Positions 1 to 64,000 of a stretch of 64,000 nucleotides of DNA are shown piece by piece. The translations under genes were made by a program, and so were the position numbers. The DNA lies in contig OZ018321.1 of assembly GCA_963969495.1 (NCBI GenBank), positions 131,038,293 to 131,102,292 on the forward strand, read 5' to 3'. How positions within the stretch are numbered: position 1 is the stretch's first letter; every line of letters begins with the position of its first letter. Below the pieces are notes generated by a model. The model was not told the origin of the DNA. It saw only the letters and a program-made list of their open reading frames with translations, and ran no database searches. This DNA comes from Ceratothoa steindachneri. Lineage: Eukaryota; Arthropoda; Malacostraca; Isopoda; Cymothoidae.

Positions 1-531
1 CTGTTTGGTGATATTTTCTGCCAATTTGATGGTTCCATCTTTGACAATCTTTGCAGAGAGATGCATATCTCTGATTTTCTACACAATTTGACTCTTGTTT
101 TTAAAGTCCGTCAATAGATGTTCTTAAATCTTAATGAATGATTTTTTTTATTTACTCTGCATCTGTAAACCGCTTCCCGTGCCTGACTATTTCCTGAGCA
201 ACCACAAATCTACCACATGTAGTTGAATTTGCAGACTTAATCCACTTCTTGAATTGATCTTGGCTCGTTTCAACCTGCCGCATCAGTTCCGAAACGGCTT
301 TTTATTTTCTCATCTCCATCCGAATATTTTTCAAGCAAAAGCTATGCGCTTATTCTGATAATGTCCTGCAACATTTGAATTTTTGTTGTTTGCCAATTTC
401 TCACCACATATTAAGCATACTAGTAAACCAGTCTTGTCAGGAGTGAAAGCCAATGAATCTGCCCACGAAGCAATGAACGTTCTGTTTTCTTCAGAATCTT
501 TTCTCTTCGTAGATTTTTTGATGATTCACCT
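1..531 (-). pseudogene. Broken zinc-finger (BED-like, GTF2IRD2/hAT-related) protein fragment, cut by the window edge
   Basis: Read on the minus strand from about 517 downward, the sequence gives a tryptophan-led stretch (FIASWADSLAFTPDKTG) followed by CLICGEKLANNKNSNVAGHY, a C-x2-C...H zinc-finger core of the type seen in GTF2IRD2-like and ZBED/hAT-derived proteins. After an in-frame TGA and a frameshift near 310-330, the reading resumes with a block containing QFKKWIKSANSTTC and FVVAQEIVRHGKRFTDAE, then meets TAA stops near 150. These proteins descend from hAT transposases and are multi-copy in invertebrates. At least one frameshift and several stops make this a dead copy. The family assignment is from memory of the motif pattern, not a search. 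Confidence 0.6.
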
Positions 532-643
532 ACCTGGGTTGAAAATTTTAACAAATAAATAAATTAAAAAACTAGCTAACTGAAATAAAATACATTGTAA
601 TCAAATGTTCGATGGCAGAGCCGTTCGCAAAGACTGACGTACT

Positions 644-1911
644 ACCTATTCAATTATATTTAGAGTGCGTGGTGTCTGGTTGACCGAGGTTATTTATCTT
701 CAATATGCTTAAGAAGTGGAACTGAGCTCAAGGATAATAATATGGATATCATTAATAAAATAGAGTTTTATTAATAAAAACTATCAACAACACACAAAAC
801 GGAAAATATTGACATAAACAGAGAATGGAAAGGGTCATGGGGAATCTAGCTAATCCGAGAATTAAGATTTGGAAGAGATTTTAAAAGGTAAAACAAATAA
901 AAATTAAAGGGATGGGATGGCTCGCTAAACCATTTAAAGCACAGGATAGGGTTGACAAAAGGGTTGAATACTCAAAGGTAACGTTCAGCCTACGTAATTA
1001 CACTTGTTGTGCAGAGGAAGGCGACGTGAAGGAATCTTCGGTCCGCTGGCGAGTTCCAGCCGAAGGGAAGGGGGTGGGGAATTAAATGATCTTGACGTGG
1101 CGTCTTGGGAATGAGAACCGATTCTTGGCAAACGGGCTCAAAGAACAATGGCTGTTCTACGTTGTTCTCTTCTGAACAACAGAGGGGGGTGGGTGAGAAC
1201 CGGCTTTAGTCTACAGGCTCAAAGAACAATGGCTGTTCTAATGTTGTTCTCTTTTTGAACAACAGAGGGGAAGGGTGAGAACCGTTTCTTGTCTACGGGC
1301 TCAAAAAACAATTGCTGTTCTAATGTTGTTCTCTTTCTGAACAACAGGGGACAAGGGTGAGAACCGTTTCTTGTCAACGGGCTCAAAGAACAATGGCTGT
1401 TCTGACGTTGTTCTCTTTCTGAACAACAGGGGAAGCCTTGTGGACTTGGCGTCATAAAGGCTCGAAACTTGGCACTCAAGGGATATTGTCCTCTTCTAGA
1501 CAAATGATGGTGGACCTCGAGGTAGAGGGCCCTTTGGTGCACATGGTGAGACTGGACCGTAGAGATGTCTAGCGAAGAAAATCTGGATCTCAAATCTGCT
1601 CTTAGTGGTAAAGTTTCCATATAAATAGTCGAGACATCCCCTTGGCGTATGGGACAATGGAGTGGGGGCTTCGAGGGAATGCACATCCACGCCTGAGAAC
1701 AATACCTTATCTGCCCATAAGCCTAACTCAATCTGGCGAGGACGGCGTGTGGGGAGAAACGGGGGAAGATAAACCTCCTTGGTTAAACATTGACTCAGGT
1801 AGCGGCTATAATGCGCCCGGCTTCAAGGCGAAGATGCACGTGGGCAGCATCGTGTTTCTAAAAATATGAGATAACGGTTGAAATTATGCGGCCTAAAACC
1901 GTTCTATCACA
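644..1911 (-). repeat. 3' LTR of gypsy copy A (outer end truncated)
   Basis: This matches 5606-6701 and the LTRs of copy B. In element sense it starts TGTGATAGAACGG at 1911. The last roughly 46 bp, corresponding to 5560-5605 of the other LTR, are absent and unrelated sequence lies left of about 644. It holds four tandem units of about 80 bp (1140-1440), each with a GTTGTTC...GAACAAC hairpin. Confidence 0.88.
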
Positions 1912-1923
1912 CCCCTCCATTCC
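1912..1923 (-). other. Polypurine tract of gypsy copy A
   Basis: GGAATGGAGGGG on the minus strand lies immediately upstream of the 3' LTR. The same 12 bases precede the 3' LTR of copy B at 58840-58851. In LTR retrotransposons this tract primes plus-strand DNA synthesis. Confidence 0.75.
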
Positions 1924-2327
1924 GGAGGAAGTTGTCACTTCGAAAAAAAAGAGAGAAGGGACAACGATAGAGCTCCGTTGTGGGGAACTCGTTTTATTGT
2001 ACCGACCGTACCTTCATGCACCTAACTAGTATTACCTCAATACATATGATTATTTTGATCTTTTAATTATAGGGGAAAATAACCTTTAATACAACTTAAT
2101 CAATAAAAGGGACATGGAACAATGAAATGATATAAAATTAGCACATATGTGGAAAAATAATTTATACGTAAGTTAATGGGTACAAATATATATACATACA
2201 AAAAAATAGACATTGAGCGTTACAAAATTCAGACATATACATTAACTAATTATATTACAAGAGAATCTAATTTAACTCGTACAAGACGGTATATACATAC
2301 ATGGAGATCCTAATCCTACGAATACAA

Positions 2328-3299
2328 TTAATCTACGCTATTTGGTAACGCATTCCTACTGAGTGCGTCAGCGACCTGGTTATCGGAACCTTTTATATAA
2401 TTTATTTTAAATTGATACTCTTGTAAGAGTAGACTCCAGCGCATAATTCGGCCGTTGGAGTGTCGTACATTCCGAATATCGGCTAACGGGCGGTGGTCGG
2501 TTCCTATCTGAAATTTTTTTCCTATCAAGTACATTTTGAATTTGTCTATAACCCAGATAATTGATAGAGCTTCCTTCTCTATAGTAGCATATCTCTTTTC
2601 GCGTGGTAATAATTGGCGACTAGCATATGCAACTGGATGACTCGTTCCGTCATCCTCATATTGAAGGAGTACACCTCCAATGCCCTCGTTGCTCGCGTCG
2701 GTCTTAATCCTAAAGGATTTTTCCGGGTTGGGCAACTTTAAAATGGGGGAAGAAATGAGCTTATTCTTGAGCTGATTAAAATGGGAAACAGCGACATCAT
2801 TCCAACGTAGACGATCGGGGGAATTCTTTTTTAAAAGGGAGCTGAGGGGCGCCGAAATTGCAGCGAAATTCGGAACAAATCGCCGATAGTAAGAAGCTGA
2901 TCCTAGGAACGATCTTAATTGCTTCTTTGTAATCGGGAGGAACATGTCGGTCATTGTTTTAATCTTGTCCTCTTGGGGACCTTACTGGCTTTGTCCTATT
3001 TTGAAACCCAAGTATTTTATGGTTTCATGGGCAAAATGGCATTTGCTGGGGCCAATGGTGAGGCCATTTTCGCGCAGTCGCTCGAAGAGAGCTAATAGGA
3101 TAGTTAAATGGTGACTCCATTCAAATAGTTCTTGTAGCTGACTCTTTTGATGTGGTGTCAGCTGCGCGTCAATATCCAGGTCAGAGGGTTCAAAAGACTC
3201 GCCTGGTAGGAAAGAAAGAGGGTAATCGCCATCAGGTTGGATGCACACTGTCTGTATTAGATTAAGGGACTCCGCGGGGTAATCTTCTTGAAGTGCCAA
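2328..3299 (-). pseudogene. Truncated RT (thumb/connection) and RNase H of gypsy copy A
   Basis: The reading begins with the pre-RT linker (LTPHQKSQLQELF) and jumps straight to a thumb-side segment (WSHHLTILLALFERLRENG, then KYLGFKIG). The fingers, palm and YxDD catalytic box have been deleted. A TAA near 2979-2981 stands where copy B has a leucine codon. Downstream come the connection (KKQLRSFLGSASYYRRFVPN) and a recognisable RNase H with its acidic residues: KTDASNEGIGG, EKEALSIIW, GTDHRPLADI and KGSDNQVADALSR. A frameshift separates this part from the protease upstream. About 400 bp without an integrase follow before the LTR. The protein cannot reverse-transcribe, although the RNase H core looks whole. 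Confidence 0.88.
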
Positions 3300-3313
3300 T
3301 GTTTCCTCCAGTG

Positions 3314-3925
3314 CTACGAACGTATCTCCATGGGCGCGTTGGGGGTACTTTTTTCTTTGGGTCCACGGACAGTCTCCGTGTCGTTGTCTTGGGCCTTATT
3401 GCCTAAGGGTGTTAGTAATTCACACTCCTTTTGTGCCGTCCTAAAGTCCTGGTTAAGGGTCTCCGAGAAATCGGACGGTATCGGGGTTCTGATGCGGACG
3501 GGCTCCTGGGCTTCTTTCTTAGCTTGACCTCGAGTAAGGGTGGCCTGGGACACAGGGTCGGAGCTTACTTGAGAGCTCTGTCCTATAAGTATAGAACAGA
3601 ATTTTATGGGTGCTGAAATGACTTCAGCCCAGCCATCATAATATTGACAATGCAGATAACATCTAACGACGGGAAATCTGTTCGCCCGCCTAAGGTAGTC
3701 ATGTACCACCGCAAATTTTTCGTGGTTAGGGACCACTGGGGGGAGGAGCTCGTCGGATAAGATGAAACACGTGCATCCTGTGTCCCTGACGAGAGTCGAT
3801 ACTCGGCAGCCGTTCACGCTGCCCTCCTTAAATTTCAAAGTTCCCGGTGAAGTTTTGTCAAAAGTAAAATTTACCTGTTGGCCTGACGGAGGGAAGGGGG
3901 GAGTTACTGCTTGGGTCTGCACCAC
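3314..3925 (-). pseudogene. Aspartic protease region of gypsy copy A
   Basis: The segment VSTLVRDTGCTCFILSDELL carries the DTG active-site triad of a retroviral-type aspartic protease, about 50 residues into this 203-residue frame. It is preceded by the block VNFTFDKTSPGTLKFKEGS, which copy B carries twice. The frame runs on through a proline- and charge-rich linker toward RT and is then broken by a frameshift near 3300-3314. This enzyme normally cuts Gag-Pol within the retrotransposon particle. Because gag upstream and RT downstream are both broken, the whole reading is scored as a pseudogene even though this stretch is open. Confidence 0.8.
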
Positions 3926-5087
3926 CGAGGAAGCCGGGGTGGCATTAATCTGGTGAACTTGGTGGGCTGGTCCGCTCTTAAGCCTAGAATTTTTGGGGCA
4001 ATTTCAGCTCATGTGGTTTTCTACACCACAGGTGAAGCATATGATTGGTCGCTTCGGGAAGAGAGATGGAGGAGAAATCTTAACGGGAGGTTTCGTGTCC
4101 CGTTGTTGGTTTTGGGGAAAGAAGTTTTGGGGTTTTACGGGGCCCGGAAACTTCGTCAGCTTTCGTGGGAAGGGGCGCGAATCCTTCCTTCTTTCGTTGA
4201 TTGGGGGGTTGGTGAGAAGTTCGACTCTCCTTGCGGTATAAACTATGGCTTGCGGCATAGACATTCACTTCTTCGGTACTTTCTTTAAAGGTCTGGCACC
4301 GACGATCCTTGACGAACGCGCGGATCTCCGTCGGGAGAGACGCCAAAAATTGATCCCGCAACAGGAAGTCTGTTAAGGACTCGTAGTTAGGATCAACCTT
4401 TGAGGATTCTAACCAAAATTTAAAATTACTCTGAAAAATGTATCCAAATTGACGGAACGTCTTTCCGGGTTTAATACAACCTGCTCGAAATTCTTGGCGG
4501 TAGAAATCGGGAGTCATATTATTAGCGGCCAATAACTCAGCTTTTAAGGTGCTGTAGTCAATTGTACATTCAGATGGTAAAGATATTAAAATTTCGCGCA
4601 ATTTACAATTTAACAAGGGAAGTAATCTGACTACACCTTCAGCCTCCAGATCTATGTTATTGATTTCGAGGATCTTTTCGAAGTGGGCTAAAAATGCTCC
4701 GAAATCCTCTCCGTCCATGAAATTGGGCAGCTTAAGTGGGAGATGGAGGGGGGGGCTTCTGAACGTGAACTGGCTCACTGTATTTCTGCTTCAACACGAG
4801 CTATTTCAATCTGATGGTGAAGCTCAGCTTGTCTTTTCCGTTCCTCTCTTTCTTTTTCTTTTTCTTCTCGTTGGATTTCTCTTTCTTCTCGTTGAATTTC
4901 TCTTTCTCTTTCTTCTCGTTGGATTTCTCTTTCTCTTTCTTCTCGTTGGATTTCTCTTTCTCTTTCTTTTTCTTTTTATTTTTATTCTCGCTCTTTTCTT
5001 TGCGTTTTCTTGAACGTACTCAATTAGTTCTTTTCCGGAAAGTCCCAAGGATTCTCTTTGCGCTTTAAAGATTTCGAACTGAGTCAT
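3926..5087 (-). pseudogene. Gag (capsid and zinc knuckle) of gypsy copy A, frameshifted
   Basis: The likely start is MTQFEIFKAQRESLGLSG at 5087, conserved in copy B. A short-repeat stretch at 4840-4990 that encodes REIQREERE-type coiled coil in copy B is read here in the wrong frame, giving arginine/lysine-rich nonsense. The capsid-like part (about 4080-4778) includes LPNFMDGEDFGAFLAHFEKI and LRDQFLASLPTEIRAFVKD, typical of gypsy Gag. A zinc knuckle, C-x2-C-x4-H-x4-C, lies near 3990-4050 (ICFTCGVENHMS, then a stop before NCP). At least two frameshifts and one stop disable it. Confidence 0.82.
4840..4990 (-). repeat. In-gene tandem repeat in gag (coiled-coil codons)
   Basis: Repeated units around TTTCTCTTTCTTCTCGTTGG (plus strand) of roughly 27 bp lie inside the gag start region. 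In the intact frame they encode REIQREERE units. Copy A has about four or five units and copy B two or three. The loss of frame in copy A occurs here. Confidence 0.7.
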
Positions 5088-5487
5088 CTTTGCACTTGGG
5101 GGCGCAATAGTCAACCAACTAAAATTCCTTGCAACAAGAATTATGCCTTCTAGAGAATTAGCCTACCTAAATATGGGCACTGACATATTCGTACTTGGTT
5201 TCTCAATCTAAATAACCACTGACTAAAATCACACCAAAAAAAACACAAACAAATTATTATAACAGTTCCTTGAGCTACTCCAGCTTCTTAAGTTTCAAAA
5301 AAGGGGATAGCAATCGTTAAAACAAAAGGTAACTACTATACTCTATTATTATAACGAATAACACTATGCTTTACTCGACAGAGACGAGTGTTTGCAAAGA
5401 TATAGCGTTAAACCTTATACACTTGATACCAAGTGTAGGCCATGAATGGTCTTTTGCAGTCTCCTTCTTTTCTTATGTTCTTATGTT

Positions 5488-5490
<3 letters not shown>

Positions 5491-5559
<69 letters not shown>
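5491..5559. repeat. (TA)n microsatellite between LTR and internal region of copy A
   Basis: About 70 bp of uninterrupted AT dinucleotides directly abut the inner end of the 5' LTR, where the primer-binding site should lie. Copy B has a shorter AT tract at the same place (55797-55831). Confidence 0.95.
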
Positions 5560-5563
<4 letters not shown>

Positions 5564-6701
5564 GTAGAATGGACTCTCGACGATATACCATATATGACTA
5601 TTCGTTGAGGGAACCTATTCAGTTATATTTAGAGTGCGTGGTGTCTGGTCGACCGAGGTTATTTATCTTCAATATGCTTAAGAAGTGGAACTGAGCTCAA
5701 GGATAATAATATGGCTATCATTAATAAAATAGAGTTTTATTAATAAAAACTATCAACAACACACAAAACGGAAAATATTGACATAAACAGAGAATGGAAA
5801 GGGTCGTGGGGAATCTAGCTAATCCGAGGATTAAGATTTGGAAGAGATTTAAAAAGGCAAAACAAATAAAAATTAAAGGGATGGGATGGCTCGCTAAACC
5901 ATTTAAAGCACAGGATAGGGTTGAAAAAAGGGTTGAATACTCAAAGGTAACGTTCAGCTTACGTACTTACACTTGTTGTGCAGAGGAAGGCGACGTGAAG
6001 GAATCTTAGGTCCGCTGGCGAGTTCCAGCCGAAGGGTGGGGGGAATTAAATGATCCTAACGTGGCGTCTTGGGAATAAGAACCGATTCTTGGCGAACGGG
6101 CTTAAAGAACAATGGCTGTTCTACGTTGTTCTCTTCTGAACAACAGGGGGGGGACCGTCTCTTGTCTACGGGCTCAAAGAACAATGGCTGTTCTTATGTT
6201 GTTCACTTTCTGAACAACAGGGGAAGCCTTGTGGACTTGGCTTCATGAAGGCTCGAACCTTGGCACTCAAGGGATATTGTCCTCTTCTGGAAAAATGATG
6301 GTGGATCTTGAGGTAGAGGGCCCTTTGGTGCACAAGATGAGACCGGACCATAGAGATGTCTTGCGAAGAAAATCTGGATCTCGAATCTGCTCTTAGTGGT
6401 AAAGTTTCCATATAAATAGTCGATACATCCCCTTGGCGTATAGGACAATGGAGTGGGGGCTTTGAGGCAATGCACATCCTTGCCTGAGAACAATACCTTA
6501 TCTGCCCATAAGCCTAACTCAATCTGACGAGGACGGAGCATGGGGAGAAACGGGGGAAGATAAACCTCCTTGGTTAAACATTGACTCAGGTGGCGGCTAT
6601 AATGCGCCCGGCTTCAAGGCGAAGATGCACGTGGTAGCATCGTGTTTCTAAAAACATGTGATAACGGTTGAAATTAAGCGGCCTCAAACCGTTCGATCAC
6701 A
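5560..6701 (-). repeat. 5' LTR of gypsy copy A
   Basis: A complete LTR, reading TGTGATCGAACGG...CGACA in element sense with TG...CA ends. It has only two of the ~80-bp hairpin units (around 6105-6230), against four in its partner LTR. An AATAAA lies near 5722-5740. The flank to the right begins CATATG. Confidence 0.9.
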
Positions 6702-7083
6702 CATATGTTAGGCAAATTCTCTTCTCTTCCCAACTTCACCACTGAATGTTTTACTTCTTTCAAAGTTTCCTAGTGGAAATGCCCACGTTGGTTTTCCTCA
6801 TTTGTAAAAAAAAAATAATAGGGGAAGCTAGTTTTCATAGCGTTGGTGCGTCTGACACCTCTTTGTGGGAAAGTGATTGACACTGATGACGACGATGACG
6901 ATAAATTAACAAAGAAACAAAAGTATGAATAAATAAATATAAATAAATATATATATAAATAATGTTTATCATTTCTTTCTTGTTTTCCTGTCTCTATTAT
7001 TGTCTACCTAGTTTTTTCTCCTTTTATCTGATTTTCCTAAAACACTACACAAACATACACATCCATACACAAACATCGTCACC
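6702..7083. other. Noncoding AT-rich stretch
   Basis: No reading frame of note. It holds short GATGAC and AATAAATA runs and nothing else I can identify. Confidence 0.5.
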
Positions 7084-7760
7084 ACTCAAAGTTCGGGTTC
7101 CTATTTACGTGGAAGTCCCGCCTCATTAAACGGTCGATTGATTCCTGGTTTTAGGACGCCACAACTGCTATAAATCGCTGGAGCCTTAAAAAAAAAGCCA
7201 TTTATCGGATCAAAGTGAACCGATCCTTCGAAACGGCATCTCCTTGGCTTAATTCTCAGGGCTACGCAAAGTTTCACCACGCTCCGAGGCTGACAACCCG
7301 GCTTCAGTACGGATTGCTATAGGGGACGAACACTCAGCCCAGCCAGATGGGAAAGGGGAGTAACGGCTACTGGAAGGGGCATATACCTTCCGGGATTACG
7401 CAGGGAGCTTCGTCCTCACCCCCTCGACTCATCGCAGGAAGCTTCGTCCTAACTCCCTGACTCATTATCGGCCCCCACACCGCGAGGGCGACACCTTCAT
7501 TCTTTCTAGGCATCATTGTGATAGGGGGGAATTAAATGGGAGGAGGACCGAGAAGATGGACGAAGGACCGTTAAATACCGATTTGGTCAGGTTCAGGGCT
7601 TGGGGGAGGGGAAGGAGCTATATAAATAGTTAGGAACGACGTTCGTAGAACGGGATAGAAAAACCTGATTTTACGAACTTTAAGCCTCTGTGTGTCGTTG
7701 CTTTGGCATAAGGGCCATTGCGGTTTATTTATAAAGGATAGGCAGAAACGGGGCGATAAT
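7084..7760. repeat. GC-rich unclassified block, possible repeat element with TATA box
   Basis: This block is much richer in G and C than its flanks and has no open frame. It contains an imperfect direct repeat (GCAGGGAGCTTCGTCC near 7399 and GCAGGAAGCTTCGTCC near 7434) and a strong TATA-like sequence, CTATATAAATAG, near 7618-7629, followed by another GC-richer stretch. This would suit an LTR or the 3' end of a retroelement, but there is no second copy in the window to test it. Confidence 0.35.
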
Positions 7761-10700
7761 TGTAAGTTAAGAGTGAGTGGACGTGATTACTACTACTGCT
7801 ACTACTAACAAAAATAAAATAATAATGATAATAATAGGATATAATTTTAATTAAAAAATATTAATAATAATAAAATAATAATAATAATAAGATAAAATAA
7901 TAGACAAAACAGGAGTTTGAGAACAGATCTAATTCAAAGACTGTTTAAGAGTATTAACTCATATGATATCACCTGGTTAGTGTGATGCTTCCAAAGTTAT
8001 CGGAACAAAGAGCACTAATTTAACCTTCATATCAGGCGAGAATTCTGAATTAATTGAAAAAAAGGTCTAAAGTGAAAGTTCAAGAAAGATGCAGACAAAC
8101 ACTTCTTTCCATATATTAGAAAGTGGTAGTTGGTATAATGCTAGGGTGATTTAAGAGATTTGCAGCAGTTGACGTGTTTAAAATGTTAGAATGCTCACTG
8201 AGATTTGAAGAAGTGGTTAGGTTTTAGAATGTAGAAATATTTTCTCATACATGAAGAAGTTGAAAGGTTCAGACATCATCTACATGGTAGTTTACTTGCC
8301 AAAAGGCAATATAGTCCTGTCTTTCAGACTTAATATATCTCTTTCTCTTTACTTCTGCGTTTTGTGAAAATAGAATGTAAAGAGCGAGATAAATCAATCT
8401 ATAAAAATGGAAAACCGGTCGAATGAGGTAGACCCTTAAAAGTGAGCCTTGTGGAACTCTTCTAGTGTTTATTTCTCGGTGAAATAATTTTCCCATCTCG
8501 TTTATGACTCTTTACCACGCCTCGAAAGAATAGCGGAGAATTACTACCCCACAACACGCACATACCTGGGGATGGATGTTAGCTGAGTCGTGGGTTGGTT
8601 ATTCGCTGATGATTAACCATTAGCCAGGTCTCTCTAGTCGCACACAACCATATGAGGACTGTTCTCAGTAATGAATCATCAGGACAATTTTGAGTGGATT
8701 TTTACCTCAGGTTCTATTCGTTTTGTACTAACATTGATATCTCCAACATATCTCCAACATGGTTAGTATAGTTCATGTTTGCAATGCACGTAACCCTTGC
8801 CCTTTTCTTCTATTAACTCTGTGGTGTTTTGGTACTTAATTCTCTCTTCTTCTCTTGTTGAACCATGAAATTTTTCCTTCAAATCAGGCAATCTTTCAAA
8901 TCCTCACAATATTGCTTTCAAAGAGTAATGCTACGTAATTCTCTATCCTGTAGATACGACTCTACGTCGTTACTAACGTCCCCGTTGAGAGATATCTCAC
9001 TACGAGCTCGAATCAATGATAAAACGTCGTTCATATACATACCATCTCAACACTTATATATGACCAATACACCTCTATTTTTTAGCCGTCTTCTTAACAC
9101 ATAAAACGTAATAAGTCAATGGCGAAACAATTCCAAGGGATTTCATACCACCCCAGTAAATCTCCTCACATTTTTGATGAATTTTTAAGAAGTGAAAGAA
9201 GCGCCAAGGTGGGCGAACTATCGAATAACTGCCCTTAGCTTGTCGAAAGTGGTCGATTTATAGAAGACGCAGCTGATTACCACCCACGCGGAAGTATATA
9301 GATTTTAGTCACGATCATGACAGCCGCTTTTATTCGACATAAAATGTAACGCATAGGGAAATAACGGGATAAAATGTTTAGTGTGATTTAATCTTGTTTA
9401 TTCGTGTTTATTCATTTGGTTCGCTTATGAGGCTTTTGAGATTTATAGGGCAGGTTGCGAAGAAAGAGAAGAAGAAAAGGAAAAATAAAAATGAACAGAA
9501 GTATTTAGAATGTATCTTGAAAGATACCGGTTTAGATAAAGCAGATTACGACCACAAGGTTTTGAATGGGAAGAAAATCTCAGGAAGATCCGTGGCTCTT
9601 ATTTGTGAACTCTATTGAAAATCGCGGCTTGGCGATGGAACCAATTATGTTTGTCATTTATGGCTCCAAGAAGGACATAGCCCTTTGTGTCGAACGCTAG
9701 GGAAAACTGGCATAGAAAATAAAAGGGGGTACGATAAGGTCGACTCGAAAGGTAGTGGTAAATAAAGAATTAAGGCCACACTCTATTGTAACGGGAAAGC
9801 AAATTATTATTTATTGAACAAATATGTAAGAATTAGTTTTCTGCATACTTTTTCCTAATTTTCTGTCATACATTTCTCTTTTCCTACTAGCAGGCGAGGG
9901 TCTGCCAGGTATCAGGCTTCCATCATCAGTCTTGAAGATGGGAGAAGGATACTGCCCCCCACTAGTTTCGTTGTTTTAATAAAAACTAAAAAATAGCATC
10001 CTCTTCGCATTATTTCAAAGTTCGTGAATGTACTACATTATATCTTTCAATCTATTCTATTCTCTGGTTTAAGGTTCATCTTGAATCGTCCCTAGAGCCT
10101 GTGCTTGTCTTTATTCTGTAGTTCTTCGTTTTAGGTGTTTCTCTTCTTAGTCATCGTACTTTATTTTATACATTTTTAGCTTTTTCCTGATACATGCAAT
10201 TGCACAACATTATTTTTTCTTCTCACTCATAAAATTAACCGCACCTATCCTTCTTTTTTTTAATTATCTTATTTCTCATGAGAAGCCAAAGGGTCAATTC
10301 TTTAACTTTAATCTCTCTTGATCTAGCATGTTGTGGATCCCAGGTTTTTACTGGCATTGATTCAGTATTTCTTCTTCTCATTATTATTATTGGAAGAAGA
10401 AAACACTTAATGTGTTGGAGGAAAGATAGATACAATATAAAAGGAGCAACCAATTAAAGGAATGGATGATGTAATTAAAGGATTATGGGTTAATTTTTAT
10501 CGCGCGAAAATGTTTGTGGTAATTAATTTCGAAGTTAATCGCCCTGATTATCAGCTTTTTCTCTCCTTCGTTTGCTGTTCACATAATCAGTCGTATAAAA
10601 ATATTTAATTAGTGTTATTCTTAAGTCCTGTTGTTAATTATGTCAACTGAAAATTGATGGAAATTTATATATGAAAATGTTTACAGATTTTACTATTTAT

Positions 10701-10782
10701 TATATTTAACAATCAACTTTCAATGGTTAATTGATCAAATTAGTTTATAAAATGTCTGGTGTTATTGAATTAGGCGTAAGCG
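7761..10782. other. Noncoding region, nothing recognised
   Basis: A/T-rich, with short trinucleotide runs (TAA/TAC around 7790-7900). Small open frames such as 9394-9618 (lysine-rich, 74 codons) show no recognisable domain and are not called. No RNA gene or clear transposon end is visible. Confidence 0.5.
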
Positions 10783-11395
10783 ACTCTACATCTCACTATG
10801 TCAGTCGGTCTCCGTTTTGCTTTGTTTTTGTAATAACATTGCTACTATTTGACTGATTCTAACGAAATTTTAAGCCCTTATGTTGTTTTATATTTTCTTT
10901 CGAATGATATTATTACCAAAGTCTTCCCAATGTTAGCCAGGGAATTATTTTGTTTTGACAATAACATCATAACTATTGGGCTGATTCGAGCGAAATTTCA
11001 AACACTTATGTTGTTTTACATTCTCTTTCGAATGAATTAATTGCAAAATTCTTCCTAAGGTTAGCCGGGGAATTATTTTATTTTGGCAATAACATCCTAA
11101 CCATTAGGCTGATTTTAACGAACTTTGAAAACCTTATGTTGATTTGCATTTTCTTTCGAATGATAATTGCCAAAGTCCTCCCAAGTTTAGCTAGGGAATT
11201 ATTTTATTTTGGGAATAACTTCATCACTATTCGGCCCATTCTAACAAAATGTGAAAGCCTTAGTTTTACACTCACTTTTTAATGATATAATTGACAAGGT
11301 CCTCTTAAGGAGAGTCCCAGAATTATTGAAAGTTTTGAAGGTTGTAAGGTGATAAATCACAATAAGTGAGAGCACGCCACATTTTGGTAAGCAGA
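10783..11395. repeat. Interspersed repeat with internal ~128-bp tandem units (copy 1)
   Basis: It begins near GCGACTCTACATCTCACTATG and ends near AATAAGTGAGAGCACGCCAC. Four internal units start with AATAAC at 10832, 10960, 11088 and 11214, so the period is 126-128 bp. The same start, unit and end recur at 19377-19737 with fewer units. The ends share a CTCACT / AGTGAG inverted core. It could be a non-autonomous DNA element or Helitron-like repeat carrying a minisatellite. No transposase is present. Confidence 0.7.
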
Positions 11396-13104
11396 CCTTG
11401 TTACCTATAGACTTGGTTTTGACGGGAAATTTTGTTCTGGCGTTCGGCCGAAATTTTGGTGTTCGTTAAGTTAGCATCAATACTGCGCACAGTGCAGGGT
11501 TTACTCGTAGTTTCAGAAATATTTTATTAATTTTTTGCCATAATAAGTGCGAACCAAGTTTAGTGCTTTTATACACTTTTAACTTCAATAAGAAGTATTT
11601 TTTTGTTCTTTGTCCTACCTCCGGGAATCAATTAATGACAAAAACCGAGTTTATAATGATCATTGCAGTCAGAATAGTCCATTTTCCTTAATAAAAAACG
11701 TTTATGAATGGCTTTTTTACCACATTATTTTAGTATCAATGGTTTGAAGTGCCGATGGATTTTTAAGAATTCTTAAATGAGTTCAGATGTCTAGCGTTAA
11801 ATTCGTTTACAGTTTAATATAATTTGAGGGCATTTGTAATGCATATTTTGTAAATTGAGAACACTTTTAATGGTAAATTTTCTTTTACACTTTATGAACA
11901 ATCAATGTGAAATTGTTCCAGTGCGTTTAATGTAGAGTTGCGTCATTTAGTCGCCACATTTTTTAAAATGTCTCCGATAAACGTAAGTTAACTACGATAT
12001 AATTAATTATAATATATGTTTTATAAATCATCGAATAAGCTTTCATGACTGCCGCTAGTCTTCGCTGTTCTGTGTTGCCAAGTAATAATATTTTTCATAA
12101 CGCGGTAGGTTAGAAATTTAATTATATGAATAAAAAAAAGGAAATCAAATATTAATGCAAACATTTTGGTAATATTAATGATTAAAAATTTAAATAATTA
12201 TATAAAGTTAATTACGATGAAAAAGGGGGGGAATTAGCAGCTTTGTCTTGAAACAATATAGTTTCATAAATTTTCGACAGTAATCATATATATACCGTAA
12301 TAAAGTAAAAAAAAAAATCAACAAATTTAATTTATTTTATTGGTAAATGTCCTATATTGTTTATTTATAAATAAACATACCCCAAAACTTTATATCTCAT
12401 CAAATAATAATATATTAAATTATCACTCGCTGAACGATATCCATCGTAAAGTGTGCTATGAATAATTGGGGCAACCGTACGTTAAATATGACAGATTTCA
12501 AATGCGCTCTATACATGTTTTATGTGACATTGAAGCGTGTACTACATGCAGGGTACACACCTCTAACGTTAGGGAGTGCCATTCCTCCTGGTTTCAGTTG
12601 TGGTGGGGCCACTATACTATTAACTCTCTTCGGCTTAAAAAAATTGATAATTAAAAAAATACTTTCTCCTCAAACTTTATATTAACGAATCAACGAGACA
12701 GTGGTACTGCATCAAAGAAAGCAACTTGGCGTGATAAGGTCGCTAACTGCACCCTAAACTCTAGTGTTTAGGATGCTTTGATCAGGATGACACTGTTCAC
12801 CACATCCCTTTTAATGCAGGAAACAACTTTGCTTATAAATCAAGCTCATTAGACTAAGCAAATCATATTGATCGCGGTTATAAATGATTGATTATAATAG
12901 ATTGAAAGATCGCTTTTATTTTAGTAAAAGTGTCAGAGGATTGTCGAATCAAGATTTCAGCGTTGATCTCATGAATTTCAATCTTTTTTAGGAGCGCTGA
13001 AATAAATGATTTTTCTCATATATTATTAGTATTATTTTCCTACAATCCAGTTTGCAGAATAGATTTTTATCGATGAAGTTGAGTTTCCTCAATATGATTT
13101 TGGA
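11396..13104. other. Noncoding AT-rich stretch
   Basis: No convincing gene. Small frames around 12458-12685 have no recognisable motif. Confidence 0.5.
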
Positions 13105-13475
13105 GAGAAAATGAAACATGTCTTTTGAAGAGAGGATTTAAAAAACAGGCCTGTGCAGAGGGGATTACACAAAAGGCTTGGGTGTAGGTTTAAAAAGCAG
13201 GTGTTTAGAAAGATGAAGAAATAACAGGGTTTTAGAGAGGGGATTGAATAACAGGCTTTTTTTAAAGAGGATTAAACAATAGCTTTTGCAGAGAGAATTT
13301 AATTTAGGATTAAACAACACGCTTTTGGAGAGATGAGTAAACAGCAGGATTTTGGAGAGAGAAGTAAACAACAGCTTTTTGAGAGAGAATTAAAAAACAG
13401 TTTTTGTGCAGAGAGAATTTAACAACAGGCCTTAGCAGAAAGGATTAAACAAAAGTCTTTGTGAGAGGAATTTAA
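13105..13475. repeat. Diverged minisatellite, unit about 30-38 bp
   Basis: Repeated variants of a unit containing TTTTGGAGAGAGGATTAAACAACAG run through the interval about ten times with varying length. The units are degenerate, so this is an old array. Minus-strand frames across it (leucine/serine/lysine repeats) are translation artefacts. Confidence 0.75.
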
Positions 13476-13699
13476 TATTGTAATAACTAATTATTCTTTT
13501 CTTTCTCTTCGTAATTATTTTTATTAGGAAGAAAAATCCAACAAGGGAATATCTCTCCTAAAGTTTGTAATGAGAAATCTGCGAAAGAATCGATCAAATT
13601 ACTTTTGAAAGGATGTGAAAGGTCGTCCGAGGAAGTATCGGAAGAGCCAACATCTCTTGTCAAACTAAAGTATTGATTTTTCTGTGGAAAAATCATTGA

Positions 13700-13870
13700 A
13701 CTCTCAAACTCCTTGAACGATTAAACTGACTAAGCGGTTAAGAGAGTATCTCATTTCAAAGTATTTATTTTTTCTGGGAAAAACTCCCTGAAAATCAAAC
13801 TCACTGAAAGATTAAACTCACTGAACGATTAAACTTACCGAAAGATTAAACTCACTGAACGATTGACTTT
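13700..13870. repeat. Short tandem array, unit about 19-20 bp
   Basis: Units of the form AACTCACTGAACGATTAA recur five or six times, clearest from 13790 to 13866, with GAACGATT and GAAAGATT variants alternating. Confidence 0.7.
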
Positions 13871-14320
13871 CCGGTTAAGCACAAACACATTTATTAAACG
13901 TACTTTTTCTAGGGAGAAAATAGCTTTTAACAAGTATAATAATACTATTGTCATAGATCAAAGACCCAACCTTCCTCTTTTGACCATAACTCGCACCAGG
14001 GACCCCCTTGTCAGGGGTTAAGGAGGTATAATCATCATCAATCACTCAGAATTGACGGGAAATGTACAGAGTTCTTATCTAAAGGAGAAAAAGGTATTTC
14101 AGACCCACCAAATGTCCTAAAGCAAGATTAAAACAGCCCTAAAACATGTAGTGAATATGGCTCAACTGATTCTCTTTCAAGAAAGAGACATCATGTCCTA
14201 TGCATGTCTTTAAGCGTTGTAAAACACATCGAAAACAAGTCATAAGTCTCAAATAATTTTTATGAAGCCCCAAAGCGGTTCCAAGCAAGTTCGTAAGCCA
14301 ATCTAAATTAAGTTCTTAAA
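13871..14320. other. Noncoding spacer before the mariner
   Basis: No gene or repeat structure recognised. Unique AT-rich sequence up to the mariner's TA target. Confidence 0.5.
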
Positions 14321-15256
14321 TACGAGGGGCGGTCAATAAGTTTTGCGAATCGGTAGGGCAAAACAGAGGAAAGAGGATGGCTGTTTGTGGGGGTGTTAGG
14401 ACAAGTTACGACAAGTCAGGACCTGCAGCCGCACGATCCTGCCTCGTCTATTTAAGAAGCAGTAGCTGATCGCGGATCGTCAGTCATAAAATTTTCAACA
14501 ATGGAGAAGGTTGAGCACCGCGCAGTGATAAAATTTTTGACCAAGGAAGGCAAGAATGCAAAAGAGATCCATGAACGCATGGTTGCAGTGTTCACCGACA
14601 CCGCCCCTTCCTATGCAACCATTGCTCGCTGGAATAGGGAGTTCTGCCATGGTCGTGAGTCCCTCGAAGATGACCCCCGTCCAGTCCGCCCGTCAAACGT
14701 GACCAACGAGGACAATGTGTCCCGTTTGGAGGGGATGATCCTGGAAAATAGACGGGTGAGGGTCGAAAAAATCGAGCGAAAACTTGGAATATCACGTGGA
14801 AGTGTTATCAACATCATCCACGACAATTTGGACATGATCAAGGTCTCTGCCTGTTGGGTCCCTAGAAACCTTACGCCCCATGATCGACTTCAACGTCGTC
14901 AAAGTCCACAAGGCCAGAGTTCCACAAGCTGCCCTGCTCGAGTGCGGATTCGAGGAACTCAACCATCCTTCCTACACCCCAGATTTTGCCACTAGCGACT
15001 ACTTTTTATTTCGCCATTTCAAGGCTGCACTGCGTGGACGCCGGTTTGGGGACGATGAAGATGTCCAGCTCGCAGTCCATGAGTGGATTAAACAACAGTC
15101 GGGAGATTTCTGGTTGTCGGGAATTCGAAGTTTCAGGGACAAGTGGCGCAAGTGCATTGAAGTCGAGAGTAGTTATATTGAAAAATAATAAAACACTTTT
15201 CCTCATATCTCGTTTCCTTATATCCGAATTGCAAAACTTATTGACCGCCCCTCGTA
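14321..15256 (+). mobile_element. Mariner-type transposon, internal deletion derivative with intact ends
   Basis: Terminal inverted repeats CGAGGGGCGGTCAATAAG (14323 on) and its complement (ending 15254) are identical for 24 bp and similar for about 31 bp. They are flanked by TA at 14321-14322 and 15255-15256, the Tc1/mariner target duplication. The 936-bp span is shorter than the ~1.3 kb of a full mariner because the middle of the transposase gene is missing. The preserved ends could in principle be moved in trans. Confidence 0.92.
14501..15188 (+). pseudogene. Mariner transposase with catalytic core deleted
   Basis: The N-terminal DNA-binding half is open from MEKVEHRAVIKFLTKEGKN at 14501, with two helix-turn-helix-like segments ending at WVPRNLTPHDR near 14880. 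The sequence then jumps, with a change of frame, to the C-terminal part (VHKARVPQAALLECGFEELN, HPSYTPDFATSDYFLF, then a terminal CIEVESSYIEK at 15187). In intact mariners the first two catalytic aspartates lie between these parts and are absent here. The third, in the TSDY position, remains. The product cannot catalyse transposition. Confidence 0.88.
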
Positions 15257-16189
15257 TGTTCTAACCCAGATTTGGGAAAACGGAGAATTTAAGGTTTTAG
15301 AATTTCCAAAAGATTCAAATAGAGAAAATTGGTATTCAAGGAAAGTTAACTTAACATATTATGATATTCATGGCTGTTTAGTGGGTTTTACCATGTTAAA
15401 TATTACCAAACACATTTTTGGTAAATTATGAAAGGAATTGAAGGGTGGAATTTGTTTATTACTACTTGGGTTGTGTTCAGTAGTAATTGAAAAGAAATAC
15501 TTCAAAGTTTACAAAAAGCAAACTCAATTTTTCAAATGATTTCCAACATTTTACCAGCAATTAGGAGCAGTTTCCTACATAGGGAACCCGCTGCTCTCAA
15601 GCAAGAGCAAGACAATCGCTAACAAAAACAGAAGTTTTCTGTCTCACTCCTTCTTCACCTTAATCACTTGCATTCGTCCCCACCCTAATCCACGTCTTGT
15701 CCCTCGGTTCGGTCTGAGAACCTAAATAAAGTTGTATAAAACCTGCTTCTTTCACGCCTCTTTGTGTCCAAATTAATGTGTTTAAATTAGATTTATATAA
15801 AAGGATAAGGGAGGTTGCCGATTAAAAGCCTACATCAATATCAGCCTCAACTTCAACATTAAAAGCCTCAACACGAACCGATTTCCACAAGATGTGGTTG
15901 GCACCCAATTACAAAGCAAATATTTCCTTTCATCATAAATACATCAGAGGGATGACCAGTCTCTAGATCACATGTGACCAGGGCCTCAATAATTTTAAAA
16001 ACCTTTTCGAAATTTGGCGTAAAATGGCGAAAATTGAGCAAACGACTAAGGAAACCCGCTTTTCTGGAGGAAAAGCCTGAAGCAGTAGATGACACTGCTA
16101 AGGTAATTAGGTAATGCAACTAGTTCGGATTATCGGATTAAGTAGTTTCTAAATTAGGTACAGAAGGCAATTTGCGTTTGGAGCTCGTG

Positions 16190-16191
<2 letters not shown>
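15257..16191. other. Noncoding region
   Basis: No recognisable gene or repeat. The open minus-strand frame at 15868-16119 (83 codons) has no identifiable domain. Confidence 0.45.

Positions 16192-16270
<79 letters not shown>
16192..16270. repeat. (TA)n followed by (GA)n microsatellite
   Basis: About 49 bp of TA run directly into 30 bp of GA and then into the left end of the adjacent transposon. Confidence 0.95.
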
Positions 16271-16274
<4 letters not shown>

Positions 16275-17604
16275 GACCACAAAAATTGTCTCTGTATTTA
16301 ATCGCTTATTACACAGTGATTATTACAGCTTTCAAAGTGAAATAAAAACATTCAAAACAGAAAATTTTAAAGTGTTATATCATTTGTTGAATATCTTGGA
16401 TACGAAATCTGCACTTATAAAAAATGACAGATTTATCTACCACAATCATGAATTATTTGGCGGACATGCAAAGTGTTTTCATCGCAGAAGAGATGATCAA
16501 ACATTGCTTAGTAGTTGCCACCCAACGGTCTTTCAGACGGCAATACGATCAGCAAAGGACAATAGATCCAATAACAATACGCAGGTTTTTCGCAAAATCG
16601 AATCATCACGGCTTAATCAAGAACATGCATAAAGGCAAGTCCGGGCGTAGCAAAGGTGTGCGAACCGCTGAAAATATTGATTCAGCCGTAAATCAGCTTG
16701 AAACGGACGAAAAATATATGAGACAACTATTAGCTGAGACAGGAATCAAAAGGGAGAGCATTTGGAAAATAATTATGTTGAATTTGAGGATCAAGTTATT
16801 CAAAATTATGTCTTTTCACTAATTTAGCAAACGAGACTACCAGCGTCGTTTGGTGTTTTGTGAATGCATTGAAACAATGATTGAACAAAGCCAGCTGAGA
16901 TTAATTGACATAATATTCAGTGATGAATGCCACATATATCTCAATAATGAGATCATTAATAAACAGAATTACTGGTTTTGGTCACAAAACAAGTCAAAGA
17001 TACACGTAGAGAACCTCTGCATTCGCCAAAAGTTATTGTCTAGTGTGGTTTAAGTAGCAGCAAGGCTTATGGTCTTTATTTTTTTGAGAACCCAGAGACA
17101 AGAAGACCGCATTTAGCAACCAACAAGATAAGTAGGAATGCTGTTTTTGAACAAATGGTTTTAGCAAGACGGCGCAACAGCCCACACAACTAGACAATCA
17201 CTAGAGTGTTTAACAAGATTTTTTTAACAAAGAATCAGTTCTGATCACTCGCCGTTTCCCTGGCTAGCAAGATCTCCCGATCTATCACCTATGGACTTTT
17301 TTCTATGGGGATTTGTCAAGGACAAAGTATTCGGGCAAAATCCAGCTTCTATAGAAGAATTAAAAGCAAGCGGTGGTAGAGAGTGTACAGAACATTGAAT
17401 GCAGCGTTTTGGAAAATGTAATAAATAATTTCCTTTACCGTTGTGTGAAATGTAAGAATGTCCAGGGACGCCACTTTGAACACATGTAAAATATAATAAA
17501 GCTTTAAAACGTTCTCTTTCGCATACATTTCATTTCATTTATTAAGCTGTAATAATGACTGAGTAATAAGCGTTTAAAAATAGAGACAATTTTTGTCGTC
17601 TCAC
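16271..17604 (+). mobile_element. Decayed mariner-family transposon with long inverted ends
   Basis: The left end GTGAGACCACAAAAATTGTC and the right end, read on the minus strand, GTGAGACGACAAAAATTGTC remain similar inward for about 60 bp, sharing CGCTTATTAC and ATTATTACAGCTT blocks. The 1,334-bp span is full mariner length. No TA duplication is visible: the left flank is a GA microsatellite and the right flank is TTAATA. Confidence 0.85.
16424..17400 (+). pseudogene. Mariner-family transposase, several frameshifts and stops
   Basis: The start is near MTDLSTTIMNYLADMQSVF at 16424. After a frame change the first catalytic motif reads IIFSDECHIYLNN (around 16910-16950). Beyond further breaks, QDGATAHTTRQSLECL (about 17166) holds the second aspartate. 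The third motif, RSPDLSPMDFFLWGFVKDKV (17270-17330), holds the final acid, an aspartate. Counting the intervening codons, including one stop, gives about 41 residues between the second and third aspartates, so a DD41D-like spacing. Breaks lie near 16820, 17052 and 17227. Confidence 0.82.
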
Positions 17605-19376
17605 TTAATATTTATGTGAGAAATTTCAGAGAACGGAGAGAGTGAGAGAGAAAAGAGAGAGAGAGAGAATTGAGCTCGCTTATGCTTGACGGAGTAGGTT
17701 CCATCGAGTTACTACACTTAAAGTGTCCCACTTCCATATTCTATGGTTCAATACGAAGCCATAACTGTCTACTCTTTGCGGGTGGTGGTGAAGGCAAGTG
17801 GAGGAGTAAAGTTGAAAGGATACTTCCTTGTCCATCCATAAGTCGAAGTTTTCATAACCGCTTTTTTTATCTTGTTCTTGCTGGTTCTGATATGCCTTCC
17901 AGGTATCTTCCACCCCAATTTGAACCTCCTTTCAATGCAGCTACAAGAAACCATTACAATTTTATATTTTGGTTACTAAATGGGGCTCATTTTCGGATAA
18001 AGGAGTTTGAACCCAATTTAAATCTGTAGATTAAAAAGGATCAAATGGGACGATTCGACAGTAATAACCAGACTATAACAACCACCGATTCTCTTCAATT
18101 TAGGTTGAGATTTTTACTATTATAATTCGACAACCTTGATTTTTTTGTTATTCTTGTTATTTACGTTTATTTTTTCCAGTCCTGTCCCTTCATTATATTT
18201 CCCTTAAGTATCACCTTTCTGGATTACATTAGTTTCCTGGTTCTTCCTGTTTCGTGGGGACTCGTTCGGGATGTTCTCAATTAGAATCCCTCGTGATTCC
18301 TCACCCAAGCTTGAATGAGCAAGATGGAGGCAATTAGAAACCCTTGCCCGTTGGCGTGCCTTATTAATAGCCTCTTGCTGATTTGCTTTTCTTTCTTTCT
18401 TATCTCTGTCCTTTTCTAAGTATCTGCTTTTGCCTCGTGTAGTAACATTTCTTTTTTATTTCCACTAAATCAAGCTGTCTTGACCATTTCTTACACCGTT
18501 CACTCAGCCATGCGATAGGAGGATCCCATTTTCCTTACTTGAAGCGACGGAAGGAAATGCGTAAATTTCTAATCATTGAAATTAGGGCGTAAAAAAATCT
18601 TGAAATGATCAACAGTCAAATTTCTATTGAGGATTATTTCCCATAGCGTGCATCTGGCAACTGTCACGATTGAGATAAAGTTGCCGCACTTAATTTTCCT
18701 TAGGATACAATAAAATAAAATTAAATCCAGATAAACATTAAACCGCATAAAACAACACAAACAAAAACAAACCAAAAAACAACAATAAACAAAAATAAGG
18801 AGGAAGAAGTAAGCACGCTCCGGCGTCTGGGAAATGCCCGCGTCGCCCTAGCGCAGCAGTATGCAACCAACATCAAAGCGAGTTAAGTAAAAGGAGGAAG
18901 CCAGCCTCCTCCAAGGATATACGAAGGAAAATAGGAAAAACTTGATATCTGTGAATGATCTGATGTTAAAAAAATGAGAAAAAAAGAAGGTTTAATTTAG
19001 AAGAATAAAGAAAAGTGCATAAGAATGGCAAAATCCCGCAGCACACTGCTGCGAGGTCTAGTTTCACAACTGCTACCAGCTGGTTTGTAAAAAGGGCAAA
19101 GCCATGCTAAAGTACGAACGCAAACGCTTTTGTGGACAGACTAAATGATAATAGGATTTGTGAGGCTAAGATCATTAGACGCCGCATCCAATTTCATAAT
19201 TCGATAGAAACTCGTACATACCAATTATGTGGGGGTATTTAACAACAACAACCTTTTTACCCTTATGGAACAAACACAAAAACATAAACTTCCCCAGAAA
19301 AATCTCCCCAACAGAGACGATTTTATAGTTTTCCCAAAAGAAACCCTGTGAGAAGTTTATAGTTGTTTTTAGTAAC
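17605..19376. other. Noncoding region after the mariner
   Basis: A GA-rich tract (17630-17668) follows the transposon. A plus-strand frame at 17670-18029 (119 codons) and the frames opposite it show no recognisable domain. A slightly GC-richer patch at 18800-18900 is unidentified. Confidence 0.45.
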
Positions 19377-19737
19377 GTGCGATTCTATATCTCACTATGT
19401 CGGGTGGTTGGTCGGTCCTCGTATTTTTTTGCGTTTTGGCGATAACATTGTAACTATTCGGCCGATTCTAACGAAACCTAAAGCCTTGCTGTTCTTTTGC
19501 ATTCTACTTTGAATGATATAATTGCCATGGTTATCCTAAGGTTAGCCCGGGAATTATTTGGCAATAACTTGGTAACTATCCTGCCGATTCTAACGAAGTT
19601 TGAAACCCTTATGTTGTTTTACATTCTCTTTTGAAAAATATAATTGCCAAGGTCCTCCCAAGGTTAGTTCGGGAATTATTGAAAGTTTTGAAGTTGGTAA
19701 GGTCATAAATCAGAATAAGTGAGAGCACGCGACTTTT
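19377..19737. repeat. Interspersed repeat with ~125-bp units (copy 2)
   Basis: The same repeat as 10783-11395. It opens GCGATTCTATATCTCACTATG, has units starting at about 19442 and 19563, and closes AATAAGTGAGAGCACGCGAC. It holds two to three units instead of four to five, so the internal array varies in length between copies. Confidence 0.7.
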
Positions 19738-20270
19738 GTTATTTTCCTGACTTTATTCCCCAAATCTACCGTCAACTCTTTGTAGCAAAGGAAAACTGAG
19801 TCTGGCAAGTTTCTTATACTAATGAACTCCAGATTCCCAAATGAAGTTGATTGTTTGGTGCTATTTACTTCAATTGACGGAGAGATTAACGTGAGATGCT
19901 GGTGTGAGAAAACAAATGTCTAAAATGAAACTCCACTGCATTGTGGTGATAAAAAGACACTGGGAAGGTTGCCGAATACTGCTGGGTTCGCTCAAGTGAA
20001 ATAGGGAGTTAAAAAACAAGTTGAAAGGGAGAAAATAATTGATTTATCAAGGTAACTTTCTCCCGTACTTCCTTGTCTCGTATCTCATTACCATGAATTT
20101 CCCATCAACATGTAAAACAGTTTCCATTGTTCTTTTATGGCAGTCAGAAGTTGAGTAATGTGTAGGGTGTAAACTTATACTCATTCTCTTCTTTACTGCA
20201 AAACAAACGACGTCCATGTTGGTTGATTTGGTTCTTGAGTTTCAAACTAATTTGATTAGCTTTTGAAGGG
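19738..20270. other. Noncoding spacer
   Basis: No gene or repeat recognised. Confidence 0.45.
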
Positions 20271-20690
20271 TTATAAAATACTTTAGGGGGGAGTAGGTTT
20301 TAAGGAATCTGGTAAACCCTCCAATTATATTATGTTGAGTTAGAGTGATATCATCTTACTTTTGAACCACTTACTTTAATGAATTTAACGTTATTAATAG
20401 CTAATCCAACAGGGTTATAAAATACTTTAGAGGAGAGTAGCTTTTGAGGAATCTGGTAAATCCTCCAATGATCTTATGTTGAGTTAGAGTGATACCATCT
20501 TACTTTTGAACCACTTACTTTAATGAATTTAACGTTATTAATAGCTAATCCAACAGGGTTATAAAATACTTTAGAGGAGAGTAACTTTTAAGGAATCTGG
20601 TAAATCCTCCAATGATCTTATGTTGAGTTAGAGTGATACCATCTTACTTTTGAACCACGTTATTAATAGCTAATCCAACGGTTAATGCCA
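20271..20690. repeat. Tandem repeat, 144-bp unit, three copies
   Basis: TTATAAAATACTTTAG recurs at 20271, 20415 and 20559, an exact 144-bp period. The second and third units are nearly identical and the first is more diverged. The third lacks part of the stretch between GAACCAC and GTTATTAATAG. Confidence 0.9.
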
Positions 20691-20706
20691 ACTAAAGGGA
20701 AAATAT

Positions 20707-21092
20707 TAGGGCATCCGGAACGTTTGTGTCGCCTTGGAAAAGTAAAAATATTTGTAGGTGAATTTACTAATTGATATAGTTACCATTCTGTTGTACAACC
20801 TTTTTCCATTGTTATATTAATTTATTTATTCCCTCGCGATATAAACTTGGGGTAAGGTCGTTAAAAAAATTAAATAAATCATGTTCTAACACATTTATGA
20901 TTATTGAAACTTTTTTACAGAGTAAATTTTGTAGGCTTTGGAAAAGGTGGAAGTTCGTAGATGCAAATTTTAATAAGAATGAACTAGTCAGAACTTGTTG
21001 AACAGATGGTATTCATTTAGTAAGTGAAGTTTATTTAAAAAAAATATAAAGTGATTTTCCAATGTAGCACGAACTTTCCGGATGATCTTTTA
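20707..21092 (-). mobile_element. Short mariner deletion derivative (MITE-like)
   Basis: The inverted ends are GGGCATCCGGAACGTTTGTG (left) and, on the minus strand, GATCATCCGGAAAGTTCGTG (right), with similarity continuing to TTGGAAAA about 30 bp in. Near the left end the minus strand reads WKKVVQQNGNYI, like the C-terminus of mariner transposases. The rest of the gene is gone. Confidence 0.6.
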
Positions 21093-21292
21093 AAAATATT
21101 TAATGAATAAGAAATACAAGAGTATTCTGAGTGCTGTGTGTGGAGGGGGGGGGGGGGCAATGCGCAAGGTATTTGAAAACAAAATTTTAGAGAACCAAAC
21201 CTTTTCCTCTCTTCTTTTCAGATTAAAATATTTGAGAACACAACTTTGACAATGCCCCAAACTTTATTATCTCCCTTTTTTTAGCTCAATAC

Positions 21293-21880
21293 ATGGCAGA
21301 TTCTAATTTTAGGCAGGAAAAGAGAAGGCACGTTATCTTCGTTGCCATAACCCCAAACCACGGTGATTCAGAGATAGCCATCTTCTTCAACGTGGCCGTG
21401 GCATCTCAAATGGGCGTGGCAGCCGTAGTCAAGAAAAAGAATAATTTTAACTGGTCAGACATCGTCAGCACGATCAAGTTTGTTTAGCAGATCCAGGACT
21501 TCACCAATGATGACCTCAACAATTTGATGATGGCAGCTAAGAGGACACTGTTGTTAAACCCTGGATCGAGGGAGTGGTCTTGGAGAGGCCATACTGTAAG
21601 ACTCAGGCCCGTCCCAAACAGCTCACTCCACCCAGAAGTTGCTAGTTGAGAAGTTCACGATCGTGTAACCCATGCAATGCGGCATCCTAGGTCTCCAAAT
21701 TTGAACTATCAAGACTACTATGTCTGTGTTATCAGTGAGAGAGACACCCAATCATAGTAAGAAGGACTCGTTGAAAACGATCATCGTGGTTAACATGAAA
21801 TAGAACCACATGGTCCTGGCATGCATTTGCGTCTGAGGCCCCATTGAGGCCACCATAGGGACAACGCAATTTTATTGACT
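21293..21880 (+). pseudogene. Decayed mariner-type transposase fragments
   Basis: It starts MADSNFRQEKRRHVIFVAIT, resembling the N-terminus of an arthropod mariner lineage. The body is missing, and the reading resumes near 21556 with residues like PGSREW/PWIEGVV...RPY and at about 21680 with HPRSPNLNYQDYYVCVISER, which matches the third-acid region (SPD...DYY) of such transposases. The frame is interrupted repeatedly. The assignment rests on scattered short matches. Confidence 0.5.
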
Positions 21881-23110
21881 AACTTATCTTAACGTGTGTA
21901 TGTTAAAACATGTATACCAATTTCTTATGGAGGTACAATTTTTTTTATTGAATATCTTTGTTTTATCTAAAATTATAGTGCATTTTCAAATTTCTGGCGT
22001 ATAATGCACATTCTCGACAGTTCTCATGTTTGGATTAATTATTTTTTGTCTTCATCGACTTTGTATAAATAATTATATCCTTTTTGCGTTATAGTTTTTT
22101 TTCTACTTATTCTTTCCTAGTTTTTCCCCTATACAAGAATGCCATGTTTCACTAGTTGGAAGTACATATTGCGAATGAGCACTATATACCGAAAAATTAT
22201 TTTGGCGCAGGGCTTTGCTTAAATCCAGTGTTTTTTCTTATTATCTTCGCTGAAGCAAACACGTATCTAGCTCGGTCTGTGTTAGCCCCAGCCATTATTT
22301 TGGGAGTATTGTCGGTGCACTGAAAATGGAATTGCCAGATATTTGATTCATTTGTCTCGGATAAACAAGTTAATCTAAGAAATCTGCAAAATCTATAGTA
22401 AATCACAGCGAAAGTAACTTATAGTGATGAATACCTTGGATGAAAGTTGTCATGGATTTAATCAGAAATCAACTTCAATATAATTAAAAATCGATTTGGA
22501 TAAATGACTTGTCCGCGGCTGGAAACAGTATGAATGATTTTCAGTCACAAATATCGAGTTACGCTTTTGATTTTGTTTAAAAACTATTTGAAATTTAATA
22601 TTTATATTCATACTTAATGCAGTCTTGACGTTTTTGTATTATTTTGATGGTGTATAAATAATTAACGACCCTTTTATCCACTTAAAAATCAGTTATCCTA
22701 ATCTTTCTGCCTAGCAATCTAGCTTTAATGAGTTGATTATATGATTAGAAATACGATTGTTTATATAGGAGGATAGTTTGATATTTTCAGTATAATATGA
22801 AAATATTAAAAAAAATATCCTCATTCCATTGAATATATTACAAATATTGGAGATGGTCGATAATAAAAACCAGATATGGCCAGTGGTTATTCTTTGCTGA
22901 TGTTTTGTTCCTCTGAATCTTCTTCAGTAGATCGAAACCTCAGTAAAAAAGAACATTGTACCACATATAGTTTCTTTTATCGTTCTTCTCCATTTGTTGC
23001 TAAAAGACACTAATAATTGCAAGTAATATACCAGCATATTTCAATCATGACCAATTTTACCATTTTTTAGTAACTATGCATAATCTCTTCGTACTCTAAC
23101 AGTTTTTGTT
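21881..23110. other. Intergenic or intronic AT-rich DNA upstream of the Knirps-like exon
   Basis: No coding exon with the first zinc finger of a nuclear receptor (CxVCxE...CEGCK) could be found here on the plus strand. The final part must be intron, because the exon at 23127 begins in mid-domain behind a splice acceptor. Confidence 0.5.
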
Positions 23111-23126
23111 TTTTTCTCTTTCACAG
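23107..23126 (+). other. Splice acceptor (polypyrimidine tract and AG)
   Basis: The tract TTTTTTTCTCTTTCACAG ends at 23126, immediately before the codon for the serine of SFFGRTYNN. In Knirps-family receptors this residue follows the CEGCK at the end of the first zinc finger, so a phase-0 intron here separates the two fingers. Confidence 0.85.
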
Positions 23127-24398
23127 TCTTTCTTCGGCCGAACCTACAACAACATTTCTTCTCTGAGCGACTGCAAAAACAGTGGACGGTGTGTCATCAA
23201 CAAAAAGACTAGAACTTCTTGCAAAAGCTGTCGTCTACGCAAGTGTTTGGTAGTTGGGATGTCTAAAAGTGGTTCCCGCTACGGCCGACGATCAAACTGG
23301 TTTAAAATTCATTTTTTAATGCAAAATAGAGAAAATAATAATAACACTAATACAAACAATAATAATATAAATAGCGATAATAATTTAAGTGGTACATCTA
23401 ATATACTTGCGGTTAATGAAGACAAGGCTTGGAAAAACTCGAAAATACAAAGCCTAGTGACAAATTGCGAACAATCTTATAAAACTAAGTGTTTTTCTCG
23501 TGCATCTAGTTATCAAACCAATGCTTCACATAGTGGTACCCTACTTGGTGGCCAAATTCAAGAAAGCTCAAGTCCAAAAGACCAAACTGGAACTGATAGA
23601 ATTCATTATGATGAATCATCTAGTGATTTTAATTCCGGAGAGCGCCATTTAGAGCAATCGACTGATATTTCTTCCCCAGGTCCACCGGATCCATCTTCGG
23701 TCGAGATCTCTGACGGAAAAGTTTGGCAATCTCCTTTTTCAGATTCCTTACTCTCTGAGGATCTCGTTGCCTTATATCAATTTCCTGCAATAGCCCAAAG
23801 ACTAAACCCTTATTTAAATGCATCATCCTTGTCCAGTAGGTTTTTATACCCTTATTATCCATTATTTTCTCTTTTTCCAATTAATGAAACACTTAATTCG
23901 GTTATAAATGGCTCCAAAATCCAAAACTCTTCTATTCCGATCCCGCATGGAGACAAACAGACAGATACGTCCCTGAATGATCTTCAGCCTCCACAGAAAA
24001 TGTTCAAACGTAACACTTCTCCTTTATCAAGTTCACTTAATATTGAAAACTCATGGAGTTCAAGTGCTTCTTCTCCCTTTATTTGCTCATCTCCAGCATC
24101 CTCCCCGCAGATATGGAAACCTACGCCTAATTCTTACGACAAGCCATTCAGAGCGAAGTGTCAGGAGAAGACAAGTCCCTCAAATTCTACTGAAAATTCT
24201 CCGATCGATTTGAGTCTACGAACAAAGGGGCCTCACTTAGACGTCGACCTTAGGGACAATAGGTGCTTTATAAAGTCAAAAGTAGTTGTTCGGGAGGACT
24301 GCGAAAGAGCCGTTGCGAGTAATACTGATACTACGACCTTGGTACCAATACAAAACGAGCAACAAATACCACTTGATTTAAGTAGATTTAAAACATAA
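23127..24398 (+). CDS. Knirps-type nuclear receptor, last coding exon (partial gene)
   Basis: The exon encodes 423 residues. It opens with the second half of a nuclear-receptor DNA-binding domain: SFFGRTYNN, then a C-x5-C-x9-C-x2-C zinc finger (CKNSGRC, CKSC) and [20 protein letters not shown], the box typical of Knirps, Knirps-like and Eagle. These receptors lack a ligand-binding domain and act as nuclear repressors in embryonic patterning and nervous or tracheal development. The rest is low-complexity, with an asparagine run and serine/proline-rich stretches. Two CtBP co-repressor motifs stand near the end: PIDLS (24201-24215) and PLDLS (24369-24383), the latter five residues before the stop. 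The upstream exon with the first finger is not in view. No premature stop interrupts the 1.27-kb frame, which supports a functional gene. Which paralogue it is cannot be decided here. Confidence 0.9.
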
Positions 24399-24792
24399 TT
24401 CAAAGCCTAGGTCACGCATCTGTGTTCAATAGATTTAGCTAAAAGTGCCTCTGCAACCACTCACATATCCGTTCATTTCGCTTCAAAATTAAGATGTATA
24501 TTAAATTATTGAGAGGTGCTATATAAGAAGTATTTATCCTGTAAGTTTATGTGGAAATTAAAATATTTTTTCTTTAAATCAATTCTAATTTTCAGTGTAT
24601 TATTTGGAACGCGATGTAAATTGTTAGCTCAGATATCTAACACGATATTAAACATATTCAGTCGTGTTCTGTTAAGTGTCGGAACATTATATATTGACCA
24701 AAGCCTTTAATATGAGTCGACTTTGGAAAACCATATATCACAGCGAGACAAATTTGTACTTGTCCGTTTTAATTTCACAGAGAATAAATAAA
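24399..24792 (+). other. 3' UTR with polyadenylation signals
   Basis: Two overlapping AATAAA hexamers (24783-24788 and 24787-24792) lie 385-395 bp after the stop of the Knirps-like exon and probably end its transcript. Confidence 0.65.
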
Positions 24793-26296
24793 GGCTATTA
24801 AATTTATATAAAAAATTTAAGTATTTATAATTTCTCCTAAAAAATATAAACCTTTGAATGTTATAACAGAAACGTGTTTGATTTCAAAGCCCCTATTCAG
24901 GTTTGTATAATTAGTAGTCTTCACGAGGAACAGAGTCGAATTATTTCTAAAAATATATTTGCAGATTTCTTTAGATTTGTAGTAACCTTTGCGAGTGTTA
25001 TTCTGAGAAGATGTATATTCTGGTGGGTGTTGAAGCCTGCTCTTGCGATATAGGTGTTGGATCCCACGAAAAAACTCTGCGACTTGAATTATATGATGAA
25101 AAAGAAAGGCCAAAGACGGAAAGGAAAGATAGAAAGTAAAGATAAAGAGGAGTACCAAGTTGTCTTTTAAAGATAAATATTGGAAACAAAATTTGGGGCA
25201 ATGTTAAGAATTTATTTTACAAAGAATAACACAAAGAAAAAATAACTGATCCATCCTCTTAAAAATAGATTTTATAAACTATCCCCTAATGTTTACTGTA
25301 AGATTTTACAGTAATTTACTGACAGTACGGCACCCAGTAAGTTACTGTAATTTTTACTGTAGTAATATATGCTGTTATTTTTTAGACAGGCTGGAAAGAC
25401 ATAATATTAGTACAATGATTATAAACTATGTTCAGGTTAAATTCGTTTATTACATCAATCGCACACACAGCATAAGTAGCAAGGGTTAAAGGTTCGAAAA
25501 TGATTCTTATATTATTAGTTCATTATAGCCCTTGTAGTTACATACTCTGGTTCAAATTGATCTTTTAAAACATCACCATTCATGAACTGTGTATGAGCTC
25601 TAACCAGGGCTGCAAACAGATGTCTTCATTTTATAAAATACAACGTTTGGAAGTAAAATAATCTAACAGTATCAAAGAAATTTGTTTTAATGGTAATTAA
25701 TTTTTTGTCCAAATACCAGTTCCAAAAGTAAATTTGAAGGTTTTGGTTCATTAAAATTTTCCCAATACAATAAAATCTATGAACATTAAAAAGACCATAA
25801 TTTTATGGTGAACTAAGGACGGAAATTTACTTTCATTGGGTGAGACTTTTACTATTGAACCACACACTGACTCACACATTTGGAAAACACAAGACCTTCC
25901 TAATCAGGGGAAAATCGAAACATTAACATGATTAAGGTAAATAAATAGAAAAAAACAGTTAAAGAGAGTGAGAAAGGTTTTATTTGAACGGATGTTTTGT
26001 CGAGAAAATCTCCAGGATGAAGACCAAGTAATACAGCAAAGAGAAACTAGGCTCAAAGCCGCTCCTGTATTACTTTAAGAAGCCTGTAATTCTAGTATTC
26101 GGAGAAAGTATGAGAATGACACCGTCGGGCGATAAAACTCAAACCGGGAAAAGCTATTCAAGTGGTGGTTCCACTAAACCGAGTTTCTGATAAAGAATCT
26201 TGTTACTGGACTTTGTGCTTAAAATCTGGGACAAGAGGAATTGGAAAGCTGAGCTCATTTCAAACTCTTATGGGAATGAATTAATGAGCAAGGGAA

Positions 26297-26298
<2 letters not shown>
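24793..26298. other. Noncoding AT-rich region
   Basis: Apart from the palindrome at 25292-25362, nothing is recognised. Confidence 0.45.
25292..25362. repeat. Palindromic TTACTGTAA-rich repeat
   Basis: GTTTACTGTAAGATTTTACA and a mirrored block containing GTTACTGTAATTTTTACTG flank CAGTACGGCACCCAG, forming an imperfect inverted repeat of about 30 bp per arm. It has the look of a very small foldback repeat. No second copy was seen in this window. Confidence 0.55.

Positions 26299-26349
<51 letters not shown>
26299..26349. repeat. (TA)n microsatellite
   Basis: About 50 bp of uninterrupted TA. Confidence 0.95.
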
Positions 26350-26354
<5 letters not shown>

Positions 26355-27639
26355 GAAGTTTAATGATTTATAAAGTATTAGTAGTTTAGGAAACTTCTTC
26401 TTTTCGTTCTTTTTTCTTCAAACAATTTTGTTAAACCATCCCATTTTCTGGTTGAATTAACCTTCTAGTGAACTAGCTTTACCTCTAGCATTCGGATCTG
26501 CTGGGGACGAGGTTGTTGAAAACAATTTTCGTGTGATTGAAGATAAGAGAGGAAAATGTTTTATACAAAAGTAAATTTTCCCATTTAATTGAGAAAGATG
26601 AACATAAGCAAGGTCAAAACACAGAAAAGGGCAGAAATGGACAGAAAATCAAAAGTTAAAAAGTTTAGTAAATTTTGTATTTGCAATACCTGATGAAATA
26701 AAATTTTTTTACATGTTATTCCTATGATGATAAGCTAAATGAGGACTAAAAAGTAAATAGAATTAGTCTTACAAAAGATCAATAAATGTTTCCATTTCTC
26801 TCTAACCAAGTTTCGAGTAAATTTGAGTGATTTTTTTTTCAAATATTTGTGAGAATTTAATTTGAAATTTAATTCTTATCATCACAACCTTTCTCATTTT
26901 GCCACAAGAAGTGTGGTTGCTAGGATTCAACGACACATGAACAATCCTCCCCATTTCAATTCTTTATGCGTTATTAATAAAAAAAAATCTAGCCTTTCTA
27001 CATATTGGACGTGCCCTTAACCACTTATGACGACGTAGTGTTATGTGGTTTAGCATTTTATCCAGTTAGGATTCATCCACTGGTATATGTAGTTATATGT
27101 GGTATGACATTTCGTATAGTTTTGGTAGATCTTGGGGTAGATGGCCACAATTCAAACCTTAAAACCTTTTTCCTTCTACAAGTTCGCCTTCTCTTAAACA
27201 GTTAGTTGATCTTTTAACTTGATTTTGGATCTCAATTCTAAGGAAAAAATCGGAGAATTCAACTAAAGAAAGTCATGGATATTAAAGAGACAGATTATGA
27301 AACAAAGTATAAATGACGTATATTTAAAAGAAGATTGACGATTGCTATGATAAACCGTTGCCACCTTGAATTCTAGTGATAGCAAAAACTTATATTCAGA
27401 TATAACGGAAATAAATGCAGGCAATAGAAAAGACATAAAAAGCGTATTAAAAAATATATTTAAAGCGAAAAACAACGAGAACACCCCTCACAAGGAAATT
27501 GCAGCCGCAACCCAAATTTTCGGACACCGGAAATTTGAGGAAATTAGATAAATCCAAGGTTGTAAAGTTTTTATTTGCATATAAATATGAATATAATAGT
27601 GAAATAAGGATTAATGAATAGCAATAAGTTATATATGCC
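26350..27639. other. Noncoding AT-rich region
   Basis: Small open frames around 27005-27551 lack recognisable domains. Confidence 0.45.
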
Positions 27640-28545
27640 CCAAATTATCAACAAGTGAAAAAATTACGCAATTTGATAAAATTGGCAGTGATGAGACGTT
27701 GATTCTTCGAAGCATGCTCTCCATGAGGGTACCACACCTGAGGAATGTGATACTGGTTCACTCCTCGGTGATAATTTCCTTCAATTGCTCCTTGAAGATT
27801 TGCTGACGAACTCTTTCGGCCTCTTTCAGGTCCTGTCAGAAGTTTTCAAGTGAATTCATATCCCGATACTGAGATGGACAGGGCGGTCCCTCACCGTGAT
27901 ATTGTTGGCCCGGAGCACTGTATGGTAGGGGCAAACTTGTGACATGGGGCATTGGCCGGCTGGAAAATCACATTCAGGGAATTTCTGGAAAGGTCTCGGG
28001 TTGAGAGCAGTATGTAATTTCTCTCGACAGCTTGGTACTTCTCTGAATTCATCGTGCCATCACGAACTGTGAGATGACTTACCCCTCAACTTGTCATCAA
28101 CCCCCATACCATTACACAGCGGCTACCATTCTTTACTTCTGGCACTATGCACTCTTTACTCAACTATTCTTATGGCCTCCTGGGAACTCTAACGTTGTCT
28201 GGGGGTGAGAACAACTAGAACATGGACTCGTCGTACCATAAAATACGTCCCCACTTTACATGATTTCAGGTCTCGTTGAAGCAGTCTGCGACGGACTGTT
28301 CTTATGAATGCATTAACTTGCCCACTTTCTGTCCATTCGCAATGCAGCTCGAATGCGGTTTTCTTACGATTCCGAGACCTCATGCGACGCAGAGACCTGT
28401 CGTCAGGTTGCATACTGACCCTAACTCGTCCATAACAAGGTCGGTCTTTGACGTTCCCACTTTCTAGGATCTTCTTCAACACTTCTACAACACCGGAATG
28501 TGATCCGTCTACCCTCCGGGCGATTTGTCGACCCCTGAGACTCCC
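27640..28545 (-). pseudogene. Decayed Tc1-like transposase
   Basis: On the minus strand a helix-turn-helix segment reads RSLRRMRSRNRKKTAFEL and STVRRRLL-like ITVRRRLLQRDLKSCKVG (28250-28450). Downstream, in changing frames, come a VMVWGLM-type segment (about 28100), FQPANAPCHKF (about 27960, the second catalytic region, with the usual QQD replaced by QPA) and a closing segment QVWYPHGEHASKNQRL (about 27720). Order and spacing match a Tc1 transposase of about 340 residues. There are several stops and frameshifts. No inverted ends were found. Confidence 0.65.
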
Positions 28546-30271
28546 CTCTTACAGGGCGCTTATCATAATTTTTTCTGCTACGATATAAATACGTGTTTTG
28601 TGGATTATCATGTCATTATCAGATCCTATCGAGATGTAATATTAAATTAATCAACAGATACTATGTGTTAAATAAAGAAATTTTCAATGTATCACACCGC
28701 ATACTAATACAAGGATTTTATACATTTAAATAACATCGTTATTTTAGAAATTTCCTCGACGTACACAAGGAAAAATAGAAAGCAATGTGTACGAAAACTT
28801 TTGGCTACGTATGTATATTATCTTGACGTGTTATTCTCATTCTCGTTTCTTACAGGCCCGTAACCCCACGAAGCATTCTAAGCTACTACTTCGTTTGTAC
28901 CTATTTTTCACACGCTCTCGTTCTTCATTCCATCTACCCTTTTATTACCCATCACCCTCATCAAATTTGCTATTTGCACTTTCCTTCTAGATCTTAATTT
29001 ATTTATTTATTCGTATAGGATGATGGTGAAAAAGGGACCCTCTCCTCGTTTCTTTGGGATGGGGGACAGGGAAACAGAGGAATAGTGGTGAAACATAAGT
29101 ACAGGGAGACAAAGGAATAGTGTGACCGCGAATCGGGCTTTCTTTCTCCTTCCATAATTTCACTCCCTGCATACGTGTGAAAGTTTTTATGGCGTTTTTA
29201 GTTCTATACAAATAAGTTATTCTGTAACACGTAAAAAATTATTTCAATTATTTTATAATAGATTACCGTGTGAAGTTAATTAGATCTTATACATTATGCA
29301 ACCCATCTTCTAAATCGCCCTCCACCGGCAACATCACATTTTCCAAAATAAACAGAAAGAAAATCTCAATATTTTCGGGGCAACTAAATTATTTTTGGAT
29401 GAACATTTAGATAAAATTGAAAAAGGATTAATTCTTAAAAATAACGGCGTGAAATTCCTTTTTATTCTGTTAAATGTAAAAAACCTTTTTGTTTCTTACA
29501 CTAAAAAAATTCTGGAAGGAAAGAGCATTGCGAAAATAAAAGATTATAAAACAATAAAAATAAACTAGCTATTCTTTTTGAGGAATCAGGAAACATATGA
29601 CTAATTTAAAATAGTTTCTAGTAATCATATCAGGTGCGAGGTCATCGAGATGTTGCATTCGTATCTTAGTAGTACTCTTTTGTGGTAACGCGGTGCCAAA
29701 TCCTGGACAAGACCGAACGATTTGTTGGATGATACGAGAGTGTAAACTTTCTTCATGATTTATGATTTGATCATGTTTTATATCCTCTCAAATCAGACAA
29801 ATGCAACCTAATACCCCCCACAATAATCATTAATTATTAGCATTTGTTTTACAGCACTGTCTTCCAAATATTTCCTACCTAGACTAATGACATCCATAAT
29901 AGTAATAAATTATAGAATAGTAGGATGAGGACCCGGCGTTGTCCGGTATAAATAGTCCTGTCTCAAATAAATACAGATACATATTGTTTGAAATTCATAT
30001 ATTGTGGCACAAAAATATCTTTACTTGCTGATTATTATTATTATTTGTGGGGTGAAGACAGATTCAGGAGAATTGCGCATTCTTCCTATCATATAATATA
30101 TAATATACTGTACTTAAAATGAGTGAAACTCTCACCGCGAGCGCCCGGCAGTTTACGCGCGCGCTTGAATGACCGTTAGTTATAAGCCCACGTTGTGGTC
30201 GCAGGAACAGATCGAGCGTGTTATAGATGCAGATCAAGTAGGCTTTACACCAGTTATTTTACGGAGCCTAT
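28546..30271. other. Noncoding region
   Basis: No supported gene. A GC-richer patch at 30130-30230 (GCGCCCGGCAGTTTACGCGC) and a GACCCGGCGTTGTCCGG motif at 29931 may be transposon remnants but could not be placed. Confidence 0.4.
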
Positions 30272-30975
30272 GCAAATCGTAGATAAACAATTCAAATTAC
30301 TACTTCATGAAAGGTTTAGATTAGTATTTGACAAAATATGAAAAGTTCAAATTAGTAGTTCATATAATAGGAGGAGTTCAAATTAGAAATTCATGAGGGA
30401 TAAACAATTTGAACTGCTACTTCATGAAAGATGAACAGTTCGAATTTTATTTCATAAAACCTGAACAGTTCAAATCAGTAGTTCATTAAAGATGAACAGT
30501 TAAAAATAGTATTTCATAAAATATGAACAGTTCAAAATTAGTAGGTCAAATAATAGTAAAGGTTCAGTTTTGAATTTCATGAAAGTTAAATAGTTTGAAC
30601 TAATATTCTATGAAAGATGAAAAATTGAAATTACACTTTAATAAAAGAAAAACAGTTTAAATTACTTGTTCAAGAAAAAGAACACCAAACTACTAGCTTA
30701 TGAAAAATGAAGTGTTTAAGTTCACATTTCAATTTTCTTGTTTCCGAAAGATGAATGGTTTAAATTACTAGGTCATAGAAGAACTCTTCGGACTACTAGC
30801 TCATGATAAATAATTAGTTCAGATTACTTGGTCATGTAAAGGTGAACAGTTTAAATTACTGGTTCATGAGAGAAACAATTTGATTCATTATTTTATGAAA
30901 GCTACGTAATTGAAATTACTAATTTATTTACATGAGAATTTTTCAAATTGTTAGTTCATGAAAGATGAACAGTGT
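30272..30975. repeat. Diverged minisatellite, unit about 35-40 bp
   Basis: Variants of AAAGATGAACAGTTCAAATT followed by ACTAGTTCATG recur about 18-20 times with many substitutions and small indels. No open frame runs through it. Confidence 0.8.
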
Positions 30976-33029
30976 TTAGCTTTAAACGAATAATTCTAAT
31001 TTAATGTCAATTCGTTTCATTAGACATTTATTTATTTATGGAACCTCCCTCAAAATATAAAATATATAATTTTTCTTACGTTAATGGCAGGGTTATCATA
31101 ATTCTCTTGATATCCATAAATTTTTAATGAGGCTATATATAAGCAATGTCTATTTGTGATGACTGAACTTTTCCTTAAATTCATTAATCAAAATATATTT
31201 GGATTTCCTTCAAGTATTTGCCATTTTGTATGCACCGAGTTAAAAACATTCTCATTCATCGTGCCCGGATCTTTATGTTGGCACTTTATTAAACTCCATT
31301 ATTAATTGGTCTTACAAAGCAATGAGCTATGCTTGTGTAAAGACTGCGAAAAAAAAGGATGGGTCTGTTTCTTATCTGATATTAATGGGTTGTGTATGTC
31401 TTGTAGATGGCAAGAAACCAACTAAACTCTTTCTTGGTTCTAAGTTATTGAATGGATTGGTTTGCACTCAACCCAAATCAATAGGACCACACTGTGATTA
31501 TCATAGGTGCTTAAAACCACACTAAAAAAAACAGGTAGCCTATGTTTTGTTGGTTTTAAGTGGATAACGAAATAAAAATTTATTTTACGTAGTGTACGCT
31601 AGTTGGTTAAAATACTTCAACCCGATGGCATTTTTTTACCTTAAGTTGATTTTTAGTTATTTTGGTGGAATTCTCGAAAGTATTTGAGATAAAATAATAA
31701 AAGTACCAATTGGATTAAAACATAGAATTTTATCGAGGAAGAAAAGCTACAATTTAACATTTGGAAAATAAAATGTGAAAATTGTTTGGAAAAAATTCCC
31801 AATTGCTTCGAAGCAAAACATAAATTTTATTTTTCCTTCTCAAAGAAATATTTTATTTTGAGTTTCATGGGAAATATATCCTGATAATGTTATAGCTGAG
31901 AATAATCTTGATTAAATTTTAATTTACTACTTTTGAAAGAGGGAGAGATTTTTAGTTGTCTGTTAATCTCGGGGTGTTTCAAGAAAGGAAAGCAGTCAAA
32001 CAAGTAATACTCAGAAATAATTTTGGAACAAATACAAAAAGAAATTCCTCTAAAGCAAATATATAAATAACGGTGACATCTAATTATGAGATTCATTTGC
32101 AATCTATCATTGTGCTCGTTTGGGAAGCTTGTTAGATACAACGTAATGATAATAATCAGCATTTTGGATGGCGTTCTTAAGAGCAGAAGTTTCACAGACC
32201 GCTTGGACTCGCTAAGTGTGACCTTGCTGATGGCGTTAATCATTCTTTGTAATATTAATTCGACAAGTAATTCGTTCTTAATCATAGCAAAATAACGATA
32301 GGGGAAAGATGTCTTTGGGACTGAATGCAAATTTGTGTGGATTTTATCTCATAGGGATATAAATCACTATTTAGCCGTTACCTCCTTGTTAAAAATTATT
32401 TTGAGATGAATTAAATAGTTCTCACGATGAGCGAATAGCACATTGAATCCTGGCAAGGAAGATTAACAAAAAAGTGAGGAAAAGGACAGGACATGAAACT
32501 TAATGAAGATGTATCGAATTAAAGCTTACTGCTATGAAAGACATTTCTTAAATGCTGTAGGTGCGTAGATGTATTTTAAAAGTCTTCCTGCGAGGCAGAT
32601 CGTATAATTGAGCAGAAAGTTCGATGGTTAGATCGATTTAACTTAACTGTCTAGCCTTGTTGTAAAATTCTATTCAATTTATTGTTAGGGTTGGATATGC
32701 CAAGGAGGAGATTGTGGAGCCGTGGGGGTAATTTCCCTATTATTATTTTTTATTAAAATACGCTTAACCAAACCCTTTCGTATGGAGGTAAAGTTTTAGT
32801 ATTGAAGTACAAGGAACTGGAAAAAAACATCGGGTCCACACAAGCCCTCACAAAACAGGAAAGTTACCTTGTCATCACTCGTAACACACCCTCTCCCCCT
32901 CGTATATACCCAATTTTATTTTATGTAACATTATTTGCAGAGTAATTATCCATACTATTCTTAAACATGCTTACTAAACTACTAGATACTATGGTAGCAA
33001 TGAATTCCAATAGCTTATTATCTTAAATG
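30976..33029. other. Noncoding AT-rich region
   Basis: The minus-strand frame 31890-32330 (146 codons) and the plus-strand frame 31322-31525 show no recognisable domain or codon pattern and are not called. Confidence 0.45.
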
Positions 33030-33370
33030 AAATGAAATTTTGTGCTATTTGTACAATTAACCCAAGGATGAAACAACTTAAATCCATTATTTCTAGTATC
33101 ACCTATATTCGAGGTAAAAACGCAGTCAGGGCTTATCTTATCAAGGCTTTTTATAATCTTAAAAACCTGGATCAGTCACCGCACAATGAACGTGTTCTTA
33201 AAGATAGAAAATCTTCTATGATTTATGGCGGAGTTCTGTAATCATCCTAGTGGTCATATGCTGGACCCTTTCCAATCTTTCAATATCCTTCACAAGAAAT
33301 GGGCACTATCGCTGAATCGCATACTCCAGATGCGGACGGACAAACGACTTATACAAGTTTTGTTCTACAC
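33030..33370 (-). pseudogene. C-terminal fragment of a non-LTR retrotransposon (LINE) reverse transcriptase
   Basis: From 33353 downward the minus strand reads LYKSFVRPHLEYAIQ, a stop, then CPFLVKDIERLERVQHM, the well-known segment after the RT thumb in CR1/L2/Jockey-type LINEs. In another frame further down come LIQVFKIIKSLDKISPD and NIGDTRNNGFKLF, also typical of that region. A frameshift and at least two stops show decay. Only the 3' portion is present, as expected of a 5'-truncated LINE. Confidence 0.75.
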
Positions 33371-34006
33371 TCCTTTGTACCTTCGGTATTTTGCGTTTAC
33401 TGAGCATTCTTTCGCTACCATAACCTTTTCACTACATATCCTAAATGGTTGTTATTAACCCTTATCTGTCTGTTACTATAAACCTCTCCAGATCTTTTCG
33501 TACCTGCAATCGTACCTCGAAGACTTACCTCTTCTCTCAATCCTTTCCTGGATAGAAGCTATGCGAAGCGACATGGCTGCGAAGAGGCCATACAAATGTG
33601 CACATTATTATTTCGAGCTCCGTAGGCGCTGTTTATAAATTTACTTGTACTTACTGTCACCGATAATTCAAAAGTGATATTGTGCAAAAGCGTTCTGGAA
33701 CGGTAGTAACATTGGAAAACAAATGGTGGAGAATTCATGTCGCTGCCAAATAAATTGTGTTCGGCCCAGTTTTTATTTTAGTTTAAGAGACATTTCCCAT
33801 GGAGCTTATGACCCCTGACATGTCTCGAATGTGTGATATATATTGGTCATATTTCAGAGCTGAGTCGCTTTGAGTTAAATCAAAATAAATAGAAAATTCC
33901 AATCCCAATTCACCAAATGGGCGAATAAAATAAATGGCGAGTGTTAAATGCAGCATGACAAGGCTCGTACTTGCCTTTTAAGAACGATGATATATACGCG
34001 AGTGTA

Positions 34007-34008
<2 letters not shown>
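33371..34008. other. Noncoding region
   Basis: No feature recognised between the LINE fragment and the TA tract. Confidence 0.45.

Positions 34009-34068
<60 letters not shown>
34009..34068. repeat. (TA)n microsatellite
   Basis: About 60 bp of TA. Confidence 0.95.
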
Positions 34069-34070
<2 letters not shown>

Positions 34071-34359
34071 AGAAGGAGTGCAAGAGCCACCGGAGAGATA
34101 TGCAACATCGTTTATTTTTGCTTTCTTTAACGTCCCGCCAAAGTTTTCGTCTTCAGGATTAAAATGAAAAACAACTAAATTAGTACACGAGAAAAAACTA
34201 TCAAAGATCCAAAAATAAAATTAGCAAAAATGTTTATATACCGGATATTGCAAAAGTCTAGTTACACTCGTTACGACGCTCACAGAAAAGGATACAATGA
34301 TAGTTTTGATGCAGTTAGACACGTTATTATTATTTTAAAATATAAATATGTGTTTAATT

Positions 34360-35190
34360 TGTAATATTAATCAATGTGGCCGCCCTTGGCTTGAGCACAC
34401 GCTCTAGGCGACATTTGAAGCAACTCACACGTTACGGACGAAGTCCTTCCTCATGCTGGCCCACACATTGTTGGCAGATGTCTTCAGCCCTCGACGTTGC
34501 TGAGGTAGACCTCACGGGCCTTGCACTCAAAGTACACACACACAGTGTAGTCGATGGGATTTAGGTCGGGCGCCTCCGGCTACCAAAAGTCCTTCGACGA
34601 GAAGTTCCGGTTCGACCCAAACCACTCTTGCCCGATCTTAGTCATGTGGTCTGTGCCAACGTCCTGCTGAAGGATGTAGTCGGGTTTTTTCGTGATTTTA
34701 CTCACACAAGGCCAGACTTCCGTCGCCTGATGTCCCTGTAGTAGGGCGCAGTTAGCCTATAACTGGCTACAAACCACCCCGGAGTAATCTTCTCTCCATT
34801 TGAAGTCACGACTCAGAGCAGCATCACAGAATCTGGGTGCTTCGCCATGGACAGGTAGCAGACCTCGGAGACATCTTGGCCGAAGCTTAGCATGCGGCGA
34901 TAATTTTGCTTTATGATGACTGGATCGACCGTGAAGTTTGTTTCATCAGAAAAAATAAGAATCAGTTGCCATGACTCATAAATTCGTTGAGAAGGCGACG
35001 ACAGCTCTCCCGAAGTTGTTCTCGCATAATTACGGTGAGTAGAGGCCCTTCTACGCAACTCAAGCTCTTGTCGCCTTCTTTTATGACGGTTCTGGACATC
35101 GTGGCCACGGATATTTTCTTCTTCTTCGCAAACGCAGTGATTTTGAGCTTCTTCGGAGCAATTTTGAAAGCTTTCTCTCCCAAAGTAATA
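34360..35190 (-). pseudogene. Decayed mariner-family transposase
   Basis: The minus strand opens with [18 protein letters not shown] near 35183 and continues to [17 protein letters not shown] (34965). The next segment carries [17 protein letters not shown] (about 34960-34910), with the first catalytic aspartate, and [16 protein letters not shown]. Farther on come RLTAPYYRDI (about 34750) and shifted traces of the later catalytic regions down to about 34370. Two or more frameshifts separate these pieces. The left flank has ATTGCAAAAGTCTAGTTACA at 34247, a possible inverted end. The right end runs into a TA tract, so its partner is not visible. Confidence 0.7.
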
Positions 35191-35233
35191 TCTTAGGAGG
35201 TGGGTAAAATCTATTATTCTAGGTGATACCTCT

Positions 35234-36325
<1,092 letters not shown>

Positions 36326-36456
36326 TGTAGCGAGAAAATGAGTTGATGCTTGATTGTGGCAGGGATCACCAGTTCAAGGTTGAAACTGGTTCCCCCCACT
36401 ACAATCAAGCATCCTTTACGCTCGCTAGAAACATCAACCCCTTCTCTCGCTATAAA
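36326..36456 (+). repeat. Hairpin repeat with TGTAGC end, left of the palindrome
   Basis: TGTAGCGAG begins at 36326. GATGCTTGATTGTGGCAGGG (36345 on) pairs with CACTACAATCAAGCATC (to 36413), giving a stem of about 30 bp around CAAGGTTGAAAC. A TATAAA lies at 36451. Related sequences ending ...ATCAAGCATC plus a GCTACA-type end recur at 42966-43003 and 44211-44289 in the same orientation. It may be an LTR edge or a foldback element. Confidence 0.6.
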
Positions 36457-36926
36457 TGGTGACATGCGGAATGTATCACATCATCTTACGAAGCCATCTA
36501 ATTTCTGAAGTCATCCTCGAAATCTCTCAACGGAACGCAAGTACAACCATGGATTCCATCCAACCGTTCATCAAGGAGCCTACATTCATCTCACCGAATC
36601 ACCAACTCGACTCAACTGGACGCTCAACGTCAGCGCCGTGCAACTCTCCCACTCTCACTCATAACACTCTTCAGTAAGCGACACAATTCAACAAAATTTG
36701 AATTTACAGTCGCAGATACTCGTATGCTCGCAAAACCCCTCTCTAGCCGACTTGCTAGATCGTTAAGTTATCAGCGCGCTTCAGTTTGCATTAATTCATT
36801 ATAACATTATTCATTCATTCGCTCCATCACTTCATTCAATCGAACTCACAGAGTTGCTACCTATGACAACACGCCATCAAAACAACTTATTAGCATTCAC
36901 ATAGCATTCTTAGTTTAGTCCTCCCC
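36457..36926. other. Noncoding stretch between hairpin repeat and palindrome
   Basis: Moderate GC with an open frame (36456-36677) that shows no known domain. It could be part of a retroelement leader belonging with the TATAAA at 36451. Confidence 0.35.
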
Positions 36927-37237
36927 CCCCGCAGGGTGAGGAGGACCTTCCTTTAATTATTGTAAGAAAAATACAAAAATGAAATTTAGAAAAATTTCTT
37001 TAACAAAATAACACAAAAATATTAGACAAAAGGAAACCTCAGAAAAGGTTTAGTAACAAAGTCTGGATATTACCGTAAGAGTTAATGACCAGGACGTCAG
37101 TGAAAGAGAGAAAAGAGATATCAGAGAGCCGAAGAAAGAGTGGAAAGAACACTGGAGGAGCCAGGGGTGGAAGGTGGGAGCAGGTCACACCGGTAGCAGA
37201 GCTGATAAACGTCCGTCCCGGCTCGGGGAGTGTGGGA

Positions 37238-37246
37238 CCTTATATA
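37238..37246 (-). promoter_or_regulatory. TATA box in the left arm (mirror of 42528-42536)
   Basis: TATATAAGG on the minus strand, about 30 bp before GACGGACGTTTATC. It would drive transcription outward, to the left of the palindrome. Confidence 0.55.
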
Positions 37247-37275
37247 GTCCAGAGAAGGAGAAGGCCCACACACGC

Positions 37276-39315
37276 CTAGAAAGTTCTTGCAAAGTGCCGA
37301 GACGGGACGTCAGCCGGATTGTGCCTGCTGCGAACGTACGAAAAGTTTCGTGAAGAAATCCTGAAGGCCGAGGAGAAGTTCAGGAGAGATGTGGTGGAGA
37401 GGCAGAGAAGTACTGACTCAGGAAGTTTGCCCCTCTTTGCGTTCCAGATTGCGCCGATGTTATCCCCGTAGGTGAGGGCGCGAGGGGCGAAGAGGGTGGA
37501 GAGGATGAGACCCAAGGATTCGAGTTCGAAGATTCCAAGGTCCCATTGGCGGCAGTCGAGGGCCATAGAGGCGCCCTGCGACCACCAACCGATTCCCCAT
37601 GGAGAGGCGTCGACAAAGAGTCCCGGAGGGGCCCCCTTAGGGGGGCGAAAACGGGTCCACCGGCCGTGGATAAGGCGGCTGAGGTGAAGGAAAGGTGCCG
37701 GGTTCGGGTGGGTGTCCTGTAAGTAGCACAATTGCACCCAGCAGAAGGGGAGGCGAAGTGCAGGAAGGATAAAGTTGAGGAGGCCCGCAAGGCGAGACCA
37801 TGCCTTGCGGGAGACTGGGCGTGTAGACATAATGCGGAGGGCGGAGCGGGTCTTGTCCCGCATAGAAGAAGTAAGACGAATGCGTTTGAGCTTTAGGTCA
37901 ATATGAAAACCCAAGTAGGAAATTTGTTTTACAGGCGTGGTGAGCGACTTTCTCCAATTTACGTTAATGGAGCTTCGTTCGATGGTTTTCATAAAGGCTC
38001 GGAGGGCGCGCTTTTGTCCGATGCAAAGCACATCGTCCAGGTATGTGGAAACCTTAATGCCGTGATTCGAAGCTAGTTGGTTCATGGTAGTTGCCGTGAG
38101 TTTTTGCATCAGAAAGGGGGCTCCATTGAAGCCCATAGGGAGGCGGGTAAATCGAAACGATCGACTGTCGCATCGGATTCCGAACCATGGGCGAGCCTTT
38201 GGATGAAGGCGCACATGATAAAATCCATCCTTGAGGTCAAGTTTCATGGCCCAAAGATGCTCAGTGGCTGAGTCCATGATCTTCCTTACGCTAGGGAGAC
38301 TGAACTTCGGGGGGCGGTATGCCTCCGCAGCGGGGGACATATCGTAGATGAGACGAGCCGAGCCATTAGGTTTGGCCACCCCGAAGATACGGTGGGCACA
38401 GCGGATGCTGGCTTCTTCAAGCACTCCTCGTTCCATCAAGGTGGAGATCCAAGGGAGAGTACGATCGTCTGACGGAGCCCAGTTGCGGTATGATTTGTTC
38501 AAGAAAATCTTCACGCCGCATTGGGCATTGGCCTTTTGGAGGTGGGATATGGGGGTTATGGAGTCATAGGATCCAGGGGTCTCAACATCCAAGGGGGTGT
38601 TGAAATCCACGCGGGGGGTGTCAGGCTCGAGCGGATCGAGGCCGGGGCTTTCCCACTGGTTGCCCTGGTCATCATTGTTGCCCTGGTTGTCCTGGTTGTT
38701 GCCGTTTGCCTCTTGCTGCTGATCATTTCCGTTGCCACCGTTGCGACCTCTCATGATGTCCGGAGGGCCGCTGTTGGGGTCGTTAAGGATGTCACCCATC
38801 TCCGAGGGGTGGGTATCCGAGGAAGCGATGGACGCAGGAGGAGGGGTAGCAGTAGGGCCTTGAAGCACCGTAGGGACTGCGAGGCCAGGAAGGGGGATGC
38901 ACACAGTGTGACACGGAGGAGGGGCGCGTGGGGGATCAGTGAGAACAAGAGCGCCAAGTTCCTGGGCGGCGGCCTCGAAAAAGGCGGTTACCTCGGGCAC
39001 AGGCAGAGGTGGGCACACACTAATGGTGGGGTCGAGTAACTCGATCACATTTGGCACAGGGGCGGCATCAAAATCCGCAAACACTGGCTGTGGGAACTCG
39101 TCCCGATGTCCTAAGGGGGCATCATACACTTCTATAACACTTTCAGCGGGGCTTGGCACAAGGGGGGGCCTCAACACATCGTACACGATGTGAGGGATTG
39201 GCACAGGGGGCACTGAACGCAAGGGGGTACCGAAGAGGTTGCCGTCGCTGCAGGGGATCCATTCCGGCGTGGATGAGGCGCTGGAAATGGTGAAGCCCGA
39301 AGCCGAAGAGTCCAA
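37276..39315 (-). CDS. RT-RNase H ORF, 5'-truncated inverted copy
   Basis: This frame repeats the C-terminal 679 residues of the ORF at 40162-42498. It differs at three seen residues: Arg for Cys in HPKARPW, Arg for Trp in HGRWTR and Gly for Asp in WGIGWW. All RT and RNase H motifs are present, including YLDD. The palindrome breakpoint at 39404 removes the N-terminal 70 or so codons, and a TAA lies just beyond in the joined sequence, so the copy has no native start: the indicated start is a TTG. It is open and otherwise undamaged, but has no suitable promoter upstream in its own orientation. Confidence 0.85.
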   Translation of the reverse strand: MDSSASGFTISSASSTPEWIPCSDGNLFGTPLRSVPPVPIPHIVYDVLRPPLVPSPAESVIEVYDAPLGHRDEFPQPVFADFDAAPVPNVIELLDPTISVCPPLPVPEVTAFFEAAAQELGALVLTDPPRAPPPCHTVCIPLPGLAVPTVLQGPTATPPPASIASSDTHPSEMGDILNDPNSGPPDIMRGRNGGNGNDQQQEANGNNQDNQGNNDDQGNQWESPGLDPLEPDTPRVDFNTPLDVETPGSYDSITPISHLQKANAQCGVKIFLNKSYRNWAPSDDRTLPWISTLMERGVLEEASIRCAHRIFGVAKPNGSARLIYDMSPAAEAYRPPKFSLPSVRKIMDSATEHLWAMKLDLKDGFYHVRLHPKARPWFGIRCDSRSFRFTRLPMGFNGAPFLMQKLTATTMNQLASNHGIKVSTYLDDVLCIGQKRALRAFMKTIERSSINVNWRKSLTTPVKQISYLGFHIDLKLKRIRLTSSMRDKTRSALRIMSTRPVSRKAWSRLAGLLNFILPALRLPFCWVQLCYLQDTHPNPAPFLHLSRLIHGRWTRFRPPKGAPPGLFVDASPWGIGWWSQGASMALDCRQWDLGIFELESLGLILSTLFAPRALTYGDNIGAIWNAKRGKLPESVLLCLSTTSLLNFSSAFRISSRNFSYVRSRHNPADVPSRHFARTF

Positions 39316-39402
39316 GGTGGGGCTGGGACTTGGGAAGTAAGGTGGCGAGCCAGGGCTTAGGGAGCGAAACTCCTCTGAGGTGTCCGAGCGGGAGCGGACG
39401 TC

Positions 39403-39442
39403 GACGGACGTTTATCAGCTCTGCTACTGGTGTGACCTGCTC
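39403..39442 (+). repeat. Short terminal redundancy, 5' copy
   Basis: GACGGACGTTTATCAGCTCT and the following 20 bp match 42558-42597 with one mismatch (T for C at 39427). It begins exactly where the left arm ends. Confidence 0.85.
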
Positions 39443-39488
39443 TCTCCGCTCATCTTCTTCCTTGGTTTGATTCATCTCTCCCGGCGCC

Positions 39489-40310
39489 TTGCGGCTTCCG
39501 GGGATGAGCCTTTCCAGGTCTACTAGTAGCAGGCTTCGGCTTGTCCCGCCGACTTCGGAACTTCCAGACCTTCAAGAATCAGCAACTGCGTCCGTTCCTG
39601 ATACACAAGACTCCGGGACCTGCACGGGTGAGGGTGGATTCGGCGCTGGCTCTCAGGCGAGCAGCACGCGTTATTTCCTCCCCGGCGCATCCCGAAGCCT
39701 CGCCCCTTCGCCGGCGAGTGAGAGGCCGGAGGTCCGCCACGAAAGGGGACCGTCGCCCCCTCCGGTTCAGGCTCTTCGTGATTTTCACCTGGAACCCCTC
39801 TCCTATATGGTAGATCCTGAAACCCCTAGGTCGCCTAGTCGTCCGCCGCCAGCGTACGACTCCACCACTGAAGAGACCACACGGGCCCAGCCGGTCGACA
39901 TTGAGTGCTACGCCCACATCCGGTGGGAAGTAATCCTCGCGCACCTTCGACGCCACCTTTCTTCGTCCTGCTTCAGACCGCGGGATAGGGTTGAGATTGA
40001 GTTATTGCTGGCTCTTTTCCCCTTTCGGCTGAGTGTGCCCACTGCGACGTTCCACACGATTCATCAGCGCGTCCGCCTATACTACACGGTGTCAATCCAC
40101 GGTTGGTCCGCAGCCACCATTGACACGAGGCTCCAGGCCTCCAACGAGTCCGGCATAGAATATGATTCCCGGATCCTCAACCGGTCGACAGCGGCCAGAC
40201 CGCCCCCAGCGTACGGCTCTTGGTACAGGGCCCCAGCGCCCCGACGTGTTGGTCGGCGACGCCCTGCAGCTCGGTCTCGAGCGGGCCCGCAGGTTCCTGC
40301 AAGACGTTAG
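39489..40310 (+). CDS. ORF1 of the palindromic retroelement, gag-like
   Basis: 273 residues in the single-copy spacer, with the first ATG 86 bp after the inferred transcript start. It is rich in Pro, Ser and Arg. Two PPAY motifs, in RPPPAYDST (about residue 120) and RPPPAYGSW (about residue 240), fit the PPxY late-domain pattern that binds Nedd4-type ubiquitin ligases. The central part (HIRWEVILAHLRRHL to RVRLYYTVSIHGW) looks helical and could be a capsid core. The C-terminus is arginine-rich, as in nucleic-acid-binding tails. It overlaps ORF2 by 149 bp in the -2/+1 frame. There is no zinc knuckle and no protease motif. The gag role is inferred from position and composition. Confidence 0.65.
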   Translation: MRLPGMSLSRSTSSRLRLVPPTSELPDLQESATASVPDTQDSGTCTGEGGFGAGSQASSTRYFLPGASRSLAPSPASERPEVRHERGPSPPPVQALRDFHLEPLSYMVDPETPRSPSRPPPAYDSTTEETTRAQPVDIECYAHIRWEVILAHLRRHLSSSCFRPRDRVEIELLLALFPFRLSVPTATFHTIHQRVRLYYTVSIHGWSAATIDTRLQASNESGIEYDSRILNRSTAARPPPAYGSWYRAPAPRRVGRRRPAARSRAGPQVPARR

Positions 40311-42498
40311 GTCCAGCGTGGATTGGCGCACTGAACTTCGCATCGCCCGCCACCGCCGCCGCATGGGTTTCGACGTCCGCTCCCGCTCGGACACCTCAGA
40401 GGAGTTTCGCTCCCTAAGCCCTGGCTCGCCACCTTACTTCCCAAGTCCCAGCCCCACCTTGGACTCTTCGGCTTCGGGCTTCACCATTTCCAGCGCCTCA
40501 TCCACGCCGGAATGGATCCCCTGCAGCGACGGCAACCTCTTCGGTACCCCCTTGCGTTCAGTGCCCCCTGTGCCAATCCCTCACATCGTGTACGATGTGT
40601 TGAGGCCCCCCCTTGTGCCAAGCCCCGCTGAAAGTGTTATAGAAGTGTATGATGCCCCCTTAGGACATCGGGACGAGTTCCCACAGCCAGTGTTTGCGGA
40701 TTTTGATGCCGCCCCTGTGCCAAATGTGATCGAGTTACTCGACCCCACCATTAGTGTGTGCCCACCTCTGCCTGTGCCCGAGGTAACCGCCTTTTTCGAG
40801 GCCGCCGCCCAGGAACTTGGCGCTCTTGTTCTCACTGATCCCCCACGCGCCCCTCCTCCGTGTCACACTGTGTGCATCCCCCTTCCTGGCCTCGCAGTCC
40901 CTACGGTGCTTCAAGGCCCTACTGCTACCCCTCCTCCTGCGTCCATCGCTTCCTCGGATACCCACCCCTCGGAGATGGGTGACATCCTTAACGACCCCAA
41001 CAGCGGCCCTCCGGACATCATGAGAGGTCGCAACGGTGGCAACGGAAATGATCAGCAGCAAGAGGCAAACGGCAACAACCAGGACAACCAGGGCAACAAT
41101 GATGACCAGGGCAACCAGTGGGAAAGCCCCGGCCTCGATCCGCTCGAGCCTGACACCCCCCGCGTGGATTTCAACACCCCCTTGGATGTTGAGACCCCTG
41201 GATCCTATGACTCCATAACCCCCATATCCCACCTCCAAAAGGCCAATGCCCAATGCGGCGTGAAGATTTTCTTGAACAAATCATACCGCAACTGGGCTCC
41301 GTCAGACGATCGTACTCTCCCTTGGATCTCCACCTTGATGGAACGAGGAGTGCTTGAAGAAGCCAGCATCCGCTGTGCCCACCGTATCTTCGGGGTGGCC
41401 AAACCTAATGGCTCGGCTCGTCTCATCTACGATATGTCCCCCGCTGCGGAGGCATACCGCCCCCCGAAGTTCAGTCTCCCTAGCGTAAGGAAGATCATGG
41501 ACTCAGCCACTGAGCATCTTTGGGCCATGAAACTTGACCTCAAGGATGGATTTTATCATGTGCGCCTTCATCCAAAGGCTTGCCCATGGTTCGGAATCCG
41601 ATGCGACAGTCGATCGTTTCGATTTACCCGCCTCCCTATGGGCTTCAATGGAGCCCCCTTTCTGATGCAAAAACTCACGGCAACTACCATGAACCAACTA
41701 GCTTCGAATCACGGCATTAAGGTTTCCACATACCTGGACGATGTGCTTTGCATCGGACAAAAGCGCGCCCTCCGAGCCTTTATGAAAACCATCGAACGAA
41801 GCTCCATTAACGTAAATTGGAGAAAGTCGCTCACCACGCCTGTAAAACAAATTTCCTACTTGGGTTTTCATATTGACCTAAAGCTCAAACGCATTCGTCT
41901 TACTTCTTCTATGCGGGACAAGACCCGCTCCGCCCTCCGCATTATGTCTACACGCCCAGTCTCCCGCAAGGCATGGTCTCGCCTTGCGGGCCTCCTCAAC
42001 TTTATCCTTCCTGCACTTCGCCTCCCCTTCTGCTGGGTGCAATTGTGCTACTTACAGGACACCCACCCGAACCCGGCACCTTTCCTTCACCTCAGCCGCC
42101 TTATCCACGGCTGGTGGACCCGTTTTCGCCCCCCTAAGGGGGCCCCTCCGGGACTCTTTGTCGACGCCTCTCCATGGGGAATCGATTGGTGGTCGCAGGG
42201 CGCCTCTATGGCCCTCGACTGCCGCCAATGGGACCTTGGAATCTTCGAACTCGAATCCTTGGGTCTCATCCTCTCCACCCTCTTCGCCCCTCGCGCCCTC
42301 ACCTACGGGGATAACATCGGCGCAATCTGGAACGCAAAGAGGGGCAAACTTCCTGAGTCAGTACTTCTCTGCCTCTCCACCACATCTCTCCTGAACTTCT
42401 CCTCGGCCTTCAGGATTTCTTCACGAAACTTTTCGTACGTTCGCAGCAGGCACAATCCGGCTGACGTCCCGTCTCGGCACTTTGCAAGAACTTTCTAG
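40162..42498 (+). CDS. ORF2 of the palindromic retroelement: reverse transcriptase-RNase H
   Basis: 778 residues starting at ATG 40162; a TAG at 40156-40158 closes the frame upstream, so it starts here or by +1 shift from ORF1. Residues 1 to about 350 are a proline- and acid-rich spacer with an Asn/Gln/Gly run. RT motifs follow: GVAKPNGSARLIYDMS, MKLDLKDGFYHVRL (catalytic Asp459), FRFTRLPMGFNGAPF, YLDD (524-527) and ISYLGFHID. RNase H has LFVDAS (Asp668), FELES (Glu696 or Glu698), YGDN (Asp717) and NPAD (Asp768), ten residues before the stop. No protease, integrase or tyrosine recombinase is visible before or after. The RT and the NPAD-type RNase H end recall DIRS-like and hepadnavirus-related retroelements rather than Ty3/gypsy. 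No stop or frameshift breaks it. Confidence 0.88.
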   Translation: MIPGSSTGRQRPDRPQRTALGTGPQRPDVLVGDALQLGLERARRFLQDVRSSVDWRTELRIARHRRRMGFDVRSRSDTSEEFRSLSPGSPPYFPSPSPTLDSSASGFTISSASSTPEWIPCSDGNLFGTPLRSVPPVPIPHIVYDVLRPPLVPSPAESVIEVYDAPLGHRDEFPQPVFADFDAAPVPNVIELLDPTISVCPPLPVPEVTAFFEAAAQELGALVLTDPPRAPPPCHTVCIPLPGLAVPTVLQGPTATPPPASIASSDTHPSEMGDILNDPNSGPPDIMRGRNGGNGNDQQQEANGNNQDNQGNNDDQGNQWESPGLDPLEPDTPRVDFNTPLDVETPGSYDSITPISHLQKANAQCGVKIFLNKSYRNWAPSDDRTLPWISTLMERGVLEEASIRCAHRIFGVAKPNGSARLIYDMSPAAEAYRPPKFSLPSVRKIMDSATEHLWAMKLDLKDGFYHVRLHPKACPWFGIRCDSRSFRFTRLPMGFNGAPFLMQKLTATTMNQLASNHGIKVSTYLDDVLCIGQKRALRAFMKTIERSSINVNWRKSLTTPVKQISYLGFHIDLKLKRIRLTSSMRDKTRSALRIMSTRPVSRKAWSRLAGLLNFILPALRLPFCWVQLCYLQDTHPNPAPFLHLSRLIHGWWTRFRPPKGAPPGLFVDASPWGIDWWSQGASMALDCRQWDLGIFELESLGLILSTLFAPRALTYGDNIGAIWNAKRGKLPESVLLCLSTTSLLNFSSAFRISSRNFSYVRSRHNPADVPSRHFARTF

Positions 42499-42527
42499 GC
42501 GTGTGTGGGCCTTCTCCTTCTCTGGAC

Positions 42528-42536
42528 TATATAAGG
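42528..42536 (+). promoter_or_regulatory. TATA box in the 3' region of the retroelement
   Basis: TATATAAGG lies 30 bp before GACGGACGTTTATC (42558), the sequence that also begins the spacer at 39403. In a complete element with terminal repeats this promoter would sit upstream of ORF1. Here the 5' copy of it is missing. Confidence 0.7.
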
Positions 42537-42557
42537 TCCCACACTCCCCGAGCCGGG

Positions 42558-42597
42558 ACGGACGTTTATCAGCTCTGCTACCGGTGTGACCTGCTCC
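42558..42597 (+). repeat. Short terminal redundancy, 3' copy
   Basis: Matches 39403-39442 with one mismatch, and the two then diverge completely. A standard LTR R region would be expected to match to the poly(A) site at about 42847. Confidence 0.85.
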
Positions 42598-42847
42598 CAC
42601 CTTCCACCCCTGGCTCCTCCAGTGTTCTTTCCACTCTTTCTTCGGCTCTCTGATATCTCTTTTCTCTCTTTCACTGACGTCCTGGTCATTAACTCTTACG
42701 GTAATATCCAGACTTTGTTACTAAACCTTTTCTGAGGTTTCCTTTTGTCTAATATTTTTGTGTTATTTTGTTAAAGAAATTTTTCTAAATTTCATTTTTG
42801 TATTTTTCTTACAATAATTAAAGGAAGGTCCTCCTCACCCTGCGGGG

Positions 42848-44210
42848 TAAGGAAGAGACTAAAAAAGTTAACTTTAAAGCAACAAAGGCCTACAACGAGT
42901 ACGGTTCTCATCGCATTCACGAGGGTTGGAAGTCAGCTCGACCACTTCGTTCATCAAATTATTTAACCCCCGCCATAATCAAGCATCCTCTTCGCCCGCT
43001 ACAAGAATTAGTTAACTAATTATTTCTTTCAAATTCACTGAATTTACGTTTGCTCTCTTATTGTATTATTAAGACAAATTTGCAGTCAATCGACTCATTT
43101 TTCTTCCTCTACGTTCACACTAAATTGACACACACGCATTCAAGTGATCAATGTACAGCCAAGATAAAATAACCTTTTGACAACCGTATTTCAAAATGTA
43201 TCGTTTGAGATTTCAAAATGTATTATTTGTATATTTGAATCATGTAAACACCCACTTAATTATTATGCACTTTGTACAAATTTGACTTAATAATTCCGTA
43301 TAACTAGTTCAAATCATTATTTTACTTTAATGATATTTGATGTATCGAATTTTAACAATTAGTTAGCGAGAACTAATGTCCTTTTATACTCGTGTATTAT
43401 TTTAACCAACGAATTGGTGTACCTCTTACCTCATTATTTTATTTATTCTATTTGCCATGCCAATGAATCTTCATTATTATATTTTTGCTCAATTGCTTAA
43501 TTAAGATTGAATTATATCATTCTTTTAATTCGAATATACTTAATTGTTGCTATTTTCATTTTATTTTATAGTTTTTTTATATTTTATATGTAAGCACTCA
43601 AATGTAACTGCATTTGCTAATTCAGAAGGCTGGGTGATTTGGGGCGATCCATTTACACAAAAATTACACACATTCTTGTACAGACTCACGTGTTCCGACC
43701 ATAGCGACCATTGATTTTGCCTTGGTCAGATTATCTTCCTTTTAATTACAAAAGAATTGGTTCCTAGAAAACTGTCATTAAACTTTTTCATCCTACTTTG
43801 TTTATTGACGGCAATCTGTTAGACTGAATCCTAGAAACATAAACATTCCTTTTCTCATTATCTATCTCTAAAATTCCTTGGATAGACAATCGTTGCTCTA
43901 TCTTTTTCAAACACACATCAGCGAATATTCACTTCAGACAAAGCTCCTCCAATGAAACCACATTGGTCACGCTTACCTTCTCTACACATATAAAACAATC
44001 GGATTATTAAACACAGAAACATTATTCACATTATCTACACAGTCGATCAAATCACTTCGTCTTCGTTGAGCTCCCTCCACCTCCAGCCATTCATCTTATT
44101 AAAACTCAAGTTCAAAATGAAGTTATTTTTTAACAACCCATTTGTAAATCCAAAGTCAAACTTATTTAGTGCACACTCTCAAACAAACTCGAATCGCGAA
44201 CTTGAATTCA
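42848..44210. other. Noncoding flank right of the palindrome
   Basis: AT-rich with no open frame of note. A fragment of the hairpin repeat family lies at 42966-43003. Confidence 0.5.
42966..43003 (+). repeat. Hairpin-repeat family fragment (right half)
   Basis: CCCCCGCCATAATCAAGCAT, then CCTCTTCGCCCGCTACA, matches the right part of the repeats at 36326 and 44211. Confidence 0.6.
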
Positions 44211-44289
44211 TGTAGCAGAGAAGGAATATTTGTTCCAACTTGGAACTGGTAACCCCCGCCATAATCAAGCATCATCTCTGCTTGCTACA
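44211..44289 (+). repeat. Hairpin-repeat family member, TGTAGC...GCTACA
   Basis: A 79-bp unit beginning TGTAGCAGAG and ending CTCTGCTTGCTACA. Its ends are inverted and it shares CCCGCCATAATCAAGCATC with the other two copies. It is followed by GAATCAACCTCTTCTCT, as is the copy at 36326. Confidence 0.65.
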
Positions 44290-44307
44290 AGAATCAACCT
44301 CTTCTCT

Positions 44308-44309
<2 letters not shown>

Positions 44310-44360
<51 letters not shown>
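44310..44360. repeat. (TA)n microsatellite
   Basis: About 50 bp of TA directly after the hairpin repeat. Confidence 0.95.
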
Positions 44361-44364
<4 letters not shown>

Positions 44365-45217
44365 CAATTCAAAATTAAATTACATGACGCTAGCAAGGTC
44401 AGAATAGTAGGATATAATACCTTCTGAGGAAATTATTATTACTTATTTTAATTACACTAAATTCGTTATTTAGCTTAATATTTCTTTCTTCCTTTATAGT
44501 CGATCGTAATTCATTACTCGATTAATTGCGCACGGATGGCAATCTCACCTATTACCACATCATGGAATTGATTTAAAATTACTTACACCTCATAAATTTA
44601 ATTCATTAGCTTTACAGTCTAATGAAATACACCTTTAATTCCCTCCTCTCGAGCCTTTCGTGCGCATTTGAAGAAATCGACGTGGTACTAAATTCAATTT
44701 CTGAACAAAAATTATTATGAGGATCAAACATGGTTTTAATTTAAAGACCAGATTTCGTTATTGAGGGTAGGGGGTTCAGTAACACACAGTCGGCATGTCT
44801 CCATGTAGAGATTTTTCGTGAAAATGTGGGAAACTAGGAGATGGATTAAAAAATATTTACACTAATTCCTTATCAGGAAATATGATTCTTATTTAATCCC
44901 TTTGAATCGTCATGAGACAAACATAATGAAAATAAAAAGTTATGAGGAATAATAATAATAATAATAATGAAAAATCTTTTCAGCCACTTCGAACTAGTAT
45001 ATAAATCGCTGTCTCTTGCCGATGAAATTTAGTGATACCCGGAATTTGGTCGCTTCAGATTTTTATTTGAGGTCTTCTTTATTCCTTCTACACTCTAGGA
45101 GTGCTGACCTTCTTCATTATCCTTGAAAATCCTTGTAATTACATCTAACATGAAACCTAATTTAAATTATATATATATATATATTTTTTTCTGTCTCTCA
45201 CACACATATTTTCTCTG

Positions 45218-45261
<44 letters not shown>

Positions 45262-45464
45262 ATCGAAGTAAATATGTTGTTTATAAAAAATAACTATAAA
45301 ATGGTAAGCTACTCACTTTATTTAAGTGTAATTTTTTAAGGTTATTTTTTAAAACTTTGTTTAAATTTTAAAATAGCTCTTGTAAGTATGCACAACCGGC
45401 TAGCCCAGATGTTCTATAATATTGGCGCCTACATTGTATTTGCGAGTGCGACACTGTTTTGGAT
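44361..45464. other. Noncoding AT-rich region with small TA tracts
   Basis: TA tracts at about 45167-45185 and 45222-45257 and an AAT run near 44950. No gene recognised. Confidence 0.5.
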
Positions 45465-45553
45465 CACAGCTTAACCACACTAGAGTTTTTGCTATTTAGC
45501 TGCTTTCTTTCCGAGAACCAGTATTTAAATATAACCTAAAAATGTGTTTAAAC
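45465..45553. repeat. Duplicated segment, copy 1
   Basis: CTTAACCACACTAGAGTTTT through AAAAATGTGTTTAAAC matches 45838-45920, with small indels (the second lacks CCGAGAAC). Confidence 0.75.
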
Positions 45554-45837
45554 TTTAGAGCATAATAATAGTGTTGGCGTAGGCATACATGTTTTAATAA
45601 TAGTTTCTCTTTGATTATAAATCATCGCTCTGAAATTACTTTTTAATAATTTTTCAATAATGCAATCGCATTTTCTCCCAACTTCTGCACCCATTTTGTT
45701 TAAAACGGGGGTGATCACAATAAAATGATTAAACAATACTCCACACTTATCTAAGCACTGCCTCAGGGCTACTGATCTCAAAGATACTGGTTAGCCCGCT
45801 AGAATCACGGAAATATTAACAAAATGCTTAAGTTATA

Positions 45838-45920
45838 AGAACTTAACCATACAAGAGTTTTTGTTATTTAGCTGCATTCTTTCCAGTATTTAAATCTAAC
45901 ATAAAAATTTGTTTAAAGCT
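45838..45920. repeat. Duplicated segment, copy 2
   Basis: Contains CTTAACCATACAAGAGTTTT and AAAAATTTGTTTAAAGC. It is the partner of 45465-45553, about 370 bp apart in direct orientation. Confidence 0.75.
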
Positions 45921-46809
45921 TCCGGGGATACTAGTTACGTCAATGTGTTTTTTCCTAGATTCTGGTAACTCAGCAGGGTTGCCAGATGCGAGCTGATGAC
46001 TGCAGATCCAAATTTGTTTCCTTTTCCATATACAAATAGGTTATTTTTTTTCTTAATTCTAACACGGATTTAAGTATCTATATTAAAATCATATAACTCT
46101 AATAAATGCAAATTATTGCTTAGAAAAGCAAAAGCTCTTTTAAACTATTCATTCCAAAGCACCAAAAAGCAGAACTATTTTTGAAATTAAGAGAGAAAAA
46201 AAGATGCATTTCTTCAATTGCAGTCGGGCTCATCAGAGTCTAACACCAATTCGATTGAAAGTGAACGGTACTATATGGCGTATACAAGTATAGGCAAACA
46301 TAAATGTGAGAATAAAAATAATTCTGCTGTCACATAATTGTTGGCGTGTAACTTCTTTTTTTTTATTTTCTTCTTGAATAGGGGAAGCATTGCTTCCCTT
46401 GCTTTCATTGACTGTGTCATGGTCCAACGACTACTCCTTTATTATGTGTGGGTATGACTTAATCACTTAGTACAACGCGAACCGTTGAAGGACTGTTCTC
46501 AGAAATTAACGACTGACTCGCAGGTAACACTTAAGGCGTTGGGTTTCAAATCATTAATAATTAAACAGAGTGCATAAATGTTTGGTGAGATTTACCTGAA
46601 TATCCCGAGATTATCATCGTTTAAGGTTAGTTAAAGATGAAACAACAAAATATAATTTTATTTACAAAGATCAAAATAAGAATAATAATAGGCAAAAGGG
46701 AATTATTTAAATCGAAAGACTCTCTTGATAATTATTATGAGAAAGGATTCTCAAATGGAATTAATTGCTTAAGGTTACTAGGCTCAGATCAAAAAGGGGA
46801 ACTTGACAA
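45921..46809. other. Noncoding region
   Basis: Short open frames (46233-46427 minus, 46637-46822 plus) show no known domain. Confidence 0.45.
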
Positions 46810-47673
<864 letters not shown>

Positions 47674-47875
47674 CGTTAGTTACTTGATTTCACAACTTCA
47701 ACAATAAAGGTTAGTCCCTCTTTTTAATTAGTTTACATTTGTTTTCGTTTTTGGGTTTATAATTTAAAGTAATAGGTTATTATATTTTTTATTCCAGTTA
47801 CCTTTAACATTTGATACTCAAATCAGTTTATGTTAAAACTTCACTTCTTCCTATTATTTTTTCTAAATTACACTC

Positions 47876-47877
<2 letters not shown>

Positions 47878-47968
<91 letters not shown>
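47878..47968. repeat. (TA)n microsatellite
   Basis: About 90 bp of TA followed by a short GT run (47972-47983). Confidence 0.95.
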
Positions 47969-47970
<2 letters not shown>

Positions 47971-48064
47971 TTGTGTGTGTGTGTATGAAAATTTACAAAG
48001 AAACAAGAGCAGATATCTTACAGGCAGGTGATGACCGCAAGAAAAGCCATGAAGAAAAAACCCG

Positions 48065-48137
48065 CGCCCCTACAAGGACTCGAACCTCGAACCTCTGGTT
48101 ATTTAGACCAGTGCTCTACAGACTAAGATAACGGGAC
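48065..48137 (-). tRNA. tRNA-like Pol III unit, anticodon AAA; probable pseudogene or SINE head
   Basis: The minus strand folds as a tRNA of 73 nt. The acceptor is GTCCCGT / TAGGGGC with five of seven pairs. A D-arm is imperfect around TCTT...GAGC. The anticodon stem CTGGT / ACCAG is perfect around CTAAATA, which puts AAA at the anticodon. The T-arm is CGAGG / CCTTG with TTCGAGT. The B box GGTTCGAGTCC fits the consensus, and a T6 run four bases after the discriminator would stop Pol III. AAA (Phe) is an unusual anticodon and the acceptor mismatches argue against a working tRNA. Confidence 0.45.
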
Positions 48138-48429
48138 GAACAGCAGCGACGAGATATTTTCCAGCAAACTTAATCGCAAAAAACATGCTTACTAGTTGAA
48201 AAGGGGAGAATAAAAAATAAAGAACGAAAGTAGCAGAGGCTAGTTGCGAACAGCTTCATGCGTCGCCGGATCCCTGTTTGTGAACGGCGAATCCACTGCG
48301 TCATCCTGAGTCTCCAAATGACTCATTCAAGTGAAGCTTTTAAACCACTTGCTTTCACTTCTCCGCATGCTACACTGGTCCTGCCAGAGCCCCCACTGAT
48401 TTGATACCAATAAATAACAAGGTGTATGG
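48138..48429. other. Noncoding spacer
   Basis: No feature recognised. It may belong to the 5' part of the transposon that follows. Confidence 0.4.
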
Positions 48430-48952
48430 TGTGGTCTCTGGGAAGATGAACTGATTGGTTCATCCTTGTCTGTCAACAATATCACAAGGGAAACATTTCT
48501 GGAGTTGCTGGATACCAGGGGTTTTCAAGCATCCTGAATCCTGATGGAGAATATCTAACGTAGTTTCAGAAATACGGAGCTCCTGTTTATTATGGTGTGG
48601 AATTCAGGTCATATCTAGACAAGCAGTAAAATAGAAGATGGATTGGTCGACGTTAACCTGCTGAATAGCCTCTGCGTTTTCCTGACCTCAACCTTCTGGA
48701 TTATTTGTGTGACCATTTAAAGGCAGTTGTGTATGTAGAGAAGATTAAGTCACTACCTCACCTGAAATAAAAAATCACAACTGAATGCATAGAAATAACA
48801 TTTGACATTTTATGACGTGTTTTCGATGAGTGCGTCACTGTTTAAATATGTGTATGATGCACAACAATCAACACTTCTAACACATGCTCTAAACTTTATT
48901 TTTCCTTGTGATGCGAGACTTGCAGGACACCCTGTACTTTGAAACTAACTTT
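48430..48952 (+). pseudogene. C-terminal remnant of a Tc1/mariner-superfamily transposase with right inverted end
   Basis: In changing frames the plus strand reads ITRETFLELLDTRGFQ (about 48480), YGAPVYYGVEFRSYLDKQ (about 48570, the second-acid region), RFPDLNLLDYLCDHLKAVVY (about 48680, the third-acid region) and ITTECIEITFDIL (about 48775). Order and spacing match one common arthropod transposase lineage. The sequence ends near 48952 with CTTGCAGGACACCCTGTA, a typical terminal inverted repeat. No matching left end was found. There are at least five stops or frameshifts. Confidence 0.65.
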
Positions 48953-50801
48953 ATAAGACGATTAGGTTGAATTTCAATGCTTATCTGATACTCCTTACAT
49001 TTGAACTCGGTAGCAATCATGTACAATCAGCATGGGACAACCTTCTCCGAAGAGGGCCCTCAGAGCCGGAAGTAATACTTCCTCCTAAATCTGCATGTAC
49101 AACGCAGTCTTGAGCACGCTCCTTCAGATTCGACAAGATCTCAGAGGCCTGCGTATGTAAACAATCGCATTATACCCGCTCCGGTCATGCTGCTCTGTCT
49201 GTCCCTATTTATATAACCATGTTATATAGGGTTCACTTTTCTCTTCTCACATATTTGTTCAAATATCATGCCGAGGACCATGATTTTAATCAGTGATAGT
49301 AATGGTACATGTAATTCCTTGTTTTAAAAGTAACGTTTAAAAAAGAATAACCTACGTATATACATATGCCTATATATAAAGTGATGATATAATTTGTATT
49401 AAATGATGTATTTTGTGGGTAATAATTTCATATAAGAGGCTAAATAATCATTTTCTTCCCCAAGGCCTCCCCTAAAGCAAGATATCCTAACCTAACCTAA
49501 AATTATAGACAAATGATTAAATTTTCTTTCTTCTCAAGTCAAATGAGGTGTGGTAATTTGCTGATCATATAGTATAAATAATTTTTAATTTGATTCTAAA
49601 ACCTTTTCTCTTTTAGGATGTGAGAATGAATCAGAATAAAAGATAATCTGATTCACTAAGGATAAGAGAGGAGTAAATTATCACACTTACAACTACGCAA
49701 ATTAAATAATGGCGGCATCTTTTTGCCTCCCCTGCACATTGAAAAAAAATTTAAAAAACAACCCAACCCTACCCTACTCTAATCTAGTTTTATTTGTGTA
49801 GTTAATAGTGATAAAACTTCCTCATAAGTCAGTTTAACTATCAACTATCCCTCTCAATTTACGAATACGACCCATAGAATGTAGTCTCATGGAATCCTGC
49901 CCAGACATACATAGCCGAAACAAATCACTTACTTCCTTAAAAATTCAACATTATTTTGAAAAGTCCTGGCGAATCCACCTGACTTAAACAATTTACGAAG
50001 GTAGCCTGCATTGTAAAATAAATCGCGCAAAAATTGAAATATCACACACTCTTGAGCTTTTCGATCAAAGTTTTACGCCATAAAACTAGATGGAAGCATT
50101 TGTTCCCGGTAATTTTTGTTGGTGTTAAAGTTTATGCTTGTAATATGAATTAGCGACAGAAAAGTACTGTAGAACTGTACTAAGTAAAGCAGAAAAAATT
50201 TAAATGGCATCGTTTCATTAAAGACCATCACCAGTATTATTGCTATTCTTTTATGAAATTCAATATGAATATTAGGAGAAAGGTAATAATTAAAAGACAA
50301 AACAAAAAATGAATGGATAAGCAAAATGTCGAAATAAAATTATGGCACAGAAAAATCAAACCTAAAGAGCCCTTCTGATAGTAGGTGGTGGGACTAAAGA
50401 AATCTTTTCAGTCTGCCACACGCCTTTTTCTCTCTTGGGTTAGACGACCAAGGGTGTTTGACTCATTCACCGAAGGTTTACAGTATGAAGCCGTCCTTAA
50501 TGGTGATTTTTTTTCAATCCTCTTAGCTGAAGGTGTGGAACCTAAACTACACACTCTCCGACAAAACTCACATCCTCTTCTTCGCAAAGAAGTTAAAGGT
50601 GTAACATGGGCATCCATGCATCAGCTCACATCTGGGGCACTGCGTGCTCTCCTGGCTCCAACACCCGCAAGGAATGCTTAGGCAATGGACCTGTCAACAT
50701 TAAAGCCATTGCTTAGAGAGACTAAAGTCTTCTATCTGATTGTCGTTTTAACCTATCTCACCTCTAACTTGTTTTCACCAATTTTCACAACTTTCCCTAT
50801 C
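48953..50801. other. Noncoding region
   Basis: The open frame at 50385-50681 (98 codons) and smaller ones lack recognisable domains. A patch at 49030-49200 is GC-richer but unassigned. Confidence 0.4.
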
Positions 50802-50803
50802 TA

Positions 50804-50883
50804 TAGGGTGGCCCATAAGTCCCAGGACACTACAATTATACCTTTTGTACTTGGAGTGAACTGGGACTTAATGAGCCACCCTG
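50804..50883. mobile_element. 80-bp MITE with ~22-bp inverted ends and TA flanks
   Basis: TAGGGTGGCCCATAAGTCCC at the left mirrors GGGACTTAATGAGCCACCCT at the right with few mismatches, around a short AT-rich loop. TA dinucleotides at 50802-50803 and 50884-50885 look like the target duplication of Tc1/mariner-type elements. Confidence 0.75.
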
Positions 50884-50885
50884 TA

Positions 50886-52139
50886 GTATCAAGCACTTGA
50901 TCAGCTACTTTATACAAGAGGCTTTGTAACATCTTAAAATATCGCCTTTTACCATTTACATGTTTCCACCATACGTGTCGGACAATCTCTCTTGGACATG
51001 TTTTGTGATATATAGACGGGAGATCTTCCTATCTTGGCCACAATTTCAACAACTACTAGGACTTAGAGATGCCTCTCCTGAGCCAAAGGAACCTATTTTG
51101 TTTTACTAGTCGAGAAGTGATGAATCTTGGATCAAATAAGCGGGAGTGGTTGGATGCCTGAAATAGCTCACTTCTTACATTTACACTTTTCTGTCGTCTG
51201 AATTCCACTTGAGTTAGAAGGAAAGCCAGTACGTTTTATCCACCGCTCCTCTGCCTTGAATTATTGATGTTTCTGGTATAGCCTTCTTAAGGTGAGACCA
51301 CGTCCATCATCTTGCTCGGCTAAGAAAGGACAGCAGTGGCATAGTTGTTAGTAGTGGAGATAGTTTGCTTCAACCCCTTTAAACCACGACACCAGCTTCT
51401 CCTCTACAATCCTTAACCTTGTGCTAGCTACTCAAAAGTTGTTCAGTATTAATCTAAAGCTGCCCACCCTAGTTTCCTCCTACCCCCTGCTCAAGGTTAA
51501 AAATACCTCATGTTGGGGGCAGGAACGAGTGGTGGGTTCGTTTAGGATGTTACTTCATTTTCCAGGTGCTGGTATGGCGGCTACTTTATGCTGACTTGTG
51601 GCAAAAGCAAGAAGTGATATCAAAGAGCGAATCAAATAGCTAAACTTTCCAACAATCTTTCAGCCTAATTTTTTTTTACCTAGTTTCTTTTCACAGTTAC
51701 CATTAGAATTCACACACTGTTGTTCGGCGTATGTCGTAAAAGTCGGCCTAAGCCCGGATAGAAGACCACCGGAAATTAAAAACATGCTCCTGAAAGCTTT
51801 ATCCTAGAAGCGCGATACGCAATGACAGTAAGGCGCGTGGCTGTGTCGGACTCCTTCTTGTCAGGAGAATTTTCCAGAGAAAATCCAAATTTTTCCAAAA
51901 TTGGTGTAGGATAACTTGCTGGTATTAACTACGTATGGATAAAGTTTATGCAAATCTTGATGAATAAAACAAAAGTTATCAGCAGATAGTCATTTTACTA
52001 GAAAAATTAGTGTCTAAAATGATCTGAATAAAAGCCGGAGCAAATTATATTAGAATATAACAATTAATTTATTAGTGGAAAATATTTGTATAAGTTATAA
52101 GTAAATAGAATTTAGTGTTGAGACTTTTATTCTATATAA
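50886..52139. other. Noncoding region
   Basis: No supported gene, only short open frames. It may include the undetected left end of the Tc1-like element that follows. Confidence 0.4.
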
Positions 52140-52865
52140 TGTTTTTACTTTGCCTCATGAATGAACTAACTGTTGACCCTCTGGCGCATAATCTCGCTCC
52201 ATTCATCTTGAAGAATTTCCCAGTTCTTGATCTGTTTAGGAATTCCTCGCTTTAATCCTCGCTCCGAGTGTCTTCCAAATATCTCCAATGAGATTCAGGT
52301 CCTGACTCTGTGCAGGCCAGTTCATAACAGTGATGTGAAGGTTGTACTTCTCAAGGTCGCAAATTGAGATAAGAAATCTGGTGCAGTAATTCCCTATTAA
52401 ATTGTGCATTTACTGTGCCATGTAATTGCAAAAGTGATCTATTGTCTTCTAACGAAATCATGTCTCGGACCATGACATTTTCTGTGCCAAATTTCACACT
52501 CATTTTGTTGCAATTAATACGTTGTCTTTTGCCTGTTCTGCGACGAAAGAATCGCCTCCCATCGAATCCGAACAAATTGAACTTAGATTCGTCACTGAAG
52601 TATACTGATCAATGGCCTAACCGTTGGGGGTGTACGAGTGTGAAGATTATTTTCTTCCAGCCGACTTCATACAGTGTGCCTAGAGATTTTAATGGACAAA
52701 TTCTCACGAATATTTCCAAAAACTACAGCAGCCGTCTTGAAACATTCCTTCTTCACAATTTGTTTATTGGCTCGGTCCTCCCTTTTTGATGTCTTCCTTG
52801 GCTTATCCGTTGATTTCCAAGCTTTATTTTTAGTCATATGTTGACAGAATATTATTGAATACATA
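52140..52865 (-). pseudogene. Tc1-like transposase, C-terminal half, inactivated
   Basis: On the minus strand VYFSDESKFNLFGFDGRRFF (about 52607-52548) carries the first catalytic aspartate. A TGA sits two codons before it where a tryptophan codon is usual. The frame continues through ENVMVRDMIS and LHGTVNAQFNRELLHQ to about 52351. In a shifted frame comes NWPAQSQDLNLIGDIW (about 52320-52270). The normal PIE of the DD34E triad reads LIG here, so the catalytic glutamate has become glycine. The earlier DNA-binding half is only faintly visible to 52865. Confidence 0.75.
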
Positions 52866-52955
52866 TTTGAAGCAATTACTGAATAAGGATTCAGATTGGA
52901 ACAGGAAGCGATTCTTGAAGGAAGTGAGAAGGTAAAAAGATCAGGTAGAAATAGC

Positions 52956-53407
52956 CATAGGTGGCCGTTATCGGTTATCCGATATTTCGCCCCCCGCGTT
53001 ATTGATTAATCGCTATCACCGATACTTTTGGTTCCAAACTAGCGATAATCGATAATTTCAGTTTTTGGTTCCAGTTTAGCACAGGGGCGAGCCGCGCGTG
53101 CCTTGGAGGCAGAAATAGGTAGGTCCAAGCTGGGAGGAGGATCCTTAAAACCTATGAGGAGATGAAGGAGAGCCTCACCAGGTAAGAAACAATATTCAAA
53201 TATTCTTACTATTGTATTATAAAATAACGCTATATATAGTCAATAATCAATATTGTATTATAATTTTGGATTTATAATTTTGGTTATCACCTTATCGGGC
53301 GATAAATTTATCGCAAGTAATCGATTATCCGTTATCACCGATAAGGTTGTCGGTATCGATTTATCGGTTATCGTCATGCATTTTTTTAGTTATCGCGCCC
53401 ACCTATG
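52956..53407. mobile_element. hAT-type MITE with 8-bp target-site duplication
   Basis: The ends CATAGGTGG (52956) and CCACCTATG (53407) are inverted, and the similarity extends as CATAGGTGGSCG...TATC. GAAATAGC stands immediately outside on both sides (52948-52955 and 53408-53415), an 8-bp duplication as made by hAT transposases. The interior has many GATAACCGATAA-type motifs in both orientations (about 52966-53060 and 53280-53390). No coding sequence is present. Confidence 0.88.
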
Positions 53408-53569
53408 GAAATAGCTGTGTAAGCAGCAAATATAAGAATGGTACTTGTGTGTGAACAATGCAAGAAAATGTAGGAGGCAAGCATACGTGTAGTTAATAAA
53501 TGGATTTGGAAAATGATGCAAGGGTAAATTTTATTAGCTTCATGAGCATAAATTGGGTACTGTAAACGA

Positions 53570-54331
53570 GTATGGTAGAAATAGGTGTGCCAGAGTTTGT
53601 TAGTGCTCTCAGACTTCTGAAAAGAGGAATGCAGCTGAAGTAAATTATATAGTTACTGACATGTTAAAAAGAAATGGTTATTCTTATGGAATGCGTGGTG
53701 GCGATGTTTTAAGGCATTTGAAAGTGGAAAAGTGCCTGATGACTGGAAGAGTTCTGTTTTATAGAGGTAAATGGAAAAAAAAAACGTGGAGGGAAGAATT
53801 GTAGGGAGATAAGCCTTTTTTAGTTGTAGTTAAGTGCTTGGAAAAGTTCCGATTCAGCGTATAGCAAGGTTAAACGGAAGGATTTATGGTGATGAATAAG
53901 GGAGATTTAGAGCCGGGAGGCGGGGTGTGAATCAAGTATTTGTATTGAGAGAGCAAGATAAAACACAAAGGATACGATGTGTAAAGTGTGTTTTGAGTTC
54001 AAGGATCCATATAGTGCTGATGATCCTATAGATAAAGAAACATTGTGGTAGTTGCTGTGATTGTTTAAAGTGAATGGCTGAAAGAAAGCCGGAATAGAGG
54101 CTACTAAGACAGCAGTGGATGATGTCGCGCTGGCTCGTTAATATCTTCATGAATGGGGTACTAAGAATTGTATGTTTGGTAATGAGCGAAAAAGGTGGGA
54201 GATTGATAATTAACGCTAATAGTGAGTTTTATTGTTGGTATAGGCTAATGACCTCGTTTTGCAGGCTTAGAGTGAGAGAGATTTGGGAATAAAGCTCAAA
54301 CCTTTTGAGAGAGTGTATGACAGGAGTAATG
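53570..54331 (+). pseudogene. LINE reverse transcriptase, 5' piece (split by gypsy copy B)
   Basis: The plus strand reads, through several frames and stops, FVSALRLLKRGMQ and IVTDMLKRNGYS (about 53600-53690), FESGKVPDDWKSSVL (about 53715), VLGKVPIQRI and GRFRAGRRGVNQVFVLREQ (about 53880-53950), then RWLVNIFMNGVLRI (about 54130). These are successive RT motifs of a non-LTR retrotransposon. The stretch that should hold the catalytic aspartates has been lost to a deletion near 54060-54130. The reading is cut at 54331 and continues at 60321. Confidence 0.75.
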
Positions 54332-55794
54332 TGTGATAAAACGGGTTGAGGCCGCGTTAATTTCAACCACTATCCCATGTTATTTAAAACCACGATGCTC
54401 CCTACGTGTGTCTTCGCTTTGAAGCTGGGCGCCTTATCGCAGCCACCTGAGTCAATGTTTAAACAAGGAGGTTTATCTTCCCCCGTTCGCCCCCCTACGC
54501 CGACCTCGCCAGATTGAGTTAGGCTTATGGGCAGATAAGGCATTGTTCCCAGGCTCGGCTGTGCATTCCCTCGAAGCTTTCACTCCATTGTCCCCCACGC
54601 AAAGGGAGTGTCTCGACTATTTAGATGGAAACGTTACCACTAAGATCAGATTGGAGATCCAGATTTTCGTCGCGAAACTTCACCACGACCCTCTCTCACC
54701 TTGTGCGCCAAGGGACCTCGACCTCGAGATTCACCATCACTTGTCCAGAAGAAGGACAATATCCCTTGAGTGCCAAGGTTCGAGCCTTCGAGACGCCGAG
54801 TCCACAAGGCTTCCCCCTTGTTGTTCAGAAAGAGAACAACATTAGAACAGCCATTGTTCTTTTGAGTTCGTTGATAAGAAACGGTTCTCTCCCCCCCCCC
54901 CCCTGTTGTTCAGAAGAGAATAACGTAAAACAGCCATTGTTAGTTTGAGCCCGTTCGCCAAGAAACGGTTCTCACCCTTGCCCTGTTGTTCAGAAAGAGA
55001 ACAACGTTAGAACAGCCATTGTTCTTTCGAGCCCGTTGACAAGAAACGGTTCTCACCCCCCCCCTGTTGTTCAGAAGAGAACAACGTAAAACAGCCATTG
55101 TTTGTTTGAGCCCGTTCGCCAAGAAACGGTTCTCACCCTTCCCCTGTTGTTCAGAAGAGAACAAGATTAGAACAGCCATTGTTCTTGAGCACGTAAACAA
55201 GAGACGGTTCTCACCCCCTCTGTTGTTCAGAAGAGAACAACGTAGAACAGCCATTGTTCTTTAAGCCGTTCGTCGAGAAACGGTTCTCATTCCCAAGACG
55301 CTACGTCAGGATCATTTTATTCCCCTCCCACCTTCAGCTGGAACTCGCCAGCGGACCGAAAATTCCTTCACGTCACCTTCCTCTGCACAACAAGTATAAA
55401 TTAGGTAAGCCGAACGTTACCTTTGAGTATTTAACCCTTTTGTCAATTCTATCCTGTGCTTTAAATGGTTTAGCGAACCATCACCTCCCTTTAACTTTAT
55501 ATTTGTTTTACCTTTTTGAATATTTTAATCCTCGGATTAGCTTGAGTCCCCACGACCCTTTCCATTCTCTCTTTATGCCAATATTTTCCGTTTTGGGTGT
55601 TGTTGATAGTTATTATTAATAAAACTCTATTTTATTAATGATAGCAATATTATTATCCTTGAGCTTAGTTCCACTTCTTAAGCATATCGAATATACATAA
55701 TATCGGCCAGCCAGACATCCACGCACTCTAAGATAATTAAATAAGTTCCCTCAACGAATAGTTATATATGGTATATCGTCGAGAGTCCATTCTA

Positions 55795-55799
<5 letters not shown>
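54332..55799 (+). repeat. 5' LTR of gypsy copy B
   Basis: Starts TGTGATAAAACGGGTTGAGG and ends TCTACGATA, with the last bases blurred by an AT tract. Six ~80-bp hairpin units (about 54790-55275) each carry GTTGTTCAGAA...GAACAAC and AACAGCCATTGTTC. An AATAAA lies near 55618. Confidence 0.9.

Positions 55800-55831
<32 letters not shown>
55800..55831. repeat. (TA)n tract at the LTR/internal junction of copy B
   Basis: About 32 bp of AT immediately after the 5' LTR, where the primer-binding site is expected. TTTGGTATTAGGTG follows about 10 bp later and corresponds to TTGGTATCAAGTG in copy A. This may be the displaced primer-binding site. Confidence 0.85.
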
Positions 55832-55832
<1 letters not shown>

Positions 55833-56181
55833 TATTTAAATTTGGTATTAGGTGAGTAAGGTTTAACGCTATATCCTTGCAAACACTGGTCTCAGTCAAA
55901 TAAAGCATAGTGTTATTCGTTATAATAATAGAGTATAGTAGTTCCCTTTTGTTTTAACGATTGCTATCCCCTTTTTTAAACTTAAGAAGCTGGAGTAGCT
56001 CAAAGAACTGTTATAATAATTTGTTTGCGTTTTTTTTGTGATTTTAGTCAGTGGTTATTTAGATCGAGAAACCAAGTACGAATAGGTCAGTGCCCATATT
56101 TAGGTAGGCTAATTCTATAGAGGCATAATTCTTGTTGTGAGGAATTTTAGTTGGTTGACTATTGAGCCCCCAAGTGCAAAG

Positions 56182-56841
56182 ATGACTCAGTTCGAAATCT
56201 TTAAAGCGCAAGGAGAATCCTTGGGACTTTCCGGAGAAGAACTAATTGAGTCCGTTCAAGAGGAGCAAAGAACAGAAAGAGAAATCCAACGAGAAGAAAG
56301 AGAAAGAGAAATCCAACGAGAAGAAAGAGAAAGAGAGGAACGGATAAGACAAGCTGAGCTTCACCATCAGATTGAATTAGCTCGTGTTCAAGCAGAAACT
56401 TCTCCCCCTCCGTCAGGCCACCAGGTAAATTTTATTTTTGATAAAAGTTCATCGGGAACTTTGAAATTTGAGGAGGGCAGCGTGAACGGCTGCCGAGTAT
56501 TGACTCTTGTCAGGGACACAGGATGTACGTGTTTCATCGTGTCCGACGAACTCCTACCCCCAGTGGACCATAACCACGAAAAATTTGCGGTGGTACATGA
56601 CTACCTTACGAAGTTTCCGGGTCCCGTAAAACCCCAAAACTTCATTCCTCAAAACAAACAACGGGATTCCAAACCTCCCGTTAAGATTCCTCCTCTATCT
56701 CTCTTCCCGAAGCGACCAATCATATGCTTCACCTGTGGTTTAGAAAACCCCATAAGCTGGAATTGCCCCATAAATTCTAGGCTTAAAAGCGGACCAGCCC
56801 ACCAAGTTCACCAGATTAATGCCAGTCGGCTCCCCCGGTAG
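56182..56841 (+). pseudogene. Chimeric Gag-protease reading frame of copy B
   Basis: Begins MTQFEIFKAQGESLGLSG, followed by two to three REIQREERE coiled-coil units. Where copy A has about 200 residues of capsid, this frame instead has a protease segment with LVRDTGCTCF (about 56510-56540). It then returns to the end of gag, with the knuckle-like ICFTCGLENPISWNC (H replaced by P) and closing residues HQVHQINASRL. A TAG ends it at 56839-56841. The open frame of 220 codons is a rearrangement product lacking a capsid. Confidence 0.8.
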
Positions 56842-57641
56842 TGCAGACCAAAGCAGCAACTTCTTCCCCTCCGTCAGGCCACCAGGTAAATTTTTTTTTC
56901 GATAAAAGTTCATCGGGAACTTTGAAATTTGAGGAAGGCAGCGTGAATGGCTGCCGAGTATCGACTCTCGTCAGGGACACAGGATTTACGTGTTTCATCG
57001 TGTCCGACGGACTCCTCCTCCCAGTGGACCCTAACGACGAAAAATTTGCGGTGGTACATGACTACCTTGGGCGGGCGAACCAATTCCCCGTCGTTAGATG
57101 TTACCTGCAGGGTCAATATTATGATGGCTGGGCTGAAGTCATTTCAGCACCCGTACAATTTTGTTCCGTACATATAGGACAGAGCCCCCAAGTAAGTTCC
57201 GACCCTGTGTTTCAGGCCACCTTTCCTCGAGGCCGAGCTAAGAAAGAAGCCCAGGAGCCCGTCCCCATCAGAACCCCGATACCGTCCGATTTCTCGGAGA
57301 CCCTTAACCAGGACTTTAGGACGGCACAAAAAGAGTGTGAATCACTAACACCATTAGGTGATAAGGTCCAAGACAAGGACACGGAGACTGTCCGTGGACC
57401 CAAAGAAAAAAAGTACCCCCAACGCGCCCATGGAGATACCTTCGTAGCACTGGACGAAACATCGGCGCTTGAAGAGGATTACCCCGCGGAGTCCCTTAAT
57501 GTAATCCAGACAGTGTGCATCCAACCTGATGCCAATTACCCTCCTCCTTCCCTACCAGGCGAGCTTTTCGAACCCTCTGAACTGGATATCGACGCGCAGC
57601 TGACGTCACATCAAAAGAGTCAGCTACAAGAACTATTTTAA
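56841..57641 (+). pseudogene. Second protease and pre-RT linker of copy B
   Basis: Repeats the VNFFFDKSSSGTLKFEEGS block and the active site LVRDTGFTCF, then runs through the linker found in copy A (QFPVVRCYL, PIPSDFSETLNQDFRTAQ, DIDAQLTSHQKSQLQELF) to a TAA. The stop replaces the glutamate of copy A's ELFEWSHH at the RT deletion junction. It is open for 266 codons. Confidence 0.8.
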
Positions 57642-58434
57642 TGGAGTCACCATTTAACCACCCTATTAGCTCTTTTCGAGCGACTGCGCGAAAATGGCCT
57701 CACCATTGGCCCCAGCAAATACCATTTTGCCCACGAAACCATAAAATACTGGGGTTTCAAAATAGGACAAAGCAAGTTAGGTCCCGAAGAGAACAAGATT
57801 ATGGCAATCGCCGACATGCCCCTCCCGATTACAAAGAAGCAATTAAGAACGTTCCTAGGATCAGCTTCTCACTATCAGCGATTTGTTCCGAATTTCGCTG
57901 CAAATCCGGCGCCCCTCAGCTCCCTTTAAAAAAAGAATTCACCCGATCGTCTATGTTGGAATGAAGTCGTTGTTTGTCATTGTAATCAGCTCAAAAGGAA
58001 GTTCATTTCTGCTCCCATTTTAAAGTTGCCCAACCCGGAAAAATCCTTTGGCATTAAGACCGACGCGAACAACAAGGGCATTTGAGGTGTACTCCTTCAA
58101 TACGAGGATGACGTAACGAGTCATCCAGTTGCATATGCAAGTCGTCAATTATTATCACGCGAAAAGAGATATGCCACTATAGAGAAGGAAGCTCTATCAA
58201 TTATCTGGGTTATAGACAAATTCAAAAGGTACTTGATAGAAAAAGAATTTCAGATAGGAACCGACCACCGTCCGTTAGCATATATTCGGAATGTACGACA
58301 CTCAAACGGCCGAATTATGCGCTGGAGTTTACTCTTGCAAGAGTATAAATTTAAAATAAATTATATAAAAGGTTCCGATAACCAGATCGCTGACGCACTC
58401 AGTAGGAATGCGTTACCGAATAGCGTAGAGTAAT
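57642..58434 (+). pseudogene. Truncated RT and RNase H of gypsy copy B
   Basis: In mixed frames it reads WSHHLT...LFERLRENGLTIGPSK, TIKYWGFKIGQSKLGPEENK, QLRTFLGSASHYQRFVPNF and, after further breaks, GIKTDANNKGI, EKEALSIIWVIDKF, GTDHRPLAYIRN and KGSDNQIADALSR, ending at 58434. The fingers and palm with YxDD are absent, exactly as in copy A. One frameshift near 57720 and stops near 57927 and 58082 add to the damage. Confidence 0.85.
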
Positions 58435-58851
58435 TGTATTCATAGGATTAGTATCTCCATGTAGGTATATACCGTCTTGTACGACTTAAATTCGATTCTC
58501 TTGCAATATAATTAGTTAATGTATATGTCTGAATTTTGTAACCCTCAATGTCTAATTTTTTTTGTATGTATATATATTTGTGCCCATTAATTTACGTATA
58601 AATTATTTTGTCCCGTATGTACTAATTTTATATCATTTCATTGTTCCATGCCCCTTTTTTTTATTAAGTTGTATTAAAGGTTATTTTCCCTTGTAATCAA
58701 AAGATCAAAATAATCATAGGTATTGAGGTAATACTAGTTAGGTGCAGGAAGGTACGGCTGGTACAAGAAAACAAGTTCTTTACAACGGAGCTCTATCGTT
58801 GTCTCTTCTCTTTTTTTTTTCGAAGTGACAACTTCCCCCGGAATGGAGGGG
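58435..58851 (+). other. Integrase-less 3' internal region and polypurine tract of copy B
   Basis: About 400 bp of AT-rich sequence between RNase H and the 3' LTR, with no integrase motif (no HHCC or DDE). It ends with GGAATGGAGGGG at 58840-58851. The equivalent part of copy A (1912-2327) is alike. Confidence 0.75.
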
Positions 58852-60320
58852 TGTGATAGAACGGGTTGAGGCCGCGTTAATTTCAACCACTATCACATGT
58901 TATTTAAAACCACGATGCTCCCCACGTGCATCTTTGATTTGAAGCAGGGCGCCTTATCGCACCCACCTGAGTCAATGTTTAAACAAGGAGGTTTATCTTC
59001 CCTCGTTCGACCCCATACGCTAACCTCGCCAGATTGAGTTAGGCTTATGGGCAGATAAGGCATTGTTCCCGGGCTCGGCTGTGCATTCCCTCGAAGCTTT
59101 CACTCCATTGTCCCCCACGCCAAGGGAGTGTCTCGACAATTTAGATGGAAACTTTACCACTAAGATCAGATTGGAGATCCAGATTTTCGTCGCGAAACAT
59201 CATCATGACCCTCTCTCACCTTGTGCGCCAAGGGACCTCGACCTCGAGATTCACCATCACTTGTCCAGAAGAAGGACAATATCCCTTGAGTGCCAAGGTT
59301 CAACCTTTGAGACGCCAATTTTACAAGGCTTCCTCCTTGTTGTTCAGAAAGAGAACAACATTAGAACAGCCATTGTTCTTTTAGGCCCGTTAACAAGAAA
59401 CGGTTCTCACCCCCCCACCTGTTGTTCAGAAGAGAACAACGTAGAACAGCCATTGTTCGTTTGAGCCTGTTTGCTAAGAAACAGTTCTCACCCTTCCCCT
59501 GTTGTTCAGAAAGAGAACAACGTTAGAACAGCCATTGTTCGTTCGAGCCTGTTGACAAGAAACGGTTCTCACCCCCCCTTCTGTTGTTCAGAAGAGAACA
59601 ACGTAGAACAGCCATTGTTCGTTTGAGCCCGTTCGCCAAGAAACGGTTCTCACCCTTCTTCTGTTGTTCAGAAGAGAGCAACATTAGAACAGCCATTGTT
59701 TTTGAGCCCGTAGAAAAGAGACAGTTCTCACCCCCTCCCCCCTGTTGTTCAGAAGAGAACAACGTAATACAGTCATTGTTCTTCAAGCCGTTCGTCGAGA
59801 AACGGTTCTCATTCCCAAGACGCCACGTCAGGATCATTTTATTCCCCCCCTCCTTCGGCTTGAACTCGCCAGCGGACCAAAAATTCCTTCACGTCACCTT
59901 CCTCTGCACAACAAGTATAAATTACGTATGCCGAACGTTACCTTTGAGTATTTAACCCTTTTGTCAATTCTATCCTGTGCTTTAAATGGTTTAGCAAACC
60001 ATCACATCCCTTTTACCTTATATTTGTTTTATCTTTTTAAATCTTTTAATCCTCGGATTAGCTCGAGTCCCCACGACCCTTTCCATTCTCTGTTTATGTC
60101 AATATTTTCCGTTTTGGGTGTTGTTGATAGTTATTATTAATAAAACTCTATTTTATTAATGATAGCAATACTATTATCCTTGAGCTCAGTTCCACTTCTT
60201 AAGTATATCGAAGATACATAATATCGGCCAGCCAGACATTCACGCACTCTAAGATAATTAAATAAGTTCCCTCAACGAATAGTTATATATGGTATATCGT
60301 CGAGAGTCCATTCTATGACA
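58852..60320 (+). repeat. 3' LTR of gypsy copy B
   Basis: Starts TGTGATAGAACGGGTTGAGG and ends TCTATGACA. It carries six ~80-bp hairpin units (about 59330-59790), as in the 5' LTR, but differs from it at many positions, so the insertion is not recent. Confidence 0.92.
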
Positions 60321-60840
60321 TAATGTTATAGTATTTTTGTCTGAAAAGAGAGTGAGTTGTAATATTCGATTCCATGGTGATACTGGAAGAAAAGCGGTAA
60401 AGTTATTAAGTAGTTAGGATGCATTGCAAATGATACTGGTAGGGCTGAAGTAGATAGAATGACCTCTGGGGATTTAGTGCTTTAGTGAATGATGAGAATT
60501 GAGTGTGGAATGTGTCAGGAAGCTCCATGAGAGTATGTAGCAAGGTTGGTGTTTGGCAGTGAGACAATGGTAATGGGAGAAGAAGGGGAGGATCTCGGGT
60601 AAGAACAGTGCAAATGGACCACTTCTGAGGGATTGTCTGCGAATGATAGAGTGAGGAAGGATTTGGTAAGAGATGTTTATGGTGTTAAGAAGAATTGCCG
60701 AAATAGGTTTGTGTGGAAAGAATATACGAGGTGTGCCAGAGTGGGAGAAGGGTTGGAAGTTCGGGTAAAAAGCGGGCTTATTATGTCAATGAATGTTTGA
60801 GAGGGAAAAGAAGAAGTGAGTGACATTGTCTATCAGAGGT
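60321..60840 (+). pseudogene. LINE reverse transcriptase, 3' piece (after gypsy copy B)
   Basis: Following the second TAATG, the plus strand has shifted traces typical of the post-RT region of the same LINE: KLHESMCSKVGVW near 60510, then VRTVQMDHF, a sequence like VNDRVRKDLVRDVYGV (about 60640-60690) and RVGEGLEVRVKSGL near 60740-60780. It ends in YYVNECLRGKRRSE at about 60820. All are interrupted by stops. With 53570-54331 it forms one element split by copy B. Confidence 0.6.
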
Positions 60841-61867
60841 GTGTGTGTGGAGGCTGCTTATAACGGACATGGTTGTAGGTCACTTCTCAGGGAGGAATCC
60901 TGACTGGAAGATATTTTACAGCATATTTCATATTTCACCACATTAACATGAGTCCCTTCGACATGGAAAAATGTTGGGTTACTTTGTGCTTAATAGTGCA
61001 TAAAGTGGGTAAGGGGAGTAGGTAGTGTTAGTGGCAGTGACTTGCGCATATTCCACTTTGTGGGAGGCAGGTGGGTGTGGAATTCTTGGATTTAGTACTC
61101 TAAAAAAATGATAGTCAATTCTAATTTGTTTATCTCCGACTGTGAGACTGGTTTGTGGCTGTTGTGTTATCATCCCCTGTAATTCTTTTAGATTCAAAGA
61201 AACTAATGGTATATCGTCATTAAAGTGAAGGTTGAGTACAAAGCTTCTTTTGATTTTGATTTCACTTTGTTCTTTGTTCTTAACTCCAAGTTCTGAAAAT
61301 TGCTAGAAGGACGGTGGTAAAAAGCTTTGGGGGAAGGGATCTAATCGCTGTGTTCTACCCATTTTAGTGTTTGTAATCTCTGATCAACCATCTTCTTGTA
61401 ACCTAAATGACGATGTTGCATGATTGTACATATAAAACAGTCTGCCAATGTCGATCCTCATCCTGCTTGGTTCTGTAGTGTTGTCCGTAAATAACACTAG
61501 TCAACAATGATTTTGCTACTTGGGTGTTAGCTTGTGATTATACTAAATCGAGTATGCTGATTCCGAATCTGTAATTAGAATTTTTCTAGCACGTAAGGTG
61601 TGACACACATACTCTTTAGTTACACATACGGGCAGTGTTGCTTCGGCTACCGTAGTGGGAGGATGTGTTGTGTGTGTTTGGTTCCTGCGTTACACTTCTG
61701 CTTAATCACGTTATCAAATTTAGCAATTATAGTAGTGGTATTAAAACTGTATTTGCATACAGTGATTAATTGAATTTTTCTTTGAGATTTATCTCTCAAT
61801 TAATTTGTAAATGAAATAAGATTGTAAAAATGTATATAACTGGATATATACAAACTAAGTTGAATAC
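60841..61867. other. Noncoding region, part probably LINE 3' UTR
   Basis: The first 250 bp may still be LINE 3' UTR. The minus-strand frame 60979-61197 has no recognisable domain. AT-rich after 61200. Confidence 0.4.
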
Positions 61868-63521
61868 ATGAATCTACGAAGATGTATAAATAGCTCAGAC
61901 AACTTTTGTTATACCTGTGGAAGATATACTCCAAGCAGCCAGCGGAAAATGCTAGCTAAAAGAGTGAAAATTGCATACAATAATTATTTTGGTTGTAAAG
62001 TTGGTGACCAAGACAAGCTCTGGGTACCTCACAAATCTTGTACTGTGTGCTATACGGGGCTCACACAGTGGTTAAATGGCAAACGGAAGGGTATGCCTTT
62101 TGCTCTACCAATGGCGTGGCGTGAGCCAACAAATTATGTTTTTGATTGCTACTTTTGTACGAGTATGACAAATATTGCGGGATTCTCAAATAAGAAAAAG
62201 TCATAAACTGTATATCCAGATTGTAAGTCAGCTATAAAACCAGTCCCCTATAATATGGAGATGCCAATCCCAGTTCCTTCATCAGGTAGTGCAGTTAAAG
62301 AAGATGATTCATCGCCTGAAGAGAAGGATAAAAAGGACGATCAAATGTATGAGGATGTTTCTAAGGAAAAGAGGATCCAGTTGATAAATCAAGAAAGATT
62401 GAATGATTTGTTGAGGGATTTGCCATTGCCAAAGGAGAACGTAGAACTGTTGGGTTCCAGACTACAGCAATGGAATCTTCTAGAGGACGGTGCAAAAATA
62501 TCTCCTTTCCGTAAACGCCATGAGGCCATAGCTGCCTTCTATAAAGAAAAAGATGATGCTTGTTTCTGTACTAATGTTAATGGCCTCATGAATCAGCTAG
62601 GAAACGAGCATTTATCTGATGAATGTAGACTATTCATCGATGCAAGCACTGCTAGCCTCAAAGTTGTGTTGCTACACAAAGGTAACAAAAAAACTATAAT
62701 TCTTGTCGCAATTATTGTTGGAATGATTGAGACATATGACTCAATGAAATTTATTTTGGAAGGTGTTCATTACTCGCATCATAAGTAGAATATCTGTGGT
62801 GATCTAAATGCAATTTCTTTACTTCTTGGACTGCAGCTAGGATATACAAAGAATGTGTGCTTCTTATGCCTATGGAACAGCCGTGACGACAGGAATCATT
62901 ATAGTGTCAAAAAGTGGCCCGAAAGAGAAGAACACATAGTTAGCCGATACAATGTGAAGCACATGCCTTTGATACATCCACAGAAGATCTACCTTACACC
63001 ACTTAATATCAAATTTGGCCTTATTATAGAATTTTGTTAAAGCAATGGTCCATGATTCTGATGGATTCCAGTATCTCGAAAAGAAGTTTGGTGCAAAGAA
63101 AACCGATGCTAAACTTAAAGCTGGCACTTTTGTAGGGCCGGAGATCAGAGAATTGATATGTGACAGGGAGTTCAGAAATAAACTAACTCCACTTGAGTTG
63201 GCAGCATGGGATTCATTTGTCCATGTAGTGCATAACTTCCTTGGTAATCATAGGGCTGAAAACTATGAAGAACTAGTGGACAATATGCTAAAGGCATATC
63301 AACGAATGGGGTGTCGAATGTCTTTTAAAATGCATTTATTGCATTCGCATCTAGATTTCTCTCTATCTAATATTGGTGATATTAGTGATGAACATGGGCA
63401 AAGGTTCTACCGAGATATCGCAATGATGGAAAACAGGTATCAAGGCCGCTTCAACGAAAACATGATGGGTGACTACTGCTGGGTCTTCACAACGGGAGGA
63501 TCCTCATATCCTTTTTTGTAA
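61868..63521 (+). pseudogene. Broken copy of an orphan arthropod gene family with Cys-rich N-terminus
   Basis: One long reading from MNLRRCINSSDNFCYTCGRY at 61868, with paired cysteines (CYTCG, CTVCYTG, CYFC) that may bind zinc. It runs through a lysine/aspartate-rich linker, a block ending EGVHYSHHK, then NICGDLNAISLLLGLQLGYT, CFLCLWNSRDDRNHYSVKKW, IRELICDREFRNKLTPLE, FLGNHRAENYEELVDNML and ENRYQGRFNENMMGDYCW. From memory, proteins with this order occur, uncharacterised and often in several copies, in arthropod and cnidarian annotations, so a mobile origin is possible. Lesions: TAA at 62204-62206, TAG at 62786-62788 (where a tryptophan is expected) and a 1-nt frameshift near 63025. Otherwise the frame is well kept over about 550 codons. 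Confidence 0.7.
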
Positions 63522-64000
63522 TTCTTTCTGTATTCTATCCATAAAGATATTTAACAAATATCCCAACATTACTCATAAGAGTCTTACACTTTAATGTAAA
63601 TCAAGCCATACAAACAAATCATCTTCTATCCGATCGCTCACCTCCCAGCAAAAACACTTTTCCAGCTATTCAACAGTTTACCATTTATTAATATTTTGAG
63701 TCCTCCAAACAAGGATAATCTCTCTCCAGATCTATGACCCATAATATGTAATTCACGTTTCTTATTCCTATTTTTCACGCTTGAGCTAGAGATACAAATA
63801 TTAATACATACACCTACTCTAAACCTATTTGCTTATTCCTATTATTTCAACAGTACTCCATCTTACACGTCGAATAACATTTTTTCATACACCTTGCTTA
63901 TGACCAGTCCCTCTTTCCCCTTCTTCAAAGGAACTATCACAACATTTTTCCATTATTCAGGAATTAATTTACTTTCAAATACCTTATAGCCTAATCACCA
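63522..64000 (-). pseudogene. Possible LINE reverse transcriptase remnant running off the window
   Basis: On the minus strand from about 63985 the sequence reads YKVFESKLIPE, a stop, then WKNVVIVPLKKGKEG and KVYEKMLFDV, resembling the motif in which LINE RTs read P..WK...VIPLFKKG and then KVYE. Stops are frequent and the similarity fades below about 63800. Nothing else is seen in this end piece. Confidence 0.35.

Follow-up and report, generated by a model that had tools for sequence, protein, structure and literature searches.

The window analysed here, a stretch of 64,000 nucleotides from contig OZ018321.1 of Ceratothoa steindachneri, harbors a large palindrome at positions 36927-42847. A repeat search of the window placed its near-identical arms at 36927-39404 (minus strand) and 40370-42847 (plus strand), each 2478 nt long and separated by a spacer of 965 nt, as the initial annotation had described; alignment of the two shows 3 mismatches over 2478 positions. 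Chance cannot account for an inverted repeat of 2.5 kb. Arm comparison and copy mapping identified the palindrome as a head-to-head pair of one retroelement, in which a full-length copy (39403-42847, plus strand), beginning with the transcript start and extending into the 3' region, is joined to a 5'-truncated copy (36927-39404, minus strand). Positions in the element are given as E numbers, E1 being window position 39405 and E3443 position 42847 of the plus copy, and the window palindrome is abbreviated W. At the inner junction (39403-39404) the truncated copy, which starts from E966, abuts the full-length copy at the latter's transcript start; the sequence reads GACGGACGTTT at 39403 and TCGACGTCCGC at 40370. 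Both outer ends of the dimer are the 3' end of the element, in unlike forms: the left copy carries the native 3' tail (GGGGAGGACTAAACTAA, 36910-36926, minus strand), which is present in other copies, and the right copy ends at GCGGGG without these last 17 nt. A 3'-terminal hairpin (GTCCTCC...GGAGGAC) lies at 36918-36946 (minus strand). The arm length of 2478 nt is no biological length but reflects the extent of the shorter copy.

In the full-length copy, ORF1 (39489-40310, plus strand) codes for 273 aa from TTG as listed and contains two PPPAY motifs, and ORF2 (40162-42498, plus strand) codes for 778 aa comprising a reverse transcriptase (RT) and an RNase H-like region. The RT domain (41464-41874, plus strand) was assigned by Pfam as RVT_1 and includes YLDD. 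In the RNase H-like region (42163-42465, plus strand), D317, E347 and D366 (numbering of the aligned piece) are invariant even when distant relatives are included and D417 is invariant in the family only. Part of ORF2 remains open over 679 aa in the truncated left copy (37276-39315, minus strand). Substitutions relative to the right arm, sorted by codon position, numbered 99/19/443 where ORF1 stands alone (13 copies) and 513/310/2724 where ORF2 stands alone (16 copies), many of the copies counted being 5'-truncated. Because of these counts, ORF1 and ORF2 look like real genes under purifying selection. The origin of the palindrome from a reverse-transcribed element, as first proposed, is supported. 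Apart from the element, an ORF with a nuclear-receptor-type zinc finger matched zf-C4; it is presumably knirps-like and points to an arthropod.

The repeat search further revealed that the first 45 nt of the plus copy (39403-39447) recur as a direct, R-like repeat at 42557-42601 (both plus strand), 29 nt past a TATA box (TATATAAG, 42528-42535, plus strand) that was read directly in the sequence. Other copies begin nearby, with full 5' ends at E1-E7 in W, L009, L011, L013, L015 and L022, which agrees with the initial reading of the plus direction as a full transcript. A TATA stretch also lies at the 5' end of L020 and L030, from E3098, just past the ORF2 stop, and the 5' terminal repeat is only about 40-96 nt long (96 nt in these two loci).

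Pfam returned no match for ORF1 and, for ORF2, RVT_1 and a weak DNA_pol_viral_C match and nothing else. The latter profile matched below its cut-off in 10 of 10 scanned members, for which no other RNase H model appeared up to E 1. No integrase, endonuclease (including GIY-YIG), recombinase (including tyrosine recombinase) or methyltransferase was detected by Pfam in ORF1 or ORF2, and the element seems to be devoid of an integrating enzyme of its own. A search of NCBIfam gave nothing, phage records contained no relatives, and neither of two pattern matches in IMG/VR was confirmed. The nearest proteins in the protein search were RT-RNase H matches (P0001, P0003-P0007) with 22-27% identity in the joint alignment, which we read as DIRS-like, in part from a Dam domain in P0007. 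In the fold search (Foldseek), caulimovirus, foamy virus, hepadnavirus, MMLV and Ty3 enzymes ranked at the top, using an alignment-based model of moderate quality (pLDDT 65.8 vs 33 for the single-sequence model), and the RTs of the same five groups are the best sequence and fold matches of the RT. The RT therefore looks to be of the LTR/pararetrovirus type with RNase H, and judging from protein matches and Foldseek the RT-RNase H probably belongs to the virus-like branch.

The element has many relatives in its own genome (3.93 Gb, 529 contigs searched): 446 candidates were obtained, of which 40 were scored. The mapped set consisted of the window palindrome and 26 loci, namely the 20 best-ranked (L009-L028) and six chosen mostly for inversion (L029-L034); the tail-to-tail pairs C3, C6, C13 and C14 and ten further places from the genome search lie outside it. 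Mapped copies have a common 3' end region with a strong hairpin and variable 5' truncation. Most 3' ends reach the hairpin GTCCTCC-TCACCCTGCGGGGGG-GGAGGAC, followed by TAAACTAA or less, some end at GCGGGG like the right copy of the window, and a few stop earlier (L014, L024, L034). The 65-nt RNA fold of the hairpin has -26.7 kcal/mol (z -3.8), with 1 of 200 shuffles as good, and the exact 3' motif occurs 115 times in the genome (control 0). Inverted joints were present in five of the 20 rank-chosen loci (L012, with only about 24 nt, L013, L015, L019 and L028) and in five of the six chosen ones. The initial annotation had suggested a search for copies with other fold-back points; these exist, both head-to-head and tail-to-tail.

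The tail-to-tail copies are centred on the hairpin. A pattern describing the copied-back hairpin matched 14 places in the genome, against 1 for the reversed control; two matches had unrelated loops and 11 lie on the hairpin of the element (L012, L028, L031 and L035-L042), with clear fold-backs at eight. The twelfth hairpin match, L017, was rejected as a fold-back, being a head-to-tail joint of the 3' region. In L028 the pairing continues past the native stem for 1905 nt without a gap and with 2 mismatches, and 2266 nt (2.27 kb) can be aligned. L035 extends at least 757 nt past the native stem (4 mismatches, up to where the sequenced stretch compared is cut) and L031 143 nt, followed by L041 (20 nt), L039 (17 nt), L040 (13 nt, 1 mismatch), L012 (11 nt), L036 and L042 (8 nt each), L038 (5 nt) and L037 (4 nt). 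L012, L037 and L040 were also copied back at an inner mini-hairpin at GCGGGG, with copied words of 24, 17 and 16 nt, respectively. With 5-8 copied nt, L036, L038 and L042 are weak when taken alone, because L017, which is no fold-back, has 5. In L036 the 8 copied nt are followed by the reverse complement of E1596-1166, which seems to resemble a polymerase switching template. Two further loci fall outside the pattern and were not counted: L033, by one substitution, with 204 paired nt and 1 mismatch, and L010 with a 9-nt word. Some family copies thus continue past the 3' hairpin into a copy of the sequence upstream of it, which makes them tail-to-tail palindromes. Fold-back copying has good support in this family. 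Since copied-back sequence follows the native 3' end in 8 of the 100 places listed (of 115; L033 among the eight), the data do not show fold-back to be the normal priming route.

The relatedness of the arms was assessed for nine dimers with an overlap above 700 nt (W, L013, L015a/d, L019, L028, L029, L035, L043 and L044a/b) against 47 segments of the larger family of 446 candidates, of which 40 were scored. In all nine the arms were mutually closest by percent identity (99.1-99.9%, best other segment 91.4-99.4%); L012, L030, L031, L033, L034 and L036-L042 were left out of this count owing to short overlaps. Arm pairs of the nine differ by 0.06-0.66%, so the dimer insertions are young, unless the arms were converted. 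The arms of W have five variants in common that none of the other 28-31 segments spanning these sites carries, and therefore come from one template or source; all three differences between them are private to the right arm. The arms of L030 have two private variants in common and no differences over their short overlap.

The inner joints are diverse. A natural terminus is joined to an internal end in W, L013 and L030, and neither joined end is a natural terminus in L029, L034, L043 and L044. The inner ends of four head-to-head joints lie at 966/1, 1503/1668, 268/2727 and 2501/2522, with a short loop in only one; such closeness also arises by chance, the 5' ends of single copies being within 21 nt in 12 of 120 pairs. 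In L044 the fold leaves a loop of about 20 nt. This locus also contains a third copy, arranged head-to-tail, whose alignment has a gap of 17-19 nt; counting mismatches alone, it is nearer to one arm (2) than the two arms are to one another (6). L015 contains copies 99.1% alike; different molecules were thus joined at some loci. The GACGTC microhomology originally noted at the window junction amounts to an overlap of about 2 nt, which 299 of 3425 possible points equal or exceed; it is unremarkable and was rejected as a mark of this junction.

No target duplication of at least 6 nt was found, and flank words were not above the null at 27 loci, in a comparison of exact words (6 nt or longer) close to the two ends with a null of 500 mismatched flank pairs, which reached 9. 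At least five loci lie inside copies of another retrotransposon, which reads as non-LTR from its ORFs, and allowed three comparisons with empty sites, each made against a pair of paralogues that are 77-94% identical. Relative to these, the target has lost about 5-14 bp at L016, 26-34 bp at L028 and 31-32 bp at L014. L018 lies within an apparent gypsy integrase frame, read by eye, and its flanks do not meet. Given that Pfam detected none of the three enzyme types (integrase, endonuclease, recombinase), the simplest reading would be that end joining captured the element at breaks.

Taken together, we regard it as reasonably probable that the recent inverted dimer in the window, from an RT-RNase H retroelement seemingly without an integrating enzyme, was formed by cDNA fold-back and end joining. 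Synthesis of minus-strand cDNA would have continued as far as the transcript start (39403). The 3' end of this cDNA would then have folded onto the internal point E966 and copied the remainder, and end joining would have captured the opened product at a chromosomal break. This origin is supported by the 3 differences in 2478 arm positions, by the mutually closest arms of all nine dimers and by the 11 hairpin sites, as well as by the union of a natural terminus with an internal end in W, L013 and L030 and the loop of about 20 nt in L044. The lack of target duplications of 6 nt or more and the deletions at three empty sites are also in line with it. Against it stand the 2-nt overlap at the window junction and the unequal outer ends, since the two ends of a flush fold-back product should match before trimming. 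Only one of four head-to-head joints has a short loop, L029, L034, L043 and L044 have no natural terminus at the joint, three of the 11 hairpin sites (L036, L038, L042) are weak, and the third copy of L044 and the 99.1% alike copies of L015 argue against a strictly single-molecule origin. The snap-back cDNA proposed in the initial annotation is consequently upheld in part: fold-back recurs in the family and the arms come from one source, but at the window locus itself it is favoured, not proven, with the joining of sister cDNAs as a live rival.

In that rival, one active source supplied two cDNAs that entered a chromosomal break together, each primed from the RNA 3' end at one side or both ligated, and their inner ends were joined. 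We consider this possible, though not probable. It predicts that both outer ends are the 3' end of the element, as found, and fits the small junction overlap and the unlike outer 3' ends of W and L029; L044 and L015 illustrate how a single site can hold several sister molecules joined together. However, priming at both ends of a break cannot produce the hairpin-centred tail-to-tail palindromes, so that a second mechanism is needed for these, and the arms are at least 99.1% alike in every dimer tested.

Two independent insertions at one place, later homogenised by arm-to-arm gene conversion, are very improbable. Palindrome arms can undergo gene conversion, and the nine arm pairs differ by so little that conversion might be considered, but the second insertion would have to hit the inner end of the first exactly, at several loci and with no host DNA in between. 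As the main reading it was rejected, the arms being mutually closest in nine of nine dimers among the 47 segments. The earlier argument that equal arm ends exclude two insertions does not discriminate, because copies share the 3' end, so that any head-to-head pair matches on the outside, and the inner end is merely where the shorter copy stops. Similarly low is the probability of an inverted duplication of chromosomal DNA by broken-chromosome fold-back after a single insertion: fold-back inversions are reported in yeast in the available part of PMC7467729, but here the arms do not run beyond the 3' ends of the element, and nearby long inverted repeats, among the longest 25 of 437 inverted pairs, are only AT runs. 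An assembly or chimeric-read artefact, judged here from the assembly alone, is hardly credible, and a missed adapter in particular is unlikely, because the flanks on the two sides differ, the arms differ at 3 sites, and dimers with other breakpoints occur on other contigs.

The element can be compared with several known systems. In its RT-RNase H it resembles DIRS-like retrotransposons (matches of 22-27% identity, Foldseek), but unlike these it has no recombinase or methyltransferase by Pfam in ORF1 or ORF2. Unlike LTR retrotransposons, it has no integrase domain by Pfam. As for terminal repeats and target duplications, its 5' repeat spans only about 40-96 nt, flank words of at least 6 nt stay within the null at 27 loci, and three empty sites carry deletions. 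The common 3' end and variable 5' truncation are shared with target-primed non-LTR elements, with some copies cut at the 3' end (L014, L024, L034), whereas the absence of an endonuclease by Pfam and of duplications of 6 nt or more, together with the deletions at three empty sites, sets it apart. Endonuclease-independent LINE insertions and HBV-type integration lack target duplications and leave small target deletions and truncated ends. The same features are found here, apparently as the usual outcome at the loci examined and not as the exception.

HEART retroelements reportedly go back to Gong and Han in 2018. The accessible portions of PMC12691608, PMC11551314 and PMC12440569 describe them as retroelements of invertebrates with a relationship to hepadnaviruses, and the last of the three calls their mobilisation mechanism not yet resolved. 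The likeness, with HEART known here by description alone from these portions, is limited to the weak hepadnavirus RNase H profile match, below the cut-off in 10 of 10 members. As to a terminal protein, which would serve protein priming, the Pfam scan of ORF1 gave no match. It is conceivable, if rather unlikely, that the element RNA primes its own reverse transcription, the 3'-terminal hairpin giving minus-strand DNA and host end joining inserting the extrachromosomal product. A hepadnavirus-like retroelement, perhaps a HEART, could live in this way without an integrase and would leave palindromes and concatemers behind as by-products. For the question of how elements that lack an integrating enzyme get into chromosomes, which the available text of PMC12440569 raises for HEART in particular, the present family offers young copies that record both priming and capture, in graded hairpin fold-backs, an apparent template change and empty sites with small deletions.

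Self-primed palindromes are not new as an idea: among the precedents found, the mechanistically nearest is that of the Penelope-like elements in Adineta vaga, for which self-priming was proposed (PMC3846280, in the part consulted). These elements are arranged both in tandem and inverted, with palindromes where inverted copies meet, and have a partial terminal repeat that includes a TATA box as well as an optional 'tail'; head-to-head is their commonest arrangement, target duplications occur at some copies and an endonuclease is encoded (PMC3846280, same part). The authors infer self-priming and point out that tail-to-tail copies would result if it took place on a sense template. The present element shares the tandem and the inverted palindromic arrangements, the partial terminal repeat with TATA box and the tail with those described there, but differs from them in its apparent LTR/pararetrovirus-type RT with RNase H, in lacking an endonuclease by Pfam and in its tail-to-tail arrangement of hairpin-centred copies. 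Nor does its RT appear to be the telomerase-related RT of Penelope-like elements, judging from the MMLV, foamy virus, Ty3, caulimovirus and hepadnavirus matches. The family also points to sense-strand 3' self-priming in what seems to be a different RT lineage from the Penelope elements of PMC3846280, as far as that part describes them, and fold-back of the transcript end may help to explain how elements without a DNA-cutting enzyme of their own spread.

The nine nucleotides that directly follow the GCGGGG at the right outer end of the palindrome (window 42848-42856) read TAAGGAAGA. Seven of these nine letters agreed in a by-eye comparison with the copied-back hairpin TGAGGAGGA, in which the 3'-terminal hairpin of the family is extended by a copy of its own upstream sequence. 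Judged from this sequence agreement, the outer end of the right copy may likewise have arisen by self-priming. A 45-nt repeat family, whose members are 76-100% alike, flanks the palindrome on both sides (repeat search; 36390-36434, 42964-43008 and 44250-44294).

At two further loci of the retroelement family (L020 and L021), a promoter-like stretch of 90-96 nt (within E3098-3193 of the plus copy, E1 being window 39405) was 100% identical to the window and located at the 5' end or at a tandem joint, whereas the remainder of the copy was only 88-96% identical. In the genome-wide search for relatives, three family copies were found on C14 of G000 at 170364500, 170389660 and 170414822, and their spacing of ~25.2 kb suggests a tandem segmental duplication. 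ORF1 of the full copy (39489-40310, +) harbors two PPPAY motifs and is under strong purifying selection; no family was matched in a Pfam search of it.

Among the other mobile elements in the window, Gypsy-type pieces are located at 2328-4778 (-), with an RNase H and a SCAN-like domain, and at 56137-57641 (+), and by eye their encoded proteins resemble each other. A domain match to a Mos1-type transposase HTH was obtained at 14501-14995 (+). A candidate tRNA (48065-48137, -) is based on a tRNA family match, at which position ARAGORN gave no tRNA. The ORF at 23106-24398 (+) encodes a C4 zinc finger (zf-C4 match) and is presumably knirps-like.
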